64,000 nt of DNA. Source: Pseudohongiella sp. O18 (lineage in GTDB: Bacteria > Pseudomonadota > Gammaproteobacteria > Pseudomonadales > Pseudohongiellaceae). The DNA is taken from the NCBI RefSeq assembly GCF_021729085.1, contig NZ_JAJSAR010000002.1, positions 868,001 to 932,000 of the forward strand, given 5' to 3'. The notes beneath the pieces were generated by a model. That model did not search any database. It had not been told where the DNA came from and saw only the letters and a list, made by a program, of their open reading frames with translations. The first letter of the stretch is position 1, and the number at the start of each line of letters is the position of its first letter. Both the position numbers and the translations under genes were made by a program. Below are positions 1 to 64,000 of the stretch, piece by piece.

Positions 1-1592
<1,592 letters not shown>

Positions 1593-1599
1593 TTCAACG

Positions 1600-2340
1600 A
1601 TGAAAAGCGAGTGGAAAATGCCGATAAGAGTCGCTACTGGTCTATTGCGCTGGACAGGATTACTGGCAAGGCCAATAAGCATGCTGAGCGCGAGTCTGAT
1701 ACTGCTCGCCAGCCCCTCATGGGCGCAGGAAGGCAATTTGGCCACCATCGAAATTATTGATATTGAACACCGCAGCCCCAGCGAGATTCGCAACCAGCTG
1801 ACGCCGCTGTTGCATGAGCGCGGCTATATGGGGCAAATCGACAATAAATTGATTATTGCCACTACCGCAGCGAATCTCGACATTCTGCAACAACGCATTG
1901 AGACGCTTGATGTGCCACCTCGGCGCCTGATTGTCAGCGTCGACTTTGATTATCGCGAGCCGGGCACTGCCGCTGTGACGGACAGCATTGATGAAAATAC
2001 CGAAACAGCGGTAACGCCGGACCCGGCACCCGAACGTGTCCAGGCAGTTGAAGGTGAGGTTTTGACCTTCCGCTCCGCCAGCCCTGTCGATGACGCAGTT
2101 GAGGTTCCGGAAACGGATCCGGACGCTGAGCCCGGCGATGTGGGATCGAACATACAGCCACAACTGCTGATGACTGCGGAGATTGTGGAACAGCAGGCCC
2201 ACATCAGTGTGGCACTTGAAAACATCGACGGTTTTAGCGGCCAGCACACACTGCAGATACCACTGGGCCAGTGGTTTGTCATGAACCCGGATGCTGAGGG
2301 CCAGCCCATACTGGCCTTGCAGGTGGATGTCCTGCCCTGA
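1600..2340 (+). CDS. Exported protein with a secretin-N/NolW-like domain, function unknown
   Basis: I do not recognise a named gene here. The product has a hydrophobic stretch ending LLASPSWAQ, a likely signal peptide cleaved after SWA. It is followed by one module that looks like the short N domains of secretins: IEIIDIEHRSPSEIRNQL, then NKLIIATTAANLDILQQRI and LDVPPRRLIVSVDFD. The rest is acidic and low in complexity, with no secretin pore domain. It probably sits in the periplasm. The start is uncertain: ATG 1600, ATG 1618 and ATG 1681 are all in frame, and 1681 would give the most compact signal peptide. It overlaps the pabB start by one base (TGATG), so it forms an operon with roxA and pabB. 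Confidence 0.6.
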   Translation: MKSEWKMPIRVATGLLRWTGLLARPISMLSASLILLASPSWAQEGNLATIEIIDIEHRSPSEIRNQLTPLLHERGYMGQIDNKLIIATTAANLDILQQRIETLDVPPRRLIVSVDFDYREPGTAAVTDSIDENTETAVTPDPAPERVQAVEGEVLTFRSASPVDDAVEVPETDPDAEPGDVGSNIQPQLLMTAEIVEQQAHISVALENIDGFSGQHTLQIPLGQWFVMNPDAEGQPILALQVDVLP

Positions 2341-3776
2341 TGAGAGAGCAACTGACTCGCCGGCTTCCGTATCGGAAGGACAGTGAGTATCTGATTACTG
2401 CCATCGGCGCACTGCCCGGGGCATTCTGTCTGGATAGTGGCCTCACCCGTTACCCGCAGGGTCGTTTTGACATTCTGACAGCCCTTCCCAGCGCTACTGT
2501 CAATGTCAACCGCAACACCTCTGACGGCACTACCCGCCTCTACAAACGCCATTATGGCGAAAGCGACTGGCAAGCCCTGACAGGCACAGATTGGCGGCAG
2601 CTTGTCGAGGAGCTATTGGCTGCTCACCAACCGGCAGCAGCAGACATTGAGGCTCTTGCCGGACTGCCCTTTTGTGGCGGCCTGCTGGGCGCCTTGGCCT
2701 ACTCCGCGGATCAGACAACAATAAGCGGCTGGCGGGCTGATCATGACGATCCACTCGCCCAGGCCTTACTGGAGCTTCCGGAGACTCACATAGGCCTTTA
2801 TGAATGGGCGGTTATTGTCGATCATGAAAAACAACAGACCACACTGTTTTTCCTCAGTCGATGCCCGAGCGCTATTCGTGACCGCATTGAGCAGTGCCTG
2901 TCTGACCTCGAGCAATCGATCAGCCGCCCGCAGTTCAGTCTGCTGCATGCCTTCACGGCAGCGAGCAGTCATCTGGACTATCAACAGGCCTTCACTCGCC
3001 TGAATCACTGGATTCAGGCCGGAGACTGTTATCAGGCCAATCTGGCCATGGGATTTCAGGCCGGTTTCCGCGGCGAGCCGCTTGGCGCCTATCTGCGGCT
3101 GAGGCAGACCAGCCAGAGTCCATTCAGCGGATTCGTGCGGACCGAAACCGCCTCGATTCTCAGCCTGTCGCCTGAACGTTTCCTTTCAGTAAATGACAGA
3201 CAGGTCACAACACAGCCCATCAAGGGCACGCGCAGGCGCCATCCGAATGCCGCAGATGATGAATCGGCCCGGCTCGCGCTGCGCGACAGCGACAAGGACC
3301 AGGCAGAAAACCTGATGATTGTCGATCTGATGCGCAATGATCTGGGCAAAGTATGTGTGACTGGTTCTGTGAAAACACCTGAGCTATTTGCGGTGCACAG
3401 TTTTACCCATGTCCATCACCTGATCAGCACAGTGACCGGCGAGCTGCCAGCGGGCATCAGCCCGCTGGCGCTGCTGCAACACTGTTTCCCGGGGGGATCG
3501 ATAACTGGCGCTCCCAAAATCCGCGCCATGCAGATCATATCTGAGCTGGAACAGCGACCCCGAAGCTTTTACTGCGGCTCACTGTTCTATCTTGATCACA
3601 ACGGAAATTTTGACAGCAGTATCTGCATCCGGACGCTGGTTTGCGCCGACGATATGGTTTACTGCTGGGGTGGCGGCGGTGTCGTCGCCGATTCAGACTG
3701 TGATACTGAATACCAGGAGTGTCATGACAAAGTCACAGCCCTGATGCACAGCCTGGAAGCAAGAGGCGCTGACTGA
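2340..3776 (+). CDS. pabB: Aminodeoxychorismate synthase component I
   Basis: PabB (478 residues) aminates chorismate to 4-amino-4-deoxychorismate for p-aminobenzoate and folate synthesis, using ammonia from PabA. The chorismate-binding half carries the PIKGT signature (QPIKGTRRRHPNA), whose lysine is typical of PabB rather than TrpE. It also has MIVDLMRNDLGKV, PGGSITGAPKIRAMQII, and a C-terminal SICIRTLVC segment. The ATG shares its A with the upstream TGA stop, so translation is probably coupled. No pabA or pabC lies in the window, so the amidotransferase partner must be encoded elsewhere. The assignment is firm; TrpE is unlikely because of the PIKGT motif and gene context. Confidence 0.92.
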   Translation: MREQLTRRLPYRKDSEYLITAIGALPGAFCLDSGLTRYPQGRFDILTALPSATVNVNRNTSDGTTRLYKRHYGESDWQALTGTDWRQLVEELLAAHQPAAADIEALAGLPFCGGLLGALAYSADQTTISGWRADHDDPLAQALLELPETHIGLYEWAVIVDHEKQQTTLFFLSRCPSAIRDRIEQCLSDLEQSISRPQFSLLHAFTAASSHLDYQQAFTRLNHWIQAGDCYQANLAMGFQAGFRGEPLGAYLRLRQTSQSPFSGFVRTETASILSLSPERFLSVNDRQVTTQPIKGTRRRHPNAADDESARLALRDSDKDQAENLMIVDLMRNDLGKVCVTGSVKTPELFAVHSFTHVHHLISTVTGELPAGISPLALLQHCFPGGSITGAPKIRAMQIISELEQRPRSFYCGSLFYLDHNGNFDSSICIRTLVCADDMVYCWGGGGVVADSDCDTEYQECHDKVTALMHSLEARGAD

Positions 3777-3810
3777 CACACAGCAGCGCCCGCGATGTCT
3801 GGCTCAGGCG

Positions 3811-4428
3811 TCAGGGAGCCAGCTGACGGTTGCTGGCCTTTAGGAACTCAGCCTGCAGATCGGCGTATTCATGCACGGCCGGAAACTGTGGAAACTCACG
3901 AATCACATTCTCCGGCGCGCGGAACAGGATGCCTGCCTCAGCCTCGGAAAGCATCGTGGTATCGTTATAGGAATCACCAGCGGCGATGACACGATAGTTC
4001 AGTGAATGAAACGCTTTGACTGACTGGCGCTTCGGATCTTTCTGACGAATGTGATAGTTGACGATCATGCCCTGCTCGTCCGTTTCCAGGCGATGACAGA
4101 ATAAGGTCGGAAAACCCAGTTGACGCATCAGCGGTTGTGCAAACTCGTAGTAAGTATCAGACAGGATGACAAGCTGGAAGCGTTCCCGTAGCCAATCGAC
4201 AAACTCCTGCGCGCCGGGCATAGGTGACATGCCTGCGATGACTTCCTGAATATCCGGCAGACCGAGCTTGTGTTCACGCAGAATGCGCAGACGCTGCTGC
4301 ATCAGCACATCATAATCCGGAATATCCCGCGTCGTTGCCCGCAGTTCATCGATTCCAGTGCGCTCTGCAAAATCGATCCAGATTTCCGGAATCAATACTC
4401 CTTCCAGGTCAAGACAGGCTAGTTCCAC
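3811..4428 (-). CDS. thrH: ThrH-type phosphoserine phosphatase / homoserine kinase
   Basis: This 205-residue HAD hydrolase matches the Pseudomonas ThrH family, which dephosphorylates phosphoserine and can transfer the phosphate to homoserine. The nucleophile motif is LDLEGVLIPEIW with D7. Motif II lies in LVILSDTYYEF, and motif III/IV in AAGDSYNDTTML. The length fits the family and is shorter than SerB. It is convergent with pabB, only 34 bases away, and divergent from cysH. The cluster therefore touches serine and cysteine metabolism from both sides. The family call is strong; which of the two reactions matters in the cell cannot be read from the sequence. Confidence 0.88.
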   Translation of the reverse strand: MELACLDLEGVLIPEIWIDFAERTGIDELRATTRDIPDYDVLMQQRLRILREHKLGLPDIQEVIAGMSPMPGAQEFVDWLRERFQLVILSDTYYEFAQPLMRQLGFPTLFCHRLETDEQGMIVNYHIRQKDPKRQSVKAFHSLNYRVIAAGDSYNDTTMLSEAEAGILFRAPENVIREFPQFPAVHEYADLQAEFLKASNRQLAP

Positions 4429-4549
4429 GCGGCATTCCTCATTAGCTTATTAGAATAAATCACAAAACAGGCGGCGATTTTAGCGGTTTGCCCGCTGTCT
4501 TGCCAGTCGCCCTCATGTATCATGTGCGCAATTTTTGTCGAGGACCATC

Positions 4550-5281
4550 ATGATCACTCCGGACAACATTGCAGAATACAATGCGCGTTTCCAGCAGATG
4601 GAACCCAGGGATATCCTGAAAGAGATACTGCCAGCCATTCCCAATATCACCCTGTCGTTCAGTGGTGCCGAAGACGTTGCCTTACTGGCCATGGCCTGCA
4701 AACTAAAACCCGACCTCGCCGTGTTCACACTGGACACGGGGCGCCTGCATCCTCAGACCTATCAGTTCATAGAGAAAGTCAGGGAAACTTTTGGCATCTC
4801 GATAGAGTTCATGTATCCGGACACCCGCGCGATCGAAAAACTGACCCGGGAGAAAGGTCTGTTCAGTTTCTACAAGGATGGTCATGAAGAGTGCTGCGCC
4901 ATTCGCAAAACTGAACCTCTGCGCCGCAAACTGGCGACCGTGGATGCCTGGATCACAGGCCAGCGACGCGACCAGAGCCCGACCCGCGCCCAGGTGCCAG
5001 TCGCCCAGCTCGACACTACGTTCGCAGCCTCTGGCAAGACATTGCTCAAGTTCAATCCGTTTGCCAACTGGAGCTCAGCAGACGTGTGGAACTACATCCG
5101 CATGTTCGACATTCCCTACAACGCTCTGCATGATCAGGGCTTCATCAGTATCGGATGTGAACCCTGCACGCGCCCGGTAGGACCCAATCAGCACGAACGT
5201 GAAGGTCGCTGGTGGTGGGAAGAAGCAACTGCCAAAGAATGCGGCCTGCACAAGGTCAATCTGGCAACTGACCTGAGCTGA
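4550..5281 (+). CDS. cysH: Assimilatory adenylyl-sulfate (APS) reductase
   Basis: CysH (243 residues) reduces activated sulfate to sulfite in cysteine synthesis. Two cysteine pairs, C115-C116 in HEECCAIRKTEPL and C203-C206 in SIGCEPCTRP, are the ligands of the [4Fe-4S] cluster found in APS-type enzymes. Enterobacterial PAPS reductases lack them. The catalytic cysteine is C231 in KECGLHK, and the nucleotide loop is LSFSGAEDVALL. I chose ATG 4550 over an upstream TTG because GAGG lies six bases before it. The 3' end overlaps the 3' end of cysB by 26 bases on the opposite strand. The substrate preference (APS) is inferred from the cysteine pairs. Confidence 0.92.
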   Translation: MITPDNIAEYNARFQQMEPRDILKEILPAIPNITLSFSGAEDVALLAMACKLKPDLAVFTLDTGRLHPQTYQFIEKVRETFGISIEFMYPDTRAIEKLTREKGLFSFYKDGHEECCAIRKTEPLRRKLATVDAWITGQRRDQSPTRAQVPVAQLDTTFAASGKTLLKFNPFANWSSADVWNYIRMFDIPYNALHDQGFISIGCEPCTRPVGPNQHEREGRWWWEEATAKECGLHKVNLATDLS

Positions 5282-6275
5282 CCGGCGCCGACTGACCAAT
5301 ACCCAGCGCCGGAATCGGCGTATTGGCGAACAGCAGGTCGACATCGGCCTGGCTCTGGCACTGCAGCACCTGCTCAACGACTGGCCGTTGAAGATGGTCC
5401 GCAAACATGGCGATAAACTCGTACATGTAGGCCCGCAGGACGGTGCCGCGCCGAAAACCGATCCGCGTCACACTATAATCGAACAAATGGCTGGCATCGA
5501 GCGCTACCAGATCGGTGTCCTTGTCACTATCGTAAGCCATTCCAGCCACTATACCAATGCCCATCCCGAGCCGGACATAGGTCTTGATCACATCAGCATC
5601 CGCCGCCGTGAATACCACGCGCGGCTGAAGGCCCTGCGACGCGAAGGCATCATCAAGACGCGAGCGACCGGTAAAACCGAGCACGTAGGTGACCAGTGGA
5701 AAACGCGCCAGATCTGCCAGTGATATTTTTGAAACGCCAACCAGAGCATGATCTTTTGGGACCAGAACCACACGATTCCATCGATAACACGGCATCATCA
5801 TCAGGTCGCTGAATTTTTCCATGGCTTCGGTGGCTATCGCAAAATCTGCCGTACCCTTGGCAGCCAGTTCGGCAATCTGTATGGGCGTCCCCTGATGCAG
5901 CTGAAGTGAGACACCTGGATACTTTTCAATAAACTGGGAAATGACCGGCGGCAGAACATAACGACTCTGCGTGTGGGTAGTGGCCAGCGACAGACTACCG
6001 GATGTAGCGTCACTGAACTCCGCCGCGGTGCGCTTGATATTTCCGGCCTGATGCAGCAGCTCGCGGGCCTGCGCTACAATCACTTCGCCGGCAGCTGTCA
6101 ATCCGGAAATGTGTTTGCCGTTGCGAACAAAAATCTGTACCCCCAGTTCGTCCTCCAGCGCCAGTATCTGTTTGCTGACACCCGATTGCGAGGTGTGCAT
6201 GCGATCAGCAGCAGCTGATACATTCAGTCCACACGAAGCCACTTCGGTGATGTAACGCAACTGTTGCAGCTTCAT
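5256..6275 (-). CDS. cysB: LysR-type regulator of cysteine/sulfur assimilation
   Basis: CysB (339 residues) activates sulfate-assimilation genes in response to N-acetylserine or O-acetylserine. The N-terminal winged helix-turn-helix begins MKLQQLRYITEVA and contains AAADRMHTSQSGVSKQI. The effector domain follows from about residue 90, with TTHTQSRYVLPPVISQF and GMGIGIVAGMAY, both typical of CysB/Cbl. The C-terminal tail after about residue 305 is lineage-specific. It is convergent with its likely target cysH and overlaps it by 26 bases. The 5'-nucleotidase gene ends only five bases upstream on the same strand, so read-through from that gene is likely. CysB is favoured over Cbl by context. Confidence 0.9.
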   Translation of the reverse strand: MKLQQLRYITEVASCGLNVSAAADRMHTSQSGVSKQILALEDELGVQIFVRNGKHISGLTAAGEVIVAQARELLHQAGNIKRTAAEFSDATSGSLSLATTHTQSRYVLPPVISQFIEKYPGVSLQLHQGTPIQIAELAAKGTADFAIATEAMEKFSDLMMMPCYRWNRVVLVPKDHALVGVSKISLADLARFPLVTYVLGFTGRSRLDDAFASQGLQPRVVFTAADADVIKTYVRLGMGIGIVAGMAYDSDKDTDLVALDASHLFDYSVTRIGFRRGTVLRAYMYEFIAMFADHLQRPVVEQVLQCQSQADVDLLFANTPIPALGIGQSAPVSSGQLPD

Positions 6276-6280
6276 CCTGA

Positions 6281-7222
6281 TCAGTCCTTTTTGTCTGCTG
6301 TCCGCTGGGAAATTTTTTCGTTGGCAACACCATGCGGTACGTGTCCGGTCGCCACATGTTCACGGGCCGAGTCGCAATGCGCCTCCTGATCATCAAAAAA
6401 CACATCGGCGTCAAAAGCTTTCAGGAACACTCCCTTAGCCATTCCACCCAGGAACAATGACTCATCAATGCGTATATTCCAGGCTCTCAGTGTTTTCACG
6501 ACCCGCTCATGTGCAGGCGCTGAACGTGCTGTGACCAGGCAGGTGCGAATCGGGGAAAGCCCTGGCGGGAACTGCATCTGCAATTGCTGCAAAGCCGCCA
6601 GAAAGGGTTTGAACGGACCGCCCGACAGCGGCTGATTGGCGGACTTCTTTTCGCTTTTGGCAAATGCCTCGAGACCCTGCGACTTGTAGATCCGTTCTGC
6701 CTCATCCGAAAAAAGCACGGCGTCCCCGTCAAACGCAAATTTGACCTGCGTATCACTGGCAGCCTGCGGGGCTGATGGCAGGATTGTCGCTGCTGCCACA
6801 CCCTGCTCCAGCGCCTGACGCACATCGGCGCCATCCATGGAAAGAAACAGATGGCAATTAAAAGGAGAAATATACCGGTAAGGACTCATGCCACCAGAGA
6901 AAGCGGCCCGGATGATGGGCAGACCATAATGCTCGATGGAGTTAAAAACCCGCAAACCAGTGTCGGCACTGTTACGGGACAGCAGAATCACCTCAACCCG
7001 CTGGGTATCGAGCAGGGTATTTAAATGCAGCAGCTTTTTGACCAGATTGAACGCGCCACCAGGCTGTAACGGTTCATTCTCATGTTCGATCTGGTACTGC
7101 TGATAGGCTTCCAGGCCCTTTTCTTCATAGATCACATGACTGTCATTCAGATCAAACAGCGCTCGTGACGATATCGCGATAACCAGTTTGTCCACGGCCT
7201 GCTGTACTCGGGTCTGCGCCAT
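6281..7222 (-). CDS. 5'-nucleotidase of the PF06189 family
   Basis: This 313-residue protein resembles the bacterial relatives of cytosolic IMP/AMP 5'-nucleotidase I, which release nucleosides from nucleoside monophosphates. Characteristic segments are LVIAISSRALFDL near the N-terminus, EVILLSRNSADTGLRVFNSI, and the HAD-like FAFDGDAVLFSDEAERIY with a DxD pair. GMAKGVFLKAFDADVFFDDQ lies near the C-terminus. I chose ATG 7222 because AGGGAA precedes it. A longer frame up to 7297 would run into the start of the divergent patatin gene. It lies immediately upstream of cysB on the same strand. The family call is good; the preferred nucleotide is unknown. Confidence 0.82.
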   Translation of the reverse strand: MAQTRVQQAVDKLVIAISSRALFDLNDSHVIYEEKGLEAYQQYQIEHENEPLQPGGAFNLVKKLLHLNTLLDTQRVEVILLSRNSADTGLRVFNSIEHYGLPIIRAAFSGGMSPYRYISPFNCHLFLSMDGADVRQALEQGVAAATILPSAPQAASDTQVKFAFDGDAVLFSDEAERIYKSQGLEAFAKSEKKSANQPLSGGPFKPFLAALQQLQMQFPPGLSPIRTCLVTARSAPAHERVVKTLRAWNIRIDESLFLGGMAKGVFLKAFDADVFFDDQEAHCDSAREHVATGHVPHGVANEKISQRTADKKD

Positions 7223-7290
7223 AAAGTTCCCTGTCGTATGCAAATACCTACCGAGCCGGTAGAATTTGTTCTGGTTGCGAAGGGAATCAT

Positions 7291-8436
7291 ATGACAAGCG
7301 AACGTTCTGTTAAACAACAATCCCCACAAAAGTCCTCACCGGCCATAGCGCTGGTACTGTCGGGAGGTGGTGCCAGGGCAGCCTATCAGGTTGGAGCACT
7401 GCGCGGCATTGCTCGTCTGCTGGACAAAGATGTCCCCAATCCCTTCAGCATTATATCCGGCACCTCAGCTGGCGCATTAAATGCGACCGGTCTGGCCACC
7501 CATGCACACCGGCTGCGCACCGGCATCCGTGTGCTTGAATATATCTGGGGAAATATTCAAAGCGATCAGATTTACAGACTGGATTCGGCGGGCCTGATCA
7601 GCAGTGCCTCGAACTGGGTCTTTTCGTTTCTCACCAACCGTGGACGGCGCGTGCCCGCATCACTTTTGGACAATTCGCCGCTCGAAGAGCTGCTCAGACA
7701 AGTGCTCAGGCTTGAACGGATCAATGCCAACATGGAAGCCGGTTACCTGGACAGCCTGGTAGTCACCGCCTCTGGTTATACCAGTGGGAATTCAGTTTCA
7801 TTTTTTCAATCGGTCAACAACATCGAAAACTGGTCTCGTGCTCATCGGGTAGGAATTCGAACAGAGCTGCGGCACATGCACCTGCTTGCCTCCACAGCAA
7901 TACCTACGCTGTTCCCGGCAGTAAGAATTGAACAGCAATATTACGGCGATGGCGCGATCCGCCAGTTGGCACCCTTAAGTCCCGCCATACACATGGGAGC
8001 GGATCGCATACTGGCGATTGGCGTCAGCGGCGCAGCAACACGCCGGGATCCGCATCCGGAACAGCTTGTGCAGCCTTCGTTATCGCAGATAATCGGACAC
8101 GTGCTCAACAGTGCATTTGTCGATACGCTTGAAAGTGATATGGCCGTGCTGGAGCGCTACAACCAATTGTTGCCGTACTGCACAGATCAGGAGTCGCTGG
8201 GCATACGTCCAGTCAAGTTGCTGGATATCACGCCGAGTCAGGATCTGAATCGACTGGCTGAGGATTACTTTACATCCCTGCCACGAACAATACGCATGTT
8301 CATCCGCGACACAAATTCCAGTTCAATTGCCAGTCTGTTGATGTTCGAGAAGGAGTACTGCAAACAGCTCATGGATCTTGGCGTCGCGGATGCCATGGCA
8401 AAACGCGAGCAGATCCATGAATTCTTCAAGGCTTAA
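7291..8436 (+). CDS. Patatin-like phospholipase
   Basis: This 381-residue protein has the patatin fold with a Ser-Asp dyad. The oxyanion-hole glycines are in LVLSGGGARAAYQVGALRG. The nucleophile is S59 in the GTSAG elbow, and the catalytic aspartate is D220 in YYGDGAIRQLAP. It most likely hydrolyses acyl chains from phospholipids or related lipids. There is no signal peptide or outer-membrane barrel, so it is not a PlpD-type autotransporter and should act in the cytoplasm or at the inner face of the membrane. It is divergent from the nucleotidase gene, with 68 bases between the start codons. Family confidence is high; substrate and role are unknown. Confidence 0.88.
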   Translation: MTSERSVKQQSPQKSSPAIALVLSGGGARAAYQVGALRGIARLLDKDVPNPFSIISGTSAGALNATGLATHAHRLRTGIRVLEYIWGNIQSDQIYRLDSAGLISSASNWVFSFLTNRGRRVPASLLDNSPLEELLRQVLRLERINANMEAGYLDSLVVTASGYTSGNSVSFFQSVNNIENWSRAHRVGIRTELRHMHLLASTAIPTLFPAVRIEQQYYGDGAIRQLAPLSPAIHMGADRILAIGVSGAATRRDPHPEQLVQPSLSQIIGHVLNSAFVDTLESDMAVLERYNQLLPYCTDQESLGIRPVKLLDITPSQDLNRLAEDYFTSLPRTIRMFIRDTNSSSIASLLMFEKEYCKQLMDLGVADAMAKREQIHEFFKA

Positions 8437-8439
8437 TTA

Positions 8440-8550
8440 TTAGAAAGAATAACCATAACCAAGGATGATTTTGTCTTCATGGCTGATGCCCAGGCCAAGT
8501 TAGGGTTCCAGACCGCTTGTGGCGCACCATTTAAGTGCATTAAGAGGGGT
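8440..8550 (-). pseudogene. Possible remnant of an outer-membrane beta-barrel C-terminus
   Basis: Read on the reverse strand, this stretch encodes LGLGISHEDKIILGYGYSF followed by a double stop. It ends in the alternating aromatic pattern with a terminal phenylalanine that marks outer-membrane barrel proteins. An in-frame TAA at 8500-8502 interrupts the frame just upstream. Beyond it the frame continues for only a short way before the yebE-like gene, with no start codon. It reads like the tail of a lost barrel gene between the patatin and yebE-like genes. The match is short and could be chance. Confidence 0.3.
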
Positions 8551-8566
8551 GGTTGCGCTGATATGG

Positions 8567-8597
8567 CGCCAGTGTGCACAATGATGGCACACTGGCG
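8567..8597. terminator. Perfect 11-bp hairpin between convergent genes
   Basis: The arms at 8567-8577 and 8587-8597 (CGCCAGTGTGC and its complement) pair perfectly around a nine-base loop. It sits eight bases past the stop of the reverse-strand yebE-like gene and faces the patatin gene. There is no T-run on either side, so it may be a factor-assisted terminator or an mRNA-stabilising stem. Confidence 0.45.
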
Positions 8598-8604
8598 TGG
8601 GCAA

Positions 8605-9300
8605 TCATGCCAATTGGTGGTCCAGATGTGCGACCAGTTCAGCTGGCAGTTGCAGGCGATGGGCGAGCACTTCGAGATAGGCGCGTTCAGCAGGATGGTC
8701 GACATCAATCGCAGCGCGCGATACCAGATAGAGCTCTGAGGCCTGCTCTATACCCTGGGTAGCGGCAACCAGCGCATCAAGGTCGACCGGTTTGCGCAAG
8801 GCATCAAACACAAAACCTTTGCTTTCTGCATCCAGTGCCATTTTTTCAACCTGCTCGAATATGGCGCTCTGTTCCTGTGCATCGATATGACCATCAGCCT
8901 TGGCCGCTGCAATCATGGCTGTTATCAACGTAAGCGAAAAATTCTGACTGGCCGGAGAGTGGTCAGCATTGGGCAGAAACTTTGGATCCACATTGTTCAT
9001 GTCTGCTGGCGAGGCCACTGGAGCGGTGGCCACCTGCTTGCCCTGCTGCCAGTTTTGATAGGCTTTGTAAGCAAGCGCACCCGCCGCCGCTGCGCCGCCA
9101 TAGCCGATCATGCCACCAGCCATCTTACGCATTTTTTTATTGCCGACCAGCAGCCCCAGTATGCCACCAGCAGCAGCGCCCTTCACAAAGCTGCCCTTGC
9201 CGGCGCCGCCCTGCCCCATGCCGCCCATGCCAGCTTGCCCCTGAGATGTGTTTTGCCCACTGCCCAAAAACTGTTCAAACAAACGGTTCGTATCTATCAC
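8605..9300 (-). CDS. DUF533/YebE-like membrane-associated protein with TerB-type helical domain
   Basis: The 231-residue product starts with a glycine-, methionine- and glutamine-rich segment (about residues 14-40). Glycine-rich hydrophobic stretches follow (KGAAAGGILGLLVGNK and GGMIGYGGAAAAGALAYKAY) and probably touch or cross the inner membrane. The C-terminal half from about residue 118 is a TerB-like helical domain with the acidic motif AAKADGHIDAQEQ. This layout matches YebE/DUF533 proteins, whose function is not established. The gene is divergent from map, with a 144-base spacer holding a promoter-like sequence. No tellurite genes are nearby. The family call is good; a role cannot be stated. 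Confidence 0.78.
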   Translation of the reverse strand: MIDTNRLFEQFLGSGQNTSQGQAGMGGMGQGGAGKGSFVKGAAAGGILGLLVGNKKMRKMAGGMIGYGGAAAAGALAYKAYQNWQQGKQVATAPVASPADMNNVDPKFLPNADHSPASQNFSLTLITAMIAAAKADGHIDAQEQSAIFEQVEKMALDAESKGFVFDALRKPVDLDALVAATQGIEQASELYLVSRAAIDVDHPAERAYLEVLAHRLQLPAELVAHLDHQLA

Positions 9301-9384
9301 TACTGACTCCTCTTATGGGTTTGGCATGCGTCGACGATCATGCAATTAGCCGTACTACCTTGTCAGGGACCGGCGGATGGCGGG

Positions 9385-9413
9385 TTTCCCTTCCCAGTGT
9401 AAAAACATACAAT
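9385..9413 (+). promoter_or_regulatory. Sigma-70-like promoter for map and downstream genes
   Basis: A -10 hexamer TACAAT (9408-9413) lies 17 bases downstream of a weak -35, TTTCCC (9385-9390). The start codon of map is about 30 bases further on. The -10 matches five of six consensus bases; the -35 is poor, so this is a tentative call. Confidence 0.4.
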
Positions 9414-9444
9414 AGTGGCCTTCGAGTATACAGAGAGCAGTAGC

Positions 9445-10218
9445 ATGGCGGTATCGATAAAGACGGCAGATGATATCCAGAAAATGCGGGTGGCCGGCAG
9501 GCTGGCTGCAGAGGTTCTGGAGATGATTGGGGAACATGTCAAACCGGGAATCAGTACCGGCGAGCTGGACCGCATCTGTCACGATTATATTGTCAACGTC
9601 CAGCAGGCGGTGCCCGCCCCACTGAACTACAATGGCTTTCCAAAATCCATCTGTACCTCACTGAATCACGTGGTCTGCCATGGCATTCCCAGTGACAGCA
9701 AGATTCTCAAAAACGGTGACATCCTGAACATCGACATTACTGTCATCAAAGACGGTTTTCACGGTGATACCAGCAAAATGTTCCTTGTCGGCGAGGTCGC
9801 TCCGCACGCCAAACGGCTGATCAACGTCACACAGGAATGCCTGTACAAGGCCATCGCACTGGTCCGCCCCGGTGTTCGACTTGGCGATATTGGTCATGTC
9901 ATCCAGGTTCATGCCGAGAGCAACAACTATTCGGTGGTTCGCGAATATTGCGGTCACGGTATTGGGCGGATCTTTCACGAAGACCCGCAGGTTCTCCACT
10001 ATGGCAAACCCGACACCGGGCTGGTGTTACAGGAAGGCATGACTTTCACCATCGAGCCGATGATAAACCTGGGCGCTCGCCATACCAAGTTATCGAAAGC
10101 TGACGGCTGGACAGTGACCACCAAGGACCGACGCTTGTCCGCACAGTGGGAACATACTCTGGCAGTGACGTCAGATGGTTGTGAAGTGCTGACCAGGCGC
10201 CACGAAGAATCTTTCTGA
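9445..10218 (+). CDS. map: Methionine aminopeptidase, type I
   Basis: Map (257 residues) removes the initiator methionine from new proteins in the cytosol. All five metal ligands are visible: D97 in LNIDITV, D108 in FHGDTSKMF, H171 in YCGHGIG, E204 in TIEPM and E236 in QWEHT. This is nearly the same numbering as the E. coli enzyme. I chose ATG 9445, with GAGAG seven bases upstream, rather than an in-frame earlier codon, because the conserved N-terminus begins there. It is followed after 22 bases by glnD. The common neighbour rpsB is not present on the upstream side. The assignment is secure. Confidence 0.96.
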   Translation: MAVSIKTADDIQKMRVAGRLAAEVLEMIGEHVKPGISTGELDRICHDYIVNVQQAVPAPLNYNGFPKSICTSLNHVVCHGIPSDSKILKNGDILNIDITVIKDGFHGDTSKMFLVGEVAPHAKRLINVTQECLYKAIALVRPGVRLGDIGHVIQVHAESNNYSVVREYCGHGIGRIFHEDPQVLHYGKPDTGLVLQEGMTFTIEPMINLGARHTKLSKADGWTVTTKDRRLSAQWEHTLAVTSDGCEVLTRRHEESF

Positions 10219-10240
10219 ATTTTCTGACAGGAACCAATGC

Positions 10241-12964
10241 ATGAGCACTACCCCCACGCCCGGCCTCTCGACGACGCCGGCCGACGCAACAATCGATGCC
10301 GCCGAACTTGAGCTGTGGGACCCGGCCAGCATTGAAGAGCGCCTTGCTAATGGTGAGCCGGCCATCACAGTTTTCAAAGACGCACTGAACAATGCCCAGC
10401 AGGAGCTGGATCGCCTGTATCGCGCCGGCGCCGAGATCAGCCCATTGATCACAGGCCGTGCCCGCTTCATGGATCAGCTGATCAAACGCGCCTGGCAACA
10501 GTTTGACTGGCAGCACCCTGAAGACATCGCCTTGCTGGCTGTCGGCGGATACGGCCGTGGGGAACTGCACCCGCATTCAGATATCGACCTGCTGCTATTG
10601 ATGCGCAAGGACCATGGCAATGCCAATCGCCAGACACTAAGTGCCTTTTTCACATTCCTGTGGGACATCAATCTGGAAATAGGTCAGAGTCTGCGCACGA
10701 TCAGCCAGTGCCGGGATGAAGCCATCAAGGACATCACTGTCACGACCAGTTTGATGGAGTCGCGGACTATTGTTGGTCCGGATTCACTACGTGATGAAAT
10801 GATCACCGTGACCCAGGCCGACGATGTCTGGCCGGCACGAGAATTTTTTACTGCCAAACGCGACGAACAGATAGCCCGCCACAAAAAGTATTACGACATT
10901 GACTACGCTCTGGAGCCGAATGTCAAAACGTCTCCGGGCGGGCTGCGGGACATTCAGACCATTGGCTGGATTGCAAAACGTCATTATGACGCAGACACAC
11001 TACAGGATCTGGTCGAGCTGGGGTTTTTGCAGCCTTACGAATATGAACAACTGCGTCGCGGCGAAGCCCTGCTCTGGAAACTTCGCTACGGCCTGCACCT
11101 GCTCGCCGGCCGCAAAGAAGATCGACTGCTGTTTGACAAGCAGCGGGATCTGGCCAGCATGTTCGGCTATGAAGACGATAAGAAAAGTCTGGCTGTCGAA
11201 AAGCTGATGCAGGAATACTATCGTGCTGTTGCGATGTTGCGTGTGCTGAATGATGTGTTGCTGCAGCACTTCGACGAAGTCATTCTGCGTGCCAGTGAAA
11301 AGGCAGAAATCACCAAAATCAACAGCCGCTTTCAGATCCGCAATAATTATATTGAGGTCTGTAATGACAATGTATTCCAGAAGTTTCCTTTTGCCCTGAT
11401 GGAAATATTTGTGCTGATGGCACAGAACCCGGAGATCAAGGGTGTTCGTGCATCCACTATCCGTCTGATACGTGAATACCGAACGCTGATTGATGACAAA
11501 TTCCGTAACGACATCAGAAACACCAGCCTGTTCATGGAGTTGATGCGCTCACCGCACGACCTGACAGCGCAGCTTAGGCGTATGGCGCGTTACGGCGTGC
11601 TGGGCAGGTATCTGCCAGAGTTTGGGGCCATCACCGGCAAAATGCAGCATGACCTGTTTCACATTTATACGGTGGATGCCCATACGCTGCAGGTAGTCGA
11701 AAACATGAAGCGCTTTCGTCAGCCTGAGGCGGAAGAAAATTTCCCGATCGCCGCCCATATTGCCCATCGACTGCCAAAAATCGAGCTACTTTATATTGCC
11801 GGCCTTTACCACGACATTGCCAAGGGGCGCGGTGGCGATCACTCCACGTTGGGCATGGTAGACGCCAACGAGTTCTGTCAGCGCCACCACCTTAGCGCCT
11901 GGGACGCCAAGCTGGTCAGCTGGCTGATCGGCAAGCATCTTTTGATGTCGATGACAGCACAACGTAAAGACATATCTGACCCGGAAGTGATCCACGACTT
12001 TGCACTGGAAGTCGGCGACAAACTGCACCTGGATTATCTTTATGCGCTGACTGTAGCCGATATCAATGCAACCAATCCAACACTCTGGAACGCCTGGCGC
12101 GCATCGTTGTTGCGACAGCTGTACCTGAGTACTAAAAAGGCTCTTCGCCGCGGCCTGGAAAACCCTATCGACCGCGCGGACCGCATCAAGGACAAGCAGG
12201 AAAGTGCGCTGCTGAAACTTCGTGACAAAGGTATTGACGACAAGATGGTGCAATCCATCTGGCAGAATACTGACGACGAATATTTCGTGCGCGAATCCGC
12301 TGCCAACATTGTATGGCATACGGAGTCGATTGCCAGACACCTGAAGGAACATCCGGACCAGACGACGCTGGTACTGGTGCAGGATACTGCGGATACCCTG
12401 GCTGAAGGTGCCACGCATATTTTTATCTACACTGTTAACCGTAGCTACCTGTTCGCCAGCAGCGCTGCGGCCATGGAACAGCTGGGTCTGAATATTCAGG
12501 ACGCGCGCATTTTTACATCGTCCAAAAACTACTGTATGAACACCTATTCCGTACTGGAGGGAGATGGCACTCCGATCGGTGACAATCCGCGACGCATCAA
12601 AGAAATCAAACAACTTTTGAGTGAGTATCTGGCCGAACCTTCCGCTCACCTGCGAGTCGCGAAGAAACGTCAGTCTCGAAAACTGCAGCATTTTGGTCAG
12701 CAGATTGAAACAGACCTGATCAACAGGGACGGTCAGAACTGGTCAACGCTGGAAGTTAACTGCATCGACAAACCCGGCATTCTGGCCGGCATTGGCAAAG
12801 TGTTCGCCGAGCAGTCCATTCAGTTGCTGAATGCCCGCATTGCGACACTGGGCGAACGCGTTGAAGACCTGTTTTTTATCGCGGACGCCAACGATAAGCC
12901 AATCACCGATGAAGCCCAGATCAACCGACTCAAGGAAGCCCTGCAGCAGGAGCTCAGCCTGTGA
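10241..12964 (+). CDS. glnD: PII uridylyltransferase / uridylyl-removing enzyme
   Basis: GlnD (907 residues) senses glutamine and adds or removes UMP on PII proteins, so it sets nitrogen regulation. The nucleotidyltransferase motif GGYGRGELHPHSDIDLLLL lies at residues 102-120. The PII-uridylyltransferase helical region follows. The HD hydrolase motif (LYHDIAKGRGGDHS) lies near residue 524. Two ACT domains end the protein; the last contains CIDKPGILAGIGKVF. All active-site motifs are present, so both activities are expected. The ATG is preceded by AGGA. Its GTGA overlap with the next gene implies coupling. No PII gene (glnB/glnK) is in this window. Confidence 0.95.
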   Translation: MSTTPTPGLSTTPADATIDAAELELWDPASIEERLANGEPAITVFKDALNNAQQELDRLYRAGAEISPLITGRARFMDQLIKRAWQQFDWQHPEDIALLAVGGYGRGELHPHSDIDLLLLMRKDHGNANRQTLSAFFTFLWDINLEIGQSLRTISQCRDEAIKDITVTTSLMESRTIVGPDSLRDEMITVTQADDVWPAREFFTAKRDEQIARHKKYYDIDYALEPNVKTSPGGLRDIQTIGWIAKRHYDADTLQDLVELGFLQPYEYEQLRRGEALLWKLRYGLHLLAGRKEDRLLFDKQRDLASMFGYEDDKKSLAVEKLMQEYYRAVAMLRVLNDVLLQHFDEVILRASEKAEITKINSRFQIRNNYIEVCNDNVFQKFPFALMEIFVLMAQNPEIKGVRASTIRLIREYRTLIDDKFRNDIRNTSLFMELMRSPHDLTAQLRRMARYGVLGRYLPEFGAITGKMQHDLFHIYTVDAHTLQVVENMKRFRQPEAEENFPIAAHIAHRLPKIELLYIAGLYHDIAKGRGGDHSTLGMVDANEFCQRHHLSAWDAKLVSWLIGKHLLMSMTAQRKDISDPEVIHDFALEVGDKLHLDYLYALTVADINATNPTLWNAWRASLLRQLYLSTKKALRRGLENPIDRADRIKDKQESALLKLRDKGIDDKMVQSIWQNTDDEYFVRESAANIVWHTESIARHLKEHPDQTTLVLVQDTADTLAEGATHIFIYTVNRSYLFASSAAAMEQLGLNIQDARIFTSSKNYCMNTYSVLEGDGTPIGDNPRRIKEIKQLLSEYLAEPSAHLRVAKKRQSRKLQHFGQQIETDLINRDGQNWSTLEVNCIDKPGILAGIGKVFAEQSIQLLNARIATLGERVEDLFFIADANDKPITDEAQINRLKEALQQELSL

Positions 12965-13311
12965 TCACAATCTACGGTATCAGTAACTGTGATACGGTCA
13001 AAAAGTCTCGCCGCCACCTCGAACAGAACAATATCGACTTTCACTACCATGATTTTCGTAAAGATGGGCTTGATGACGCACTGCTAAAACAACTGCTGGC
13101 CAGCTTCAGTCCAGAATTCCTGATAAACAGGCGTGGAACAACCTGGCGGCAATTAACGCCCGAGCAACAGCAGACAATCAAGGATCCGCGGCTCGCGGCC
13201 GGGCTGCTGGCACAGTATCCGGCCATAATTCGTCGTCCAGTCATTCGCGACGCAAATAATGAATGGAGAATCGGATTCGACAGCCTGACGGCACTGACCA
13301 CTCCTTCCTGA
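12961..13311 (+). CDS. ArsC/Spx-family thioredoxin-fold protein (YffB-like)
   Basis: This 116-residue protein has the ArsC fold with one N-terminal cysteine: ITIYGISNCDTVKKSRRHL, C10. The motif HDFRKDGLD and the C-terminal RRPVIRD match the YffB branch that commonly lies next to dapD and dapE in Gammaproteobacteria. These proteins are annotated as arsenate reductase-like, but no arsenic genes are near, and glutathione-linked reductase activity is only a guess. The GTG start overlaps the glnD stop (GTGA). dapD follows after about 60 bases. The family is clear; the substrate is unknown. Confidence 0.82.
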   Translation: MITIYGISNCDTVKKSRRHLEQNNIDFHYHDFRKDGLDDALLKQLLASFSPEFLINRRGTTWRQLTPEQQQTIKDPRLAAGLLAQYPAIIRRPVIRDANNEWRIGFDSLTALTTPS

Positions 13312-13371
13312 GCCCAACAATAATGGGCAGTTAGAGAATTGACAAAAAAGAGCACCACAAAGGAAATGAAT

Positions 13372-14403
13372 ATGACAACAAACGCCTTGCATAGCTTTGC
13401 ACTGGGATTGGCCACTACTGACTCAGCCGAAAACATCATCGAGGTGTATTACCCGAAGCCCATGTTGAATCCTGCACCAGAGCTGGTCGCCGGGATCGCC
13501 GCGGCGGTAGGTTACAAAGGCGGCAATCAGTGCGTCAAATTGACAGAAAAGCAGCTGGAACAGATTGAGGCAGATGCCGCCAACCCCTTCGATCAGTCTG
13601 TCACAGCCGCCATTCGCAGCAGCGGGCGTCGCGTCGTCGCAACATTTCTGGCAACAGACAGCGTGCCAAGCTCGGTCGGTGAGGTCTATCTGAAGCTTCA
13701 CCTGCTTTCGCATCGACTGTGCCGTCCACATGCGGTAAACCTGCAGGGCGCTTTTGGTGTGTTGCGCAATATCGCCTGGACCAATGAGGGTGCAATCGTA
13801 GTAGAAGAGCTGGCAGCACGGCAGTTACAGGCGCGCGCCGAAGGCCGCACGCTTGATGTAATGTCCGTCGACAAATTCCCCAAGATGTGTAACTACGTTG
13901 TACCGAATGGCATCAGAATCGCCGATACAGCCCGGGTTCGCCTGGGCGCCTATGTCGGCGAAGGCACAACCGTGATGCATGAAGGCTTCATCAACTTTAA
14001 TGCCGGCACAGAAGGCACTGCGATGATTGAGGGCAGGATTTCGGCTGGCGTCGTGATTGGCACAGGCAGCGACCTGGGCGGTGGCTGTTCGACCATGGGC
14101 ACTCTGTCTGGCGGCGGCACGGCAATCATTTCCGTCGGCAAAGACTGTCTGATCGGCGCCAACGCAGGTATTGGTATCGCACTGGGCGACCGATGCGTCG
14201 TTGAAGCAGGCCTGTACGTCACTGGCGGTACAAAAGTCAGTCTGCTGGACAATGAAGGAGAGCTGGTCGAACTGATCAAGGCCCGCGAGCTCTCAGGCAA
14301 AAGTGATCTGCTGTTCCGACGCAATTCGCAGACGGGTGCCGTCGAATGCAAAAGCAACAAAACCCGTATCGCACTGAACGAAGACCTGCACAGCCACAAT
14401 TGA
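13372..14403 (+). CDS. dapD: Tetrahydrodipicolinate N-succinyltransferase, long form
   Basis: DapD (343 residues) succinylates tetrahydrodipicolinate in the lysine and diaminopimelate pathway. The C-terminal half is a left-handed beta helix of hexapeptide repeats, including GAYVGEGTTVMHEGFINFNA, GVVIGTGSDLGGGCSTMGTL and GKDCLIGANAGIGIALGD. The length matches the Pseudomonas-type enzyme rather than the 274-residue E. coli form. I chose ATG 13372 because AGGA lies seven bases upstream. The in-frame ATG 13366 is too close to it, and TTG 13339 lacks a site. It is followed 12 bases later by dapE, the next-but-one enzyme of the same pathway. Confidence 0.93.
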   Translation: MTTNALHSFALGLATTDSAENIIEVYYPKPMLNPAPELVAGIAAAVGYKGGNQCVKLTEKQLEQIEADAANPFDQSVTAAIRSSGRRVVATFLATDSVPSSVGEVYLKLHLLSHRLCRPHAVNLQGAFGVLRNIAWTNEGAIVVEELAARQLQARAEGRTLDVMSVDKFPKMCNYVVPNGIRIADTARVRLGAYVGEGTTVMHEGFINFNAGTEGTAMIEGRISAGVVIGTGSDLGGGCSTMGTLSGGGTAIISVGKDCLIGANAGIGIALGDRCVVEAGLYVTGGTKVSLLDNEGELVELIKARELSGKSDLLFRRNSQTGAVECKSNKTRIALNEDLHSHN

Positions 14404-14415
14404 GCAACTGACACT

Positions 14416-15594
14416 ATGAGCCATTCCCCGGACACGAATGCCCCGCGAGACTCTGCGCCTGGCGACACACTGAAACTGGCAACGGAGCTGATCCGGATTC
14501 CATCTGTGACACCTGATGACAAAGGATGTAATCAGCTGATGATGGACAGGCTTCAGGCCATTGGTTTTAAAGTGGAGCCGATGCGTTTCGGTGAGGTGAA
14601 CAATTTCTGGGCGCGCTATGGCACTACCGACCCGGTTTTGTGCTTTGCCGGTCATACAGACGTCGTACCAACGGGCCCCGAAGGTAAATGGCGTCATCCG
14701 CCCTATTCTGCCACGGTGCAGGACGGCATGTTGTATGGACGTGGCGCCGCAGACATGAAAGGCAGCCTGGCCGCCATGATTACGGCCTGTGAGCGCTTTC
14801 TGGCCGAACGCAGCGCCTCGGAACAACCGGTTGCCGGCTCAATCGCGTTTCTGATCACGGCAGACGAAGAAGGTGAAGCGGTTAACGGCACACGGAAGGT
14901 CATTGATGCACTGGAAGCCCGTGGCGAGAAATTCAAATGGTGTGTTGTTGGCGAACCCAGCAGCACTGACCGACTTGGAGATATCATCAAGGTCGGCCGA
15001 CGTGGGTCTCTGCATGGCAGGCTACAGATTCATGGTGTCCAGGGCCATGTGGCCTATCCCCACCTTGCAGACAATCCGGTTCACAAAGCGATGCTGCCAC
15101 TGCACGAACTGTGCAGCACTGTTTGGGACCAGGGGAACGAATCGTTTCCGGCCACCAGCTTTCAGATTTCGAATATCTCGGCAGGCACCGGAGCCAACAA
15201 TGTGATTCCCGGCAATCTTGACGTCGTGTTCAACTTCAGGTTTTCAACCGAGCTGACGGAACAGCAAATTAAAGATCGTACCGAAGCGATACTTGATGCC
15301 CACGATATCGACTACACACTGGACTGGGCGCTTTCGGGCCACCCCTTTCTGACCCAACCCGGCGATCTGATCGAAGCGGTACAGGCAAGTGTCCGCTCAA
15401 TCACAGGCGGTGACTGCCAGCCGTCCACCAGTGGCGGCACATCCGATGGCCGTTTTATCGCACCTACCGGCGCTCAGGTTGTCGAGCTGGGACCGCGTAA
15501 TGCCACTATTCACAAAGTTGACGAGCACGTCAGTGTCAGCGATCTCGAACAGCTATCGCTGGTTTATGAAGATATACTGAACCGATTGCTGTAG
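14416..15594 (+). CDS. dapE: Succinyl-diaminopimelate desuccinylase
   Basis: DapE (392 residues) hydrolyses N-succinyl-LL-diaminopimelate to LL-diaminopimelate and succinate, feeding peptidoglycan and lysine synthesis. The di-zinc M20 motifs are present: H80 and D82 in [13 protein letters not shown]113 in [10 protein letters not shown], and E151-E152 in TADEEGEA. The C-terminal ligand histidine is in [11 protein letters not shown]. An N-terminal extension of about 15 residues before TLKLATELI is longer than in E. coli, which leaves the start slightly open. It ends the map-glnD-arsC-dapD-dapE run and is convergent with rsmJ, 18 bases away. Confidence 0.95.
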
Positions 15595-15612
15595 GCAGCA
15601 CATGCCGATGGA

Positions 15613-16380
15613 CTACAGTTTACCCGCATAGATATCAAACCGACTGTGCTTGCCGGAGATACTTGCCGAAGGTCGCATCACAGTCTGGTTATCAGCATCC
15701 AGCGGCGGCGCACTCAACGGGCGCTTGACGACTATCTTGCGGGCCCGTTGACAGGCCAGCGACAGAAGTCCCTCCCCCTGGGCTTCTGGGCCATGCAGCG
15801 CCTGGAGCAAATACCGGTTCTTTTTGACACGCGCCGATTTCTGACGAGCCGGAAACATCGGATCGAGATAAATGACGTCCAGATGATGTTGCGCGCCATC
15901 ACCCATTAACCAGTCGCGCGCATCCTGACAATCCTGCAGCTTCATGCGTCCGAGAATTTTCTCCAGCGTTGAGTCGCCGGAATCCAGTGCCTGTTTGTGA
16001 GCCCGCTGAAGGCCATCAGTCAAAAGTGCATGAATAATCGGCGACTGCTCAAGCATCAATACTGTCCAGCCGGCGCAGGCTAGAATGAAGGCATCGACTC
16101 CGAGGCCGGCCGTTGCATCCAGCAGGACTGGCGCTGTCTCATCCGGAGTGTCAGTCTGACACGAGACGCCCTGCACCCTGTGATTGGCTGCAACAGCGCC
16201 TGCCGCGCGCACAACAGATTCTTTACGAAGAGATTGTCGACGACGAAAGGTCAGCGCAGGGTCACAAAAGTCAACGCGTACAAAGCCTGCCTGGGGTTCT
16301 TCAGTGGACACCAGCGTCAAGCCATTTGCATGTTGCTCCAGTGCCAGGCCAGATGGCAGCAACCGCGTCACTTCCACCAT
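15613..16380 (-). CDS. rsmJ: 16S rRNA (guanine-1516-N2)-methyltransferase
   Basis: RsmJ (255 residues, formerly YhiQ) methylates G1516 of 16S rRNA. The SAM site is visible as LLDATAGLGVDAFILACAG. The catalytic region is VIYLDPMFPARQKSA, and the tail contains RARKIVVKRPLSAPPL, all typical of the family. The ATG overlaps the tsaB stop (TAATG), so the two are translated together. tsaB makes a tRNA modification and rsmJ an rRNA one, so the pair is a small translation-quality unit. The assignment is strong. Confidence 0.92.
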   Translation of the reverse strand: MVEVTRLLPSGLALEQHANGLTLVSTEEPQAGFVRVDFCDPALTFRRRQSLRKESVVRAAGAVAANHRVQGVSCQTDTPDETAPVLLDATAGLGVDAFILACAGWTVLMLEQSPIIHALLTDGLQRAHKQALDSGDSTLEKILGRMKLQDCQDARDWLMGDGAQHHLDVIYLDPMFPARQKSARVKKNRYLLQALHGPEAQGEGLLSLACQRARKIVVKRPLSAPPLDADNQTVMRPSASISGKHSRFDIYAGKL

Positions 16381-17090
16381 TATTGCTCGGCCACTGTGCG
16401 GTAAACGAGTTCTTCTTTCAGATAAACAGGAGTCGCCATGTCAGCAGCAACAGTATGGCCTGCCCGGTAAGCCGCAATTGCCAGTTCGAGTAATTCCCCG
16501 GCGTCAGCTGACTCAGAAACAACTGAGGATTCATCAAACGTGGTGACGATATCAGCCAATAATTCGTGCCCCCAGGCCTCACCTGCCAGCACCAGGCCTG
16601 GATGTCGACTCTGCCACTGCGGGATCACTTCCAACAACTCTTTGGCAAACACAATGGAGTCCGCTTCCAATACTTCCGGAACCCCGTCGCCAGCATCACG
16701 GAACACCCCAAAATAGAATTCATCTTCACGCGCGTGCATCAGGCAGGCAACAGTGACAGCCATCGACTGCCGGCGTTGAGCGCGCCTACCCAGCATGACC
16801 AGGGAAGAAATGGGTACCGCAGGTATGTCGACACCAAACGCCAGCCCCTGAGTGACTGCCGCGCCGATTCTCAATCCGGTAAAGGAACCTGGACCACAAA
16901 CGAACCCAATTGCATTGATTGCTGACAGTTCCCAAGCAGACTCGGTCAGCAGCGTGCTGATCATGCTCAACACCTCGTCGGCGTGGCGACGGGACTGAGT
17001 ACTGGACTGAGAATAGTCAACGGAACCATCACCGATGGCGACAGAGCATATTTGAGAACAGGTATCGAGGACTAGGAGGCGAGAATTCAT
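16380..17090 (-). CDS. tsaB: tRNA threonylcarbamoyladenosine biosynthesis protein TsaB
   Basis: TsaB (236 residues) is the non-catalytic ASKHA partner of TsaD in forming t6A37 on ANN-decoding tRNAs. The N-terminal motif LLVLDTCSQICSVAIGDG and FVCGPGSFTGLRIGAAVTQG match the family closely. I prefer ATG 17090; an in-frame TTG at 17102 is possible but neither has a strong ribosome site. It lies downstream of the histone-like gene on the same strand, separated by a strong hairpin, so it may have its own promoter. tsaD, tsaC and tsaE are not in the window. Confidence 0.9.
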   Translation of the reverse strand: MNSRLLVLDTCSQICSVAIGDGSVDYSQSSTQSRRHADEVLSMISTLLTESAWELSAINAIGFVCGPGSFTGLRIGAAVTQGLAFGVDIPAVPISSLVMLGRRAQRRQSMAVTVACLMHAREDEFYFGVFRDAGDGVPEVLEADSIVFAKELLEVIPQWQSRHPGLVLAGEAWGHELLADIVTTFDESSVVSESADAGELLELAIAAYRAGHTVAADMATPVYLKEELVYRTVAEQ

Positions 17091-17106
17091 GGAGGTTAAC
17101 AACGAC

Positions 17107-17148
17107 TCAAAGGCTGCATTCTGATTTTACTCAAAATGCAGCCTTTGA
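17107..17148 (-). terminator. 14-bp hairpin after the histone-H1-like gene
   Basis: The arms 17107-17120 and 17135-17148 pair perfectly (core AAAGGCTGCATT) around a 14-base loop. It begins 28 bases after the histone-like stop and lies before tsaB. There is no clean T-run on the reverse strand, so termination may be partial or factor-dependent. Confidence 0.55.
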
Positions 17149-17175
17149 CAATCGTCTTACGCTGCGCGCGCGTCT

Positions 17176-18168
17176 TTATGCGCTGGCAGCAGTTGCCGCT
17201 GGTGCTTTCTTGGCGCGTGGTTTACGAGCTGCGGCTTTTTTTACTGGAGCTTTTTTTGCGGTTGCTTTTTTAGCAGCTGGCTTCTTGGCGGCCGTTTTCT
17301 TGGCAGCAGGCTTTTTGGCTGCTGCTTTTTTGGCCGCTGGCTTTTTGGCTGCTGCCTTCTTGGCCGGAGCTTTCTTGGCTGCTTTCTTGGCAGTTCCTGC
17401 GGCTGAAGCTGCAACGGCGGCTGTCTTGCGACCCGCTTTGGCTTTGGTAGTTTTCGCCTTTGATTTGGCTTTTGCTGCCGCTTTCTTGGCTGCTGCTTTC
17501 TCTCGAGCTGCTTTGGCTTTGGCTGCCGCTTTGGCTTTGGCTGCTGCTTTTCGGGCCGCTGCTCGCTCACGCGTCGCTTTGGCTTTTGCAGCAGCACGTG
17601 CTTTAGCGGCAGCTTTCTTGGCAGCGGCTCTATCCTTCTCAGCCTGCTTTTTGGCTGCCGCTTTTTCTTTGGCCTTCAGCTTTTTGATGCGAGCCGCTTC
17701 TTTCGCTGCATCGGCTTTCTTACGCTTCTTCATCCACTGAGTAGAGAATGCTTTAACGGCTTTCTCAAGATCAGCTTCAGCTTTAGCAGCAAGTTTCTCT
17801 TTGCGAGCTTTTTCTGCCTGGGCTTTGGCTTCTGCTGCAGCTTTGGCTTTAGCTGCATCATTCATTGCCTTGACCTGAGCCTTGGCAGTGCGCAGTTTTT
17901 CGTTGATGGATGCGAGGTTTGCAGATGCCTTTTTGGCAGCGGCTTCCGCACTAGCCAATGCCTTCTTGCCTGCGGCAGTGGCACTCTTAGAGACTTTGCT
18001 GGCAGCTGCTTTTGCTTTCGCTTCGGCAGTATCAGCCTTTTTCTTACCAGCGACCAGTTCCTTTTCTACTTTTGCCAGTGAAGCTTCCGCTTTAGCCAGT
18101 GCAGCGTCTTTCATGTTCTTGACCGCTGATTTGGCAGACGTCTTCTTTTTCGCTCTAACTTTGGCCAT
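17176..18168 (-). CDS. Lysine/alanine-rich histone H1-like DNA-binding protein
   Basis: The 330-residue product is built almost wholly of alanine, lysine and a little proline. The N-terminal half is predicted long alpha helix with heptad-like spacing (for example KAEASLAKVEKEL and ASINEKLRTAKAQVKAMN). The C-terminal third is an imperfect tandem AAKKPAAKKAAAKKPAAKK tail like that of eukaryotic H1 and of AlgP from Pseudomonas. Such tails bind DNA non-specifically, and the protein probably compacts the nucleoid. ATG 18168 has GGAG upstream. The coding DNA is internally repetitive, which favours slippage and length variation between strains. It is AlgP-like in composition but not clearly an orthologue. 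Confidence 0.8.
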   Translation of the reverse strand: MAKVRAKKKTSAKSAVKNMKDAALAKAEASLAKVEKELVAGKKKADTAEAKAKAAASKVSKSATAAGKKALASAEAAAKKASANLASINEKLRTAKAQVKAMNDAAKAKAAAEAKAQAEKARKEKLAAKAEADLEKAVKAFSTQWMKKRKKADAAKEAARIKKLKAKEKAAAKKQAEKDRAAAKKAAAKARAAAKAKATRERAAARKAAAKAKAAAKAKAAREKAAAKKAAAKAKSKAKTTKAKAGRKTAAVAASAAGTAKKAAKKAPAKKAAAKKPAAKKAAAKKPAAKKTAAKKPAAKKATAKKAPVKKAAARKPRAKKAPAATAASA

Positions 18169-18248
18169 ACTTTTATCTCTCCAAAACTGTGGAAGAAAAC
18201 CACCATCATGAATCAACGCGAAACTGAGCCACGTTTCAGCGGCACGAT

Positions 18249-18296
18249 AACACAAAAAATTATTGCCATACAGTTATGTGCAACATTTTTTGTGTT
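18249..18296. repeat. AT-rich 12-bp inverted repeat upstream of the histone-like gene
   Basis: AACACAAAAAAT (18249-18260) and its exact complement (18285-18296) flank 24 bases. It lies between the adk stop and the histone-like start, so it could end adk transcription, act as an operator, or be part of the promoter of the histone-like gene. On the forward strand four more T follow the right arm. Confidence 0.45.
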
Positions 18297-18336
18297 TTTT
18301 ACTCGCATTCTGTCGGCAAACTGATTGTTTTCTGAA

Positions 18337-18987
18337 TCAACCAGCCAGAACTTCTGACAATTTTGCGCGAATCTTCTGAACGTCATCCTGACCATTGATG
18401 CTGACGAACCGAAGCTGGTCACTCTCTTTTTCAAGAGTTTTATAAAAATCCACCAGCGGTTTTGTTTGTTCGTGATACACAGCAAGACGTTTTCGGACGG
18501 TGTCTTCCTTGTCATCGTCGCGTTGCACCAATGCTTCACCGCTCACATCATCAATGCCTTCTTTGGCTGGCGGATTGTGTTTGATGTGATAAACGCGTCC
18601 AGATTCCGGATGTACACGACGACCAGAAAGTCGTGAGACAATCTCTTCATCATCGACACGAATTTCGATCACTCGATCGATCTCGATACCCGCGTCAACC
18701 ATTGCCTGCGCCTGTGGTATCGTGCGCGGAAAACCGTCAAACAGAAACCCGTTCACACAATCAGGCTTGGCGATTCGCTCTTTAACCAGTGCGATGATGA
18801 TCTCATCGGTCACCAGCCCACCACTGTTCATGACACCCTCAACCTGTTTACCCAGTGGCGTGCCTTCCTTGACGGCGGCGCGCAGCATGTCACCAGTCGA
18901 AATCTGGGGGATATTCAGCTCATTCGTGATGAACTGAGCCTGCGTCCCTTTCCCCGCGCCTGGTGCGCCCAATAAAATGATTCTCAT
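18337..18987 (-). CDS. adk: Adenylate kinase
   Basis: Adk (216 residues) interconverts ATP, ADP and AMP. The P-loop is [14 protein letters not shown] near the N-terminus. The AMP-binding part contains [17 protein letters not shown] and [10 protein letters not shown]. The LID (about residues 122-159) begins [17 protein letters not shown] and has no zinc cysteines, as in other Gammaproteobacteria. ATG 18987 has AGGAGAG at good spacing; the longer frame to 19014 has no such site. It is 29 bases downstream of mazG on the same strand, so nucleotide homeostasis genes are grouped here with relA. Confidence 0.95.
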
Positions 18988-19016
18988 ACCCTCTCCTGTT
19001 AACAAGTTACCCAATA

Positions 19017-19844
19017 TTAATTGTTTTGACTCTTGGCTTCATTCCACCACAGATCCAATTGTTCCGGATCATAAGTACTCAACCCACCGCCATGACTGGC
19101 AGCAGTTTTTTCAACGTACCTGAAGCGAGTCTCGAAACGTTGATTAGCCTGACGTAAAGCCCCTTCCGGATCGATCTTCAGGTGGCGCGCCAGGTTGACG
19201 CAGGTGAATAACAGATCACCCAGTTCATGTGTTTGCTGGTTTTGATCACCATTGGCAATCGCAGCCTGTAATTCAGCAGATTCTTCAGCAAGTTTTGCAG
19301 TCACACCTGACACATCAGGCCAATCAAAACCTACCGACGCCGCACGTTTTTGCAATTTGCCGGCGCGCTCAATTGCAGGCAGCGCGCGCGGCACATCATC
19401 GACGACACTGACAGTCCCTGAGCGCTGCAATGCTTCACGCTCGGCATTCTTGATCAATTCCCAGTTGTGTTCCACCTGCTCTGCTGTCAGCGGTGATGGC
19501 TGACCAAAACTTGCCAGTGTTCCATCCGGAAAAATATGCGGGTGTCGATGCAGGAGCTTGGATTTGATGGCATTGGCAACATCACCAAGATCAAACAGTG
19601 ATTGCTCTTCTGCGATACGGGCATAAAAAACGACCTGAAACAGCAAATCGCCCAATTCATCACAGACTTTTGCAGCTTCGCCCTGCTCCACTGCATCCAC
19701 CACCTCATACACTTCTTCCAGCGTGTGGCGCGTCAATGATTCGAAAGTCTGTTTACGATCCCAGGCGCAGCCATGCTGGGGATCCCGCAGGTTCGCCATC
19801 AGCGTGACGAGCTCCATCATCGCGGCACTCTTTTTTTCAGTCAT
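19017..19844 (-). CDS. mazG: Nucleoside triphosphate pyrophosphohydrolase MazG
   Basis: MazG (275 residues) hydrolyses nucleoside triphosphates to monophosphates and pyrophosphate. In E. coli it lowers ppGpp and cleans up aberrant nucleotides. Two MazG repeats are visible. The first has [19 protein letters not shown] and the metal-binding acidic helix [16 protein letters not shown]. The second has [20 protein letters not shown] and [17 protein letters not shown]. Its ATG overlaps the relA stop by the ATGA arrangement, so it is coupled to relA, as in E. coli and Pseudomonas. The assignment is firm. Confidence 0.94.
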
Positions 19845-21877
19845 CGGCTAACTCCCAGCCGTCTGGCTTCAATAATACTGTCCAGGTCATTCAAATGATC
19901 AAGTGCGCGGGCCAGGCTGTTGAATGATGTCAGTTCCACCTCCAGCCGCATGGATGCCGTACTATCGCGTTTGTCACTGCGAGTTGCAATCGACAGTACA
20001 TAAAGCGACTCATTAGCAAGAATCGTGGTCACGTCCCGCAACAAACCAGCGCGGTCGTGCGCAATAATTTCAATCTCGGCATTGACCGGTGTCGCCGGAG
20101 CCTCACCACTCTCCTGCACTGAACCAAACAGATCACTGGACACCAGCACGGGCTGGATCTGATGCGCCACATCAATAACTTCATTAACGGTAATCGCACC
20201 GGTACCAACCGAAACGAACAGACCTTCCAGATTACGGCAACCCAGCCGGCGAGCTATATCTTCATACGGCGCGTCTTCAATCGCCAGTCGACGGAATTCA
20301 CGTTCCAGCCAGTGTCGACCGAACTCCTCGTTTTCCTCTCGTGGACGCGCCTTGAACCACTGCACCAGTTTGGCGCGCGCACGAGGTGTATTAGCGTAAC
20401 CGAGATGGGGCTTGAGCCAGTCGCGACTTGGCACGTTCAACTCGCTGCTCAGTACTTCAACACGATCGCCTGTCTGCAATCGATAATTGAGCGGCACCAG
20501 ACGTTCATTAACGCGAGCACCGGAACAGTGATGCCCTACTTCTGTGTGCACATAATAAGCGAAGTCCAATGGCGTGGCACCTGCCATGAGATCCACAACA
20601 TGACCTTCTGGAGTGAACACATAGATGCGATCATCTGTGCCCGCATCATTGCGCAGCTGTTCTGCCAGACCACCAACCATGCCCATTTCGTCATGCCATG
20701 CCAACACCTGGCGTAACCATTCAATCTTGCCGTCAAAACCATCGCGATAGTCAGGGTCAATAATGCCTTCCTTATACCGCCAGTGAGCGCAGACACCCAG
20801 TTCCGCATCGTCATCCATGGCGAAGGTGCGGATCTGGATTTCAAATACTTTCTGTTCAGGACCGATAACAGCCGTGTGCAGAGACTGATAGCCATTTTCC
20901 TTGGGGTTGGCGATGTAATCGTCAAACTCATTCGGGATGACGCGCCAGAGATTGTGCACAATACCCAGCGCCGCGTAGCAGTCGCGAATTTCCGGCACCA
21001 GTACACGCACTGCGCGGATATCATAGATCTGATTGAAATCCAGTTGCTTGCGCTGCATTTTGCGCCAGATACTGTAGATACTTTTTGCTCTGCCGTTGAT
21101 CTCTGCATCAATACCCGCACGATTAAAATGCCGTCGCAGGGCATCGGTCACTTCAGTGATATAACGCTCGCGATCCACGCGGCGCTCATCGATCAGACTG
21201 GCAATGCCCTTGTAATTTTCTGGCTGCAGATAACGAAACGACAGGTCTTCCAGCTCCCATTTCAGCTGACCTATACCCAGCCGATGTGCCAGTGGTGCGT
21301 AAATGTCAAAAACTTCACGCGCAACGCGGCGACGTTTCTCATCTCCCGCGTTTTTTACGGCACGGATGGCACAGGTACGCTCGGCAAGTTTGATTAAGGC
21401 AACACGAACGTCGTCGACCATGGCCAGCAGCATCTTGCGAACATTTTCTACCTGATCCTGATTCTGTCCGAGAACCCGGGTCTTACTGGTATCCGTTTCG
21501 TTGATGGCCGCCATTCGCAGCACACCTTCCAGCAGCGTTGCAATGGCATCCCCGAACTCTTCCCGGACCGCGTCCAGTTCCAGACGTGACTCCCGGACTG
21601 GTCGATAAAGTACCGATACGATTATCGCCTCGCTGTCGAGATGCAGCTGCGCCAGAATCTCTGCCATTTCCAGACCAGTGCGGTAGCTGCTTACGCCAGG
21701 GGACCAGGTATTCCTGGCAGCTATCGCCTGCTGCTCAACATGCCAGCTCAATTCGCAGGCCTGCCTGATTACGTCGTGCCGATCCAGACTGACATAACTC
21801 TCCAGGCGGTTTAGCCATTGCTCAAAATTGACGCTGCCGTCAGTATTGAACGAGTACTCTTCCCTCACCTGGACCAT
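19841..21877 (-). CDS. relA: GTP pyrophosphokinase (ppGpp synthetase I)
   Basis: RelA (678 residues) makes (p)ppGpp on stalled ribosomes. The N-terminal hydrolase-like domain lacks the HD motif (the equivalent region reads VLYRPVRESRLEL), so it should be a synthetase only. The synthetase shows SIYSIWRKMQRKQ, the metal-binding aspartate in IYDIRAVRV, NGYQSLHTAV and the catalytic glutamate in FEIQIRTFAMDDDAELG. A TGS domain (VFTPEGHVVDLMAGATPLDF), a zinc-finger/helical region and a C-terminal ACT domain follow. It is shorter than the 744-residue E. coli RelA. It lies between rlmD and mazG on the same strand. Confidence 0.94.
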   Translation of the reverse strand: MVQVREEYSFNTDGSVNFEQWLNRLESYVSLDRHDVIRQACELSWHVEQQAIAARNTWSPGVSSYRTGLEMAEILAQLHLDSEAIIVSVLYRPVRESRLELDAVREEFGDAIATLLEGVLRMAAINETDTSKTRVLGQNQDQVENVRKMLLAMVDDVRVALIKLAERTCAIRAVKNAGDEKRRRVAREVFDIYAPLAHRLGIGQLKWELEDLSFRYLQPENYKGIASLIDERRVDRERYITEVTDALRRHFNRAGIDAEINGRAKSIYSIWRKMQRKQLDFNQIYDIRAVRVLVPEIRDCYAALGIVHNLWRVIPNEFDDYIANPKENGYQSLHTAVIGPEQKVFEIQIRTFAMDDDAELGVCAHWRYKEGIIDPDYRDGFDGKIEWLRQVLAWHDEMGMVGGLAEQLRNDAGTDDRIYVFTPEGHVVDLMAGATPLDFAYYVHTEVGHHCSGARVNERLVPLNYRLQTGDRVEVLSSELNVPSRDWLKPHLGYANTPRARAKLVQWFKARPREENEEFGRHWLEREFRRLAIEDAPYEDIARRLGCRNLEGLFVSVGTGAITVNEVIDVAHQIQPVLVSSDLFGSVQESGEAPATPVNAEIEIIAHDRAGLLRDVTTILANESLYVLSIATRSDKRDSTASMRLEVELTSFNSLARALDHLNDLDSIIEARRLGVSR

Positions 21878-21880
21878 GAC

Positions 21881-23275
21881 TTAACCTCTACCACTCGCGA
21901 CTTTTTCGAATCGCGCCATGGACTCAACATGCGCTGTATGCGGAAACATATCCATGACGCCGGCATGAGTCATTCGATAACCATGTCTCAGCAGTTCAGC
22001 AGCGTCACGTGCCAGCGTCGCTGGATTACAGGACACATAAACAATCACGTCAGGGGCAAGCTCATCAATACGTGATATCACTTCAATGGCCCCGGAACGT
22101 GGCGGATCCAGAAGGAGCTTATTGCATGAACCGTCGGCCCAGCTGCCGGTCTCAAACTGTGTAAACAGGTCTGCAACGTGATACTCGACATTGTGGATAT
22201 CATTGCGACGGGCATTCTCGCCGGCTCGCGTCAACATCTCTGCGCTGCCTTCCACACCCACAACGTGTGCTGCACGGCGCGCCAGCGGGAGCGTAAAATT
22301 ACCAAGACCACAGAACAGTTCCAGCACCCGGTCTGAGTCTTGCAGATCAAGCAGATCAAGCGCCTGCCTGATCATGCGACGATTTATCTGCGCATTGACC
22401 TGGGTAAAGTCGCCGGGTTGAAAATGCATCGTAATATCGCCCAGTGGGTCTGGCAGGAAATATCTCAGAGGGGACGGTTCCTCGTCAGGCCAGAACCGGT
22501 GCACAGTGTCCGGACCACCCGATTGCAGATACCATTCTATATCGTGCTGCTCGCCAAATTGTCGCAAGCGGTCAAGATCGGACTCACTGAGCGGCTCCAG
22601 ATGTCTTAATACCAGCGCCACCTTGAGCACCTCCGACATGTCGTCATCGGCGACGCACTGCGTCTCACCAACGGCCACTTCGATCTGGGGAATATCCCGA
22701 CGTCCATCCATGCTCATCAGCAGGTCACGCAATGGCCGGATGAGATTGCCGACCGGGGCCACCAGTACCTGGCATGACTCCATATCGGCGATAAAGGAAC
22801 TGGATTTTTCTCGAAAACCAACCAGCACATCGCCTTTTTTGTGGACATAGCGAACAGCCAGTCGCGCCTTGCGACGATAGGCCAGTGTGTCGGCAGACAT
22901 GGCTGGCAAGTGTTGGTATTCGCTAATTCCACCACTGTGTTTCAAATGGTCAGCGAGAATCTGCTGCTTGAGTGACAGTTGGGATTCAGGTACCAGGTGC
23001 TGAAGTACACAACCACCACAGATACTGGCGAATTCACAGGGAGGCTCAGCCCGATCAGGCGCCGGCGTCAGCAGTGACTCCAAACGCAGTTCGTCATACT
23101 TGCTGCGACGATTGGTATAAACAGCCGTAACCTGTTCGCCCGGCAGCGCACCCTCTACGAAAGCAATTTTGCCTTCATTGCTGGCGACGCCGCGGCCCTC
23201 ATGGCTCAGGCGGTCAATAGACAGGTTAACGGGCTCGGACGGCAGCCGCTGCCGGCCACGACGCGATCGACTCAT
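21881..23275 (-). CDS. rlmD: 23S rRNA (uracil-1939-C5)-methyltransferase
   Basis: RlmD (464 residues, RumA) makes m5U1939 in 23S rRNA. An N-terminal TRAM domain (VNLSIDRLSHEGRGVA) precedes the iron-sulfur cysteines in CEFASICGGCVLQH and the fourth in DMESCQVL. The SAM region is LELFCGLGNFTLPLA and the catalytic cysteine is in YVSCNPATLARDA. The end is three bases before the relA start, so the two are co-transcribed, as in E. coli and Pseudomonas. cysM lies nine bases downstream of the rlmD start on the opposite side of the operon order, that is upstream on the reverse strand. Confidence 0.94.
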   Translation of the reverse strand: MSRSRRGRQRLPSEPVNLSIDRLSHEGRGVASNEGKIAFVEGALPGEQVTAVYTNRRSKYDELRLESLLTPAPDRAEPPCEFASICGGCVLQHLVPESQLSLKQQILADHLKHSGGISEYQHLPAMSADTLAYRRKARLAVRYVHKKGDVLVGFREKSSSFIADMESCQVLVAPVGNLIRPLRDLLMSMDGRRDIPQIEVAVGETQCVADDDMSEVLKVALVLRHLEPLSESDLDRLRQFGEQHDIEWYLQSGGPDTVHRFWPDEEPSPLRYFLPDPLGDITMHFQPGDFTQVNAQINRRMIRQALDLLDLQDSDRVLELFCGLGNFTLPLARRAAHVVGVEGSAEMLTRAGENARRNDIHNVEYHVADLFTQFETGSWADGSCNKLLLDPPRSGAIEVISRIDELAPDVIVYVSCNPATLARDAAELLRHGYRMTHAGVMDMFPHTAHVESMARFEKVASGRG

Positions 23276-23283
23276 AAAAGATC

Positions 23284-24255
23284 TCAGGAAAATACACCAG
23301 TAGAAAGATAGCGATCACCGCGATCGCAGATGATCGCGACGATGACAGCATTGTTGACGCGCTCGCTGACCTGCAGGGCACCGTAAACCGAACCACCTGA
23401 AGAAACGCCGCAAAAGATACCCTCTTCTTTCGCCAATGATCGCATGGTGCGCTCTGCATCCTTCTGATCAATGTCAATGATCTGATCAACACGGGCTGGC
23501 TCGAAAATGCGCGGCAGGTATTCCTGCGGCCAACGTCGAATGCCGGGAATTTTGGAACCATCTTCGGGCTGCAGGCCGACGATCCTTATATCGGGGTTTT
23601 GTTCTTTCAGGTAACGTGACACACCCATGATGGTTCCGGTCGTTCCCATCGAGGCAACAAAATGTGTAACGCGCCCGCCGGTATCCCGCCATATCTCAGG
23701 GCCAGTTGTAAGATAATGAGCGTTGGGATTATCAGCATTGGCAAACTGGTCGAGGATCTTGCCGCGTCCTTCACGGCTCATTTTTTCAGCCAGATCGCGT
23801 GCGCCTTCCATGCCCTGCTCATCGCTGACCAGGACAAGTTCCGCACCATAGGCGGACATGGACGCCTTGCGCTCTTCTGACATGGTTTCCGGCATGACCA
23901 GAACCATTTTGTAGCCCTTGATCGCTGCCACCATTGCCAGCGCAATACCCGTGTTTCCGCTGGTTGCTTCAATCAAGGTGTCACCGGGTTTGATATCACC
24001 CCGAAGTTCGGCCTGCAGGATCATGTTGTAGGCAGGTCGGTCCTTGACTGAACCTGCTGGATTATTGCCTTCCAGTTTCAACAGAACGGTATTGGAATCA
24101 TTCTTGTTCATTCGCTGCAGGCGAACCAGGGGTGTATTGCCAACCTGGGAGTCAACAGTCTGAAACTCCCGCAGCGACCCGACTTGATCAGCCGATGCGC
24201 CGGATTCGGGCCTTTTCCTGGGGTTCTGCGCTTGCGAGTCTTGTGCTTGCGACAT
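23284..24255 (-). CDS. cysM: Cysteine synthase B (O-acetylserine sulfhydrylase)
   Basis: CysM (323 residues) is a PLP enzyme that makes cysteine from O-acetylserine and sulfide or thiosulfate. The PLP lysine is in NPAGSVKDRPAYNMI. The substrate loop is EATSGNTGIALAM and the phosphate loop is ASMGTTGTIMGVSRYL. The sequence GLQPEDGSKIPGIRRWP is diagnostic of the B isozyme. ATG 24255 leaves a polar N-terminal extension of about 35 residues before QVGNTPLVRL that E. coli CysM does not have. It heads the cysM-rlmD-relA-mazG-adk run on the reverse strand. Confidence 0.93.
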   Translation of the reverse strand: MSQAQDSQAQNPRKRPESGASADQVGSLREFQTVDSQVGNTPLVRLQRMNKNDSNTVLLKLEGNNPAGSVKDRPAYNMILQAELRGDIKPGDTLIEATSGNTGIALAMVAAIKGYKMVLVMPETMSEERKASMSAYGAELVLVSDEQGMEGARDLAEKMSREGRGKILDQFANADNPNAHYLTTGPEIWRDTGGRVTHFVASMGTTGTIMGVSRYLKEQNPDIRIVGLQPEDGSKIPGIRRWPQEYLPRIFEPARVDQIIDIDQKDAERTMRSLAKEEGIFCGVSSGGSVYGALQVSERVNNAVIVAIICDRGDRYLSTGVFS

Positions 24256-24355
24256 ATGTGGACCTGATTGCAACTTTGACAAACCAAAGGGGCGAATTTT
24301 ACCCTTTATTGGCGCCCGACGGTAGGCGTTAAGAGACGGAGAGCCAGGGCTCGAT

Positions 24356-25126
24356 TCAGTCAGTCTGACCGGCGAACAGACGACGACTCATCAGCGGTCG
24401 TGAACCCAACAGTGGGCCCAGCGCCTGGCGCATCAATCGTTTTGCCATGGTTCGCATCAGAGGGGTCCATGCCGGTGCCACATCCGCCTCAGGATGCTCA
24501 AGCAGATCCTGGAGTTGTAACAGAGCCTCGCCTGAAAAAGTATCGCCTTTTTTACCAAAAACAACCTCGAATCCAGCATCGGCCGTCAGACAATAGACGT
24601 TGTTTTCATCGACTGATCCCAGATCTGGCTGATAGCCCAGCTCACCCAGCACAGACCACTCAAAGCGCCTCAGGAGTGGCTCCAGCGCATCTGGCAAATC
24701 CGGCCCAGCGGTACTCCCCGGCTCTGAAACAGTACATGCATTCGCGGGCTGGCTACCCACTCTCTGCAAACCCAGCAGACCAGCCTGGTAAGCGCGGTAA
24801 AGCTCTTCATGGGGCTCGTAGACCTGCAACAGGCGCACCAGCAACTCGTTCATGTAAAGAGCACTGTAAAGATACTTTCCACTGAGGAAAAATCCGGGTG
24901 CTGCAGCTTCGACGTGATTAAGCGTCAACAACTCACCCCTGCCCCCCAGAGATACCAGCAGAGGCTGGTGCTGCTGCAGTGCAACACGCCGCCGACGTCC
25001 CCGGACACCTCTGGCCACAGCACGGACGAGACCATAGTCAAGCGTCAGCAAATCGACCAGCGCACTGGTATCGCGATAGGGCCGGGAATGAAGCAGATAG
25101 GCCGGCTGCAGATCAATACGTATCAT
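24356..25126 (-). CDS. recO: DNA repair protein RecO
   Basis: RecO (256 residues) helps RecR load RecA on single-stranded DNA coated by SSB and anneals complementary strands. The N-terminal OB fold contains PAYLLHSRPYRDTSALVDLL and the basic RGVRGRRRRVALQ. The helical C-terminal part has LLRRFEWSVLGELGYQPD and ends with PLMSRRLF. It follows era by 24 bases on the same strand, a widespread arrangement. The pdxJ gene that often follows recO is not here; cysM follows instead. Confidence 0.93.
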   Translation of the reverse strand: MIRIDLQPAYLLHSRPYRDTSALVDLLTLDYGLVRAVARGVRGRRRRVALQQHQPLLVSLGGRGELLTLNHVEAAAPGFFLSGKYLYSALYMNELLVRLLQVYEPHEELYRAYQAGLLGLQRVGSQPANACTVSEPGSTAGPDLPDALEPLLRRFEWSVLGELGYQPDLGSVDENNVYCLTADAGFEVVFGKKGDTFSGEALLQLQDLLEHPEADVAPAWTPLMRTMAKRLMRQALGPLLGSRPLMSRRLFAGQTD

Positions 25127-25150
25127 CTGATGCTCCGGCTATCAGTGAGC

Positions 25151-26050
25151 TCAGTTCAGGCTCTGCAGGGCACGTTCATCGTCGGCCCAGCCAGACTTTA
25201 CCTTGACCCACAGGTGCAGCATGACCTTGTGCTCAAAAGAGCGTTCCATATCGAGTCGCGCCGCCTTGCCAATGCTGCGCAGACGCTCTCCGCCCTGACC
25301 GATGATGATCTGCTTCTGACCGGGTTTGTCTACCAGAATCAAGCCATGAATATGCAGAACAGCGCCCTGTTGTTCGAAACGCTCAATCTCGACCGTCACC
25401 TCATAAGGCAACTCATCGCCCAATTGACGGGTAATTTTCTCGCGGATCAGTTCTGATGCCAGAAAGCGTGAGCTGCGATCTGTCACCTGATCCTCCGGGA
25501 ACAGAAACTCACTGTGCGGTAAATATTTCTGTGCACACTCCAGAACGGTATCCAGGTTGTGACCGTTGAGCACAGCGATAGGAATGATCTCTGCAAAATC
25601 ACGCAAGGATGCGAGATGCTGGATATGCGGCAGCAGTCGCTCTCGCTGAGCAAGCTGGTCACACTTATTGATGAGCAGCAACACCGGCACTTTGACGTTC
25701 TGCAGGGCTTCCAGAACCATCGCATCTTCATCATTGAACACCAGTCGTTCCACTACAAAAAAGACAAGATCAACGTCTTTGAGCACTTCATGTACCGTGG
25801 CGTTCATCGCGCGATTAAGCGCCTTCTTGTCGGCCTTGTGCAAACCAGGCGTATCCACAAAGATGTATTGCGTGTCAGCGTCAGTTCTGACTCCGGTTAT
25901 GCGATGGCGCGTAGTCTGCGGCTTACGCGAAGTAATACTGATCTTTTGTTCAAGAAGGTGATTCAACAAGGTCGATTTGCCGACATTGGGACGACCCACA
26001 ATCGCCACAAATCCGCAGCGACGCGTTTCACTCGATACGGTGTCTGTCAT
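25151..26050 (-). CDS. era: GTPase Era, 16S rRNA binding
   Basis: Era (299 residues) is an essential GTPase that binds the 3' end of 16S rRNA during 30S assembly. The G1 motif is [13 protein letters not shown] (residues 18-30). The G3 motif is [11 protein letters not shown] and the G4 motif is LLINKCD. The C-terminal KH domain contains [20 protein letters not shown]. Its ATG overlaps the rnc stop (ATGA), so it is coupled to RNase III, the usual lepB-rnc-era-recO order. Confidence 0.96.
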
Positions 26051-26751
26051 GAGCCCTCCGACTTGTTTGACGTTTTGCCCTGTAATTGTTTCAAGGCAGC
26101 GCTCGCTGCCTGCTGTTCTGCAAGTTTGCGTGTTCGCCCGGAGCCATTGGTCGGCGAGCTCAACAAATCAATCTGGCAAGTTACATGAAAGATCTGATCA
26201 TGCTCCTCACCCTCAATGTTGACAACCGAATATTGTGGCAGGGAAACTGCACGCGCCTGTGCTATCTCCTGCAATCGTGTTTTGGCATCTTTAGCATTCA
26301 GTGGGGCAAGCTTCGACAGACGACTCTGCAATAGGCCTGCCACGACATCATGACACGCAGAAAACCCGCCATCGAGAAATATTGCCCCGATCACGGCTTC
26401 TATCGCATCACACAGGATGGAGTCGCGTTGCCGGCCACCGCTCTTGCGCTCGCCCAGGCCAAGCAGCAGCGCCTCACCCAGTGACAGTTCCCTGGCCATG
26501 GCGGCGAGTGTCTGCTGATTGACCAGTCGCGAACGGAACTGACTCAGCTCACCTTCCGTTGCCTGTGGCCAGGCCAGATAAAGCAGCTGCGCGGAAACCA
26601 GCCCCAGCGCCGCGTCACCGAGAAATTCAAGTCTTTGGTTATGAGGAGTAGCTGCACTGCGATGGGTCAGCGCAAGAACCAGCAGGTCTTCGTCGGCAAA
26701 GGTATAACGCAGACTCGCCTGGAGCCTGCGCAGCACAGCGTCATCAATCAT
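26047..26751 (-). CDS. rnc: Ribonuclease III
   Basis: Rnc (234 residues) cuts double-stranded RNA in rRNA processing and mRNA decay. The catalytic signature reads [15 protein letters not shown] near residues 38-52. The metal ligands E42 and D46 and the later pair in [15 protein letters not shown] are present. The usual NERLEFLGD has become NQRLEFLGD, so the first glutamate of the signature is replaced by glutamine. The C-terminal dsRNA-binding domain starts at about residue 155 ([11 protein letters not shown]) and ends with [15 protein letters not shown]. It overlaps era by four bases and lies 16 bases after lepB. Confidence 0.94.
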
Positions 26752-26767
26752 CGGCGTGTAATCTGGC

Positions 26768-27541
26768 TCAGTTGATGAATTGGTTACGACTGAATGTTGG
26801 CAGATTTAAACCGGGCTCTTTGTGCATCCAGACGGCAAACGCTTTGCCAACAATATTTTCCTCAGGCACCGGCCCCCAGACACGGCTGTCGGCGCTGTTA
26901 TCGCGATTGTCACCCATCATGAAGTAATGGCCTGCCGGGACAACCCAGCTGGTGCGCGAACTGCTTCTGAAATCGTTGGCAATAATCTGAGCCTGATGAC
27001 TGGACTCGCCAAGGCGTTCGTTAAACAGCAAACCTTCCTGCATACTGGCCCCGGTATCGATCTCAATATTGCCAACCAGATCGATGTCCACCGCTTCACC
27101 ATTGATTCGGAGCACCTTGTTCTCGTATTCAATGGTATCGCCCGGAAGACCTATCACGCGCTTGATGAAATAACGGCGTTGATGCGGCGGAAAAAATACC
27201 ATGACCTCACCACGCTGCGGTTCATTATTGGACATGATTTTGGTGCCGACCACAGGCAGACGCAAGCCATAATGATATTTGTTCACCAGAATGAAGTCGC
27301 CAACTTCCAGTGTCGGAATCATCGAGCCGGATGGAATCTGAAAAGGCTCAACCACGAATGAACGCAACAGCAAAACGATTACCAGTACCGGAAAGAAAGA
27401 TTTTGCGTACTCGACAACAACGGGTTCTTCTTCCTTGCCTGCCTGTTTGCGCCCTTTAGCCAGCAGCAACCTGTCCAGCAACCAGATAAAACCACAAATC
27501 GCAACCAGTACAACCAGGACCAGGGAAAAATCAATATCCAT
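26768..27541 (-). CDS. lepB: Signal peptidase I
   Basis: LepB (257 residues) cleaves signal peptides from exported proteins at the outer face of the inner membrane. Two N-terminal membrane helices (about residues 5-24 and 49-66) anchor it. The catalytic serine is S73 in IPSGSMIPTL and the general-base lysine is K127 in YFIKRVIGLPGD. Boxes D and E (GDNRDNSADSRVWGPV) are intact. Its start overlaps the lepA stop by one base (TAATG), so the two are translationally coupled. Confidence 0.96.
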   Translation of the reverse strand: MDIDFSLVLVVLVAICGFIWLLDRLLLAKGRKQAGKEEEPVVVEYAKSFFPVLVIVLLLRSFVVEPFQIPSGSMIPTLEVGDFILVNKYHYGLRLPVVGTKIMSNNEPQRGEVMVFFPPHQRRYFIKRVIGLPGDTIEYENKVLRINGEAVDIDLVGNIEIDTGASMQEGLLFNERLGESSHQAQIIANDFRSSSRTSWVVPAGHYFMMGDNRDNSADSRVWGPVPEENIVGKAFAVWMHKEPGLNLPTFSRNQFIN

Positions 27542-29340
27542 TAACTATCCACCTTGAGCACTGCCAGGAACGCTTCTTGGGGGACTTCCACGTTCCCCAC
27601 CTGTTTCATTCGTTTTTTACCAGCTTTCTGCTTTTCAAGCAGCTTCTTTTTGCGCGTCACGTCACCACCATAACATTTGGCTGTGACATTCTTGCGCAGC
27701 GCCTTGACGGTTGAACGGGCCACAATCTGGCCACCGATCGCTGCCTGAATAGCCACATCAAACATCTGGCGCGGAATCAGCTCTTTCATTTTTTCCACCA
27801 GGATGCGACCTTTGAAGTGCGCCTGATCACGGTGCACAATCAGGGCCAGCGCATCGACGCGATCACCGTTGATCAATACATCAAGTCGGACCAGGCTTGC
27901 CGTCTGAAAGCGAATGAAATGGTAGTCCAGCGACGCGTAACCGCGACTGGCGGACTTCAGTTTGTCAAAAAAGTCCATTACTACTTCCGCCATTGGCAAC
28001 TCATAGCTTAAGGAAACCTGCTGGCCGATGAACTGCATATCGCGTTGCACACCACGCCGGGCAACACACAGGTTTATGATGTTGCCGACGTGTTCCTGCG
28101 GTACCAGGATACTTGCCAGTACGATGGGCTCTCGCGTCTCGATTATCGAGGCGGTTGGTGGCAATGAGGACGGGCTCTCGACGCGCACAACCTCATTGTT
28201 GCGCATCACCACTTCATAAACCACGGTTGGCGCCGTCGTAATCAGATTGATATCGTACTCACGCTCCAGACGCTCCTGCACAATTTCCATGTGCAGCATG
28301 CCCAGAAAACCACACCGGAAACCAAAACCCAGCGCATCTGAACTTTCCGGCTCGTAGAACAGCGACGCATCGTTCAGCGTCAACTTTTCCAGCGCGTCCC
28401 GAAAATCCTCAAAATCATCCGCAGACACCGGATAAAGCCCGGCGTATACCTGTGGTTGAATACGACGAAAACCAGACAGCGGTTTCACATCAGCGGTTGA
28501 GGCCAGCGTAATCGTGTCACCGACTGGCGCGCCCTTGATGTCCTTGATACCGGCAATGATGTAACCCACTTCACCCGCCTGCAGCAGATCAAGATCGTGT
28601 CGTTTGGGATCAAAATAACCTACGTGGTCGACCAGATGGGCCTTGCCAATACTCTTGGCGATAATCTTGTCGCCCTTTTTCAGTGTGCCCTGCTTGACGC
28701 GCACCAGCGAGACGACACCCAGATAATTGTCGAACCAGGAGTCGATGATCAGTGCCTGCAGTGGCGCATCACGGTCGCCTTGCGGTGGCGGCACCAGACG
28801 CACCAGTTCTTCCAGAACATCCTGGATACCCATGCCAGTTTTGGCACTGCAGGGCACAGCCTGGGACGCGTCAATACCGATGATTTCCTCAATCTCCATG
28901 CGAACCTTGTCGGGCTCAGCCTGGGGAAGATCCATCTTGTTGAGGACGGGAATAACTTCCAGGCCCTGCTCGATAGCGGTATAGCAGGTGGCAACAGACT
29001 GCGCTTCTACCCCCTGCCCGGCATCAACCACCAGCAAAGCACCTTCACAGGCCGCCAGTGATCGTGAAACCTCGTAAGAGAAGTCGACATGTCCAGGGGT
29101 ATCGATGAAGTTAAGCTGATAGCGTTCGCCATCCCGAGCCTGATAGAACAGCGTGACACTCTGAGCCTTGATGGTGATACCCCGTTCGCGCTCGATATCC
29201 AGCGAATCCAGCACCTGCTCGGCCATTTCCCTGTCGGTCAGTCCGCCACAGAACTGTATGAAGCGATCAGCCAGCGTTGATTTGCCGTGATCAATATGGG
29301 CGATAATGGAAAAATTGCGAATGCGGTTTAAATCTGTCAC
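27541..29340 (-). CDS. lepA: Elongation factor 4 (back-translocating GTPase)
   Basis: LepA (599 residues) binds ribosomes and influences translation and 30S biogenesis. The GTPase motifs are [31 protein letters not shown] and [13 protein letters not shown]. The family-specific C-terminal domain ends [21 protein letters not shown]. The start codon is GTG at 29340 and no better codon exists before [11 protein letters not shown]. Just upstream the mRNA carries ACCTCCT, which resembles an anti-Shine-Dalgarno sequence rather than a ribosome site. It heads the lepA-lepB-rnc-era-recO run. Confidence 0.95.
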
Positions 29341-29365
29341 TTAGGAGGTACACCAATAAATCGGA

Positions 29366-29394
29366 AGGCGCCAAGTCTACATGATCCGGCGCCT
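29366..29394. terminator. Hairpin between the Do protease and lepA
   Basis: AGGCGCC (29366-29372) and GGCGCCT (29388-29394) form a 7-bp stem with a 15-base loop, in the 106-base gap after the protease stop. On the reverse strand the following bases are only moderately T-rich, so it may act as a partial terminator ahead of lepA. Confidence 0.4.
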
Positions 29395-29446
29395 ACTGTC
29401 AGGGAATTTCGGGGAAATGCAAGGGATTCCGGGCTGCGCCGGACGC

Positions 29447-30901
29447 TCAGCGCAGCTCCAGCACCAGGGTAGTGCCACGGCCATTACGTACCACGCGAAT
29501 CGGCACATAGCCAGTTGCAGGCAGCGACTCGACGACCGCGTCAAAGTCTGCAACCGACTCGATACGCTGGTGATTCAGTGCCACGATTACGTCGCCGCTG
29601 GCCAGGCCTGCCGCCCGGGCCGGACCATCGCGCAGCTGATCAATGACAACGCCACCTCTCGACAATTCAGGTACATCCTGCGCGAGCTCCGGATCCAGGG
29701 ACTCCACAGTCAGCGCCAGAGAGTTACCCTGGGCTGCCGGCCGTGGTACGCCAGCTGTCATGGTATCGCCGCCTGGCAGCGCTCCGACAACCACGTCCAA
29801 CGTCTGTCGCTGCCCGTCCCGCATGATCGTCAATGTGGCTTCTGTTCCCGGCCGCACCTGACCTACATAAAACGGCAATTGTGAAGACTCTTCAATAGCA
29901 ATACCGTTAAATGCCAGTACGATGTCATTGGTCTGCACACCCGCCTGCTCTGCGGGACTGCCAGGCTGAACTTCATCAACAAAAGCGCCGCTTGGTCTAT
30001 CCATATTGAAGGCCTGCGCGAGGGCATGGTCAACGTCCTTAATCATGACGCCCAGCAAACCACGGGACACGCTGCCACTCTCCCGCAGCTGCTCAACGAC
30101 GTTGAGAGCCATATTGCTGGGAATGGCAAATGAAATTCCGTTTGAACCGCCCGTGCTGCTGAGGATCTGCGAGTTGATACCTATCACCTCTCCAGCCAGG
30201 TTAAACAGGGGACCGCCGGAGTTGCCCTGGTTGATGGCCACATCGGTCTGTATGAAAGATACATAGTTTGCAGGGCCGCGAGAGGGCACGTTACGGGACT
30301 TGGCGCTGACAATGCCCGCTGCTGCTGAAAATTCCAGCCCAAAGGGTGAACCAATGGCCAATACCCACTCACCTACCCTGACCTGTTCAGAGTCGCCAAA
30401 CACCACAGAGTGCAGATCAGTGGCGTCAACCTTGATCAAGGCGACATCTGACAATTCATCGCTTCCGATCACATCAGCAATATACTCGCGTCTGTCGGTC
30501 ATCGTCACAGTGATGCGATCTGCATTGGCGACAACATGGTGATTGGTAATGATGTAGCCATCTTCACTGATAATGAAACCGGAACCCACGCCACCGCGCG
30601 GGCGCATATCTGGCAGATCCGGTATATCAGGAATCTCTCCCTCGGGCTGCAACTGCCGCAGCAGTTCTTCCAGGTCATTCTGCCGCGAGCCATCGCGCAC
30701 AGGCACCTGCTGACGGGTGGTGATATTGACGATGGCGGGCGAGTTCTGCTCAACCAGACTGGCGAAATCCGGCAGGCCATTCTGGGCCTGGGCTGAGCCG
30801 GTGAGCAGCATGACAAACAGTACTGTCAGCCACGTATTGCTGAACCGTCTGACTGTAACCCGGGCAAACTCCGGTAAACCCATCGCTCTGGCTGCCAACA
30901 T
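29447..30901 (-). CDS. mucD: Periplasmic Do-family serine protease (MucD/DegP-like)
   Basis: This 484-residue protease degrades misfolded envelope proteins. In Pseudomonas the MucD form dampens sigma-E/AlgU signalling. The signal peptide has an extended N-region and ends LLTGSAQAQ near residue 40. The catalytic triad is H122 in ITNHHVV, D152 in LSDVALIK and S228 in NQGNSGGPL. Two PDZ domains follow; the first has GAFVDEVQPGSPAEQAGVQ and the second has GGVVIDQLRDGPARAAGL. ATG 30901 has GGGAGAG upstream, whereas longer in-frame starts lack this. It is separated from rseA by a strong terminator, so it appears to be a separate transcription unit. Confidence 0.9.
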   Translation of the reverse strand: MLAARAMGLPEFARVTVRRFSNTWLTVLFVMLLTGSAQAQNGLPDFASLVEQNSPAIVNITTRQQVPVRDGSRQNDLEELLRQLQPEGEIPDIPDLPDMRPRGGVGSGFIISEDGYIITNHHVVANADRITVTMTDRREYIADVIGSDELSDVALIKVDATDLHSVVFGDSEQVRVGEWVLAIGSPFGLEFSAAAGIVSAKSRNVPSRGPANYVSFIQTDVAINQGNSGGPLFNLAGEVIGINSQILSSTGGSNGISFAIPSNMALNVVEQLRESGSVSRGLLGVMIKDVDHALAQAFNMDRPSGAFVDEVQPGSPAEQAGVQTNDIVLAFNGIAIEESSQLPFYVGQVRPGTEATLTIMRDGQRQTLDVVVGALPGGDTMTAGVPRPAAQGNSLALTVESLDPELAQDVPELSRGGVVIDQLRDGPARAAGLASGDVIVALNHQRIESVADFDAVVESLPATGYVPIRVVRNGRGTTLVLELR

Positions 30902-30932
30902 GCTCTCTCCCAACTGCTTGATTCGATGCTCT

Positions 30933-30961
30933 AACATACCCTGATGCGGCTCTGTCTTCAA
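30933..30961 (-). promoter_or_regulatory. Sigma-70-like promoter for the Do protease
   Basis: On the reverse strand, -35 TTGAAG (30956-30961) and -10 TATGTT (30933-30938) are 17 bases apart, about 32 bases before the start codon. No sigma-E motif (GAACTT) is visible in this gap, so the protease may be driven by the housekeeping factor. The -10 is imperfect. Confidence 0.4.
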
Positions 30962-31007
30962 TCCCGTGACAGAGCTGTGCTGTGCAGCACATGGAGTCAC
31001 ATGACAT

Positions 31008-31040
31008 AAAAAAAGCCCGGCACCCTCACGGGTCCGGGCT
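31008..31040 (-). terminator. Rho-independent terminator after rseA
   Basis: AGCCCGG (31014-31020) pairs with CCGGGCT (31034-31040), with an inner ACCC/GGGT stem and a four-base loop. On the reverse strand it is followed by seven T. It ends the rpoE-rseA unit and separates it from the protease gene. Confidence 0.85.
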
Positions 31041-31172
31041 GTGCAGTACACTCTTGCTCTCTACTTGCTACGCTTCCTTACGGTCCAAACGGTCTAAACG
31101 GTTCAACTTTCAATTCTCAATCAATCCCGTCGTCCATTATCGGCATGCCTGCTACATGCCTGTCGCATTCCC

Positions 31173-31859
31173 TTACGGCTGCTGAATCTGCTGTGAAGAA
31201 TCCACTGGTACCAGCTCACGGTCAGACACCGGGCGCAGCATCGGGGATTCCCGCAAAATGCTGAACGGTGCCGACTCCGAATCCACACGGGCCGGGATGT
31301 TCACGCTTTGAATGTACTCATTGAGACGCTGCTGCGCTTCCGCATCAACAGCGATCTGTCGTATCTCTACTGCGTTACTGCCAGACTCGGTCTGCTCGCT
31401 GGCGAGCGGCACGGCACCCGATGTTGATATGGAATCCCCTGGCTGCAACATTGATTGCATACCCACAAAAGCTGCCACGGCTACAGAGGCAGCGACGGCC
31501 AGCCGCGCCATACCCCGGCGCCAATGATTATTTCTGCCTTCTGCGCCAACCGCTGAGGTGGCCTCAGGCAATGACGGCTGCTGTTCCTCCGTGACAGCCT
31601 GCATCACGCGCGCATGCAGCGACAGGCTGTTGTCTGAGGGCAGCAAGGGATGCTGGACTGGCTCACCGGAGAGCACGGCTCGGGTCAGATTGAATCGTTC
31701 CCAGCGGGCCAACAGCTCAGGTTCGGCATCGAGCCTCGCCAACAGGCGGCGTAGTTCAAAATCGCTCAACTCGTCGTCCATGAGAGCCGACAGCGCTTCA
31801 TTATCCAGCTCGTCTTGTGTTTTCTGCGAATCCGGGTGACTCTGGCTGTCCTGCTTCAT
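31173..31859 (-). CDS. rseA: Anti-sigma-E factor RseA (MucA-like)
   Basis: RseA (228 residues) is an inner-membrane anti-sigma factor that holds RpoE until stress proteolysis frees it. The cytoplasmic anti-sigma domain contains NEALSALMDDELSDFELRRL and ARWERFNLTRAVLSGE. A single membrane segment lies near residues 116-134 (MARLAVAASVAVAAFVGMQ). A periplasmic tail follows. I chose ATG 31859 because AGAGG lies ten bases upstream, while it abuts the alternative ATG 31868. A hairpin/T-run and a sigma-E-type promoter lie in the 147-base gap after rpoE, so rseA can be made separately. rseB/mucB does not follow. Confidence 0.88.
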   Translation of the reverse strand: MKQDSQSHPDSQKTQDELDNEALSALMDDELSDFELRRLLARLDAEPELLARWERFNLTRAVLSGEPVQHPLLPSDNSLSLHARVMQAVTEEQQPSLPEATSAVGAEGRNNHWRRGMARLAVAASVAVAAFVGMQSMLQPGDSISTSGAVPLASEQTESGSNAVEIRQIAVDAEAQQRLNEYIQSVNIPARVDSESAPFSILRESPMLRPVSDRELVPVDSSQQIQQP

Positions 31860-31911
31860 GCAATACATACCTCTGCTTTACTTGTCTTACCGGTTTATCC
31901 GGTTTCAATGC

Positions 31912-31938
31912 TTTGACTATGCTGTTCGGGCTAAGTTC
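31912..31938 (-). promoter_or_regulatory. Sigma-E-type promoter in front of rseA
   Basis: On the reverse strand GAACTT (31933-31938, within GGGAACTT) is followed 16 bases later by TCAAA (31912-31916). This matches the extracytoplasmic sigma-E consensus GAACTT-N16-TCAAA/TCTGA exactly. It lies 53 bases upstream of the rseA ATG and downstream of rpoE, so RpoE could directly drive its own inhibitor. Confidence 0.7.
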
Positions 31939-31960
31939 CCATACCTGGCTCAATTCTGAC

Positions 31961-31980
31961 AAAAAAATGGCAGTTGCCAT
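31961..31980 (-). terminator. Small hairpin plus T-run between rpoE and rseA
   Basis: ATGGC (31967-31971) pairs with GCCAT (31976-31980) around a four-base loop, and on the reverse strand it runs into seven T. The stem is short, so it probably ends only part of the rpoE transcripts and lowers read-through into rseA. Confidence 0.5.
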
Positions 31981-32006
31981 GCTCAGAAAAGCTAAAGGGC
32001 CAGCGG

Positions 32007-32585
32007 TCAGGGTTTCATCAGCTCCTGAATTCGTTTATCTATCGCCTCGCGAGCCCGGAATATGCGCGATCGGACTGTGCCAACCGGGCAATCCATCACT
32101 TCCGTTATATCCTCGTAACTCAAACCGGAAAATTCGCGCAGGCTGAACGCAGTTTTGAGTTCTTCGGGCAGTTCCTCGATTGCCTGGTAGATGACGCGCC
32201 GCAAGTCTTCCCGCTCCAGGTTGGCCTCAGGACTCTCCAGCTCTCTCAGTGTGCTGGTATCGTCAACCTGCTGCGCGTCTTCCATATCCACATCAGTACT
32301 GGGAGGTCTTCGACCACGGGAAACCAGATGATTTTTTGCCGTGTTGACAGCTATACGGTAAAGCCAGGTGTAAAACGCACTATCACCCCGGAAACTGGGC
32401 AAAGCCCGGTAGGCCTTCAGGAAAGCTTCCTGAGCGACATCCTCTGCCTCATGCGGATCTTTGACAAACCTGCCTATCAGGCCAAGCACCTTGTGCTGGT
32501 AGCGGGTAACCAGCAATGAGAAAGCCCGGTCGTCATTTTGCAGAACCCGCTCAACCAGCTGGTTGTCAGTCACTTGATTCGTCAT
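32007..32585 (-). CDS. rpoE: Extracytoplasmic sigma factor E (AlgU/RpoE)
   Basis: RpoE (192 residues) is the group-4 sigma factor for envelope stress. Region 2 contains AFSLLVTRYQHKVLGLIGRF and DPHEAEDVAQEAFLKAYRAL. Region 4 contains LSYEDITEVMDCPVGTVRSR, the helix-turn-helix that reads GAACTT promoters. ATG 32585 has AAGGGAAG upstream, and this start aligns with E. coli and Pseudomonas RpoE. It is divergent from nadB, the same layout as in Pseudomonas. A sigma-E-like promoter precedes it, consistent with autoregulation. Confidence 0.95.
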   Translation of the reverse strand: MTNQVTDNQLVERVLQNDDRAFSLLVTRYQHKVLGLIGRFVKDPHEAEDVAQEAFLKAYRALPSFRGDSAFYTWLYRIAVNTAKNHLVSRGRRPPSTDVDMEDAQQVDDTSTLRELESPEANLEREDLRRVIYQAIEELPEELKTAFSLREFSGLSYEDITEVMDCPVGTVRSRIFRAREAIDKRIQELMKP

Positions 32586-32634
32586 ACTTCCCTTATGTGC
32601 CTCAACTTTTGCTTCCATCATCAAGCAAAAAGAC

Positions 32635-32661
32635 AATGACCACCACTATTTGCAAAAGTTC
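32635..32661 (-). promoter_or_regulatory. Sigma-E-type autoregulatory promoter of rpoE
   Basis: On the reverse strand GAACTT (32656-32661) is followed after 16 bases by TCATT (32635-32639). The -35 is a perfect match and the -10 keeps the essential TC but departs in the last two bases. It lies about 50 bases before the rpoE ATG, inside the divergent rpoE-nadB spacer. Confidence 0.6.
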
Positions 32662-32715
32662 TGAGAGTCTATAGAATTCTTCGACCTTGCACCACAGCAG
32701 AAGGCTGACACGACT

Positions 32716-34350
32716 TTGCACGATTACGACGTTCTTATCATTGGCAGTGGTGCTGCAGGGCTCAGCCTGGCGCTCAAGACCGCGAATTTTGCACGCATCG
32801 CCGTGCTCAGCAAAGGCTCGTTGAACCAGGGTGCCACATTCTGGGCTCAGGGTGGCATTGCTGCGGTACTGGACGAAAATGACAGTATCGATGCACATAT
32901 TGCCGACACACTGGATGCTGGCGGCGGACTGTGTAACGAAGCAATGGTCAGACACATTGTCGAGCACAGCCAGGAAGCCATCCAATGGCTGGTTGAGCAG
33001 GGTGTCCCATTTACAGTTCTGCCGCGAGAAGAAGCTGGCACCGGTGCCGCCTCACAGCCGCTGAATCGTGACAACCTCAAACCTCTTCACCTCACTCAGG
33101 AAGGTGGGCACAGTCATCGCCGCATCATTCACGCCACAGACGCCACTGGTCGGGCCGTCTTTGAAACTCTGCGTCAGCAGGCTTTGCAGACACCGGCGAT
33201 TGAGCTGTTTGAGAACCGGGTAGCAGTCGATCTTATCACCCGTCAGAAGCTTGGCCTGCCAGGCAAAGGCTGCGTCGGGGCCTACGTTCATAACAATGAA
33301 ACGGGCCAGGTGGAAGTGTTTCGCGCCCGTTTTGTAATTCTGGCAAGTGGCGGTGCCAGTAAAGCCTATCTTTACACAACCAATCCGGAAAGCGCGACCG
33401 GTGACGGCATCGCCATGGCATGGCGGGCAGGTTGTCGCGTCGCAAACATGGAGTTCAATCAGTTCCATCCGACCTGCCTGTATCACCCTCATGCCCGCTC
33501 CTTCCTCATCACTGAGGCGTTACGGGGCGAAGGTGCCACGTTGGAGCTTCCCGACGGCTCGCGTTTCATGCCCGGATTTGATGCCCGCGCTGAACTGGCA
33601 CCACGCGATATTGTCGCCCGTGCTATCGACCATGAAATGAAGCGTCTGGGCTGCGATTGTGTTTATCTGAATATCTCTCACAAACCTGCCGCATTCATCA
33701 AGGAACACTTCCCGACGATCTATGCACGTTGCATGGAATACGGCATCGATATCACCAGGGATCGCATCCCAGTGGTTCCCGCTGCGCACTACACCTGCGG
33801 TGGCGTGGTGGTGGACAAACTCGGGCGGACCGATATCGACAATCTGTATGCCATCGGTGAGACCAGCTGCACAGGCCTGCACGGCGCCAATCGCATGGCC
33901 AGCAATTCCCTGCTGGAGTGTTTTGTGCTGGCTTTTGGTGCGGCCGAGCATATCCGCAGCCACTTCGACACGATTGAGCCGCTGCCCGAAAGAATCCCGG
34001 CGTGGGATGAAAGCCGCGTGACCCAGTCGCAGGAAGAAGTTGTCGTGGCACACAACTGGGACGAGCTGCGCAGGGTCATGTGGGATTATGTCGGTATCGT
34101 GCGCAGCGATCAGCGCCTGTTGCGTGCCCAGCGACGAATACAGATACTTGAACACGAAATTTCCTATCACTACCGACACTACGTGGTCAGTCGCGACCTG
34201 CTGGAGCTGCGCAATCTGGTTCTGGTGTCACGCCTGATTGTGGAGTCGGCGCTGCTGCGGAAAGAGAGCCGTGGCCTGCATTACACTCTGGATTACCCCG
34301 AGCTACTGCCAGAGGCCATCGACACCATCCTCGCGCCTCAGGAATCCTGA
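32716..34350 (+). CDS. nadB: L-aspartate oxidase
   Basis: NadB (544 residues) oxidises L-aspartate to iminoaspartate, the first step of de novo NAD synthesis. The FAD-binding motif [18 protein letters not shown] is at the N-terminus. Active-site segments include [25 protein letters not shown] and the C-terminal [18 protein letters not shown]. The start is TTG. An in-frame TGA lies four codons upstream and no ATG occurs before the conserved core, so TTG is the only sensible choice. It is divergent from rpoE, and its 3' end overlaps the ygfX 3' end by 13 bases. nadA and nadC are elsewhere. Confidence 0.94.
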
Positions 34351-34778
34351 CGTTTTGTCTGCACCGACGCCATGATCAGTAGCCGCAGGCGTCGTTGTGC
34401 GGACGCGCACCCTGGCCATGGCCACATTCGCAGGGTATACGTGCGGCCGTCCACCCCCCGCAACACCAATGCCTGGATACCAGCAGAGAGATAGGCAGAG
34501 ACCGGCGAGGCGTGGAGCCGGCGCCCATCACGAAGTGACAGTTCCCACAGCCCGTTGTGCAGGCTGCAGGACATCACCTGAATGACCCGATGCCAGCGAT
34601 ACCAGTTCAGCGATATCAACATGATACCCACCAGAATCAGCATTTTTGCCCAGACACTGGCCCCACTGAATAAAATTGCCGCTGCTGACAGGCAAACCAG
34701 TGAAACGCCAAGCACTCGATCAATAATCAGCTGGTCAGCGACCTGCTCCCATTCATGATGCAGGAGTGAGCGTTGCAT
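34338..34778 (-). CDS. ygfX: YgfX-like membrane protein, partner gene of sdhE
   Basis: This 146-residue protein has two close membrane helices (about residues 20-38 and 41-58; [16 protein letters not shown] and [19 protein letters not shown]). A small soluble domain of beta strands follows ([16 protein letters not shown]). Length, topology and position five bases downstream of sdhE match YgfX/CptA of E. coli. There it is described as an inner-membrane protein linked to cell division and to the SdhE gene, and a toxin role has been proposed. Sequence identity is low, so the call rests on topology and context. ATG 34778 is chosen because the reading frame before it overlaps sdhE. Confidence 0.65.
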
Positions 34779-34783
34779 CCCGG

Positions 34784-35053
34784 TCAGTGCGGCCTGGCAA
34801 CACCGGAAGCTGCAAATTCGCGAATTCGCACTACCAGTGCCTGCAAATGCGGGTCGGGATGCACTGCCCGCTCTACCAGACAGGCAAACAGGTCCTGGTC
34901 CTCCTCGGCCAGAAGCCGCTCGTAGAGTAAATGATCCTGCTCCCCCAGCGTGGGCAGACATTTTTCTGCGAACGGAAGTAAAAGAATGTCCAGCTCCCAC
35001 ATACCGCGACGGCTATGCCAGAGCAACTTCTTGTATGCAATATCTGATACCAT
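34784..35053 (-). CDS. sdhE: FAD assembly factor SdhE
   Basis: SdhE (89 residues) helps attach FAD covalently to the flavoprotein subunits of succinate dehydrogenase and fumarate reductase. The essential RGxxE motif is present as SRRGMWELDILLLPF, and the five-helix fold continues with YERLLAEEDQDLFACLV. The length is typical. The ATG has AGGTGG upstream. It is divergent from ygfZ and followed by ygfX, so the E. coli ygfZ-sdhE-ygfX neighbourhood is kept. Confidence 0.9.
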   Translation of the reverse strand: MVSDIAYKKLLWHSRRGMWELDILLLPFAEKCLPTLGEQDHLLYERLLAEEDQDLFACLVERAVHPDPHLQALVVRIREFAASGVARPH

Positions 35054-35129
35054 GTGGCCACCTGAAAAATTGGTACCTCAATTTTAACCGAATTCGGCAG
35101 ACTTTGCCGTTAAGCTGCTCCAGATCACC

Positions 35130-36074
35130 ATGAAGAATCTATCAAGCTGTCACGCCAGCCGAAGTGAAGACTTTGACCTTATCCGCGTCAGCGGACCTGA
35201 TGCTGAACGATTTCTGCAGGGACAACTAAGCTGCGATCTGCGCCGCACCACAGCAGACCAAAGTGTCCGCGGCACACTCTGCAATCTTAAAGGTCGGGTA
35301 ATCAGTGACCTGCGAGTGATCCGGCAGGAAGACGCTGACAACGTCGTTGAACTTTATCTGCTGACCCGGGCAGGCATGGCTGAGATCATCCTGAATACGC
35401 TGTCGAAGTATCAGGTATTTTTTAAGGTTCAACTGACAAGAGTCACTGAAACGCATGAACTGGTTCAGCTGATTGCTGACGACCTTGATCAGCTTCAATC
35501 ACTCATCGAATCCGAACTTCCCTCAGCCCCGGATCAGATCACCACCGGACCTGGTCATGTCATCATCCGATTGCCTGACCTGGATCCAGCTCCGACCCGC
35601 TTCGAAATCCTGCTGAAACGAGAAACCGACCAGGATAGCGGCGACAAGGCGCCATTTATCATCGACCGCTTAGAGTCGGCATGCCAGCCTTTAGATCAAA
35701 ACACATGGCTGTGTCACGACATCAGGAATGGCATCGTGCATATTCGCCCCGGACAGCAGGAACTGTTCACACCGCAGCTGCTGAACTACGACCTCAATGG
35801 TGCCGTCGATTTCAAAAAAGGCTGCTACACGGGTCAGGAAGTTGTGGCACGGATGCACTACAGGGCCGAAGCAAAAAAACGACTTGGAAAAGTTACCCTG
35901 CCAGCAGAAACGCCATTCTCTGATTTGGGGCTGGACGAAGATAAAGACCTGCTAGTCAGTGCCAGCCGGCCGGATGGACGGCGTGACTATCTGTTGATAG
36001 CCAGCACTGACGCTGGTAGGCGTGACAGCAGAATTAACCTTTTTACCGAAACTGAGGCGTCTCTGAGCAGCTAA
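35130..36074 (+). CDS. ygfZ: Folate-binding protein YgfZ for Fe-S enzyme maturation
   Basis: YgfZ (314 residues) is a tetrahydrofolate-binding relative of the glycine-cleavage T protein that supports some iron-sulfur enzymes, including MiaB. The signature KKGCYTGQEVVARMHYR, with the conserved lysine and cysteine (C232), is intact. The N-terminal fold shows ERFLQGQLSCDLRR and GTLCNLKGRVISDLRV. It is divergent from sdhE, 76 bases apart, and convergent with the RND pump gene. With sdhE it forms a flavin/Fe-S maturation locus. Confidence 0.92.
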   Translation: MKNLSSCHASRSEDFDLIRVSGPDAERFLQGQLSCDLRRTTADQSVRGTLCNLKGRVISDLRVIRQEDADNVVELYLLTRAGMAEIILNTLSKYQVFFKVQLTRVTETHELVQLIADDLDQLQSLIESELPSAPDQITTGPGHVIIRLPDLDPAPTRFEILLKRETDQDSGDKAPFIIDRLESACQPLDQNTWLCHDIRNGIVHIRPGQQELFTPQLLNYDLNGAVDFKKGCYTGQEVVARMHYRAEAKKRLGKVTLPAETPFSDLGLDEDKDLLVSASRPDGRRDYLLIASTDAGRRDSRINLFTETEASLSS

Positions 36075-36153
36075 GCTGGGCAGTTAATCAGGCCAGACTT
36101 CCATTTGACGGTGCCATACCCTTCCAGACAAAGTGCCGAGCCGAAACAACAAC

Positions 36154-36173
36154 GCCAGCCAATTCGGGCTGGC
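36154..36173. terminator. Hairpin between ygfZ and the RND pump gene
   Basis: GCCAGCC (36154-36160) and GGCTGGC (36167-36173) form a 7-bp stem with a six-base loop. On the reverse strand it is followed by TTGTTGTTT, so it probably ends the pump operon. It may also stop ygfZ transcription from the other side. Confidence 0.55.
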
Positions 36174-36211
36174 ATTGTCAGTGTCAGATTGCTCAGCCGT
36201 CCTTGCGAACC

Positions 36212-39200
36212 TTAGACATCTTCCCGGCGCTGATTGACGGCCTGTGGCTCTCCACCACCGGAAGCCCCGTGGGCATTGTCGTCACGGTCAAGTCCGGAGC
36301 TGTTCACATCGGTCTTTCCAGCATACTTACGCTGCAGGCTGCCGAGCATTTGCGCAACTGCCTGCGGCGAACTGGTATTTTTAGCCAGAAGGTCATAAAC
36401 CACAGGCACGATGAACAGCGTCATCAACGTGGTCATCAGTACACCCGAGAATATTACCGTGCCCAGCAGAACACGGCTTTCAGAACCGGCACCAGTCGAC
36501 AGAATCAGCGGCAAAGCGCCCATCAGTGTTGAAATGGCAGTCATCAGCACCGGCCGCAGACGCATGTCGCAGGCAGTAACCAGCGCCTCACGGAAAGGCT
36601 TGCCTTCATCACGCAGCTGGTTCGCAAACTCAACAATCAGAATGCCATTCTTACTGGCAATACCAACCAGAATGATCAGTCCGATATTGGTGTAAATATT
36701 GAGCGTGCCATCTGTCAGCAGCAATCCAATCAAGGCACCAAATATTGCCAGCGGAACTGTGGTCATGATCACAAGCGGATGCACAAAACTCTCAAACTGC
36801 GCCGCCAGAACCAGAAACACAACCAGCAATGACATGGCGAAGATCAGAGCGAGACCACCACTGGCTTCTTTAAGTTCCAGTGATTCCCCTTTGTAGTCAA
36901 TCTGGGCATAGTCAGGCAATTCGGTGAGTACCAGGTTCTCGAGGAAAGCCAGCGCTTCATCCAGACTCACACCCGGCTGCAGCCCCGCCGACAAAGTAAT
37001 TGCCCTGACCCTGTTGTAACGATTCAGAGAGTTCGCTGCAGAGGTATTCTCTACACTGATCAGGTTGGACATGGGTATCAGCTGTCCTGTACCTTCAGAG
37101 CGAACGTAAATATTCGTCAGGTCGTCCGGGGATGCCCGCTGCGTTTCTTCCGCCTGGAGTATAACGTCATACTCCTCACCGGCATCAATGAATGTGGTGA
37201 CGCGGCTTTCGTTCATCATGGCCTGCAGCGTGCGCCCGATCGCCTGAATCGACACACCAAGATCAGCAGCGCGAACTTTATCCACGGTGATGGTCAGGCT
37301 TGGACGAGTCTCTTCGTAATCTGACGTCATACGGGTAAACATACCGCTGGCTTCGCCACGCTGAATCAGCATGTCACGCCACTGCGCCAGTTCTTCATAG
37401 CTGCGTCCACCAATGACAAACTGGACTGGCTGGCCACCACCACCGCGCACCAGCCCCGAACGCATGAACATCATGGTTTCCAGGCCAGGAATGGATCGCC
37501 ATTCGGTCATGAGCTCGCTCATGATGTCGGTCGTCGGTTTGGGACGCTCAGCCCAATCGGGCAAAGCGATGATACTCATGCCGCTGTTAACGCCACCGCC
37601 ACCGCCCCATCCCGGCAGCATTGTGACAACACTACTGACTTCGCCACGTTCCAGATACGGTAACAGAGTGTCCTGAATGGCGTTGGTCTTGTCCTGCATA
37701 TAGGACATGCTGGCACCTTCAGGCCCGGCCATGCGCACCATCATCACGCCCTGGTCTTCCTGCGGTGCAAACTCACTGGGCACCTGCTGCCACAGGAAAT
37801 AGACCGCAATCCCTATGAGCACCAGACTGGCGGCGACTGCGTAACGAAGCCGCAGACACACTTCCAGCGCATTGTGATAACCGCGTTGCAGCCAACGGAA
37901 GAAGCGATCCACCTGACGGGTCAGGAAGCTTTCGTGAGCGTGCGTGTTCAATAGCTTGGAGGCCATCATCGGCGTCAAAGACAGTGCCAGCACAGTGGAG
38001 AAAATAACCGCGCCGCCCACTGTTATTGCCAGTTCATAAAACAGAATGCCCATGTTGCCGTCCATGAAAACAACCGGGACGAACACAGCAATCAGCACGG
38101 CTGTGGTGGCAATCACTGCAAACGCCACCTGCCTGGAACCATTAAAGGCCGCCAGCAATGGTGGCTCTCCTGCTTCGACCCGACGCTGGATATTCTCAAG
38201 CACCACAATCGAATCATCGACAATCAAGCCAACACAGAGCACCATGGCGAGCAATGTGATCAGATTGATAGTCAGGCCGAACGCCAGCAGTACCATGAAC
38301 GCCGCCAGCAGGCAGACCGGAATGGTCACCGCAGGAATCAGCATGCTGCGCACAGAGCCCAGAAACATATAGATAACCAGGCTGACCAGCACCACAGTCA
38401 TGAAGATAGTGGAGTACACCGAACTAATCGCGTTCTCGATAAATTCGGCGTCGCTGTTCGACAACACCAGCGACATATGATCTGGCAAGGTCGCGTTGAT
38501 GCGCTCGATCAGCGCCGTGGCCTCACGCAGCACCGTCAGGCTGTTGGCATTTGACTGTTTGACCAGGCCAAGACCCACTGCGTCAGTGCCATTGCCCTGA
38601 AAGATTGACCGCGTGCTGGCAGCGCCCAATTCAACTCGGGCTACTTCACCAAGCGTTACCTGATGGCCGTCTGCACCCCTGGCGATGACGAGCCGGGCAA
38701 AGTCTTCCGGCGTCTGGTAAACGCGATCCACTCGAACGGTGAACTCACGATCGATGGAATCAACCCGCCCGGCCGGCAGTTCCAGGTTCTGTCTGCGCAG
38801 CGCCGATTCAACATCGGTTACCGTCAGACCACGCGCGGCGAGTTTTACCCGGTCGAGCCACACACGCATGGCATAACCGCCGGTACCCCGCACACTGACG
38901 TTGGCAACACCATCGATCACAGCAAACTGATCAACGATGAAGCGTTCAGCATAATCATTGAGCTCCAGAAAGCTCATCTGCGTGCTGGTCAGATTGAAAA
39001 AGGCAATCGGTCGACCGTCTGCGTCGGCCTTGGCAATCTGTGGAGGCTCTACATCCTCAGGCAAAGCCCGGGTAATGCGGGAAATCTTGTCGCGAATATC
39101 ATTGGCAGCCTGATCGATGTCGCGTCCGACTTCAAACTCCACTGAGACGCGGGAACTGCCGTCACTGCTTGAGGAGTTGATAGACGTGACCCCCTCCACG

Positions 39201-39418
39201 CCATTGATCTGATCTTCGATCAATTGGGTGATCTGCTGCTCGACTATCTCTGCCGATGCGCCGGGGTAACTGGTGCTGACTGACACAACCGGTGGACTGG
39301 TGTCGGGATACTCCCGCAGCGGCAGTTCCATAAATGAAATAATGCCGAACGCAACCAGCAGCAGGCTGATTACAGTGGCGAATACGGGGCGTTTGACTGA
39401 TACATCAGACAATACCAT
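36212..39418 (-). CDS. RND-family efflux permease (HAE1 type)
   Basis: This 1068-residue inner-membrane transporter is an AcrB/MexF-like proton-driven pump. It has the usual twelve helices and two large periplasmic loops. The N-terminus reads VKRPVFATVISLLLVAFG. The proton-relay aspartates in TM4 are in GLIVDDSIVVLENIQRR. A second half-repeat follows from about residue 520. The family exports hydrophobic drugs, dyes or lipids; the substrate here is unknown. It lies 34 bases after the adaptor gene on the same strand. No outer-membrane channel gene is adjacent, so it must share a TolC-like protein encoded elsewhere. Confidence 0.93.
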   Translation of the reverse strand: MVLSDVSVKRPVFATVISLLLVAFGIISFMELPLREYPDTSPPVVSVSTSYPGASAEIVEQQITQLIEDQINGVEGVTSINSSSSDGSSRVSVEFEVGRDIDQAANDIRDKISRITRALPEDVEPPQIAKADADGRPIAFFNLTSTQMSFLELNDYAERFIVDQFAVIDGVANVSVRGTGGYAMRVWLDRVKLAARGLTVTDVESALRRQNLELPAGRVDSIDREFTVRVDRVYQTPEDFARLVIARGADGHQVTLGEVARVELGAASTRSIFQGNGTDAVGLGLVKQSNANSLTVLREATALIERINATLPDHMSLVLSNSDAEFIENAISSVYSTIFMTVVLVSLVIYMFLGSVRSMLIPAVTIPVCLLAAFMVLLAFGLTINLITLLAMVLCVGLIVDDSIVVLENIQRRVEAGEPPLLAAFNGSRQVAFAVIATTAVLIAVFVPVVFMDGNMGILFYELAITVGGAVIFSTVLALSLTPMMASKLLNTHAHESFLTRQVDRFFRWLQRGYHNALEVCLRLRYAVAASLVLIGIAVYFLWQQVPSEFAPQEDQGVMMVRMAGPEGASMSYMQDKTNAIQDTLLPYLERGEVSSVVTMLPGWGGGGGVNSGMSIIALPDWAERPKPTTDIMSELMTEWRSIPGLETMMFMRSGLVRGGGGQPVQFVIGGRSYEELAQWRDMLIQRGEASGMFTRMTSDYEETRPSLTITVDKVRAADLGVSIQAIGRTLQAMMNESRVTTFIDAGEEYDVILQAEETQRASPDDLTNIYVRSEGTGQLIPMSNLISVENTSAANSLNRYNRVRAITLSAGLQPGVSLDEALAFLENLVLTELPDYAQIDYKGESLELKEASGGLALIFAMSLLVVFLVLAAQFESFVHPLVIMTTVPLAIFGALIGLLLTDGTLNIYTNIGLIILVGIASKNGILIVEFANQLRDEGKPFREALVTACDMRLRPVLMTAISTLMGALPLILSTGAGSESRVLLGTVIFSGVLMTTLMTLFIVPVVYDLLAKNTSSPQAVAQMLGSLQRKYAGKTDVNSSGLDRDDNAHGASGGGEPQAVNQRREDV

Positions 39419-39452
39419 GGCCTGTCCCTCAAAACGTAATGATCAGCCCGAA

Positions 39453-40622
39453 TCAGGATTGTTCGCTGGAAGCGGCCGCTGTGCTGTTGTCTGGCGCAGC
39501 GGCACTGCTGGTATTACTGGTAGTGGCCGGCAGAATGTTCAGGATTCTTACCCGCTGATTGGGACGAACCTGCGCAACCCCCTCGGCAACTACACGTTGC
39601 CCCGGCACGAGGCCCGACAACACTTCAACCACACCCGGACGACGCGCGCCCAGTTGCACTTCGACGCGGCGAGCCAGTTCTTCCTCGTCCACAACATAGA
39701 CATACTGTCGTCCCTGCGCTGGAACCACCGACTGCTCCGGAATCACGATTGTTTCGCGCTCGTTGAGCATGAGCCCCACTGTCAGCAGCATACCCGGTCG
39801 CAAGGCGCCATCAGGATTATCTATGACTGCTCGCACAGGAACGGATCGGGTCACCACATCAACACGTGAGCCAATCACCTCCACATCACCAACAAAGGTT
39901 CTGTTCGGATAAACGATGCTGTTGGCGGTAACCTCTAGCCCTGATTCCAGTTGCGCGAGGAAAGACTCTGATACATTGAAGTCCAGTTTGATCGTGGAAA
40001 TGTCGTCCAGTGTCGTGATCTCAGTGTTTGGCGTCACCATGGCGCCTTCACTGATATTGCGAAAGCCCAGAACACCACTGAAGGGAGCAACGATGACGCG
40101 ATCACGCATATTGGCGACGACCCCTTCCAGACGCGCCTGAGCTGTTTCCACCTGACTCAGCGCATTATCCAGATCCAGTCGTGACACCAGATTGTCGCTG
40201 CTCAGCTGCTCCATGCGGTCGCGCTGACGTCGTGCATCGTCAAGTGCAGTCTGCGCCTCAGACAGTCGCGCTGTCTCCGCTGAATTAGTCAGCTCTACCA
40301 GAACATCTCCGCGTTCAACAAAATCGCCGTCTTCAAAATAAATGCCGGCCACAATATCAGAGACTTTGGGAGTAATGCTCAGTGATTCATTGGCCTGAGC
40401 TGTACCGACAGATTCTACCTGGTCAACAAATACGCCAGTCTCGACGATTGCAACCGTTACCGATGGTGCAGCCATGCCACCTGGGCCGCCGGGACCACGC
40501 CCCATACCGGGCGGACCACCAGCAGCGGGATCAGACTGTAGCTTTACGTATACGCCATAACTCAGCGCAGACACCGCCAGCAGGAAAAAAATCAGCAGGG
40601 GATGACGGGTTACAAATTGCAA
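39453..40622 (-). CDS. RND efflux periplasmic adaptor (membrane fusion protein)
   Basis: The 389-residue adaptor links the inner-membrane pump to an outer-membrane channel. One N-terminal membrane anchor (PLLIFFLLAVSALSYGVYV) is followed by a glycine/proline-rich linker, then a lipoyl half-motif, a coiled-coil hairpin (about residues 113-165) and beta-barrel domains. The end is a low-complexity serine/alanine tail. I chose TTG 40622 because GAGGAG sits seven bases upstream. The ATG at 40655 has no ribosome site and would add residues before the anchor. It starts the two-gene pump operon. Confidence 0.88.
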   Translation of the reverse strand: MQFVTRHPLLIFFLLAVSALSYGVYVKLQSDPAAGGPPGMGRGPGGPGGMAAPSVTVAIVETGVFVDQVESVGTAQANESLSITPKVSDIVAGIYFEDGDFVERGDVLVELTNSAETARLSEAQTALDDARRQRDRMEQLSSDNLVSRLDLDNALSQVETAQARLEGVVANMRDRVIVAPFSGVLGFRNISEGAMVTPNTEITTLDDISTIKLDFNVSESFLAQLESGLEVTANSIVYPNRTFVGDVEVIGSRVDVVTRSVPVRAVIDNPDGALRPGMLLTVGLMLNERETIVIPEQSVVPAQGRQYVYVVDEEELARRVEVQLGARRPGVVEVLSGLVPGQRVVAEGVAQVRPNQRVRILNILPATTSNTSSAAAPDNSTAAASSEQS

Positions 40623-40802
40623 GTGAGTACTCCTCGACCCGAATCGGTCACACATGACAGCGGACAACATCATTACGGCAAGTACAGACTGATGGATCAG
40701 CCACTCTTCAAAACCCGCGTAGAATGTTGTAAAGCCATAAACCACGCAAGAGTCAATAGTGACAAAGTGTTACCAACTGGCAGTCTTGCGGCTAATAGCA
40801 AG

Positions 40803-40814
40803 TATCGTACGATA
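40803..40814. promoter_or_regulatory. Perfect 12-bp palindrome upstream of the pump operon
   Basis: TATCGTACGATA is a perfect palindrome in the 219-base gap between the selO stop and the adaptor start. It lies about 180 bases upstream of the adaptor and could be an operator. No TetR- or MarR-like gene is adjacent, so the binding protein is unknown. Nothing else clear is visible in this gap except weak -35-like TTGACT on the reverse strand. Confidence 0.35.
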
Positions 40815-40841
40815 AAGCGGGCAAGAAAATTGTGAAAAAAC

Positions 40842-42431
40842 CTAGGAGCTGCAGGACAGCATCGAGCAGCCCGCCCGGGTTCGCGCCCAGTCAGGGCGCT
40901 TGCGAGCATAGAGTTCGTCTACATCTTGCTGGTAGGTATAGGGTTGCTGCAGCGCATTCAGCAATGAGTCAAACTCCTGCCAGCTGCCCTCTTCCGCAGC
41001 ATCTATGGCCTGCTGCGCCAAAAAATTTCTGAGCACATAGCGCGGGTTGTGCTGTCGCATCAGTTCAAGCCGATCAGGATCGTCCAACTTGCCGGCAACA
41101 GCCTGATACTCAGTCTCGAACTGCTGATAAAGGGGAATATTGTCTGGCTCCACAGTACCGCTGTAGCAGGCCGTTGCGACATATTCATGCAGTGGCTGCG
41201 TGCCGGCACCCTTTCTATAGGCTGCCAGTGACTGATAGAACAGCGTCATGTCCGTTTCCTGAGCCAGCAGCAGATTTTCCAGCAGCGTCAAGACAGGCGA
41301 TTCTGTCAGCAGGTCGGGATCTACCCCGAGCTTGTTGGCCATCATTTGCTGGTAGGCAAGATCGCAGTTTGTTGCCAGTGCGTTGACTCGCTGTTGTAAG
41401 GCCTCTGCGTCTTCGATCAGTGGAAAAATGGCATTGGCCAGTTGATACAGATTCCAGCGTGCGATGGTCAATTGATTGCCAAAGCGATAGCGACGTTGAC
41501 CTTCGTCAGTTGTGTTAGGTGTCCAGGTCGGATCGTAATTGTCCTGCCAGCCATACGGTCCATAATCGATAGTCAGTCCTGAAATGGACATATTGTCGGT
41601 ATTCAGCACACCATGAACAAATCCCACTCGCATCCAGTGCACTACCGTATTGATGGTCCGTTGGCACACCCTGTCATACCAGTCCAGGTAAGCATTGATG
41701 CGCAACTCAGGTGAGGAGTCTGTGGACAGATTCTGAGCCAGGTCAGGATGCTGTGTCTCAATTACAAAATGAACCAGCTTCTTTAGCAGCGCATGATCGC
41801 CACGCGCCGATGGCAACTCAAAATGCCCGAAACGGATAAAATCAGTAGCCACCCGACAAACAATGGCACCTGGCTCTTGTCTGGGGTTACCATCGTAAAA
41901 CATGTCCCTGACAACGCTCTCTCCGGTCGTGACCAGGCTCAATGCCCGCGTGGTCGGCACACCCAGGGCATGCATCGCTTCACTGCACAAATACTCACGT
42001 ATCGACGAACGCAGCACTGCCCGCCCGTCAGCATGACGTGAATATGGCGTGCGCCCGGCACCCTTTAATTGCAGGGTCCAGGCCTGCCGGTCTGGCGCGA
42101 GAATTTCTCCCAGATTGATCACGCGTCCATCACCGAGCTGTCCTGCCCAGTTGCCAAACTGATGGCCGCCATAACAGGCAGCGTAAGGCTGCATGCCTTT
42201 CAAAAGTCGATTACCGGAGAACACTTCGGCACGATCTGCCACCTCAAGCGATAGCCCCATCTGGTCCGCCAGTGAGTGATTCCAGGCGCGCATGACTGGC
42301 GCAGCTACAGGCTCTGCTTTAGCTGGCGACCAGGCAGCCTGAAACACCTGGCGCGGTCTGTGACTGTCCTCGGCCGATGCACCCGATTCGCCAGGCAGCA
42401 TGGTGGTATAACGATTGATAAACTGACTCAC
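40842..42431 (-). CDS. selO: Protein adenylyltransferase SelO (YdiU)
   Basis: SelO (529 residues) is a pseudokinase-fold enzyme that transfers AMP to Ser, Thr or Tyr of proteins, and in E. coli it affects redox proteins. Conserved parts are YGGHQFGNWAGQLGDGR, LQLKGAGRTPYSRHADGRAV and VHGVLNTDNMSISGLTIDYG, the last holding the metal-binding segment. The C-terminus is GCSMLSCSS; here the residue that is selenocysteine in animals is cysteine. It is the last gene of a tight run starting at the cNMP-EAL gene, 12 bases after the thiolase stop. Confidence 0.93.
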   Translation of the reverse strand: MSQFINRYTTMLPGESGASAEDSHRPRQVFQAAWSPAKAEPVAAPVMRAWNHSLADQMGLSLEVADRAEVFSGNRLLKGMQPYAACYGGHQFGNWAGQLGDGRVINLGEILAPDRQAWTLQLKGAGRTPYSRHADGRAVLRSSIREYLCSEAMHALGVPTTRALSLVTTGESVVRDMFYDGNPRQEPGAIVCRVATDFIRFGHFELPSARGDHALLKKLVHFVIETQHPDLAQNLSTDSSPELRINAYLDWYDRVCQRTINTVVHWMRVGFVHGVLNTDNMSISGLTIDYGPYGWQDNYDPTWTPNTTDEGQRRYRFGNQLTIARWNLYQLANAIFPLIEDAEALQQRVNALATNCDLAYQQMMANKLGVDPDLLTESPVLTLLENLLLAQETDMTLFYQSLAAYRKGAGTQPLHEYVATACYSGTVEPDNIPLYQQFETEYQAVAGKLDDPDRLELMRQHNPRYVLRNFLAQQAIDAAEEGSWQEFDSLLNALQQPYTYQQDVDELYARKRPDWARTRAGCSMLSCSS

Positions 42432-42443
42432 AGGCGACTCACA

Positions 42444-43631
42444 TTACCAGTCGATTGATTCCACGCGCTCTATCAGCATGGCGTTGGCTGTGCCACCACC
42501 CTCGCAGATCACAACCAGTCCAAAGCGTGCCTCGCGGCGCTCCAGCTCATGCAGAAGCGTGGTGGTCAATTTGGCACCCGTGGCACCCAGCGGGTGGCCC
42601 AGCGCCTGGGCACCACCGTTCACATTGAGACGCCGCAGGTCAGCCCCTACAGCCTTGGCCCAGGCCAGCGGCACCGAGCCAAATGCCTCATTGACTTCAT
42701 AAAGATCAATATCATCAATCGTCAGATCTGCGCGCTCCAGCAGTTTTTCGGTGGCGGGTATTGGCCCTTCCAGCATGATTTCGGGGTCAGAACCCACTGT
42801 CGCGAGTGTATGTATACGCGCACGGACAGGCAGATTGTAGCGCTCGACCGCGCGTCGACTGGCCACCAGCACAGCCGCAGCCCCGTCGCTTATCTGGCTG
42901 GCCGTCCCTGCTGTAATCAGGCCACCCGGACGCAGGGGTTGCAGCCCGGACATGGCATCCAGGCTGGCATCGTAGCGAATCCCTTCATCCACAGTATGAG
43001 TTTCTATATCGCCGGCTTCCGTCGTCACTTCAACAGGCACAATTTCGCGATGGAAGTAACCGTTGCGCGTGGCGTGAGCGGCGCGCTGGTGACTCAGCAC
43101 ACCAAACTTGTCCAGCTCCAGCCGGCTCAGGTGATATTTATTGCCCAGCAGCTCGGCACCGGTAAACTGGCTGAACTCGATACCGGGGTATAGTTCGTCA
43201 ATCCGCTCGCCGCGGGGAACGCCGCGACCATTCGCGATTCCGTCGCTGATATTACTGCCGATAGGAATCAGACTCATGCACTCTACACCGCCGCAGATCA
43301 CCAGATCCTGTGTTTGCGACATGACAGCCTGAGCGCCAAACTGGATAGCCTGCAGCGATGAGCCACACTGTCGGTCCACTGTCACGCCTGGAACAGAGAT
43401 ATCCAGCCTTGACGCCAGGACAACGTTGCGCGCAAGGTTGCCAGCCTGGGCACCGATCTGGCTGACACAACCAAAAATAACATCATCAATCACATCCGCT
43501 GAGACAGCGCTGCGGTCCAGCAGCTCATCAACGACGGCCGCGCCAAGATCTACCGGATGAATATTCCGCAGGCGACCATTGCGCCGACCACACGCAGTCC
43601 TGACCGCGCCTACAATATAGGCTTCACTCAT
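42444..43631 (-). CDS. Thiolase (acetyl-CoA acetyltransferase family)
   Basis: This 395-residue thiolase has the nucleophile C89 in DRQCGSSLQAIQFGA, the NEAF motif in YEVNEAFGSVP, H346 in ALGHPLGATG and C376 in ICEGGGTANA. The triad is therefore complete and the protein should be active. It may condense acetyl-CoA or cleave 3-ketoacyl-CoA; the sequence does not decide between these. No hydratase or acyl-CoA dehydrogenase is adjacent, so it is not in a full beta-oxidation operon. ATG 43631 has AGGGGAA upstream. It follows the second DUF6644-like gene by ten bases. Confidence 0.9.
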   Translation of the reverse strand: MSEAYIVGAVRTACGRRNGRLRNIHPVDLGAAVVDELLDRSAVSADVIDDVIFGCVSQIGAQAGNLARNVVLASRLDISVPGVTVDRQCGSSLQAIQFGAQAVMSQTQDLVICGGVECMSLIPIGSNISDGIANGRGVPRGERIDELYPGIEFSQFTGAELLGNKYHLSRLELDKFGVLSHQRAAHATRNGYFHREIVPVEVTTEAGDIETHTVDEGIRYDASLDAMSGLQPLRPGGLITAGTASQISDGAAAVLVASRRAVERYNLPVRARIHTLATVGSDPEIMLEGPIPATEKLLERADLTIDDIDLYEVNEAFGSVPLAWAKAVGADLRRLNVNGGAQALGHPLGATGAKLTTTLLHELERREARFGLVVICEGGGTANAMLIERVESIDW

Positions 43632-43641
43632 GACATTCCCC

Positions 43642-44082
43642 TTATATGATATGTCCCATCCAGCGACCCGCCAGCACCACTCCCGCCCATAGCAGAAGTG
43701 AAAGTGCGCCACTCCAGCGCGGGGGCAATCGACCTACCAGTACCATATTGATTCCGGCACACAGCATCAAGCCCACCTTCCACTGGAATGCAGGGTTTAG
43801 CACGTGCGCACTGGCACGCGTGATAAACAGGCCCAGGCCGGTGATAACAGCCACAATGAATGCTGACCAGACCCAGGGCAGGAAATCCTGTCCCAGAGTC
43901 CTGACCGTGTAGTCACGGGCAGTAAGGCCCAGCAAACGCAGGTCCAGCATCAGCAGCCCGCCAAGCATCAATGCCATACTCAGCACGTGTAGTGAGTTCA
44001 GCAGCGGAAACCACCAGGTCGCGCCGATATGCTGTGACAGCGGCCAGTACTCGATCTGAAGCCAGAATTCACTATGCAGCAT
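43642..44082 (-). CDS. Four-helix membrane protein, DUF6644-like (second of pair)
   Basis: This 146-residue integral membrane protein resembles DUF6644-type proteins of unknown function. Four helices are visible. The first carries the conserved SLH motif (LLNSLHVLSMALMLGGLLML). The second has LPWVWSAFIVAVITGLGLF and the third has VLNPAFQWKVGLMLCAGIN. The fourth ends with LLLWAGVVLAGRWMGH. The buried histidine and the GRW end could suit a haem or quinone site, but this is a guess. It starts two bases after the stop of its paralogue and is ten bases before the thiolase. I recalled the DUF family from memory. Confidence 0.7.
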   Translation of the reverse strand: MLHSEFWLQIEYWPLSQHIGATWWFPLLNSLHVLSMALMLGGLLMLDLRLLGLTARDYTVRTLGQDFLPWVWSAFIVAVITGLGLFITRASAHVLNPAFQWKVGLMLCAGINMVLVGRLPPRWSGALSLLLWAGVVLAGRWMGHII

Positions 44083-44084
44083 CT

Positions 44085-44597
44085 TCAGTACCCCGACCAG
44101 AACAGATAATCTGCGTAAGCAATCCAACGACCACCCAACGCTGTCAAAAGCCAGGCCAACAGGCACAATAGCGCCATGATCCGATTGACCAGCATCGCAG
44201 AATCCACTGCCAGCAGTCCTTTTCGCCACTGGCGCCATAGAATCAGGGAAAGTGTCAGCGCGACAAACAGCGCGGCCATCTTGATAGTGAATACCGGGTT
44301 GTAGAAATAGCGTTGCGGGCGGGCCAGAAGAAACGGCAAAGCACTAAACAGCATCAGCGGCAAGGCCCAGAAAAACCAGGGGAACAATCGACCGGCCAGC
44401 TCCACGGTATCCTGGCGCCTGGCAGCAATATTCAATACACGCAGACAGATCATGACAATGGAAGCCATCAGCACGATCAGCCCCAGCAGATGCAGGGATT
44501 GCATGATGGGCGGCATACCGGGCACAGCTCTGAGGAAATCACCGCTTAGCTGAGGCAGACCACTGTCGCCCAGCCACTGTATTACAGCTTCGCGCAC
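44085..44597 (-). CDS. Four-helix membrane protein, DUF6644-like (first of pair)
   Basis: The 170-residue protein is a paralogue of the next gene. The shared pattern is a SLH motif in helix 1 (IMQSLHLLGLIVLMASIVMI), LFPWFFWALPLMLFSALPF in helix 2, FYNPVFTIKMAALFVALTL in helix 3, and GGRWIAYADY at the end. The GTG start at 44597 lies inside the 3' end of the cNMP-EAL gene (16-base overlap), so translation is probably coupled to it. Unknown function; the pair may form a heterodimer. Family assignment is from remembered family features. Confidence 0.68.
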   Translation of the reverse strand: MREAVIQWLGDSGLPQLSGDFLRAVPGMPPIMQSLHLLGLIVLMASIVMICLRVLNIAARRQDTVELAGRLFPWFFWALPLMLFSALPFLLARPQRYFYNPVFTIKMAALFVALTLSLILWRQWRKGLLAVDSAMLVNRIMALLCLLAWLLTALGGRWIAYADYLFWSGY

Positions 44598-45856
44598 GAC
44601 CCGCCATCCTTGGGCGTTACCAGCTCAAGCGCTCTGTCCAGACCCAGCGGCCTGGCATACAAAAAGCCCTGCGCGACCTGACAGCGCAGAGTGCGCAACA
44701 TGCTGACCTGTTCCTCGGTTTCCACCCCTTCGGCTATCACCGACAAGCCCAGGTTGTCGCTCAATGACAAAATGGTACGGACCAGGCCCAGGGCGCTATC
44801 GTCGCGAGTCATGTTGCTGATAAAACTTTTGTCGATTTTCAGGGTGCTGACAGGATATTGATGAAGGTAGCTCAACGATGAGTACCCGGTACCAAAGTCA
44901 TCAATAGAGATATCCATGCCTGCCTCACGACACTGCAGGAGCGCCGCTCGCACATGCTGAGCCTGGCGCAACAGCAGGCGTTCGGTTATTTCAATATGAA
45001 TCTGGTCAGGACGAACACCCGCGTGGTCAACAATCTGCAGAAGATGATCAAGAAAATCCGGTTCGTCGAAGTCATGCGCCGAAAAGTTGATGCTCATGAA
45101 CAACTGGTCGTTGCCACTGGCATCAACCATGTTTTTCAAAGCATGGCAGGCTTCGTGAAACGCCCACCGGGTCGCCTCAACAATCTGACCTGTATCTTCG
45201 GCCAGCGGGATGAAAAGGTCGGGACGCATTCTGCCATGGACAGGATGATGCCAGCGCATCAGTGCTTCAAACCCTACAACGCGGCCACTGGAAATCTCAA
45301 TAAGTGGCTGATACTCGAGGAACAGCTGATTACCGGCAATGGCCACGCGAAACTCATTGGTCATGCGCACTGCATCCAGCACGCGGGACTGTTGCGCGTG
45401 CTCGTGCTCCTGACGCTCTAGGACAGAAGAGTCACCATCAAAATCGCGCAGGGTAGCAGAACGGTGCAGCAAATCCCGGTAACGCATCAGAATCAGTCGC
45501 GCAACCAGGCCAACAATCGGGTTGGCATTGCTGACAGCCTTGCTGAAGTCGGCCTGGGTAATCTCCAGCAACTGGCAGTCTTCAATGGCAGTGATTGTGG
45601 CACTGCGTGGGCCTCCGTCGACAATCGCCATCTCACCGATAACGCTGCCCGCCCCGCGCTGAGCCACATTCGAGAGCGAGCCATCTGCCAGCTTTACGCT
45701 GATCTGCACGCGCCCTTCCTGGATGAAGTAGGCACAATCTCCCGGGTCGCCCTGGCGCATGATGACCTGCCCGGACCGAAAGATTTTTTCGACCTGAAGA
45801 GAGTCTCCCGAAGGCAGTGCCTGAACGTCATTGGAAGGAGGAGAAGCCTGTGTCAT
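44582..45856 (-). CDS. Cyclic-nucleotide-binding domain fused to an EAL c-di-GMP phosphodiesterase
   Basis: The 424-residue protein joins an N-terminal cNMP-binding fold (about residues 20-135) to a C-terminal EAL domain (about 170-415). The phosphate-binding cassette reads SVIGEMAIVDGGPRSATI, close to the canonical CRP/PKA form. The EAL signature is FEALMRWHHP (E197). Catalytic and metal residues are present: N256 in SINFSAHDF, E288 in IHIEITE, D318-D319 in DDFGTGYSS, K342 and E375 in AEGVETEEQ. It should therefore hydrolyse c-di-GMP, perhaps gated by cAMP or a similar ligand. ATG 45856 is chosen; the ribosome site is weak. It heads a five-gene run. Confidence 0.88.
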   Translation of the reverse strand: MTQASPPSNDVQALPSGDSLQVEKIFRSGQVIMRQGDPGDCAYFIQEGRVQISVKLADGSLSNVAQRGAGSVIGEMAIVDGGPRSATITAIEDCQLLEITQADFSKAVSNANPIVGLVARLILMRYRDLLHRSATLRDFDGDSSVLERQEHEHAQQSRVLDAVRMTNEFRVAIAGNQLFLEYQPLIEISSGRVVGFEALMRWHHPVHGRMRPDLFIPLAEDTGQIVEATRWAFHEACHALKNMVDASGNDQLFMSINFSAHDFDEPDFLDHLLQIVDHAGVRPDQIHIEITERLLLRQAQHVRAALLQCREAGMDISIDDFGTGYSSLSYLHQYPVSTLKIDKSFISNMTRDDSALGLVRTILSLSDNLGLSVIAEGVETEEQVSMLRTLRCQVAQGFLYARPLGLDRALELVTPKDGGSCAKL

Positions 45857-45977
45857 ATGACCGTTGTTTTCCGTTGTTTTCCGGCAATAAATGCGTTTTA
45901 TCAACAGCCTGCTGCGAACGTCTCAGCAAAGGACTGTTGCTGCAGCAGTGTACGCTGTAATTGAGTTTCGCTCCAAT

Positions 45978-46004
45978 AAAAAAGGCACCCTAAGGTGCCT
46001 TTTA
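45978..46004 (-). terminator. Terminator after tRNA-Pro
   Basis: AAAAGGCACC (45980-45989) pairs with GGTGCCTTTT (45994-46003) around a four-base loop. On the reverse strand it is followed by a T-run, so it ends the tRNA-Pro transcript ahead of the cNMP-EAL gene. The A-T-rich arms could also work in the forward direction. Confidence 0.8.
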
Positions 46005-46046
46005 ATGACAGGACAGACGCGCCACATATTGCCGCCTGCGAAAATC

Positions 46047-46123
46047 TGGTCGGAACGGCAGGATTTGAACCTGCGACCCCCACACCCCCAGTGTGGTGCG
46101 CTACCAGACTGCGCTACGCCCCG
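46047..46123 (-). tRNA. tRNA-Pro (anticodon GGG)
   Basis: The 77-base gene folds as a cloverleaf with acceptor CGGGGCG, D arm AGCGCAGTCTGGTAGCGC, anticodon stem-loop with GGG and T arm GGTTCAAATCC. The CCA end is encoded at 46047-46049. It is the tRNA-Pro that follows the ihfA-merR block in Pseudomonas, but here a TonB receptor gene lies between. Confidence 0.93.
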
Positions 46124-46186
46124 AATAATCCGAGCGGGCATTATACTTGCCCTGCTCCGGCTTGCAAGCCTGAGTACCAAAATAAT

Positions 46187-46224
46187 AAAAGGCGGCTCGA
46201 GGGGGGAACTCCGAGCCGCCTTTT
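46187..46224 (-). terminator. Terminator after the TonB-dependent receptor
   Basis: AAAAGGCGGCTCG (46187-46199) and its complement (46212-46224) form a 13-bp stem with a 12-base loop. The A-T pairs at the base give a short T-run on the reverse strand. It ends the receptor transcript before tRNA-Pro. Confidence 0.8.
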
Positions 46225-46256
46225 ACGTCCGACCACAGGATCAGACCTGCCGTGTT

Positions 46257-49175
46257 TTACATCTCAAACGTAACACGGCCGTACAGCATACGACCTGTCG
46301 GGTCGTACAGGATTGACTCCATGCCGCCCAGCATAGGCACTTTCTGCGGCAGTCGGTCAAACAGGTTACGTGCACCTACCGTGAAAGAGAACTCACCACC
46401 CAGAGCATCAAGTCCGGAATAGTTGTAGCTCGCATCCGTGATAGTGGAGGCACGCAGCACCTCAACATTTCGGTAGTTGCTGAAAGGCAGGAAACGCTGG
46501 AACGAGAACTTCTCTGCGTCGAAGGTGATCTCGTCAATGTAACGGACAATCACATTGGCACTGTGGTTACCCATGTTCCAGCCGATGCTGGCATTGGCTT
46601 TCCATTCCGGCATTGGCGGTACGGCGCCGGTCAATGCGTTCTGATTGCCTTTCGCTTCAACCACAGGGCGGTCGGCCGACAGCTGGTAGGTGTAGCTGTC
46701 AACATAGGTGGCATCCAGCCCAAAGTTCATCGTACCCCAGTCGCCGATACTGAACAGATAGTCGAATTTCAGGTCCAGCGCAGTGACATCCATTTTCGAC
46801 GCATTGGTGGAGCTGCTGATGATGCGATCAATCTGCGCGACGTTGTTTGGGTCACGCTGGATCCGCTTGTCAGACAATGGGTTGTTTACCCAGGCTCTGA
46901 CCTGATCAACTGGCGGCAGACCTGAACCTGAATAACCGGTCGCCTGCCGGAAGTTGAAAAAGTCCGCAGCCAGAATATCAGCGGTAGTAGAGCTGATGAT
47001 CCGGTCTTCGAAGTTTGTTTCACTCCAGTCGATATCCAGCGTCATGCCATCAAGCAGGTTCAGTGTTACACCAAATGCAGTGGTATCTGCTGATTCAGGC
47101 ACCAGGTTCGGATTGCCCTGCGAGCAGTTCGCCGTGAAGGCCGCGAAAGTTGTGAATGGATCCGACACGTTGGTCAGACCACAAGATTCCGGCGCATTCA
47201 ACTGGTTCAGAGTTGGCGCAATAAATGAAGTACCAGTAGTGGCACGCACTGTCAGCCAGTCAGTCGGTATGTATACCAGACCAAATTTCGGATCTGTTGA
47301 ACTTTGACCCGTGCTGTAGTCTTCGTTACGCACGGCAACCTGTGCTTCCAGCGTATTGAACAAAGGCAGCGACAACTCGACAAAGTAGGCATCAACAGTT
47401 CGACCGTCGCTGACCGGGAACAGTTGCGTGCCAATGAATACATCGCCAGTCAGGCTATGCAGGCTGGGCGTATTGTCGAAACGGTCTTCACGTCTCTGAT
47501 ATCCAACGGCTGCACCCACTTCACCACCGGGCAGCGTAAAACCACCGGGGCTGATTACGCCGTTAAGTACTACATCCAGTGTCTGCAGTGACTCAACATC
47601 AAAAACACGGTTCTGTACGTAGGTAGAATCTGCCACGGCCTGAGTATTGAGCGTAGACGGATCAGTCGACACGAACGGTGTAAAACACGCGTCACGGTCG
47701 TTGGCGACATCGCAGTTCAGCCCCTGAGTCAGAGCACTCAGGCTGAAGTTATTGGCGCGGCTGTTGTCAGTCTGCTCTGAATACATGTAGCTGGCGGAAC
47801 CCTCCCAGCCCTCAATCCAGGGTACAGTGAAGTCCGCGCGCAGCGCTGAACGCCAGCCGTGGATCAGGCCAGCACCAACAGTGGAACCGTCTGGACCGAG
47901 TTGCGTAGGCAAAGTGCCATGTTTACCCCATGGACGCCATGCAGCAAAGTTAACGTCTTCGTTAAATGGGATACCGGTTGCAGCGCTTGGAGCACGGATG
48001 ACCATACCGTTGGCGTTGCGATCTGGAACACCATCACCGTTGGCGTCTACCGCATAAAGCTGATTGCCATTGGCATCGACGGCCGGGAATGGGTTACCGG
48101 GAATCTCGCCTCGGACGGTCGGAAGCTCACCGACGCGACCACCCGGGTTTGAGGGAGAACCACGGTTGTAAGTGCGGCGCTTGAAGTAGCCCCACTGCCC
48201 TGACAAAGTCAAACCAGAACTGAAGTCATACGTGGCATGTGCAAATGCCTGACCCTGGTCCTGAGCTGCGCGATAGTCCCAGAACTCACCGAAGTCGAAC
48301 CAGCACTGGCCAGCAAAAGTAAACCCGTTCGGGTTGTTGCCTGGTACCGTTGGATCTTCACGTGTTCCACCACAGTTTGGATCGGAAATCGTACGGAAAC
48401 TACCTGTCAGATCACCATTGGCATCACGTACAGGAACACGATAACGGCCCGGATTGGGCGTACTGGATGATGTCAGACCAGAGTTAAAATTGTCAGGGCG
48501 GTCGATCATCTCCAATCTGCCATTGGAGCGGTATTCACCTGCCACAACGAGATCGATACCGTTCCACTCGGTACCAGCGAGAACGCTGAACTGATCATCA
48601 GTGTAGTCGCCACGCGAATCGCCCTGGCGATAGGCTTCAAAACGAACACCGTCATAGGATTTGCGTGGGACAAAGTTGACAACACCGGCTACGGCCTGCG
48701 AGCCATACAATGCTGCAGCGCCATCTGTCACGATATCCATGCGGCCGATCGCGATCTGCGGCAGAAAAGTATTGACGTTGGTGCCGATGACACGCATGCC
48801 ATCAACCAGATTAAGAGTAGCGCCCGAACCCAGACCACGCAGGTTAATTGAGGTAGATGTGCTTGATGCTCCAGTAAAGGAGTTCTGCGTAACTGATGAG
48901 CCCTGGTTAAAGCTCAGGTTATGGATCACGTCACCCATATTGGGTGTGCCTTCAGCGGCGATATCTTCAGCTGAAACCTGAAGGATTGGCGATGCAGCCT
49001 GAAAACCTTCCGAACGACGAATAAAGGAGCCAGTTACAACAACTTCTTCGACTTCCGGTGTATTGGAGTCCTGCTGTGCAAGCACGGACGTTGCGGGGAG
49101 CATCATGGCGGCAGCGATAGCTGCGGACAACAGTTTTACTCGGGGATTACTAGTGAATTGAGTATTCGACTTCAT
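46257..49175 (-). CDS. TonB-dependent outer-membrane receptor
   Basis: The 972-residue receptor has a signal peptide ending ATSVLAQ and a TonB box (VEEVVVTGSFIRR). A plug domain (about residues 55-175, with INLRGLGSGATLNLVDGMRV) precedes a 22-strand barrel. The family pulls large ligands such as iron chelates, vitamin B12, sugars or peptides across the outer membrane. The substrate here is unknown. The extracellular part holds a calcium-site-like DANGDGVPDRNANG run. The last residue is methionine (GRVTFEM) rather than the usual aromatic. The ATG has AGAGG upstream. It lies between merR and tRNA-Pro, which are normally adjacent. Confidence 0.93.
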   Translation of the reverse strand: MKSNTQFTSNPRVKLLSAAIAAAMMLPATSVLAQQDSNTPEVEEVVVTGSFIRRSEGFQAASPILQVSAEDIAAEGTPNMGDVIHNLSFNQGSSVTQNSFTGASSTSTSINLRGLGSGATLNLVDGMRVIGTNVNTFLPQIAIGRMDIVTDGAAALYGSQAVAGVVNFVPRKSYDGVRFEAYRQGDSRGDYTDDQFSVLAGTEWNGIDLVVAGEYRSNGRLEMIDRPDNFNSGLTSSSTPNPGRYRVPVRDANGDLTGSFRTISDPNCGGTREDPTVPGNNPNGFTFAGQCWFDFGEFWDYRAAQDQGQAFAHATYDFSSGLTLSGQWGYFKRRTYNRGSPSNPGGRVGELPTVRGEIPGNPFPAVDANGNQLYAVDANGDGVPDRNANGMVIRAPSAATGIPFNEDVNFAAWRPWGKHGTLPTQLGPDGSTVGAGLIHGWRSALRADFTVPWIEGWEGSASYMYSEQTDNSRANNFSLSALTQGLNCDVANDRDACFTPFVSTDPSTLNTQAVADSTYVQNRVFDVESLQTLDVVLNGVISPGGFTLPGGEVGAAVGYQRREDRFDNTPSLHSLTGDVFIGTQLFPVSDGRTVDAYFVELSLPLFNTLEAQVAVRNEDYSTGQSSTDPKFGLVYIPTDWLTVRATTGTSFIAPTLNQLNAPESCGLTNVSDPFTTFAAFTANCSQGNPNLVPESADTTAFGVTLNLLDGMTLDIDWSETNFEDRIISSTTADILAADFFNFRQATGYSGSGLPPVDQVRAWVNNPLSDKRIQRDPNNVAQIDRIISSSTNASKMDVTALDLKFDYLFSIGDWGTMNFGLDATYVDSYTYQLSADRPVVEAKGNQNALTGAVPPMPEWKANASIGWNMGNHSANVIVRYIDEITFDAEKFSFQRFLPFSNYRNVEVLRASTITDASYNYSGLDALGGEFSFTVGARNLFDRLPQKVPMLGGMESILYDPTGRMLYGRVTFEM

Positions 49176-49388
49176 CCATGGACCTCTTGATGATTCTTAT
49201 TAGGTTTATGGTTGTCGATGCAGAGGCAATGAATAGCGCCGGTTTTCTCTCCAGAAACCGGGTCGACAGGACGTGCTGACATTCTGAGGACTACACTAAA
49301 CAACAACTTCCCTCAGGCAGTGACATTATTTTTATTCAATCATACTGCTAGAGCAATAGGAAACGGTGCGACATGCCCCGCTTTCCGG
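49176..49388 (-). promoter_or_regulatory. Predicted 213-base leader of the TonB receptor
   Basis: If the promoter at 49395-49422 is real, this is the 5' untranslated region. It contains two hairpins: CCGGTTT/AAACCGG (49239-49245 and 49255-49261) and CTGAGG/CCTCAG (49284-49289 and 49311-49316). I looked for the B12-box and other cobalamin-riboswitch elements and did not find them. The stretch holds no supported gene. Confidence 0.45.
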
Positions 49389-49394
49389 TGATGG

Positions 49395-49422
49395 ACTATA
49401 TCACTGGAGTCAATGATGTAAA
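49395..49422 (-). promoter_or_regulatory. Strong sigma-70-like promoter for the TonB receptor
   Basis: On the reverse strand TTTACA (49417-49422) and TATAGT (49395-49400) are separated by 16 bases, with five of six matches in each hexamer. It sits 80 bases past the merR stop. Between it and merR is an eight-T run (49434-49441) on the reverse strand and the palindrome CGAACGTTCG (49458-49467). Confidence 0.55.
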
Positions 49423-49501
49423 GGAAAAATTCGAAAAAAAACCAGAAAGTCGTCGTGCGAACGTTCGAAAAAGTGATGTCAGGCGCCGTAGAATCTGGCT
49501 A

Positions 49502-49855
49502 TTACAGCAGCGCCAGAGCCTCTTCCAGTTCTTTGATCATCTGCTTGAGCTCGGCCTTTTCAACTGCAGCACCCGGTTGCGGTTCCTGATGGCCGCTCAT
49601 ACGCTGACGGGCCCCACCGATGGTGAAACCCTGATCGTATAGCAGGGATTTGATCTGTCTGATCAGGAGGACGTCTTCACGCTGATAGTAGCGGCGATTG
49701 CCACGGCGCTTGACGGGTTTAAGCTGGGGAAATTCCTGTTCCCAGTAACGCAGCACATGCGGCTTTACCGTGCAAAGTTCACCCACTTCACCAATGGTAA
49801 AGTAGCGCTTTGACGGTATGGGCGGCAGGTCCTGCTTGTCACTGGCTTCCGGCAT
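49502..49855 (-). CDS. MerR-family transcriptional regulator
   Basis: This 117-residue regulator has a MerR-type winged helix: [40 protein letters not shown] and [17 protein letters not shown] short C-terminal helix ends with [18 protein letters not shown]. No metal- or drug-sensing cysteines are visible. It is the small MerR gene that follows ihfA across many Gammaproteobacteria, of unknown target. Its 5' end overlaps the ihfA 3' end by 17 bases. Confidence 0.88.
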
Positions 49856-50144
49856 ATTTCTCTACCCTCGCCTTTAGCTTTTGGCCAGGACGGAACGTCA
49901 CCACGCGACGTGCCTTGATAGGAATTTCTTCACCGGTCTTGGGGTTGCGTCCGGGGCGCTGTTTCTTGTCACGCAGATCAAAATTGCCGAATCCAGACAA
50001 CTTGACCTGTTCGTTGCTTTCCAGGGCCTGGCGAATTTCCTCGAAGAACAGCTCGACCAGTTCTTTGGCCTCTCGCTTGTTAACGCCGAGTTCATCAAAC
50101 AGACGTTCTGCCATTTCCGCTTTTGTCAGGGCGCCGTTTTGCAT
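49839..50144 (-). CDS. ihfA: Integration host factor subunit alpha
   Basis: IhfA (101 residues) forms with IhfB the DNA-bending nucleoid protein. The dimer part has [20 protein letters not shown] and [20 protein letters not shown]. The beta arms contain the proline in [13 protein letters not shown], and the C-terminus has [16 protein letters not shown] 50144 is chosen because AAGGAA is seven bases upstream; the in-frame TTG at 50150 abuts that site. It starts two bases after the pheT stop, so it is coupled to pheST as in E. coli. Confidence 0.95.
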
Positions 50145-50146
50145 GT

Positions 50147-52534
50147 TCAATTCCTTAACTTAGCATTAAATTTGTCTTCCAGGCCTTTGACGCAACGCTC
50201 AATTATGACATTGATCTCGTCGTCGCTAAGAGTGCGCGAAGGATGTTGCCAGGTCAAGCCCAAAGCTACACTTTTTTTGTCACTTTCGACTTTATCACCT
50301 TGATAAACATCAAATATTCTAATTCCGAGCAGCTCTGGGCCTGCCAGTTCACGCAAATGCTGCTCAATATCAGCCACAGCCACAGCCCGGTCCAGCACCA
50401 GCGCCAGATCCCGGCTTACCTCTGGATAGCGTGACAAAGGCTTGAAAGCCGGTACCGTTGCGGCGCGAATCGCAGCCAGATCCAACTCGAACAGGTACAC
50501 CCGTCCGTTGATATCCAGTGCCCGCTGCAGTGCAGGATCCAGTGCGCCGACCAGTCCAATGCGCTGTCCATCCAGCGCCACAGCGGCCGCCTGGCCGCCA
50601 TGCAGGGCCTGATGCTCTGCCTTCTCAAAACGGCAGCGTGGCAACAGTGCACCCAGGTCCAGCAGGCCTTCGACATCACCTTTGATGTCAAAGAAATCAA
50701 CAACTTCCCTGCCCTGAGACCAGGTGGTAGGGAAACGCTCGCCGTAGATCAGACCGGCCAGTCTTTCCGGCTGACGGATTCCTTCAGGCTCGGGCAGAAA
50801 CACCTGACCGGTCTCGAAGATGCGAACCCGGGTCTGCTGGCGATTGATATTGTGCTGCAATGTCCGCAGCAGCCCTGCCCAAAGGCTGGTACGCATCACC
50901 GACATATCTTCCGAGATGGGGTTCTGCAGTGCCACGGGAGCGGGCGATGCAGAAACCTGCGCCATCAGCTTTGGCTCGACAAAGCTGTAGGTGATGACCT
51001 GTTGGTAACCCTGTGCTACCAGACGCTCACGGATCCGTGACAGTGCCACTTCCCGCTCGCTGGCCTCAGGCATCTGAGTGCGCATAACAGGGCGTGTCAC
51101 GGGCAGGCGGTCATAGCCATGGACGCGTGCCACTTCTTCAATCAGATCTGCCTCAATGGCGATATCGTGACGGAATGACGGTACGTCAAAGGTCAGCTCA
51201 TCTTCCGAGCGACCAACAAGAGTCACTCCCAGGCCATTGAGAATACTGATAATTTCCTCTTCATTCAGCTCCATACCGAGCACGCTCGCCAGGTAGGAAG
51301 GACGCAGCTTTACCTCGCTGGCAGTTGGCAGCGTCCCGGTGCTCTCGGTAACCGGACCCGGCTTGCCACCGGCGATGGCGATCAGCAGCTCGGTTGCGCG
51401 CTCCATAGCCAGCGCCTGCAGGTTATAGTCGACACCACGCTCATAACGGTGGGACGAGTCGGTATGCAGGCCATAGCGGCGCGCCCGGCCAGCCACCGCA
51501 AGTGCATCAAAACAGGCACATTCCAGGAAAATATGCTGGGTCGACTCTGTCACGCTGCTGGGTTCTCCGCCCATGATACCGGCCAGCGCCAAAGGACCAC
51601 TGGCATCGGTGATCAGCAAGGTATCGGTGGCGGGTTCAACTGATTTGCCGTCCAGCAGTGTCAGCGTGTCGCCCGCCACTGCCTGACGCACGACGATCTC
51701 GCCACTGAGGCGCTCCAGATCGAAAGCGTGCATCGGCTGACCCAGTTCCATCAACACGTAATTGGTCACATCAACGACAGGATCGATGCTGCGCAGTCCG
51801 CAGCGACGCAGGCGCTCCTGCATCCATAATGGTGTTGTGGCATTGATATCGACATCGCGTATCACTCGTCCCAGATATCGCGTACAGGCGTCTGGCGCGT
51901 CAACACGGACCGGGAAGGTGTCATCAATCTGAACGGCGACAGGCGTCACCTGCAGATCCTTGAAGCTCAGCTGATTCAGGGTTGCGATCTCGCGTGACAG
52001 GCCGCGAATGCTCAGACAGTCACCCCGGTTAGGCGTCAGATCCAACTCAAAGTATCGATCATCAAGTTGCAGGTACTCTCTGACGTTCTGACCGACGGGT
52101 GCATCGGCAGGCAATTCCAGCAGGCCGTCCGATGAATCGGCCATACCCAGCTCTTCGGCCGAGCACAGCATGCCGAAGGACTCAACGCCACGCAGTTTGG
52201 CTTTTTTAATACGGAATGGTTTGTCCGGAGACTCACCAGGCAATTCCGCCCCAAGGGTGGCGTAAGGGACTTTCATGCCTGGCCTGACATTGGGCGCACC
52301 GCAGACAACCTGTACCTGCTGACTGCCATCATTGACCTGACAGACGCGTAGTTTGTCAGCATCCGGGTGCGGTTCGACGCTGACCACCTCTGCTACCAGA
52401 ATACCCGTAAACGCGGCCGCCACCGGGCCTGAGGCGTCCACCTCCAATCCTGCCATGGTCAGCTGATCAATCAGTGCCTGCGGCTCAAGTGGCGTATCCA
52501 GCCACTCACGAATCCATTGTTGTGTGAAAATCAT
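50147..52534 (-). CDS. pheT: Phenylalanyl-tRNA synthetase, beta subunit
   Basis: PheT (795 residues) is the large subunit of the tetrameric PheRS. It provides structural support and the editing site. Domains in order are an N-terminal EMAP-like tRNA-binding domain ([20 protein letters not shown]), B3/B4 editing region, B5 domain, and a C-terminal anticodon-binding ferredoxin fold ([19 protein letters not shown]). It follows pheS by 31 bases and precedes ihfA by two. Confidence 0.95.
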
Positions 52535-52565
52535 GGTAGTTTGCTCTTGGCTATCAGCTCGCGGT

Positions 52566-53648
<1,083 letters not shown>

Positions 53649-53656
53649 CTAATACC

Positions 53657-53675
53657 TGCATGGACCTGCCATGCA
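53657..53675 (-). promoter_or_regulatory. Hairpin in the pheS leader
   Basis: TGCATGG (53657-53663) and CCATGCA (53669-53675) form a 7-bp stem with a five-base loop, 35 bases before the pheS ATG. It has no T-run. It may shape translation of pheS or be part of an attenuator with the upstream stem. Confidence 0.4.
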
Positions 53676-53694
53676 CAGAACCCTGAATGCACAA

Positions 53695-53727
53695 AGCCGG
53701 CACGGGCAAACAACTCCCGGACCGGCT
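53695..53727 (-). terminator. Two-part hairpin between rplT and pheS
   Basis: AGCCGG/CCGGCT (53695-53700 and 53722-53727) and an inner CGGG/CCCG stem (53703-53706 and 53716-53719) are separated by a 2x2 internal loop. It starts 23 bases after the rplT stop on the reverse strand. Only two T follow, so it is at most a weak terminator or attenuator for pheST. Confidence 0.45.
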
Positions 53728-53749
53728 CTGCAGGAAAGTACCGCGATTG

Positions 53750-54109
53750 TTACTGTGCCAGGCTAGCTTTAGCCTGGTTGACCAGTGCAGCAAATGCCGC
53801 CTTGTCGTGCACAGCCAGATCCGCCATTACACGGCGGTCCACGGCAATATTGGCTTTCTTCAGACCAGCAATCATCTGGCTGTAGGTCATTCCGTTCGCA
53901 CGAGCCTGCGCGTTGATACGGGTAATCCACAGAGAGCGGAATACACGTTTCTTCGTGCGGCGATCTCGGTAAGCATACTGGCCGGCTTTGATGACCGCCT
54001 GGAACGCTACGCGATAGACACGACTACGGGCACCATAATAACCCTTAGCCTGCTTCAGAATTTTTTTGTGACGGCGACGCGCCGTTACGCCACGTTTTAC
54101 TCGGGCCAT
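53750..54109 (-). CDS. rplT: 50S ribosomal protein L20
   Basis: RplT (119 residues) binds 23S rRNA early in 50S assembly and can repress its own operon. The basic N-terminus [19 protein letters not shown] and the motifs [12 protein letters not shown] and [17 protein letters not shown] are characteristic. It follows rpmI by 29 bases in the infC-rpmI-rplT unit. Confidence 0.97.
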
Positions 54110-54138
54110 ATCAGTCTCCTGTCAAAATCCGCTAAGGG

Positions 54139-54333
54139 TTACACTTTACGCAACATACGATCGATCAACGGCTTATCGCAGGCAGCTACCAGCGAAGTAC
54201 CGCGCAGATGACGTTTGCGCTTGGTGGTCATTTTGGTGAGGATATGGCTCTTGTTGGCGCTTTTACGCTTCCAGCCAGTGGCTGTTTTTTTGAAGCGTTT
54301 GGAAGCACCGCTGTGGGTCTTCATCTTGCTCAT
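54139..54333 (-). CDS. rpmI: 50S ribosomal protein L35
   Basis: RpmI (64 residues) is a small basic protein of the large ribosomal subunit. It shows the usual [18 protein letters not shown] and the C-terminal [14 protein letters not shown] 54333 has GGAG upstream and fits the family length. It lies between infC and rplT on the reverse strand. Confidence 0.96.
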
Positions 54334-54401
54334 TACTGCAACTCCGCATTTATTCGCCATCACTGGCGACTCAGATTAAGTAATAGAAGCCCTGAAACCT
54401 A

Positions 54402-54941
54402 TCAGGCCTTCTTCTTTTTGCTTGGTGCCAGAACCATAACGGCCTGGCGACCTTCCATCTTGGGTTCCTGTTCCACCTGACCATATTCCTCCAGATCCTG
54501 GCGAATACGGTTCAAGAGTTCCAGTCCAAGATGCTGATGGGCCATTTCACGGCCGCGGAATCGCAAAGATACCTTGGCCTTGTCCCCATCAGACAGGAAA
54601 CGTATCAGGTTGCGTAGTTTTACCTGATAATCCCCTTCTTCCGTCCCTGGTCGAAACTTGATTTCTTTTAACTGTGTCTTGCGCTGCTTTTTCTTGTTGG
54701 CAGCCTTCTGCTTTTTCAGATCGAAGATATGCTTGCCATAGTCCATGACTTTGCACACCGGCGGCTCGGCGTCGGGCGCAATCATCACCAGGTCGAGTTT
54801 GGCCTCAGCCGCCTCAGCGCGGGCCTCTTCAATGGTCACTACTCCTTTCTGCTCACCGTTGGCGAGCACCAGACGCACTTCCGTGGCGTCAATGTTTTCG
54901 TTGATGACCGGCTTCCTGGAACTACTCTTCATATTTGACAG
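54402..54941 (-). CDS. infC: Translation initiation factor IF-3 (probable CTG start)
   Basis: IF-3 (179 residues from the CTG) keeps 30S subunits free and checks start codons. Conserved segments are [50 protein letters not shown] and [16 protein letters not shown] 54932 would be 17 bases from the only ribosome site, AGGAG at 54950-54954. CTG 54941 is eight bases from it and in frame, and gives the usual family length. Rare start codons are a known feature of infC autoregulation, so I place the start there. thrS lies upstream and rpmI downstream. Confidence 0.9.
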
Positions 54942-54973
54942 CGTCTTCTCTCCTGTTCGGATTCAATTTTCAT

Positions 54974-56899
54974 TCAGTGGTCCGACTGGGTTCTGCCGAA
55001 GCGCGCAACGTCTGCCTGTAAATGATCGGCAAATGCTTCCAGAGACATGGTACCCAGGTCCTGGCCGTCACGGGTTCGCACCGCCACCTGACCGTTTTCC
55101 ATCTCACGATCACCGACAACCAGCAAATACGGAACCTTCTGAATGGTGTGCTCGCGGATTTTAAAGCCGATCTTCTCATTTCTCAAGTCCGCACTGACCC
55201 GAAAACCCTTTTCGGCCAGCATTTTACGGACTTTTTCGCAATATTCGCCCTGCTTGTCGGTAATATTGAGAATAACTGCCTGCTCCGGTGCCAGCCAGGC
55301 TGGCAGCGCGCCGGCGTAATGTTCGATCAAAACGCCGATAAAACGCTCGAAGGATCCCAGGATCGCACGGTGCAACATCACTGGTACTTTGCGGCTGCCA
55401 TCTTCGGCCACATATTGCGCGCCGAGTCGGTCTGGCATCGAGAAATCGACCTGAATCGTGCCGCACTGCTGCACACGACCCATGCAATCTTTCAATGAAA
55501 ACTCAATTTTGGGACCGTAGAAGGCGCCTTCACCCGGCAGCAGCTCCCATGCCAGCCCACTGTTGTCCAGCGCCTGGCGCAGGGCCGCTTCAGAGCGATC
55601 CCAGATTTCGTCACTGCCCACACGTTTCTCAGGGCGGGTTGAAAGACGCAGAATGATCTCGTCAAAACCGAAATCGCGATAGACACCAAACAGCAGCTGC
55701 ATAAAGGAAGCAACTTCGCTCTGAATATCATCTTCAGCGCAGAAAATGTGTGCATCGTCCTGCGTAAAGCTGCGCACCCGCATCAGACCGTGCATGGAAC
55801 CTGATGGCTCAAAGCGGTGACAGGAGCCGAACTCAGCCAGTCGCAGCGGAAGATCGCGGTAACTCTTCAGGCCCTGATTGAACACCTGCACGTGGCAGGG
55901 ACAGTTCATTGGCTTGATGGCGTACATGCGGTTTTCTGACTCGACGCTGAACATCTCGTCAGCAAATTTGTCGGCATGTCCGGACTTCTCCCACAGCGTG
56001 TAGTCAACCAGCTGTGGTGTGCGAATTTCCTGATAGCCGTGCTGACGCTGCAGCTTCTGCATGTAGTGCTGGATTTCCTGATACACCGTCCAGCCTTTGG
56101 GATGCCAGAACACCATACCAGGTGCTTCTTCCTGGAAATGGAACAGATCCAGCTTTTTGCCGATCTTGCGATGGTCGCGCTTCTGCTGCTCTTCCAGTCG
56201 GAACAGGTAGTCGGCCAGCGCCTTTTTATCCTGCCAGGCAGTGCCGTAAATGCGCTGCAGCATTTCATTGTTCGAGTCACCGCGCCAGTAGGCACCGGCG
56301 ACCGATGTCAGTTTGAATGCCTTGAACTTGCCAGTGTTGGGCACGTGCGGGCCGCGACACAGGTCAACAAACTCACCCTGGCGATAGAACGACAACTCTT
56401 CGTTGCCGGGGATGTCCTTGATGATCTGCACTTTGTACTGTTCGCCCATTTTCTCAAACATGGCTACAGCTTCGTCGCGCGACATGACTTCGCGGCTGAC
56501 TGGCAGATTTTCCTTAACGATATCACCCATTACTTTTTCGATCTGTTCCAGATCTTCGGGTGTAAAAGGACGCTCGTAAGCGAAGTCGTAATAGAAGCCA
56601 TCATCGATCACTGGACCGATGGTAACCTGCGCGTCCGGGAAAAGACGCTGCACCGCCTGCGCCATCAGGTGGGCACAGGAGTGGCGAATCACATCCAGGC
56701 CGTCCTCATCACGATCCGTCACAATGGCCAGCTCGGCATCGTCCGCGATTGTGTATGAGGTATCCACCAGCGTGCCGTTAACGCGGCCGGCCAGAGCGGC
56801 CTTGGCCAGGCCAGCACCAATGGATTCTGCCACCTGGGCAACTGTCACGGGTTGTTCAAACGAGCGCTGACTACCGTCGGGGAGTGTGATTACAGGCAT
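54974..56899 (-). CDS. thrS: Threonyl-tRNA synthetase
   Basis: ThrS (641 residues) charges tRNA-Thr and edits mischarged serine. It has an N-terminal TGS domain ([20 protein letters not shown]) and an editing domain with [16 protein letters not shown]. The class II core has [20 protein letters not shown], motif 2 in [20 protein letters not shown], and the zinc ligand in [11 protein letters not shown]. An anticodon-binding C-terminal domain ends it. It is followed by infC after 32 bases and preceded by tRNA-Val. Confidence 0.96.
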
Positions 56900-56948
56900 A
56901 GAAAGTGATGTTCTGAATTCGGTTAACGATGTGGCACCCGCAAAGGAG

Positions 56949-57025
<77 letters not shown>

Positions 57026-57160
57026 GCTATTACAACCTGCAACGTCACAATGACGCCTTTCCATCCTGTCGCGGGATTTGCCGCTGCTTGCGTCAGGTAT
57101 TCTGCTTCGGGAATCGATTATTTGATGCCCTGCTGATACACCCGCCGTCAAAGGAGTGCG

Positions 57161-57189
57161 ATTATAGGGGCTGATCGGCAAAACTACAA
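57161..57189 (-). promoter_or_regulatory. Promoter upstream of tRNA-Val and thrS
   Basis: On the reverse strand TATAAT (57161-57166) is a perfect -10, 17 bases from TTGTAG (57184-57189). The -10 is followed by a GC-rich stretch typical of stable-RNA promoters. It begins 135 bases before the tRNA, inside the gap after uvrB, so the tRNA transcript would have a long leader. I see nothing else clear in 57026-57160. Confidence 0.55.
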
Positions 57190-57203
57190 CACAAAATCAG
57201 GCG

Positions 57204-59246
57204 TCAACCCGCTGCCATCAGCTGTTTTTTTAATGCCTGGACTTCATCGCGCAGTAATGCCGCTTCTTCGAACTCCAGGTTACGGGCGAGCTCCAGCATT
57301 CTTGTTTCGAGGCGGGTAATTTCCTGACCAAGCGCTTTCGGATCCGCAGCCAGCTCGGCAGGCACACTGCCATAGCTGGCAATCTTCTCGGCGACAGCCG
57401 CTTTGCCACGTTTACGCTGCCGTCCGCCAGTGACACGATTCTCTGAATAGGCACCTTCCATCACATCCATCACTGATTTTGTAACACCAGCGGGTGTGAT
57501 GCCGTGCTCCTTGTTAAAGGCCAGCTGGGTTTCACGCCGGCGCTCGCATTCGTCCATGGCACGACGCATGGAGCCGGTAATATTATCGGCGTACAAAATG
57601 GCTCGGCCATGAATATTCCGTGCTGCGCGCCCCATCGTCTGAATCAGTGAGCGTTCCGAGCGCAGAAAACCCTCCTTGTCCGCATCAAGAATGGCAACCA
57701 GTGACACTTCGGGAATATCCAGCCCCTCACGCAACAGGTTGATGCCCACCAGCACATCAAAATTTCCAAGCCGCAGATCGCGGATGATTTCGGATCGCTC
57801 CACTGTATCGATATCCGAATGCAAATACCTTACACGCACGTCGTGATCCATCAGATAATCGGTCAGGTCTTCTGCCATGCGTTTTGTCAGCACCGTCACC
57901 AGCACCCGCTCCTGCCGCACCACAACCTGCCGGATTTCCGATAACAGATCGTCTACCTGATTGGCGGCTGGTCGTACATCGACGGCCGGGTCTATCAGAC
58001 CGGTCGGCCGGACTACCTGGCGAACGACCTGCCCAGAGCGTTGTTCTTCATAGGGGCCAGGTGTGGCTGAGACAAAAATCAACTGCGAGGTCAGCGACTC
58101 CCACTCTTCAAATCGCAAGGGACGATTATCCAGCGCGGACGGGAGACGGAAACCATACTGAACCAGTGTCTCCTTGCGCGAGCGGTCGCCTTTGTACATT
58201 GCACCAATCTGTGGAATGGACACATGCGACTCATCAACAATCACGAGTGCATCGGGTGGCAGATAATCAAACAGCGTTGGTGGCGGCTGCCCGGCAGCGC
58301 GGCCAGACAGATAACGTGAATAGTTTTCGATGCCGGTGCAGTAGCCGAGCTCGCTCATCATTTCCAGATCAAAGCGCGTGCGCTGCGCCAGACGCTGTGC
58401 CTCTACCAGCTGATGATTACTCTCCAGCTGCGTCACACGCTCATTCAACTCTTCCTTGATCTGCTCCAGCGCTTCCATCACTTTTTCCCGGGGCGTCACA
58501 TAGTGTGACTTCGGAAATACAGTGAGTCGCGGCACCTTTCTGACAACCTCACCTGTCAGAGGGTCAAAAAACGACAAACCTTCTATCTCGTCATCAAACA
58601 GCTCCACTCTTATGGCGTACTGCTCTGAATCGGCCGGATAGATATCAATTACGTCTCCGCGCACGCGATAGGTCGCTCGCTGCAGATCCATATCATTTCT
58701 GGTGTACTGCATGTCTGCAAGCCGCCGCAGAATGTAGCGCTGATCCACTTTGTCGCCGCGATCCAGGTGCAACACCATTTGCAGATACGACCCAGGATCA
58801 CCCAGACCATAGATAGCTGAAACAGTCGCCACCACGATGACGTCGCGCCGCTCTAGCAGCGCCTTGGTTGCAGACAGACGCATCTGTTCAATGTGATCAT
58901 TGATTGAGGCGTCTTTCTCAATATAGGTATCAGAGGAAGGAACGTATGCTTCAGGCTGGTAGTAATCGTAGTAGGAAACAAAATACTCGACGGCATTGTC
59001 CGGAAAGAACTCTGCGAACTCGCCGTAAAGTTGTGCCGCCAGCGTTTTGTTGGGCGCCATCACCAGAGCCGGACGTTGTGTCTGCGCAATTACATTGGCA
59101 ATCGTGAAGGTTTTACCGGAACCGGTTACGCCCAGCAGCGTTTGGGCATGCAACCCCTCTTCCAGTCCCTCGCTCAGACATCTGATCGCTTCGGGCTGGT
59201 CACCTGCGGGCTTGAATGCGGACTTCATACTAAAGGGTATACTCAT
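57204..59246 (-). CDS. uvrB: Excinuclease ABC subunit B
   Basis: UvrB (680 residues) is the damage-verifying helicase of nucleotide excision repair. The Walker A motif is [16 protein letters not shown] and the DExx box is [14 protein letters not shown]. The beta-hairpin region has [20 protein letters not shown]. Motif VI is [18 protein letters not shown]. The C-terminal UVR domain (about residues 637-672) binds UvrC. ATG 59246 aligns with other UvrB; upstream GTG and downstream ATG 59228 are in frame but less likely. No clear LexA box is seen in front of it. Confidence 0.96.
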
Positions 59247-59350
59247 CCGCCCAGTATACACAGATGTCCGCGCGCGACGGTAGTCACCAGTCTGTCCGAC
59301 ACGCCAGACCGGACCACCTTAAAGACAGTGTAAATTTTGCACATCAGAGG

Positions 59351-59379
59351 TTGACCCCCCGCAAAAATCTCATTAGTAT
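59351..59379 (+). promoter_or_regulatory. Promoter for tRNA-Asn
   Basis: TTGACC (59351-59356) and TAGTAT (59374-59379) are separated by 17 bases. A GC-rich discriminator (ACGCGTCC) follows. The tRNA starts about 40 bases downstream of the -10. The spacing and -35 match support a real promoter. Confidence 0.65.
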
Positions 59380-59418
59380 ACGCGTCCTGTTGGGGCCACG
59401 ACACATGGCCAACATTAC

Positions 59419-59493
59419 TGCCCAATAGCTCAATGGTAGAGTAGGTGACTGTTAATCACTTGGTTCCTGGTTCGAGTCCAGGTTGGGCAGCCA
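59419..59493 (+). tRNA. tRNA-Asn (anticodon GTT)
   Basis: The 75-base gene folds with acceptor TGCCCAA/TTGGGCA, anticodon loop CTGTTAA, variable loop TGGTT and T arm CCTGGTTCGAGTCCAGG. It has discriminator G and encoded CCA. The D loop is short (AATGGTA) and the D stem is GCTC/GAGT with a G-T pair, so this arm looks weaker than in the usual gammaproteobacterial tRNA-Asn. The acceptor is also unlike the common TCCTCTG. The anticodon is clear and it should be functional. Confidence 0.88.
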
Positions 59494-59500
59494 AACTCTG

Positions 59501-59576
59501 AAAGACCTCTTCAATACCCCCTGTAAATTGCTAACCAGCAAACGATTGCGCAGCAGCGTGGTCGCGACAGGTCTTT
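59501..59576. repeat. Eight-base inverted repeat after tRNA-Asn
   Basis: AAAGACCT (59501-59508) and AGGTCTTT (59569-59576) flank 60 bases with no coding support. It may fold in a longer tRNA precursor or be chance. Apart from this repeat and the promoter at 59631-59659, I see nothing in the 209 bases between the tRNA and the next gene. Confidence 0.25.
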
Positions 59577-59630
59577 GTCTGCAAAATCATCCGTGTAATT
59601 GGCCTTTGTCGGCTGGAACGACCGGCTCTG

Positions 59631-59659
59631 TTCAAGCCTTGCTCGACTGTGGTTATAAT
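59631..59659 (+). promoter_or_regulatory. Promoter for the lipoprotein cyclophilin gene
   Basis: A perfect -10, TATAAT (59654-59659), lies 17 bases after TTCAAG (59631-59636), about 43 bases before the ATG at 59703. The -35 is weak, so this rests mainly on the -10 and position. Confidence 0.55.
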
Positions 59660-59702
59660 CAGCCACTCGTTTAACCTTATCACCACGAACCGGGAATGCA
59701 TT

Positions 59703-60422
59703 ATGACCTTAACTACTCGCTACAGACATGTATTGATGGCCCTGTTGTTCGGTAGCGCCCTATCGCTCGCCGCCTGCTCGGGAGAAGACACCCCATCAAC
59801 CGAGGACGTCGCACAAACTGCCGAGAATGTTGCCGAGACCGTTGCACAGACGGCGGAAGATGCAGCTGCTGCAGTATCCGATGCAGTTGATCAGGTCACC
59901 GACGACGATACAACCATGACCGGCAACCCGGTGGTTGTGATGACGACCAGCATGGGTGATGTGGAAATTGAGCTGTGGCAGGACGAAGCCCCGATAACCG
60001 TCGCCAACTTTCTGCGTTATGTCGACAATGACCTGTATGACGGTCTGACATTTCACCGCGTAATTCCTGGCTTCATGGTTCAGGGCGGCGGCTACGATGA
60101 GGATTTTGTCGAGCTGTCAGGCTATCCGGCCATCAAGAACGAAGCCAGCGCCGAACTGAGCAATGATCGCGGCACCATCGCCATGGCGCGCACCCAGGTT
60201 GTCGACAGCGCCACCAGCCAGTTCTTCATTAACCTGGTCGACAACGACTTTCTGAATCACCGCAGCACCAATCCCCAGGAGTTTGGTTATGCAGTGTTTG
60301 GTGAGGTGATCAGTGGCATGGAAGTCATGGATGAAATTGCACGGGTCCAGACCACCAGCCAGCGCGGCCATCAGGACGTGCCGGTGGAGCCGGTCATGAT
60401 CGTATCAATTGACCGTCGATAG
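59703..60422 (+). CDS. Lipoprotein peptidyl-prolyl cis-trans isomerase (cyclophilin type)
   Basis: The 239-residue protein is a cyclophilin on a lipid anchor. The signal ends in the lipobox LSLAAC with C25, so it is probably exported and tethered to a membrane. A helical spacer with near-repeats (AQTAENVAETVAQTAEDAAA) runs to about residue 70. The isomerase domain follows with FHRVIPGFMVQGGG and SATSQFFINLVDND. The catalytic arginine is in FHRVI. It should help folding of proline-containing proteins in the periplasm. ATG 59703 has GGGAA upstream. It is convergent with wbpM. Confidence 0.88.
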   Translation: MTLTTRYRHVLMALLFGSALSLAACSGEDTPSTEDVAQTAENVAETVAQTAEDAAAAVSDAVDQVTDDDTTMTGNPVVVMTTSMGDVEIELWQDEAPITVANFLRYVDNDLYDGLTFHRVIPGFMVQGGGYDEDFVELSGYPAIKNEASAELSNDRGTIAMARTQVVDSATSQFFINLVDNDFLNHRSTNPQEFGYAVFGEVISGMEVMDEIARVQTTSQRGHQDVPVEPVMIVSIDRR

Positions 60423-60434
60423 AAATTGACGCGG

Positions 60435-60456
60435 AGTCCCGGGGCTGTGCGGGACT
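60435..60456. terminator. Bidirectional hairpin between the cyclophilin and wbpM genes
   Basis: AGTCCCG (60435-60441) and CGGGACT (60450-60456) form a 7-bp stem with an eight-base loop. The right arm overlaps the wbpM stop codon. No long T-run follows on either strand, so strength is uncertain. Confidence 0.45.
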
Positions 60457-62413
60457 AGCGTTTGTGCAGCGGTGTCACCTTGGCAGTAGCCGAGGACACC
60501 GCTGGCAGTTCAACCACCTGATCTGATGACACAACCCACAGTGGATCATCATGCAGATCATCAGGCTGAAAGCCATCCACAGCGCTGATCAGAACCTGAC
60601 GTATCTGCTGTAGATCCAGCATTCGACAGGCACGTTCCAACTCTGCCAGCATCGGCTCCAGCTCTTCCCAGGTTAGAAAGTCTTCCTCAGCCCGCATGAT
60701 TTTGGGGTGTTCAGTGCCCGTAACTGACTCGCCGATCAACAGCTCTTCAAACAGCTTTTCACCAGGACGCAGGCCGGTATATTCGATGGCGATGTCGCCA
60801 TGGTAGGCATTCTCATCTTTAACATCGTAGCCCATCAGGTGAATCATCTTGCGGGCCAGATCCACAATTCTGATTGGGTCGTGCATATCCAGCACAAAGA
60901 CGTCACCGCCACTGGCCATCGAACCTGCCTGAATCACCAGCTGTGCGGCCTCTTCCACCGTCATGAAATAACGTGTGACCTCAGGGTGCGTCACAGTAAC
61001 CGGCCCGCCCTCACTGATCTGGCGTCGGAACAGCGGCACTACCGACCCGGATGAACCCAGCACATTGCCAAACCTGACCATGCTGAAACAGGTACCCTTC
61101 TGTCTCGCTGCCAACGCCTGGAGCACCTGTTCGGCGAAGCGTTTGGTGGCACCCATGACATTGGTGGGACGCACCGCCTTGTCAGTGGAGATCAGCACAA
61201 AATGTCGAACTCCGGCATTCATTGCGGCCTGCGCGGCAATCGCGGTGCCAAAGATATTATTGTAGGCACCCTCCACTACATTTTTTTCGACCATCGGTAC
61301 CTGCTTGTAAGCAGCCACATGATAGACCGTCTCAATGCTGAAGCGATTGATCACCGCGTCCATCAGCGTTCGATTGCAGACGTTACCCAGCATCGCCACA
61401 ATCTCGGTGCTGGAGCCTTCTGCCCGCAAGCCCTGCAGCTCAAGCTCCAGGTCGTAGAGTCCAAACTCAAAACTGTCCAGCAGTATCAGGCGCTCTGGTT
61501 CCAGACCAACAATCTGCCGACACAGCTCAGAACCGATGGAGCCAGCCGCTCCCGTAACCAGTACCGAGCGGCCAGTAATGCAGGCGCCCATCAACTCTAC
61601 GTCAGGCGGTACAATGTCACGACCCAGCAGGTCTTCAATGTCGATGTCGCGCACTTCATCAACATGAAACTTGCCTGAACGCATATCAAACAGCTCAGGC
61701 ACTGTTTTCACATGAACTGGCAGATGCTCAAGACGATTGAGTATTTCCTTGCGCTCGGCATGTGTTGCAGACGGGATTGCCAGCAGGATCTGACGTACAG
61801 AGAAGTTGTTGATCAGCTCTGATAACGATGAGGGACTGTAGACACGCACGCCGCTGACGGTGCTGCCGATGATGTGACGGCTGTCATCCACAAAGGCTAC
61901 CGGCAAATACTGATTGCCATTCTGCAGTGCTGCAACCAGCTGCATACCCGAGCTGCCGGCACCGTAAATAATCACGGGCTCTTTGGGGCGGAAGTTCTGT
62001 ATCAGGCTCTGCAGCACCATCTTGGCCACAAAGCGGCTGCCACCGATGCTCAGCAGAGCAATCATCCAGAACATCGGAACAACGGCGTTGTTGGGTGACT
62101 CGGGTGACAGAATAAGATAGTAGACTGCACCGAACAGTACCGCAGCAACCGACACACCCTGCAGGACGATAAATCCCGATTGCACGCCCATGTAAAGCAG
62201 CAGCGCGCGGTAAAGACCTATTCGGTAGAATCCGCCGACGCTGATCATGATGGCGGCAGCGAAATAGAGCGCAAGACGCTCGCCCTGCCCCTCTGCGCCG
62301 ATCCCCAGCATGTTGAATGACAACCAGGTTGCCAGGGCCAGCATGAGCCCGTCTGCCAGCATCAGCAGTATCTGCTTGACGGTGCGGGACAAGGGGATGG
62401 TGTATAGGTTCAT
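60455..62413 (-). CDS. wbpM: Membrane-bound UDP-sugar 4,6-dehydratase (WbpM/CapD type)
   Basis: The 652-residue enzyme has four N-terminal membrane helices and a cytoplasmic Rossmann domain that binds a sugar nucleotide. It most likely converts UDP-GlcNAc to a 4-keto-6-deoxy sugar for O-antigen or capsule. A first nucleotide-binding motif is VIIYGAGSSGMQLVAAL and the main one is VTGAAGSIGSELCRQIV. The catalytic segment STDKAVRPTNVMGATKR has methionine in place of the usual tyrosine, as in WbpM. ATG 62413 has AGGGAG upstream and overlaps the wbpL stop by the ATGA arrangement. Confidence 0.92.
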   Translation of the reverse strand: MNLYTIPLSRTVKQILLMLADGLMLALATWLSFNMLGIGAEGQGERLALYFAAAIMISVGGFYRIGLYRALLLYMGVQSGFIVLQGVSVAAVLFGAVYYLILSPESPNNAVVPMFWMIALLSIGGSRFVAKMVLQSLIQNFRPKEPVIIYGAGSSGMQLVAALQNGNQYLPVAFVDDSRHIIGSTVSGVRVYSPSSLSELINNFSVRQILLAIPSATHAERKEILNRLEHLPVHVKTVPELFDMRSGKFHVDEVRDIDIEDLLGRDIVPPDVELMGACITGRSVLVTGAAGSIGSELCRQIVGLEPERLILLDSFEFGLYDLELELQGLRAEGSSTEIVAMLGNVCNRTLMDAVINRFSIETVYHVAAYKQVPMVEKNVVEGAYNNIFGTAIAAQAAMNAGVRHFVLISTDKAVRPTNVMGATKRFAEQVLQALAARQKGTCFSMVRFGNVLGSSGSVVPLFRRQISEGGPVTVTHPEVTRYFMTVEEAAQLVIQAGSMASGGDVFVLDMHDPIRIVDLARKMIHLMGYDVKDENAYHGDIAIEYTGLRPGEKLFEELLIGESVTGTEHPKIMRAEEDFLTWEELEPMLAELERACRMLDLQQIRQVLISAVDGFQPDDLHDDPLWVVSSDQVVELPAVSSATAKVTPLHKR

Positions 62414-63462
62414 TGACGCTCCCTGTTTCCGGCGCCCAGCAGGGCTGCCACGATCATTAACGGTACTATACCAGATATGGCAAATAACACCCCATATTCG
62501 GGTCTGGTCAGAGCCAGCCATGCCAGGGGCAGCGACCACAGGACATTGACCACCATATAAGCTGCAGTAACCCTGAGATGACTGCCCCATCGCCGCGACA
62601 GATGCTGGTAGGCATGCGTGCTGTGCCCTTCAGTAATTGAATGGCCGGCCAGCAGACGACGCAGCAGGGTCAGCGTGGTATCCGCAATGAACGTGGCCAT
62701 CAGCAATACCCACACCCAGACTGACAGCACTCCATTGAAATGTGTGATAAGGCCCAGAAGTCCCAGGAAAAAGCCCAGGAATGTGCTGCCAACGTCACCC
62801 ATAAACAGCCTGGCGGGCGGGACATTCCAATACAGAAACCCTAATGTCGCGGCAAACAGCGCGGCACATACCAGCATCAGGGGATCATCCAGGCGCCACA
62901 GCATCAGGCCGGCGGCCGCGCAGACAAACAGACACTGGGCAGCTGCCAGCGTATCGATGCCATCCATGAAGTTATAGAGATTTAACAGCCAGACCAGAGC
63001 CAGCATAAGTATCAGCGCCTGCAACCAGCTGGGCATCACCAGCCAGCCACTGAAAAATGGCTCTGGCACAGGGCCCAGCAGCCACAACGCAGATGCCGCG
63101 CTGATCAAATGCAGAGGGAGGCGGATGCGCACCGGCAGCGCTTTGAAATCATCTATAAAGCCGACCATGGCCACCGGCAGGGCACAAGCAAGGACCAGCG
63201 TATACTGGAGAGTCAGGGTGCCAGAAAAAAGCAGTACCGCAATCGCCAGTGCAAGACCTGTCACTATCGCGGCGCCACCACCACGCGGCACCGCCTGCTG
63301 ATGAGCACTGCGTGCAACCGGCACGTCCAGTAAATGACGCCGCCCTACGACCACCAGCAGGGAGCACAGACACCAGGCTGCAAGCAGGCCTGTCAGCAAT
63401 GCCAGGATGTCCGTTCCAGTAATGAGATGACCAGCCAGGTCCTGGCCGGATGTGTCCTGCAT
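62410..63462 (-). CDS. wbpL: WbpL/WecA-family undecaprenyl-phosphate sugar phosphate transferase
   Basis: This 350-residue polytopic enzyme starts a polysaccharide repeat unit by moving a sugar-1-phosphate from a UDP-sugar to undecaprenyl phosphate. About ten membrane helices are visible. Family motifs are VPRGGGAAIV, GFIDDFKAL, NLYNFMDGIDTLAA, ARLFMGDVGSTFLG and EGHSTHAYQHLSRR. It overlaps the wbpM start by four bases, so the two act in one operon, the same pair as in Pseudomonas O-antigen loci. The sugar donor is not known. No other glycosyltransferase is in the window. Confidence 0.88.
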   Translation of the reverse strand: MQDTSGQDLAGHLITGTDILALLTGLLAAWCLCSLLVVVGRRHLLDVPVARSAHQQAVPRGGGAAIVTGLALAIAVLLFSGTLTLQYTLVLACALPVAMVGFIDDFKALPVRIRLPLHLISAASALWLLGPVPEPFFSGWLVMPSWLQALILMLALVWLLNLYNFMDGIDTLAAAQCLFVCAAAGLMLWRLDDPLMLVCAALFAATLGFLYWNVPPARLFMGDVGSTFLGFFLGLLGLITHFNGVLSVWVWVLLMATFIADTTLTLLRRLLAGHSITEGHSTHAYQHLSRRWGSHLRVTAAYMVVNVLWSLPLAWLALTRPEYGVLFAISGIVPLMIVAALLGAGNRERQ

Positions 63463-63485
63463 GCTTTATCCAGTTATTACAGAAA

Positions 63486-63503
63486 AGGGGCTAAACAGCC
63501 CCT
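63486..63503 (-). terminator. Terminator between comEA-like gene and wbpL
   Basis: AGGGGCT (63486-63492) and AGCCCCT (63497-63503) form a 7-bp stem with a four-base loop; on the reverse strand a TTTTCT run follows. It separates the ComEA-like gene from the wbpL-wbpM unit. Confidence 0.75.
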
Positions 63504-63541
63504 ATTCTAACGTATTCACTGTCACATGTGCGTAAACAGAA

Positions 63542-63898
63542 TCACTCGCCGTCACTGGACAATCGAATTTTGTGGCGATTACGCTCAAGCGTTGCCTTGC
63601 CAATCCCCCGAACACGTTCCAGGTGATCAACCTGTTCAAAGTCACCGTGCTCTTCGCGGTAGGCTATGATGTCCAGCGCACGAGTCATACCCACACCATC
63701 CAGTGCGAGTGCCAGCGTATCAGCATCGGCTGTATTGATATTCACCTGGTCTTCGACCAGCAGCGCCATGTCTGCGGTGTCAGGTGCATCATCTGACTGG
63801 GCATGAGAGACCGTGGCACCAAACAAAGCCAGTGTCAGCATGCTGAACATGGCTGACCGGCGAAGAAAACGTATTACTGAAATTGCTGATTGAGACAT
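63542..63898 (-). CDS. ComEA-like helix-hairpin-helix DNA-binding protein
   Basis: The 118-residue protein has a signal peptide ending ATVSHAQ and a pair of helix-hairpin-helix motifs (VNINTADADTLALALDGVGM and LERVRGIGKATLERNRHKI). ComEA proteins bind incoming double-stranded DNA in the periplasm during natural transformation. No other competence gene is near, and a gene of this type lies next to wbpM in Pseudomonas, so a different role is possible. The ATG has AAGGAG upstream. The 102 bases beyond it to the window end hold nothing I can name. Confidence 0.85.
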   Translation of the reverse strand: MSQSAISVIRFLRRSAMFSMLTLALFGATVSHAQSDDAPDTADMALLVEDQVNINTADADTLALALDGVGMTRALDIIAYREEHGDFEQVDHLERVRGIGKATLERNRHKIRLSSDGE

Positions 63899-64000
63899 GA
63901 GGAAACTCCTTTTCCGATTGTGTATTTCTCAATTGATCAAATCATCCATGAGCCGCCAATACTAACGGGCGTCGTACTGGTTTTAGCACACCATGGATCA

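Follow-up and report, generated by a model that had tools for sequence, protein, structure and literature searches.

In this study, we examined the rpoE-rseA locus of the window, the whole 64,000-nucleotide stretch of DNA from Pseudohongiella sp. O18 that was analysed. It is probable that each of the two genes, rpoE and rseA, has in front of it a promoter of the RpoE (sigma-E/AlgU) class and that the locus works with a negative feedback by RseA excess. The promoter located in the gap between the two genes, which would serve rseA alone, is found in other genomes too, though not in all of them, and within the family the rpoE promoter is less constant than it. Textbook drawings of sigma-E and AlgU circuits emphasise that the sigma factor switches on its own gene along with that of its inhibitor.

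Methods

In the family, 119 genomes were searched; 105 had RpoE at 1e-60 and all 105 loci were retrieved. Three cut loci (L155, L196 and L217) were left out before scoring. No rseA start was recognised in L193 and L211, so 100 family loci were scored for the gap promoter; 101 were classed for the promoter pattern. The order sample consisted of 145 genomes, of which 134 matched, four of them in the family. Among the remaining 130, 126 were scanned (G160, G205, G230 and G257 were omitted), and the rseA start was recognised in 110 of these 126 loci outside the family. The named loci numbered 80; L009-L015 were excluded because they belong to the family or are nearest to it. The start was recognised in 71 of the 73 others, and all 73 were classed.

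The gap-scan motif was GGAACTT, N14-16 and a GTC[AT]AA-like box, and the stretch scanned began at the stop codon of rpoE and extended as far as the conserved beginning of RseA. The motif weights were set by hand from a consensus, and the fourth letter of the -10 box was opened to T after the rpoE promoters and some gap sequences had been viewed. In the E. coli K-12 control, the best two hits on the rpoE strand were the rpoE promoter (score 16.1) and rseA P3 (10.7). The start given by the second hit lies 228 nt before rseA, which equals the published leader length of P3 (PMC8595263). On the opposite strand, a site directed toward lepA scored 12.5, above P3; a single hit of this size can therefore be false.

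Results

Organization of the locus

The features of the locus are as follows.

29447..31051, minus strand, degP/mucD-type periplasmic serine protease gene, 3' of rseA (TIGR02037, 467.7 bits)
31173..31859, minus strand, rseA, anti-sigma factor (PF03872 RseA_N, 42.3 bits, cut-off 24)
31912..31939, minus strand, GGAACTT-N15-GTCAAA, predicted rseA promoter of the sigma-E type, between rpoE and rseA (sequence and pattern search)
31961..31980, minus strand, weak hairpin ATGGC-AACT-GCCAT (5-bp stem, loop of 4) with a T run, 3' of rpoE, a possible leaky terminator
32007..32585, minus strand, rpoE, ECF sigma factor of the RpoE/AlgU type, 192 aa (TIGR02939, 298.6 bits, cut-off 236.15; Sigma70_r2 and r4_2)
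32635..32662, minus strand, predicted sigma-E-type promoter of rpoE, AGAACTT-N15-GTCATT (sequence and pattern search)
32649..32677, plus strand, sigma-70-like promoter TTTGCA-N17-TAGAAT toward nadB, overlapping the -35 box of the rpoE promoter (32635-32662, minus strand)

The two adjacent genes encode an RpoE equivalog and a protein with the RseA_N domain, both above the cut-offs of their models, and form an RpoE/AlgU and RseA/MucA pair. The rseA product is below the cut-off of the NCBIfam RseA model (38.1 vs 263). The gap between the genes is 147 nt up to the ATG at 31859 and 138 nt up to an alternative in-frame ATG at 31868; AGAGG at 31874-31870 on the minus strand fits the start at 31859. 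RseB (PF03888) had no match in the own genome in a search in which the E. coli control matched, and no rseB lies between rseA and degP/mucD. In several loci of the family groups g2, g3 and g8, the ORF next to rseA looked RseC-like by eye, having a cysteine motif.

The nadB gene is encoded on the plus strand from 32716 and diverges from rpoE. Two polymerases may exclude each other at the overlapping nadB-directed and rpoE promoters. Sigma-70-like sites in the region numbered 3, against 3.1 expected in shuffles. The nadB-directed sigma-70-like elements were present in 8/8 genus loci keeping GAACTT before rpoE, and in the family 10/77 reached 9 of 12.

Two predicted sigma-E promoters

The original prediction described the two boxes as GAACTT-N16-TCATT and GAACTT-N16-TCAAA. 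Both are present on the minus strand, being the same as GAACTT-N15-GTCATT (32661-32635) and GAACTT-N15-GTCAAA (31938-31912). The spacing of the two sites is matched. From the end of the rpoE promoter to the rpoE ATG the distance is 50 nt, and from the end of the rseA promoter to the ATG at 31859 it is 52 nt. Transcription of rpoE would be expected to start near 32629, giving a leader of about 44 nt, and that of rseA near 31905, with a leader of about 46 nt as counted to the 31859 ATG. The motif scores were 20.3 for the rseA promoter and 14.7 for the rpoE promoter, whose sequence is the same in L009. Judged by its sequence, the latter is an autoregulatory promoter of the GAACTT type. A hairpin, ACCGG-ATAAA-CCGGT (31889-31906, minus strand), stands at the beginning of the expected rseA leader; this hairpin is also found in L116 and was not seen in L117. 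The 48-nt leader folds better than 199/200 shuffles.

The motif by itself is not rare. GAACTT-N14..16-GTCA was not enriched in the own genome (3.47 Mb, 4 contigs), with 27 sites vs 26 for the reversed control, and a regulon of the own genome defined by the motif was rejected on the same count. The window contains 3 matches, a number reached by 10/100 shuffles. Sites with exactly N15 numbered 8 in the own genome (2 x 3.47 Mb), and two of these precede rpoE and rseA. The other six are mostly within long open frames, and from their frequency about 1e-4 would be expected in the 147-nt gap on one strand. Because the motif is no commoner genome-wide than its reversed control, the case rests on position and on relatives, and the comparison of relatives is a stronger test than placement in the own genome.

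Conservation of the gap promoter

At a score of at least 10, the gap promoter was found in 58/100 family loci, against 3 on the reverse strand and 3.8 expected from dinucleotide shuffles. At a score of at least 12, the corresponding numbers were 49/100, 1 and 1.0. The loosest threshold, at least 4, gave 69, 44 and 52.5 and thus little signal. Conservation of the boxes in close relatives, which the original prediction had named as a check, was borne out: at the score of 10, all 13 scored loci of the window's genus (g1) have the gap promoter. It was also found in g2 (6/6), g3 (4/4), g5 (13/13) and g8 (7/7), in 15/56 loci of the mixed group g4 and in 0/1 of g6. The nearest relative of the window genome is G045, with an RpoE that is 99% identical. 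The suggestion that the window is set apart from its relatives was not supported, because the gap promoter occurs throughout the genus and throughout another four groups of genus level in the family.

The spacer was N15 in 56 and N16 in 2 of the 58 gap promoters, under a motif that itself favours 15. In the genus, GGAACT[TCA] and GTC are always kept, and the letters between and around them vary. The median rpoE-rseA gap was 155 nt with the gap promoter and 60 nt without it. In all g2 and g3 and most g8 scored loci (e.g. L143, L200 and L161), the -35 box of the rseA promoter was GGAATT, not GGAACT.

In other families of the order, the gap promoter reached a score of 10 in 23/110 loci, with 1 on the reverse strand. 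All 23 were among the 41 loci with a gap of at least 70 nt, and none was among the 69 with a shorter gap. The 71 named loci outside the family, mostly from Pseudomonas, contained one gap promoter, in Alteromonas (L088), with a weaker match of 11.7. The RpoE tree (194 columns) was too weak to decide between a single and a repeated origin of the gap promoter: 21 changes were required on the order tree, and supported branches forced only 2 for the loci outside the family and 2 for those within it.

Apparent loss of the rpoE promoter

The rpoE promoter reached a score of 10 in 75/101 family loci, and shuffled rpoE upstream stretches reached the cut-off in 2/101. When the 101 loci were classed, 33 had both promoters, 42 the rpoE promoter only, 26 the rseA promoter only and none neither; with a stricter cut-off, the classes were 31, 42, 28 and 0. 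The association gave a Fisher value of 5.8e-8 with kinship uncorrected. Once kinship was counted, the link between loss of the one and presence of the other gave a sign test p of 1, with 6 pairs on supported branches and no power. The either-or arrangement is thus a strong pattern in the sequences, in which dependence of one promoter on the other is unproven.

In the genus, 5/13 loci have no recognisable rpoE promoter and all 5 have the rseA promoter. The site is plainly changed in L125 and L126, and a degenerate remnant is left in L118, L122 and L124; taken together with L136 and L141, the last three make up the loci with degenerate remnants or a shortened spacer. Some rpoE promoters scored as absent may hence be weak, not dead. 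In the RpoE tree of 100 rows, one side of 43 rows, made up of g1, g2, g3, g5 and g8 in full, carries the rseA promoter without exception. On this tree, 9 changes are required for the rseA-only state, at least 6 of them on supported branches. Outside the family, the 110 loci were divided into 29 with both promoters, 50 with the rpoE promoter only, 17 with rseA's own only and 14 with neither, which is a trend only (p 0.09). That the rseA promoter is often kept where the rpoE promoter is unrecognisable suggests that shut-off may be the better protected half of the circuit.

Sigma-E-like elements inside rpoE

A sigma-E-like element inside rpoE is present in many genomes whose rpoE-rseA gap is short. 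Sites inside rpoE that reached a score of 12 were found in 25/126 order loci, vs 2.3 expected by synonymous codon permutation within the gene, and in 41/73 named loci outside the family, vs 3.25. One of the 126 loci reached the cut-off on the opposite strand. With 100 column-scrambled motifs, the largest excess over the synonymous permutation was 6.7, vs 22.7 for the real motif. Most of these sites (19/25 in the order and 36/41 among the named loci) coincide with the codons for [VLI]TLRE..GLSY, some 140-180 nt upstream of the stop codon. An example, present in many Pseudomonas, is TTAACTT-N15-GTCTGA. A single genus makes up most of the named set, and the -35 box has T for the G of GAACTT. The rpoE genes with an internal element over [VLI]TLRE..GLSYE include L019, L021, L028, L045, L055, L225 and L307.

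In the window's family, 0/104 rpoE genes reached 12 (1.26 expected), and the promoter is intergenic, unlike E. coli P3. The first residue of the stretch equivalent to TLRE..GLSYE is Phe in 88/88 family sequences, which makes the AAC of the -35 box impossible there. At the first Leu of the element, codon skew was strong in the 52 Pseudomonas-like loci, where it ranked second among 126 codons, and unremarkable in the order sample. Ser at position 9 was skewed in the order sample and also in the window's family, which has no element, so codon skew alone is no proof of an internal promoter. Mutual exclusion of gap and internal promoters was considered as well and set aside: 1/110 order loci has both (Fisher 0.023), a figure with no power after kinship. 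In P. fluorescens F113, published work shows algU-mucA read-through by RT-PCR and a stronger RsmA pull-down of RNA upstream of mucA (PMC3282751); these RNA data neither prove nor exclude an internal start in algU.

Discussion

Separate sigma-E-type promoters for rpoE and for rseA alone, as the original prediction proposed, are supported by the two sites and by their conservation in relatives. From these, from the matched spacing and from the loss pattern, we infer a circuit in which both promoters would depend on RpoE. RpoE freed by proteolysis of RseA would start both of them, the first giving a long rpoE-rseA-degP transcript and the second a short rseA-degP transcript. The second promoter would add RseA and the protease without RpoE, and RseA would outgrow RpoE during the response. 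When proteolysis stops, RseA would rebind RpoE, with a strong negative feedback and a quick shut-off as the result. A delay in this feedback, which had also been proposed, is not suggested by the anatomy of the locus. Both promoters belong to one class, so RseA would rise with RpoE and beyond it, not later.

It had further been proposed that a terminator after rpoE, together with the second promoter, makes two nearly separate units whose ratio is set by partial termination. This is unlikely. The hairpin and the T run do exist, the 41-nt stretch around them folds better than 197/200 shuffles (z -2.48), and T runs of at least 5 between rpoE and the promoter occur in 10/13 genus loci, against A runs in 0/13. 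However, the stem has 5 bp and by itself amounts to -5.3 kcal/mol, and terminator-like sites in 6 kb numbered 5 vs 4.6 +/- 2.3 in shuffles, i.e. chance level. The full hairpin is found in only 2/13 genus loci (L001 and L116), which are nearly the same species, and in the whole family T runs before the promoter were found in 19/58 and A runs in 9/58. In g3 and g5, the promoter starts 1 to 19 nt past the rpoE stop codon, which leaves a terminator no space. No intrinsic terminator with a stable G+C-rich stem and T run, above chance and conserved, was found between rpoE and rseA. Thus, the hairpin described earlier is real, its standing as a terminator above chance or conserved is not borne out, and setting of the feedback strength by partial termination is unsupported. 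In the window's species the hairpin may act as a leaky terminator and reduce read-through, with a general role unsupported. The stretch from the gap promoter to rseA was also considered as the place of a terminator or small RNA, and this was rejected: no terminator-like site was present there in loci with a score of at least 9, and the only Rfam match near the gap was a chance one (SNORD94, E 0.47, below gathering).

The gap element may instead be a promoter of another ECF sigma factor of the own genome, which would make rseA a link between RpoE and a second stress signal. Many ECF sigma factors use -35 boxes of the GGAAC type, and the own genome has 11 further ECF-like matches to RpoE. We consider this unlikely, because the gap promoter and the rpoE promoter have GAACTT, N15 and GTC in common. 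In g2, g3 and g8, the gap box drifts to GGAATT and the -10 box GTCTA matches that of the rpoE promoters of g2, and in 26 loci the gap promoter stands in for the rpoE promoter as the sole site of the sigma-E type. It is most improbable that the two gap motifs arose by chance and persisted through common descent. In the genome, the motif by itself occurs as often as its reversed control; however, the boxes and their spacing stay across genera while spacer letters and flanks change, and the stricter family count (49/100) contrasts with 1.0 expected and 1 on the reverse strand.

Such two-promoter wiring is known in E. coli. E. coli has two sigma-E-dependent promoters, rpoE P and rseA P3, and P3 yields rseA without rpoE (PMC8595263). 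Judged by sequence, the window resembles it in that the inhibitor would likewise be made from two sigma-E-type promoters. The window differs in that its site is intergenic and nearer to the consensus: P3 lies inside rpoE, with a 228-nt leader and a score of 10.7, whereas the gap promoter would have a leader of about 46 nt and scores 20.3. In addition, rseB and rseC follow rseA in E. coli, whereas degP follows it in the window, with no RseB found in the genome. The algU-mucABD locus of Pseudomonas has the same pair of sigma and anti-sigma factors and an autoregulated GAACTT promoter before algU (PMC3247240). It differs in having a gap of about 31 nt without a promoter, and 36/73 named loci outside the family carry the sigma-E-like element over TLRE..GLSYE inside algU/rpoE. 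In a literature search directed mostly to papers other than subscription ones, we found no report of an intergenic sigma-E promoter of rseA/mucA and none of an internal sigma-E promoter in algU. In rpoE-rseA-mucD of Xylella fastidiosa, rpoE is reportedly not induced and rseA is under sigma-E, resembling the lineages with the rseA promoter only.

The rseA promoter persists in lineages in which the rpoE promoter decays, so what is protected in the circuit seems to be sigma-E control of the inhibitor, and self-activation of rpoE would be dispensable. Lineages with the rseA promoter only would have a purely negative loop, with rpoE made from some other promoter. We tentatively extend this to the order, as a possibility held with less than even confidence: what is invariant may be that sigma-E controls its inhibitor, as opposed to activating its own gene. 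An inhibitor-only promoter would have arisen at different sites, such as the gap, the TLRE..GLSYE codons in rpoE (Pseudomonas and other families) and further upstream in rpoE (E. coli); the rpoE promoter would then be free to decay, leaving purely negative feedback.

If the pattern holds, evolution keeps the inhibitor's own promoter and self-activation is optional. The pattern would also make it possible to ask directly whether shut-off is what such circuits mainly serve, by comparing natural lineages of each type of wiring (both promoters, rpoE only and rseA only). In many species that are drawn with one operon promoter, mucA/rseA may then be expressed from a promoter hidden in the codons of the sigma factor gene.
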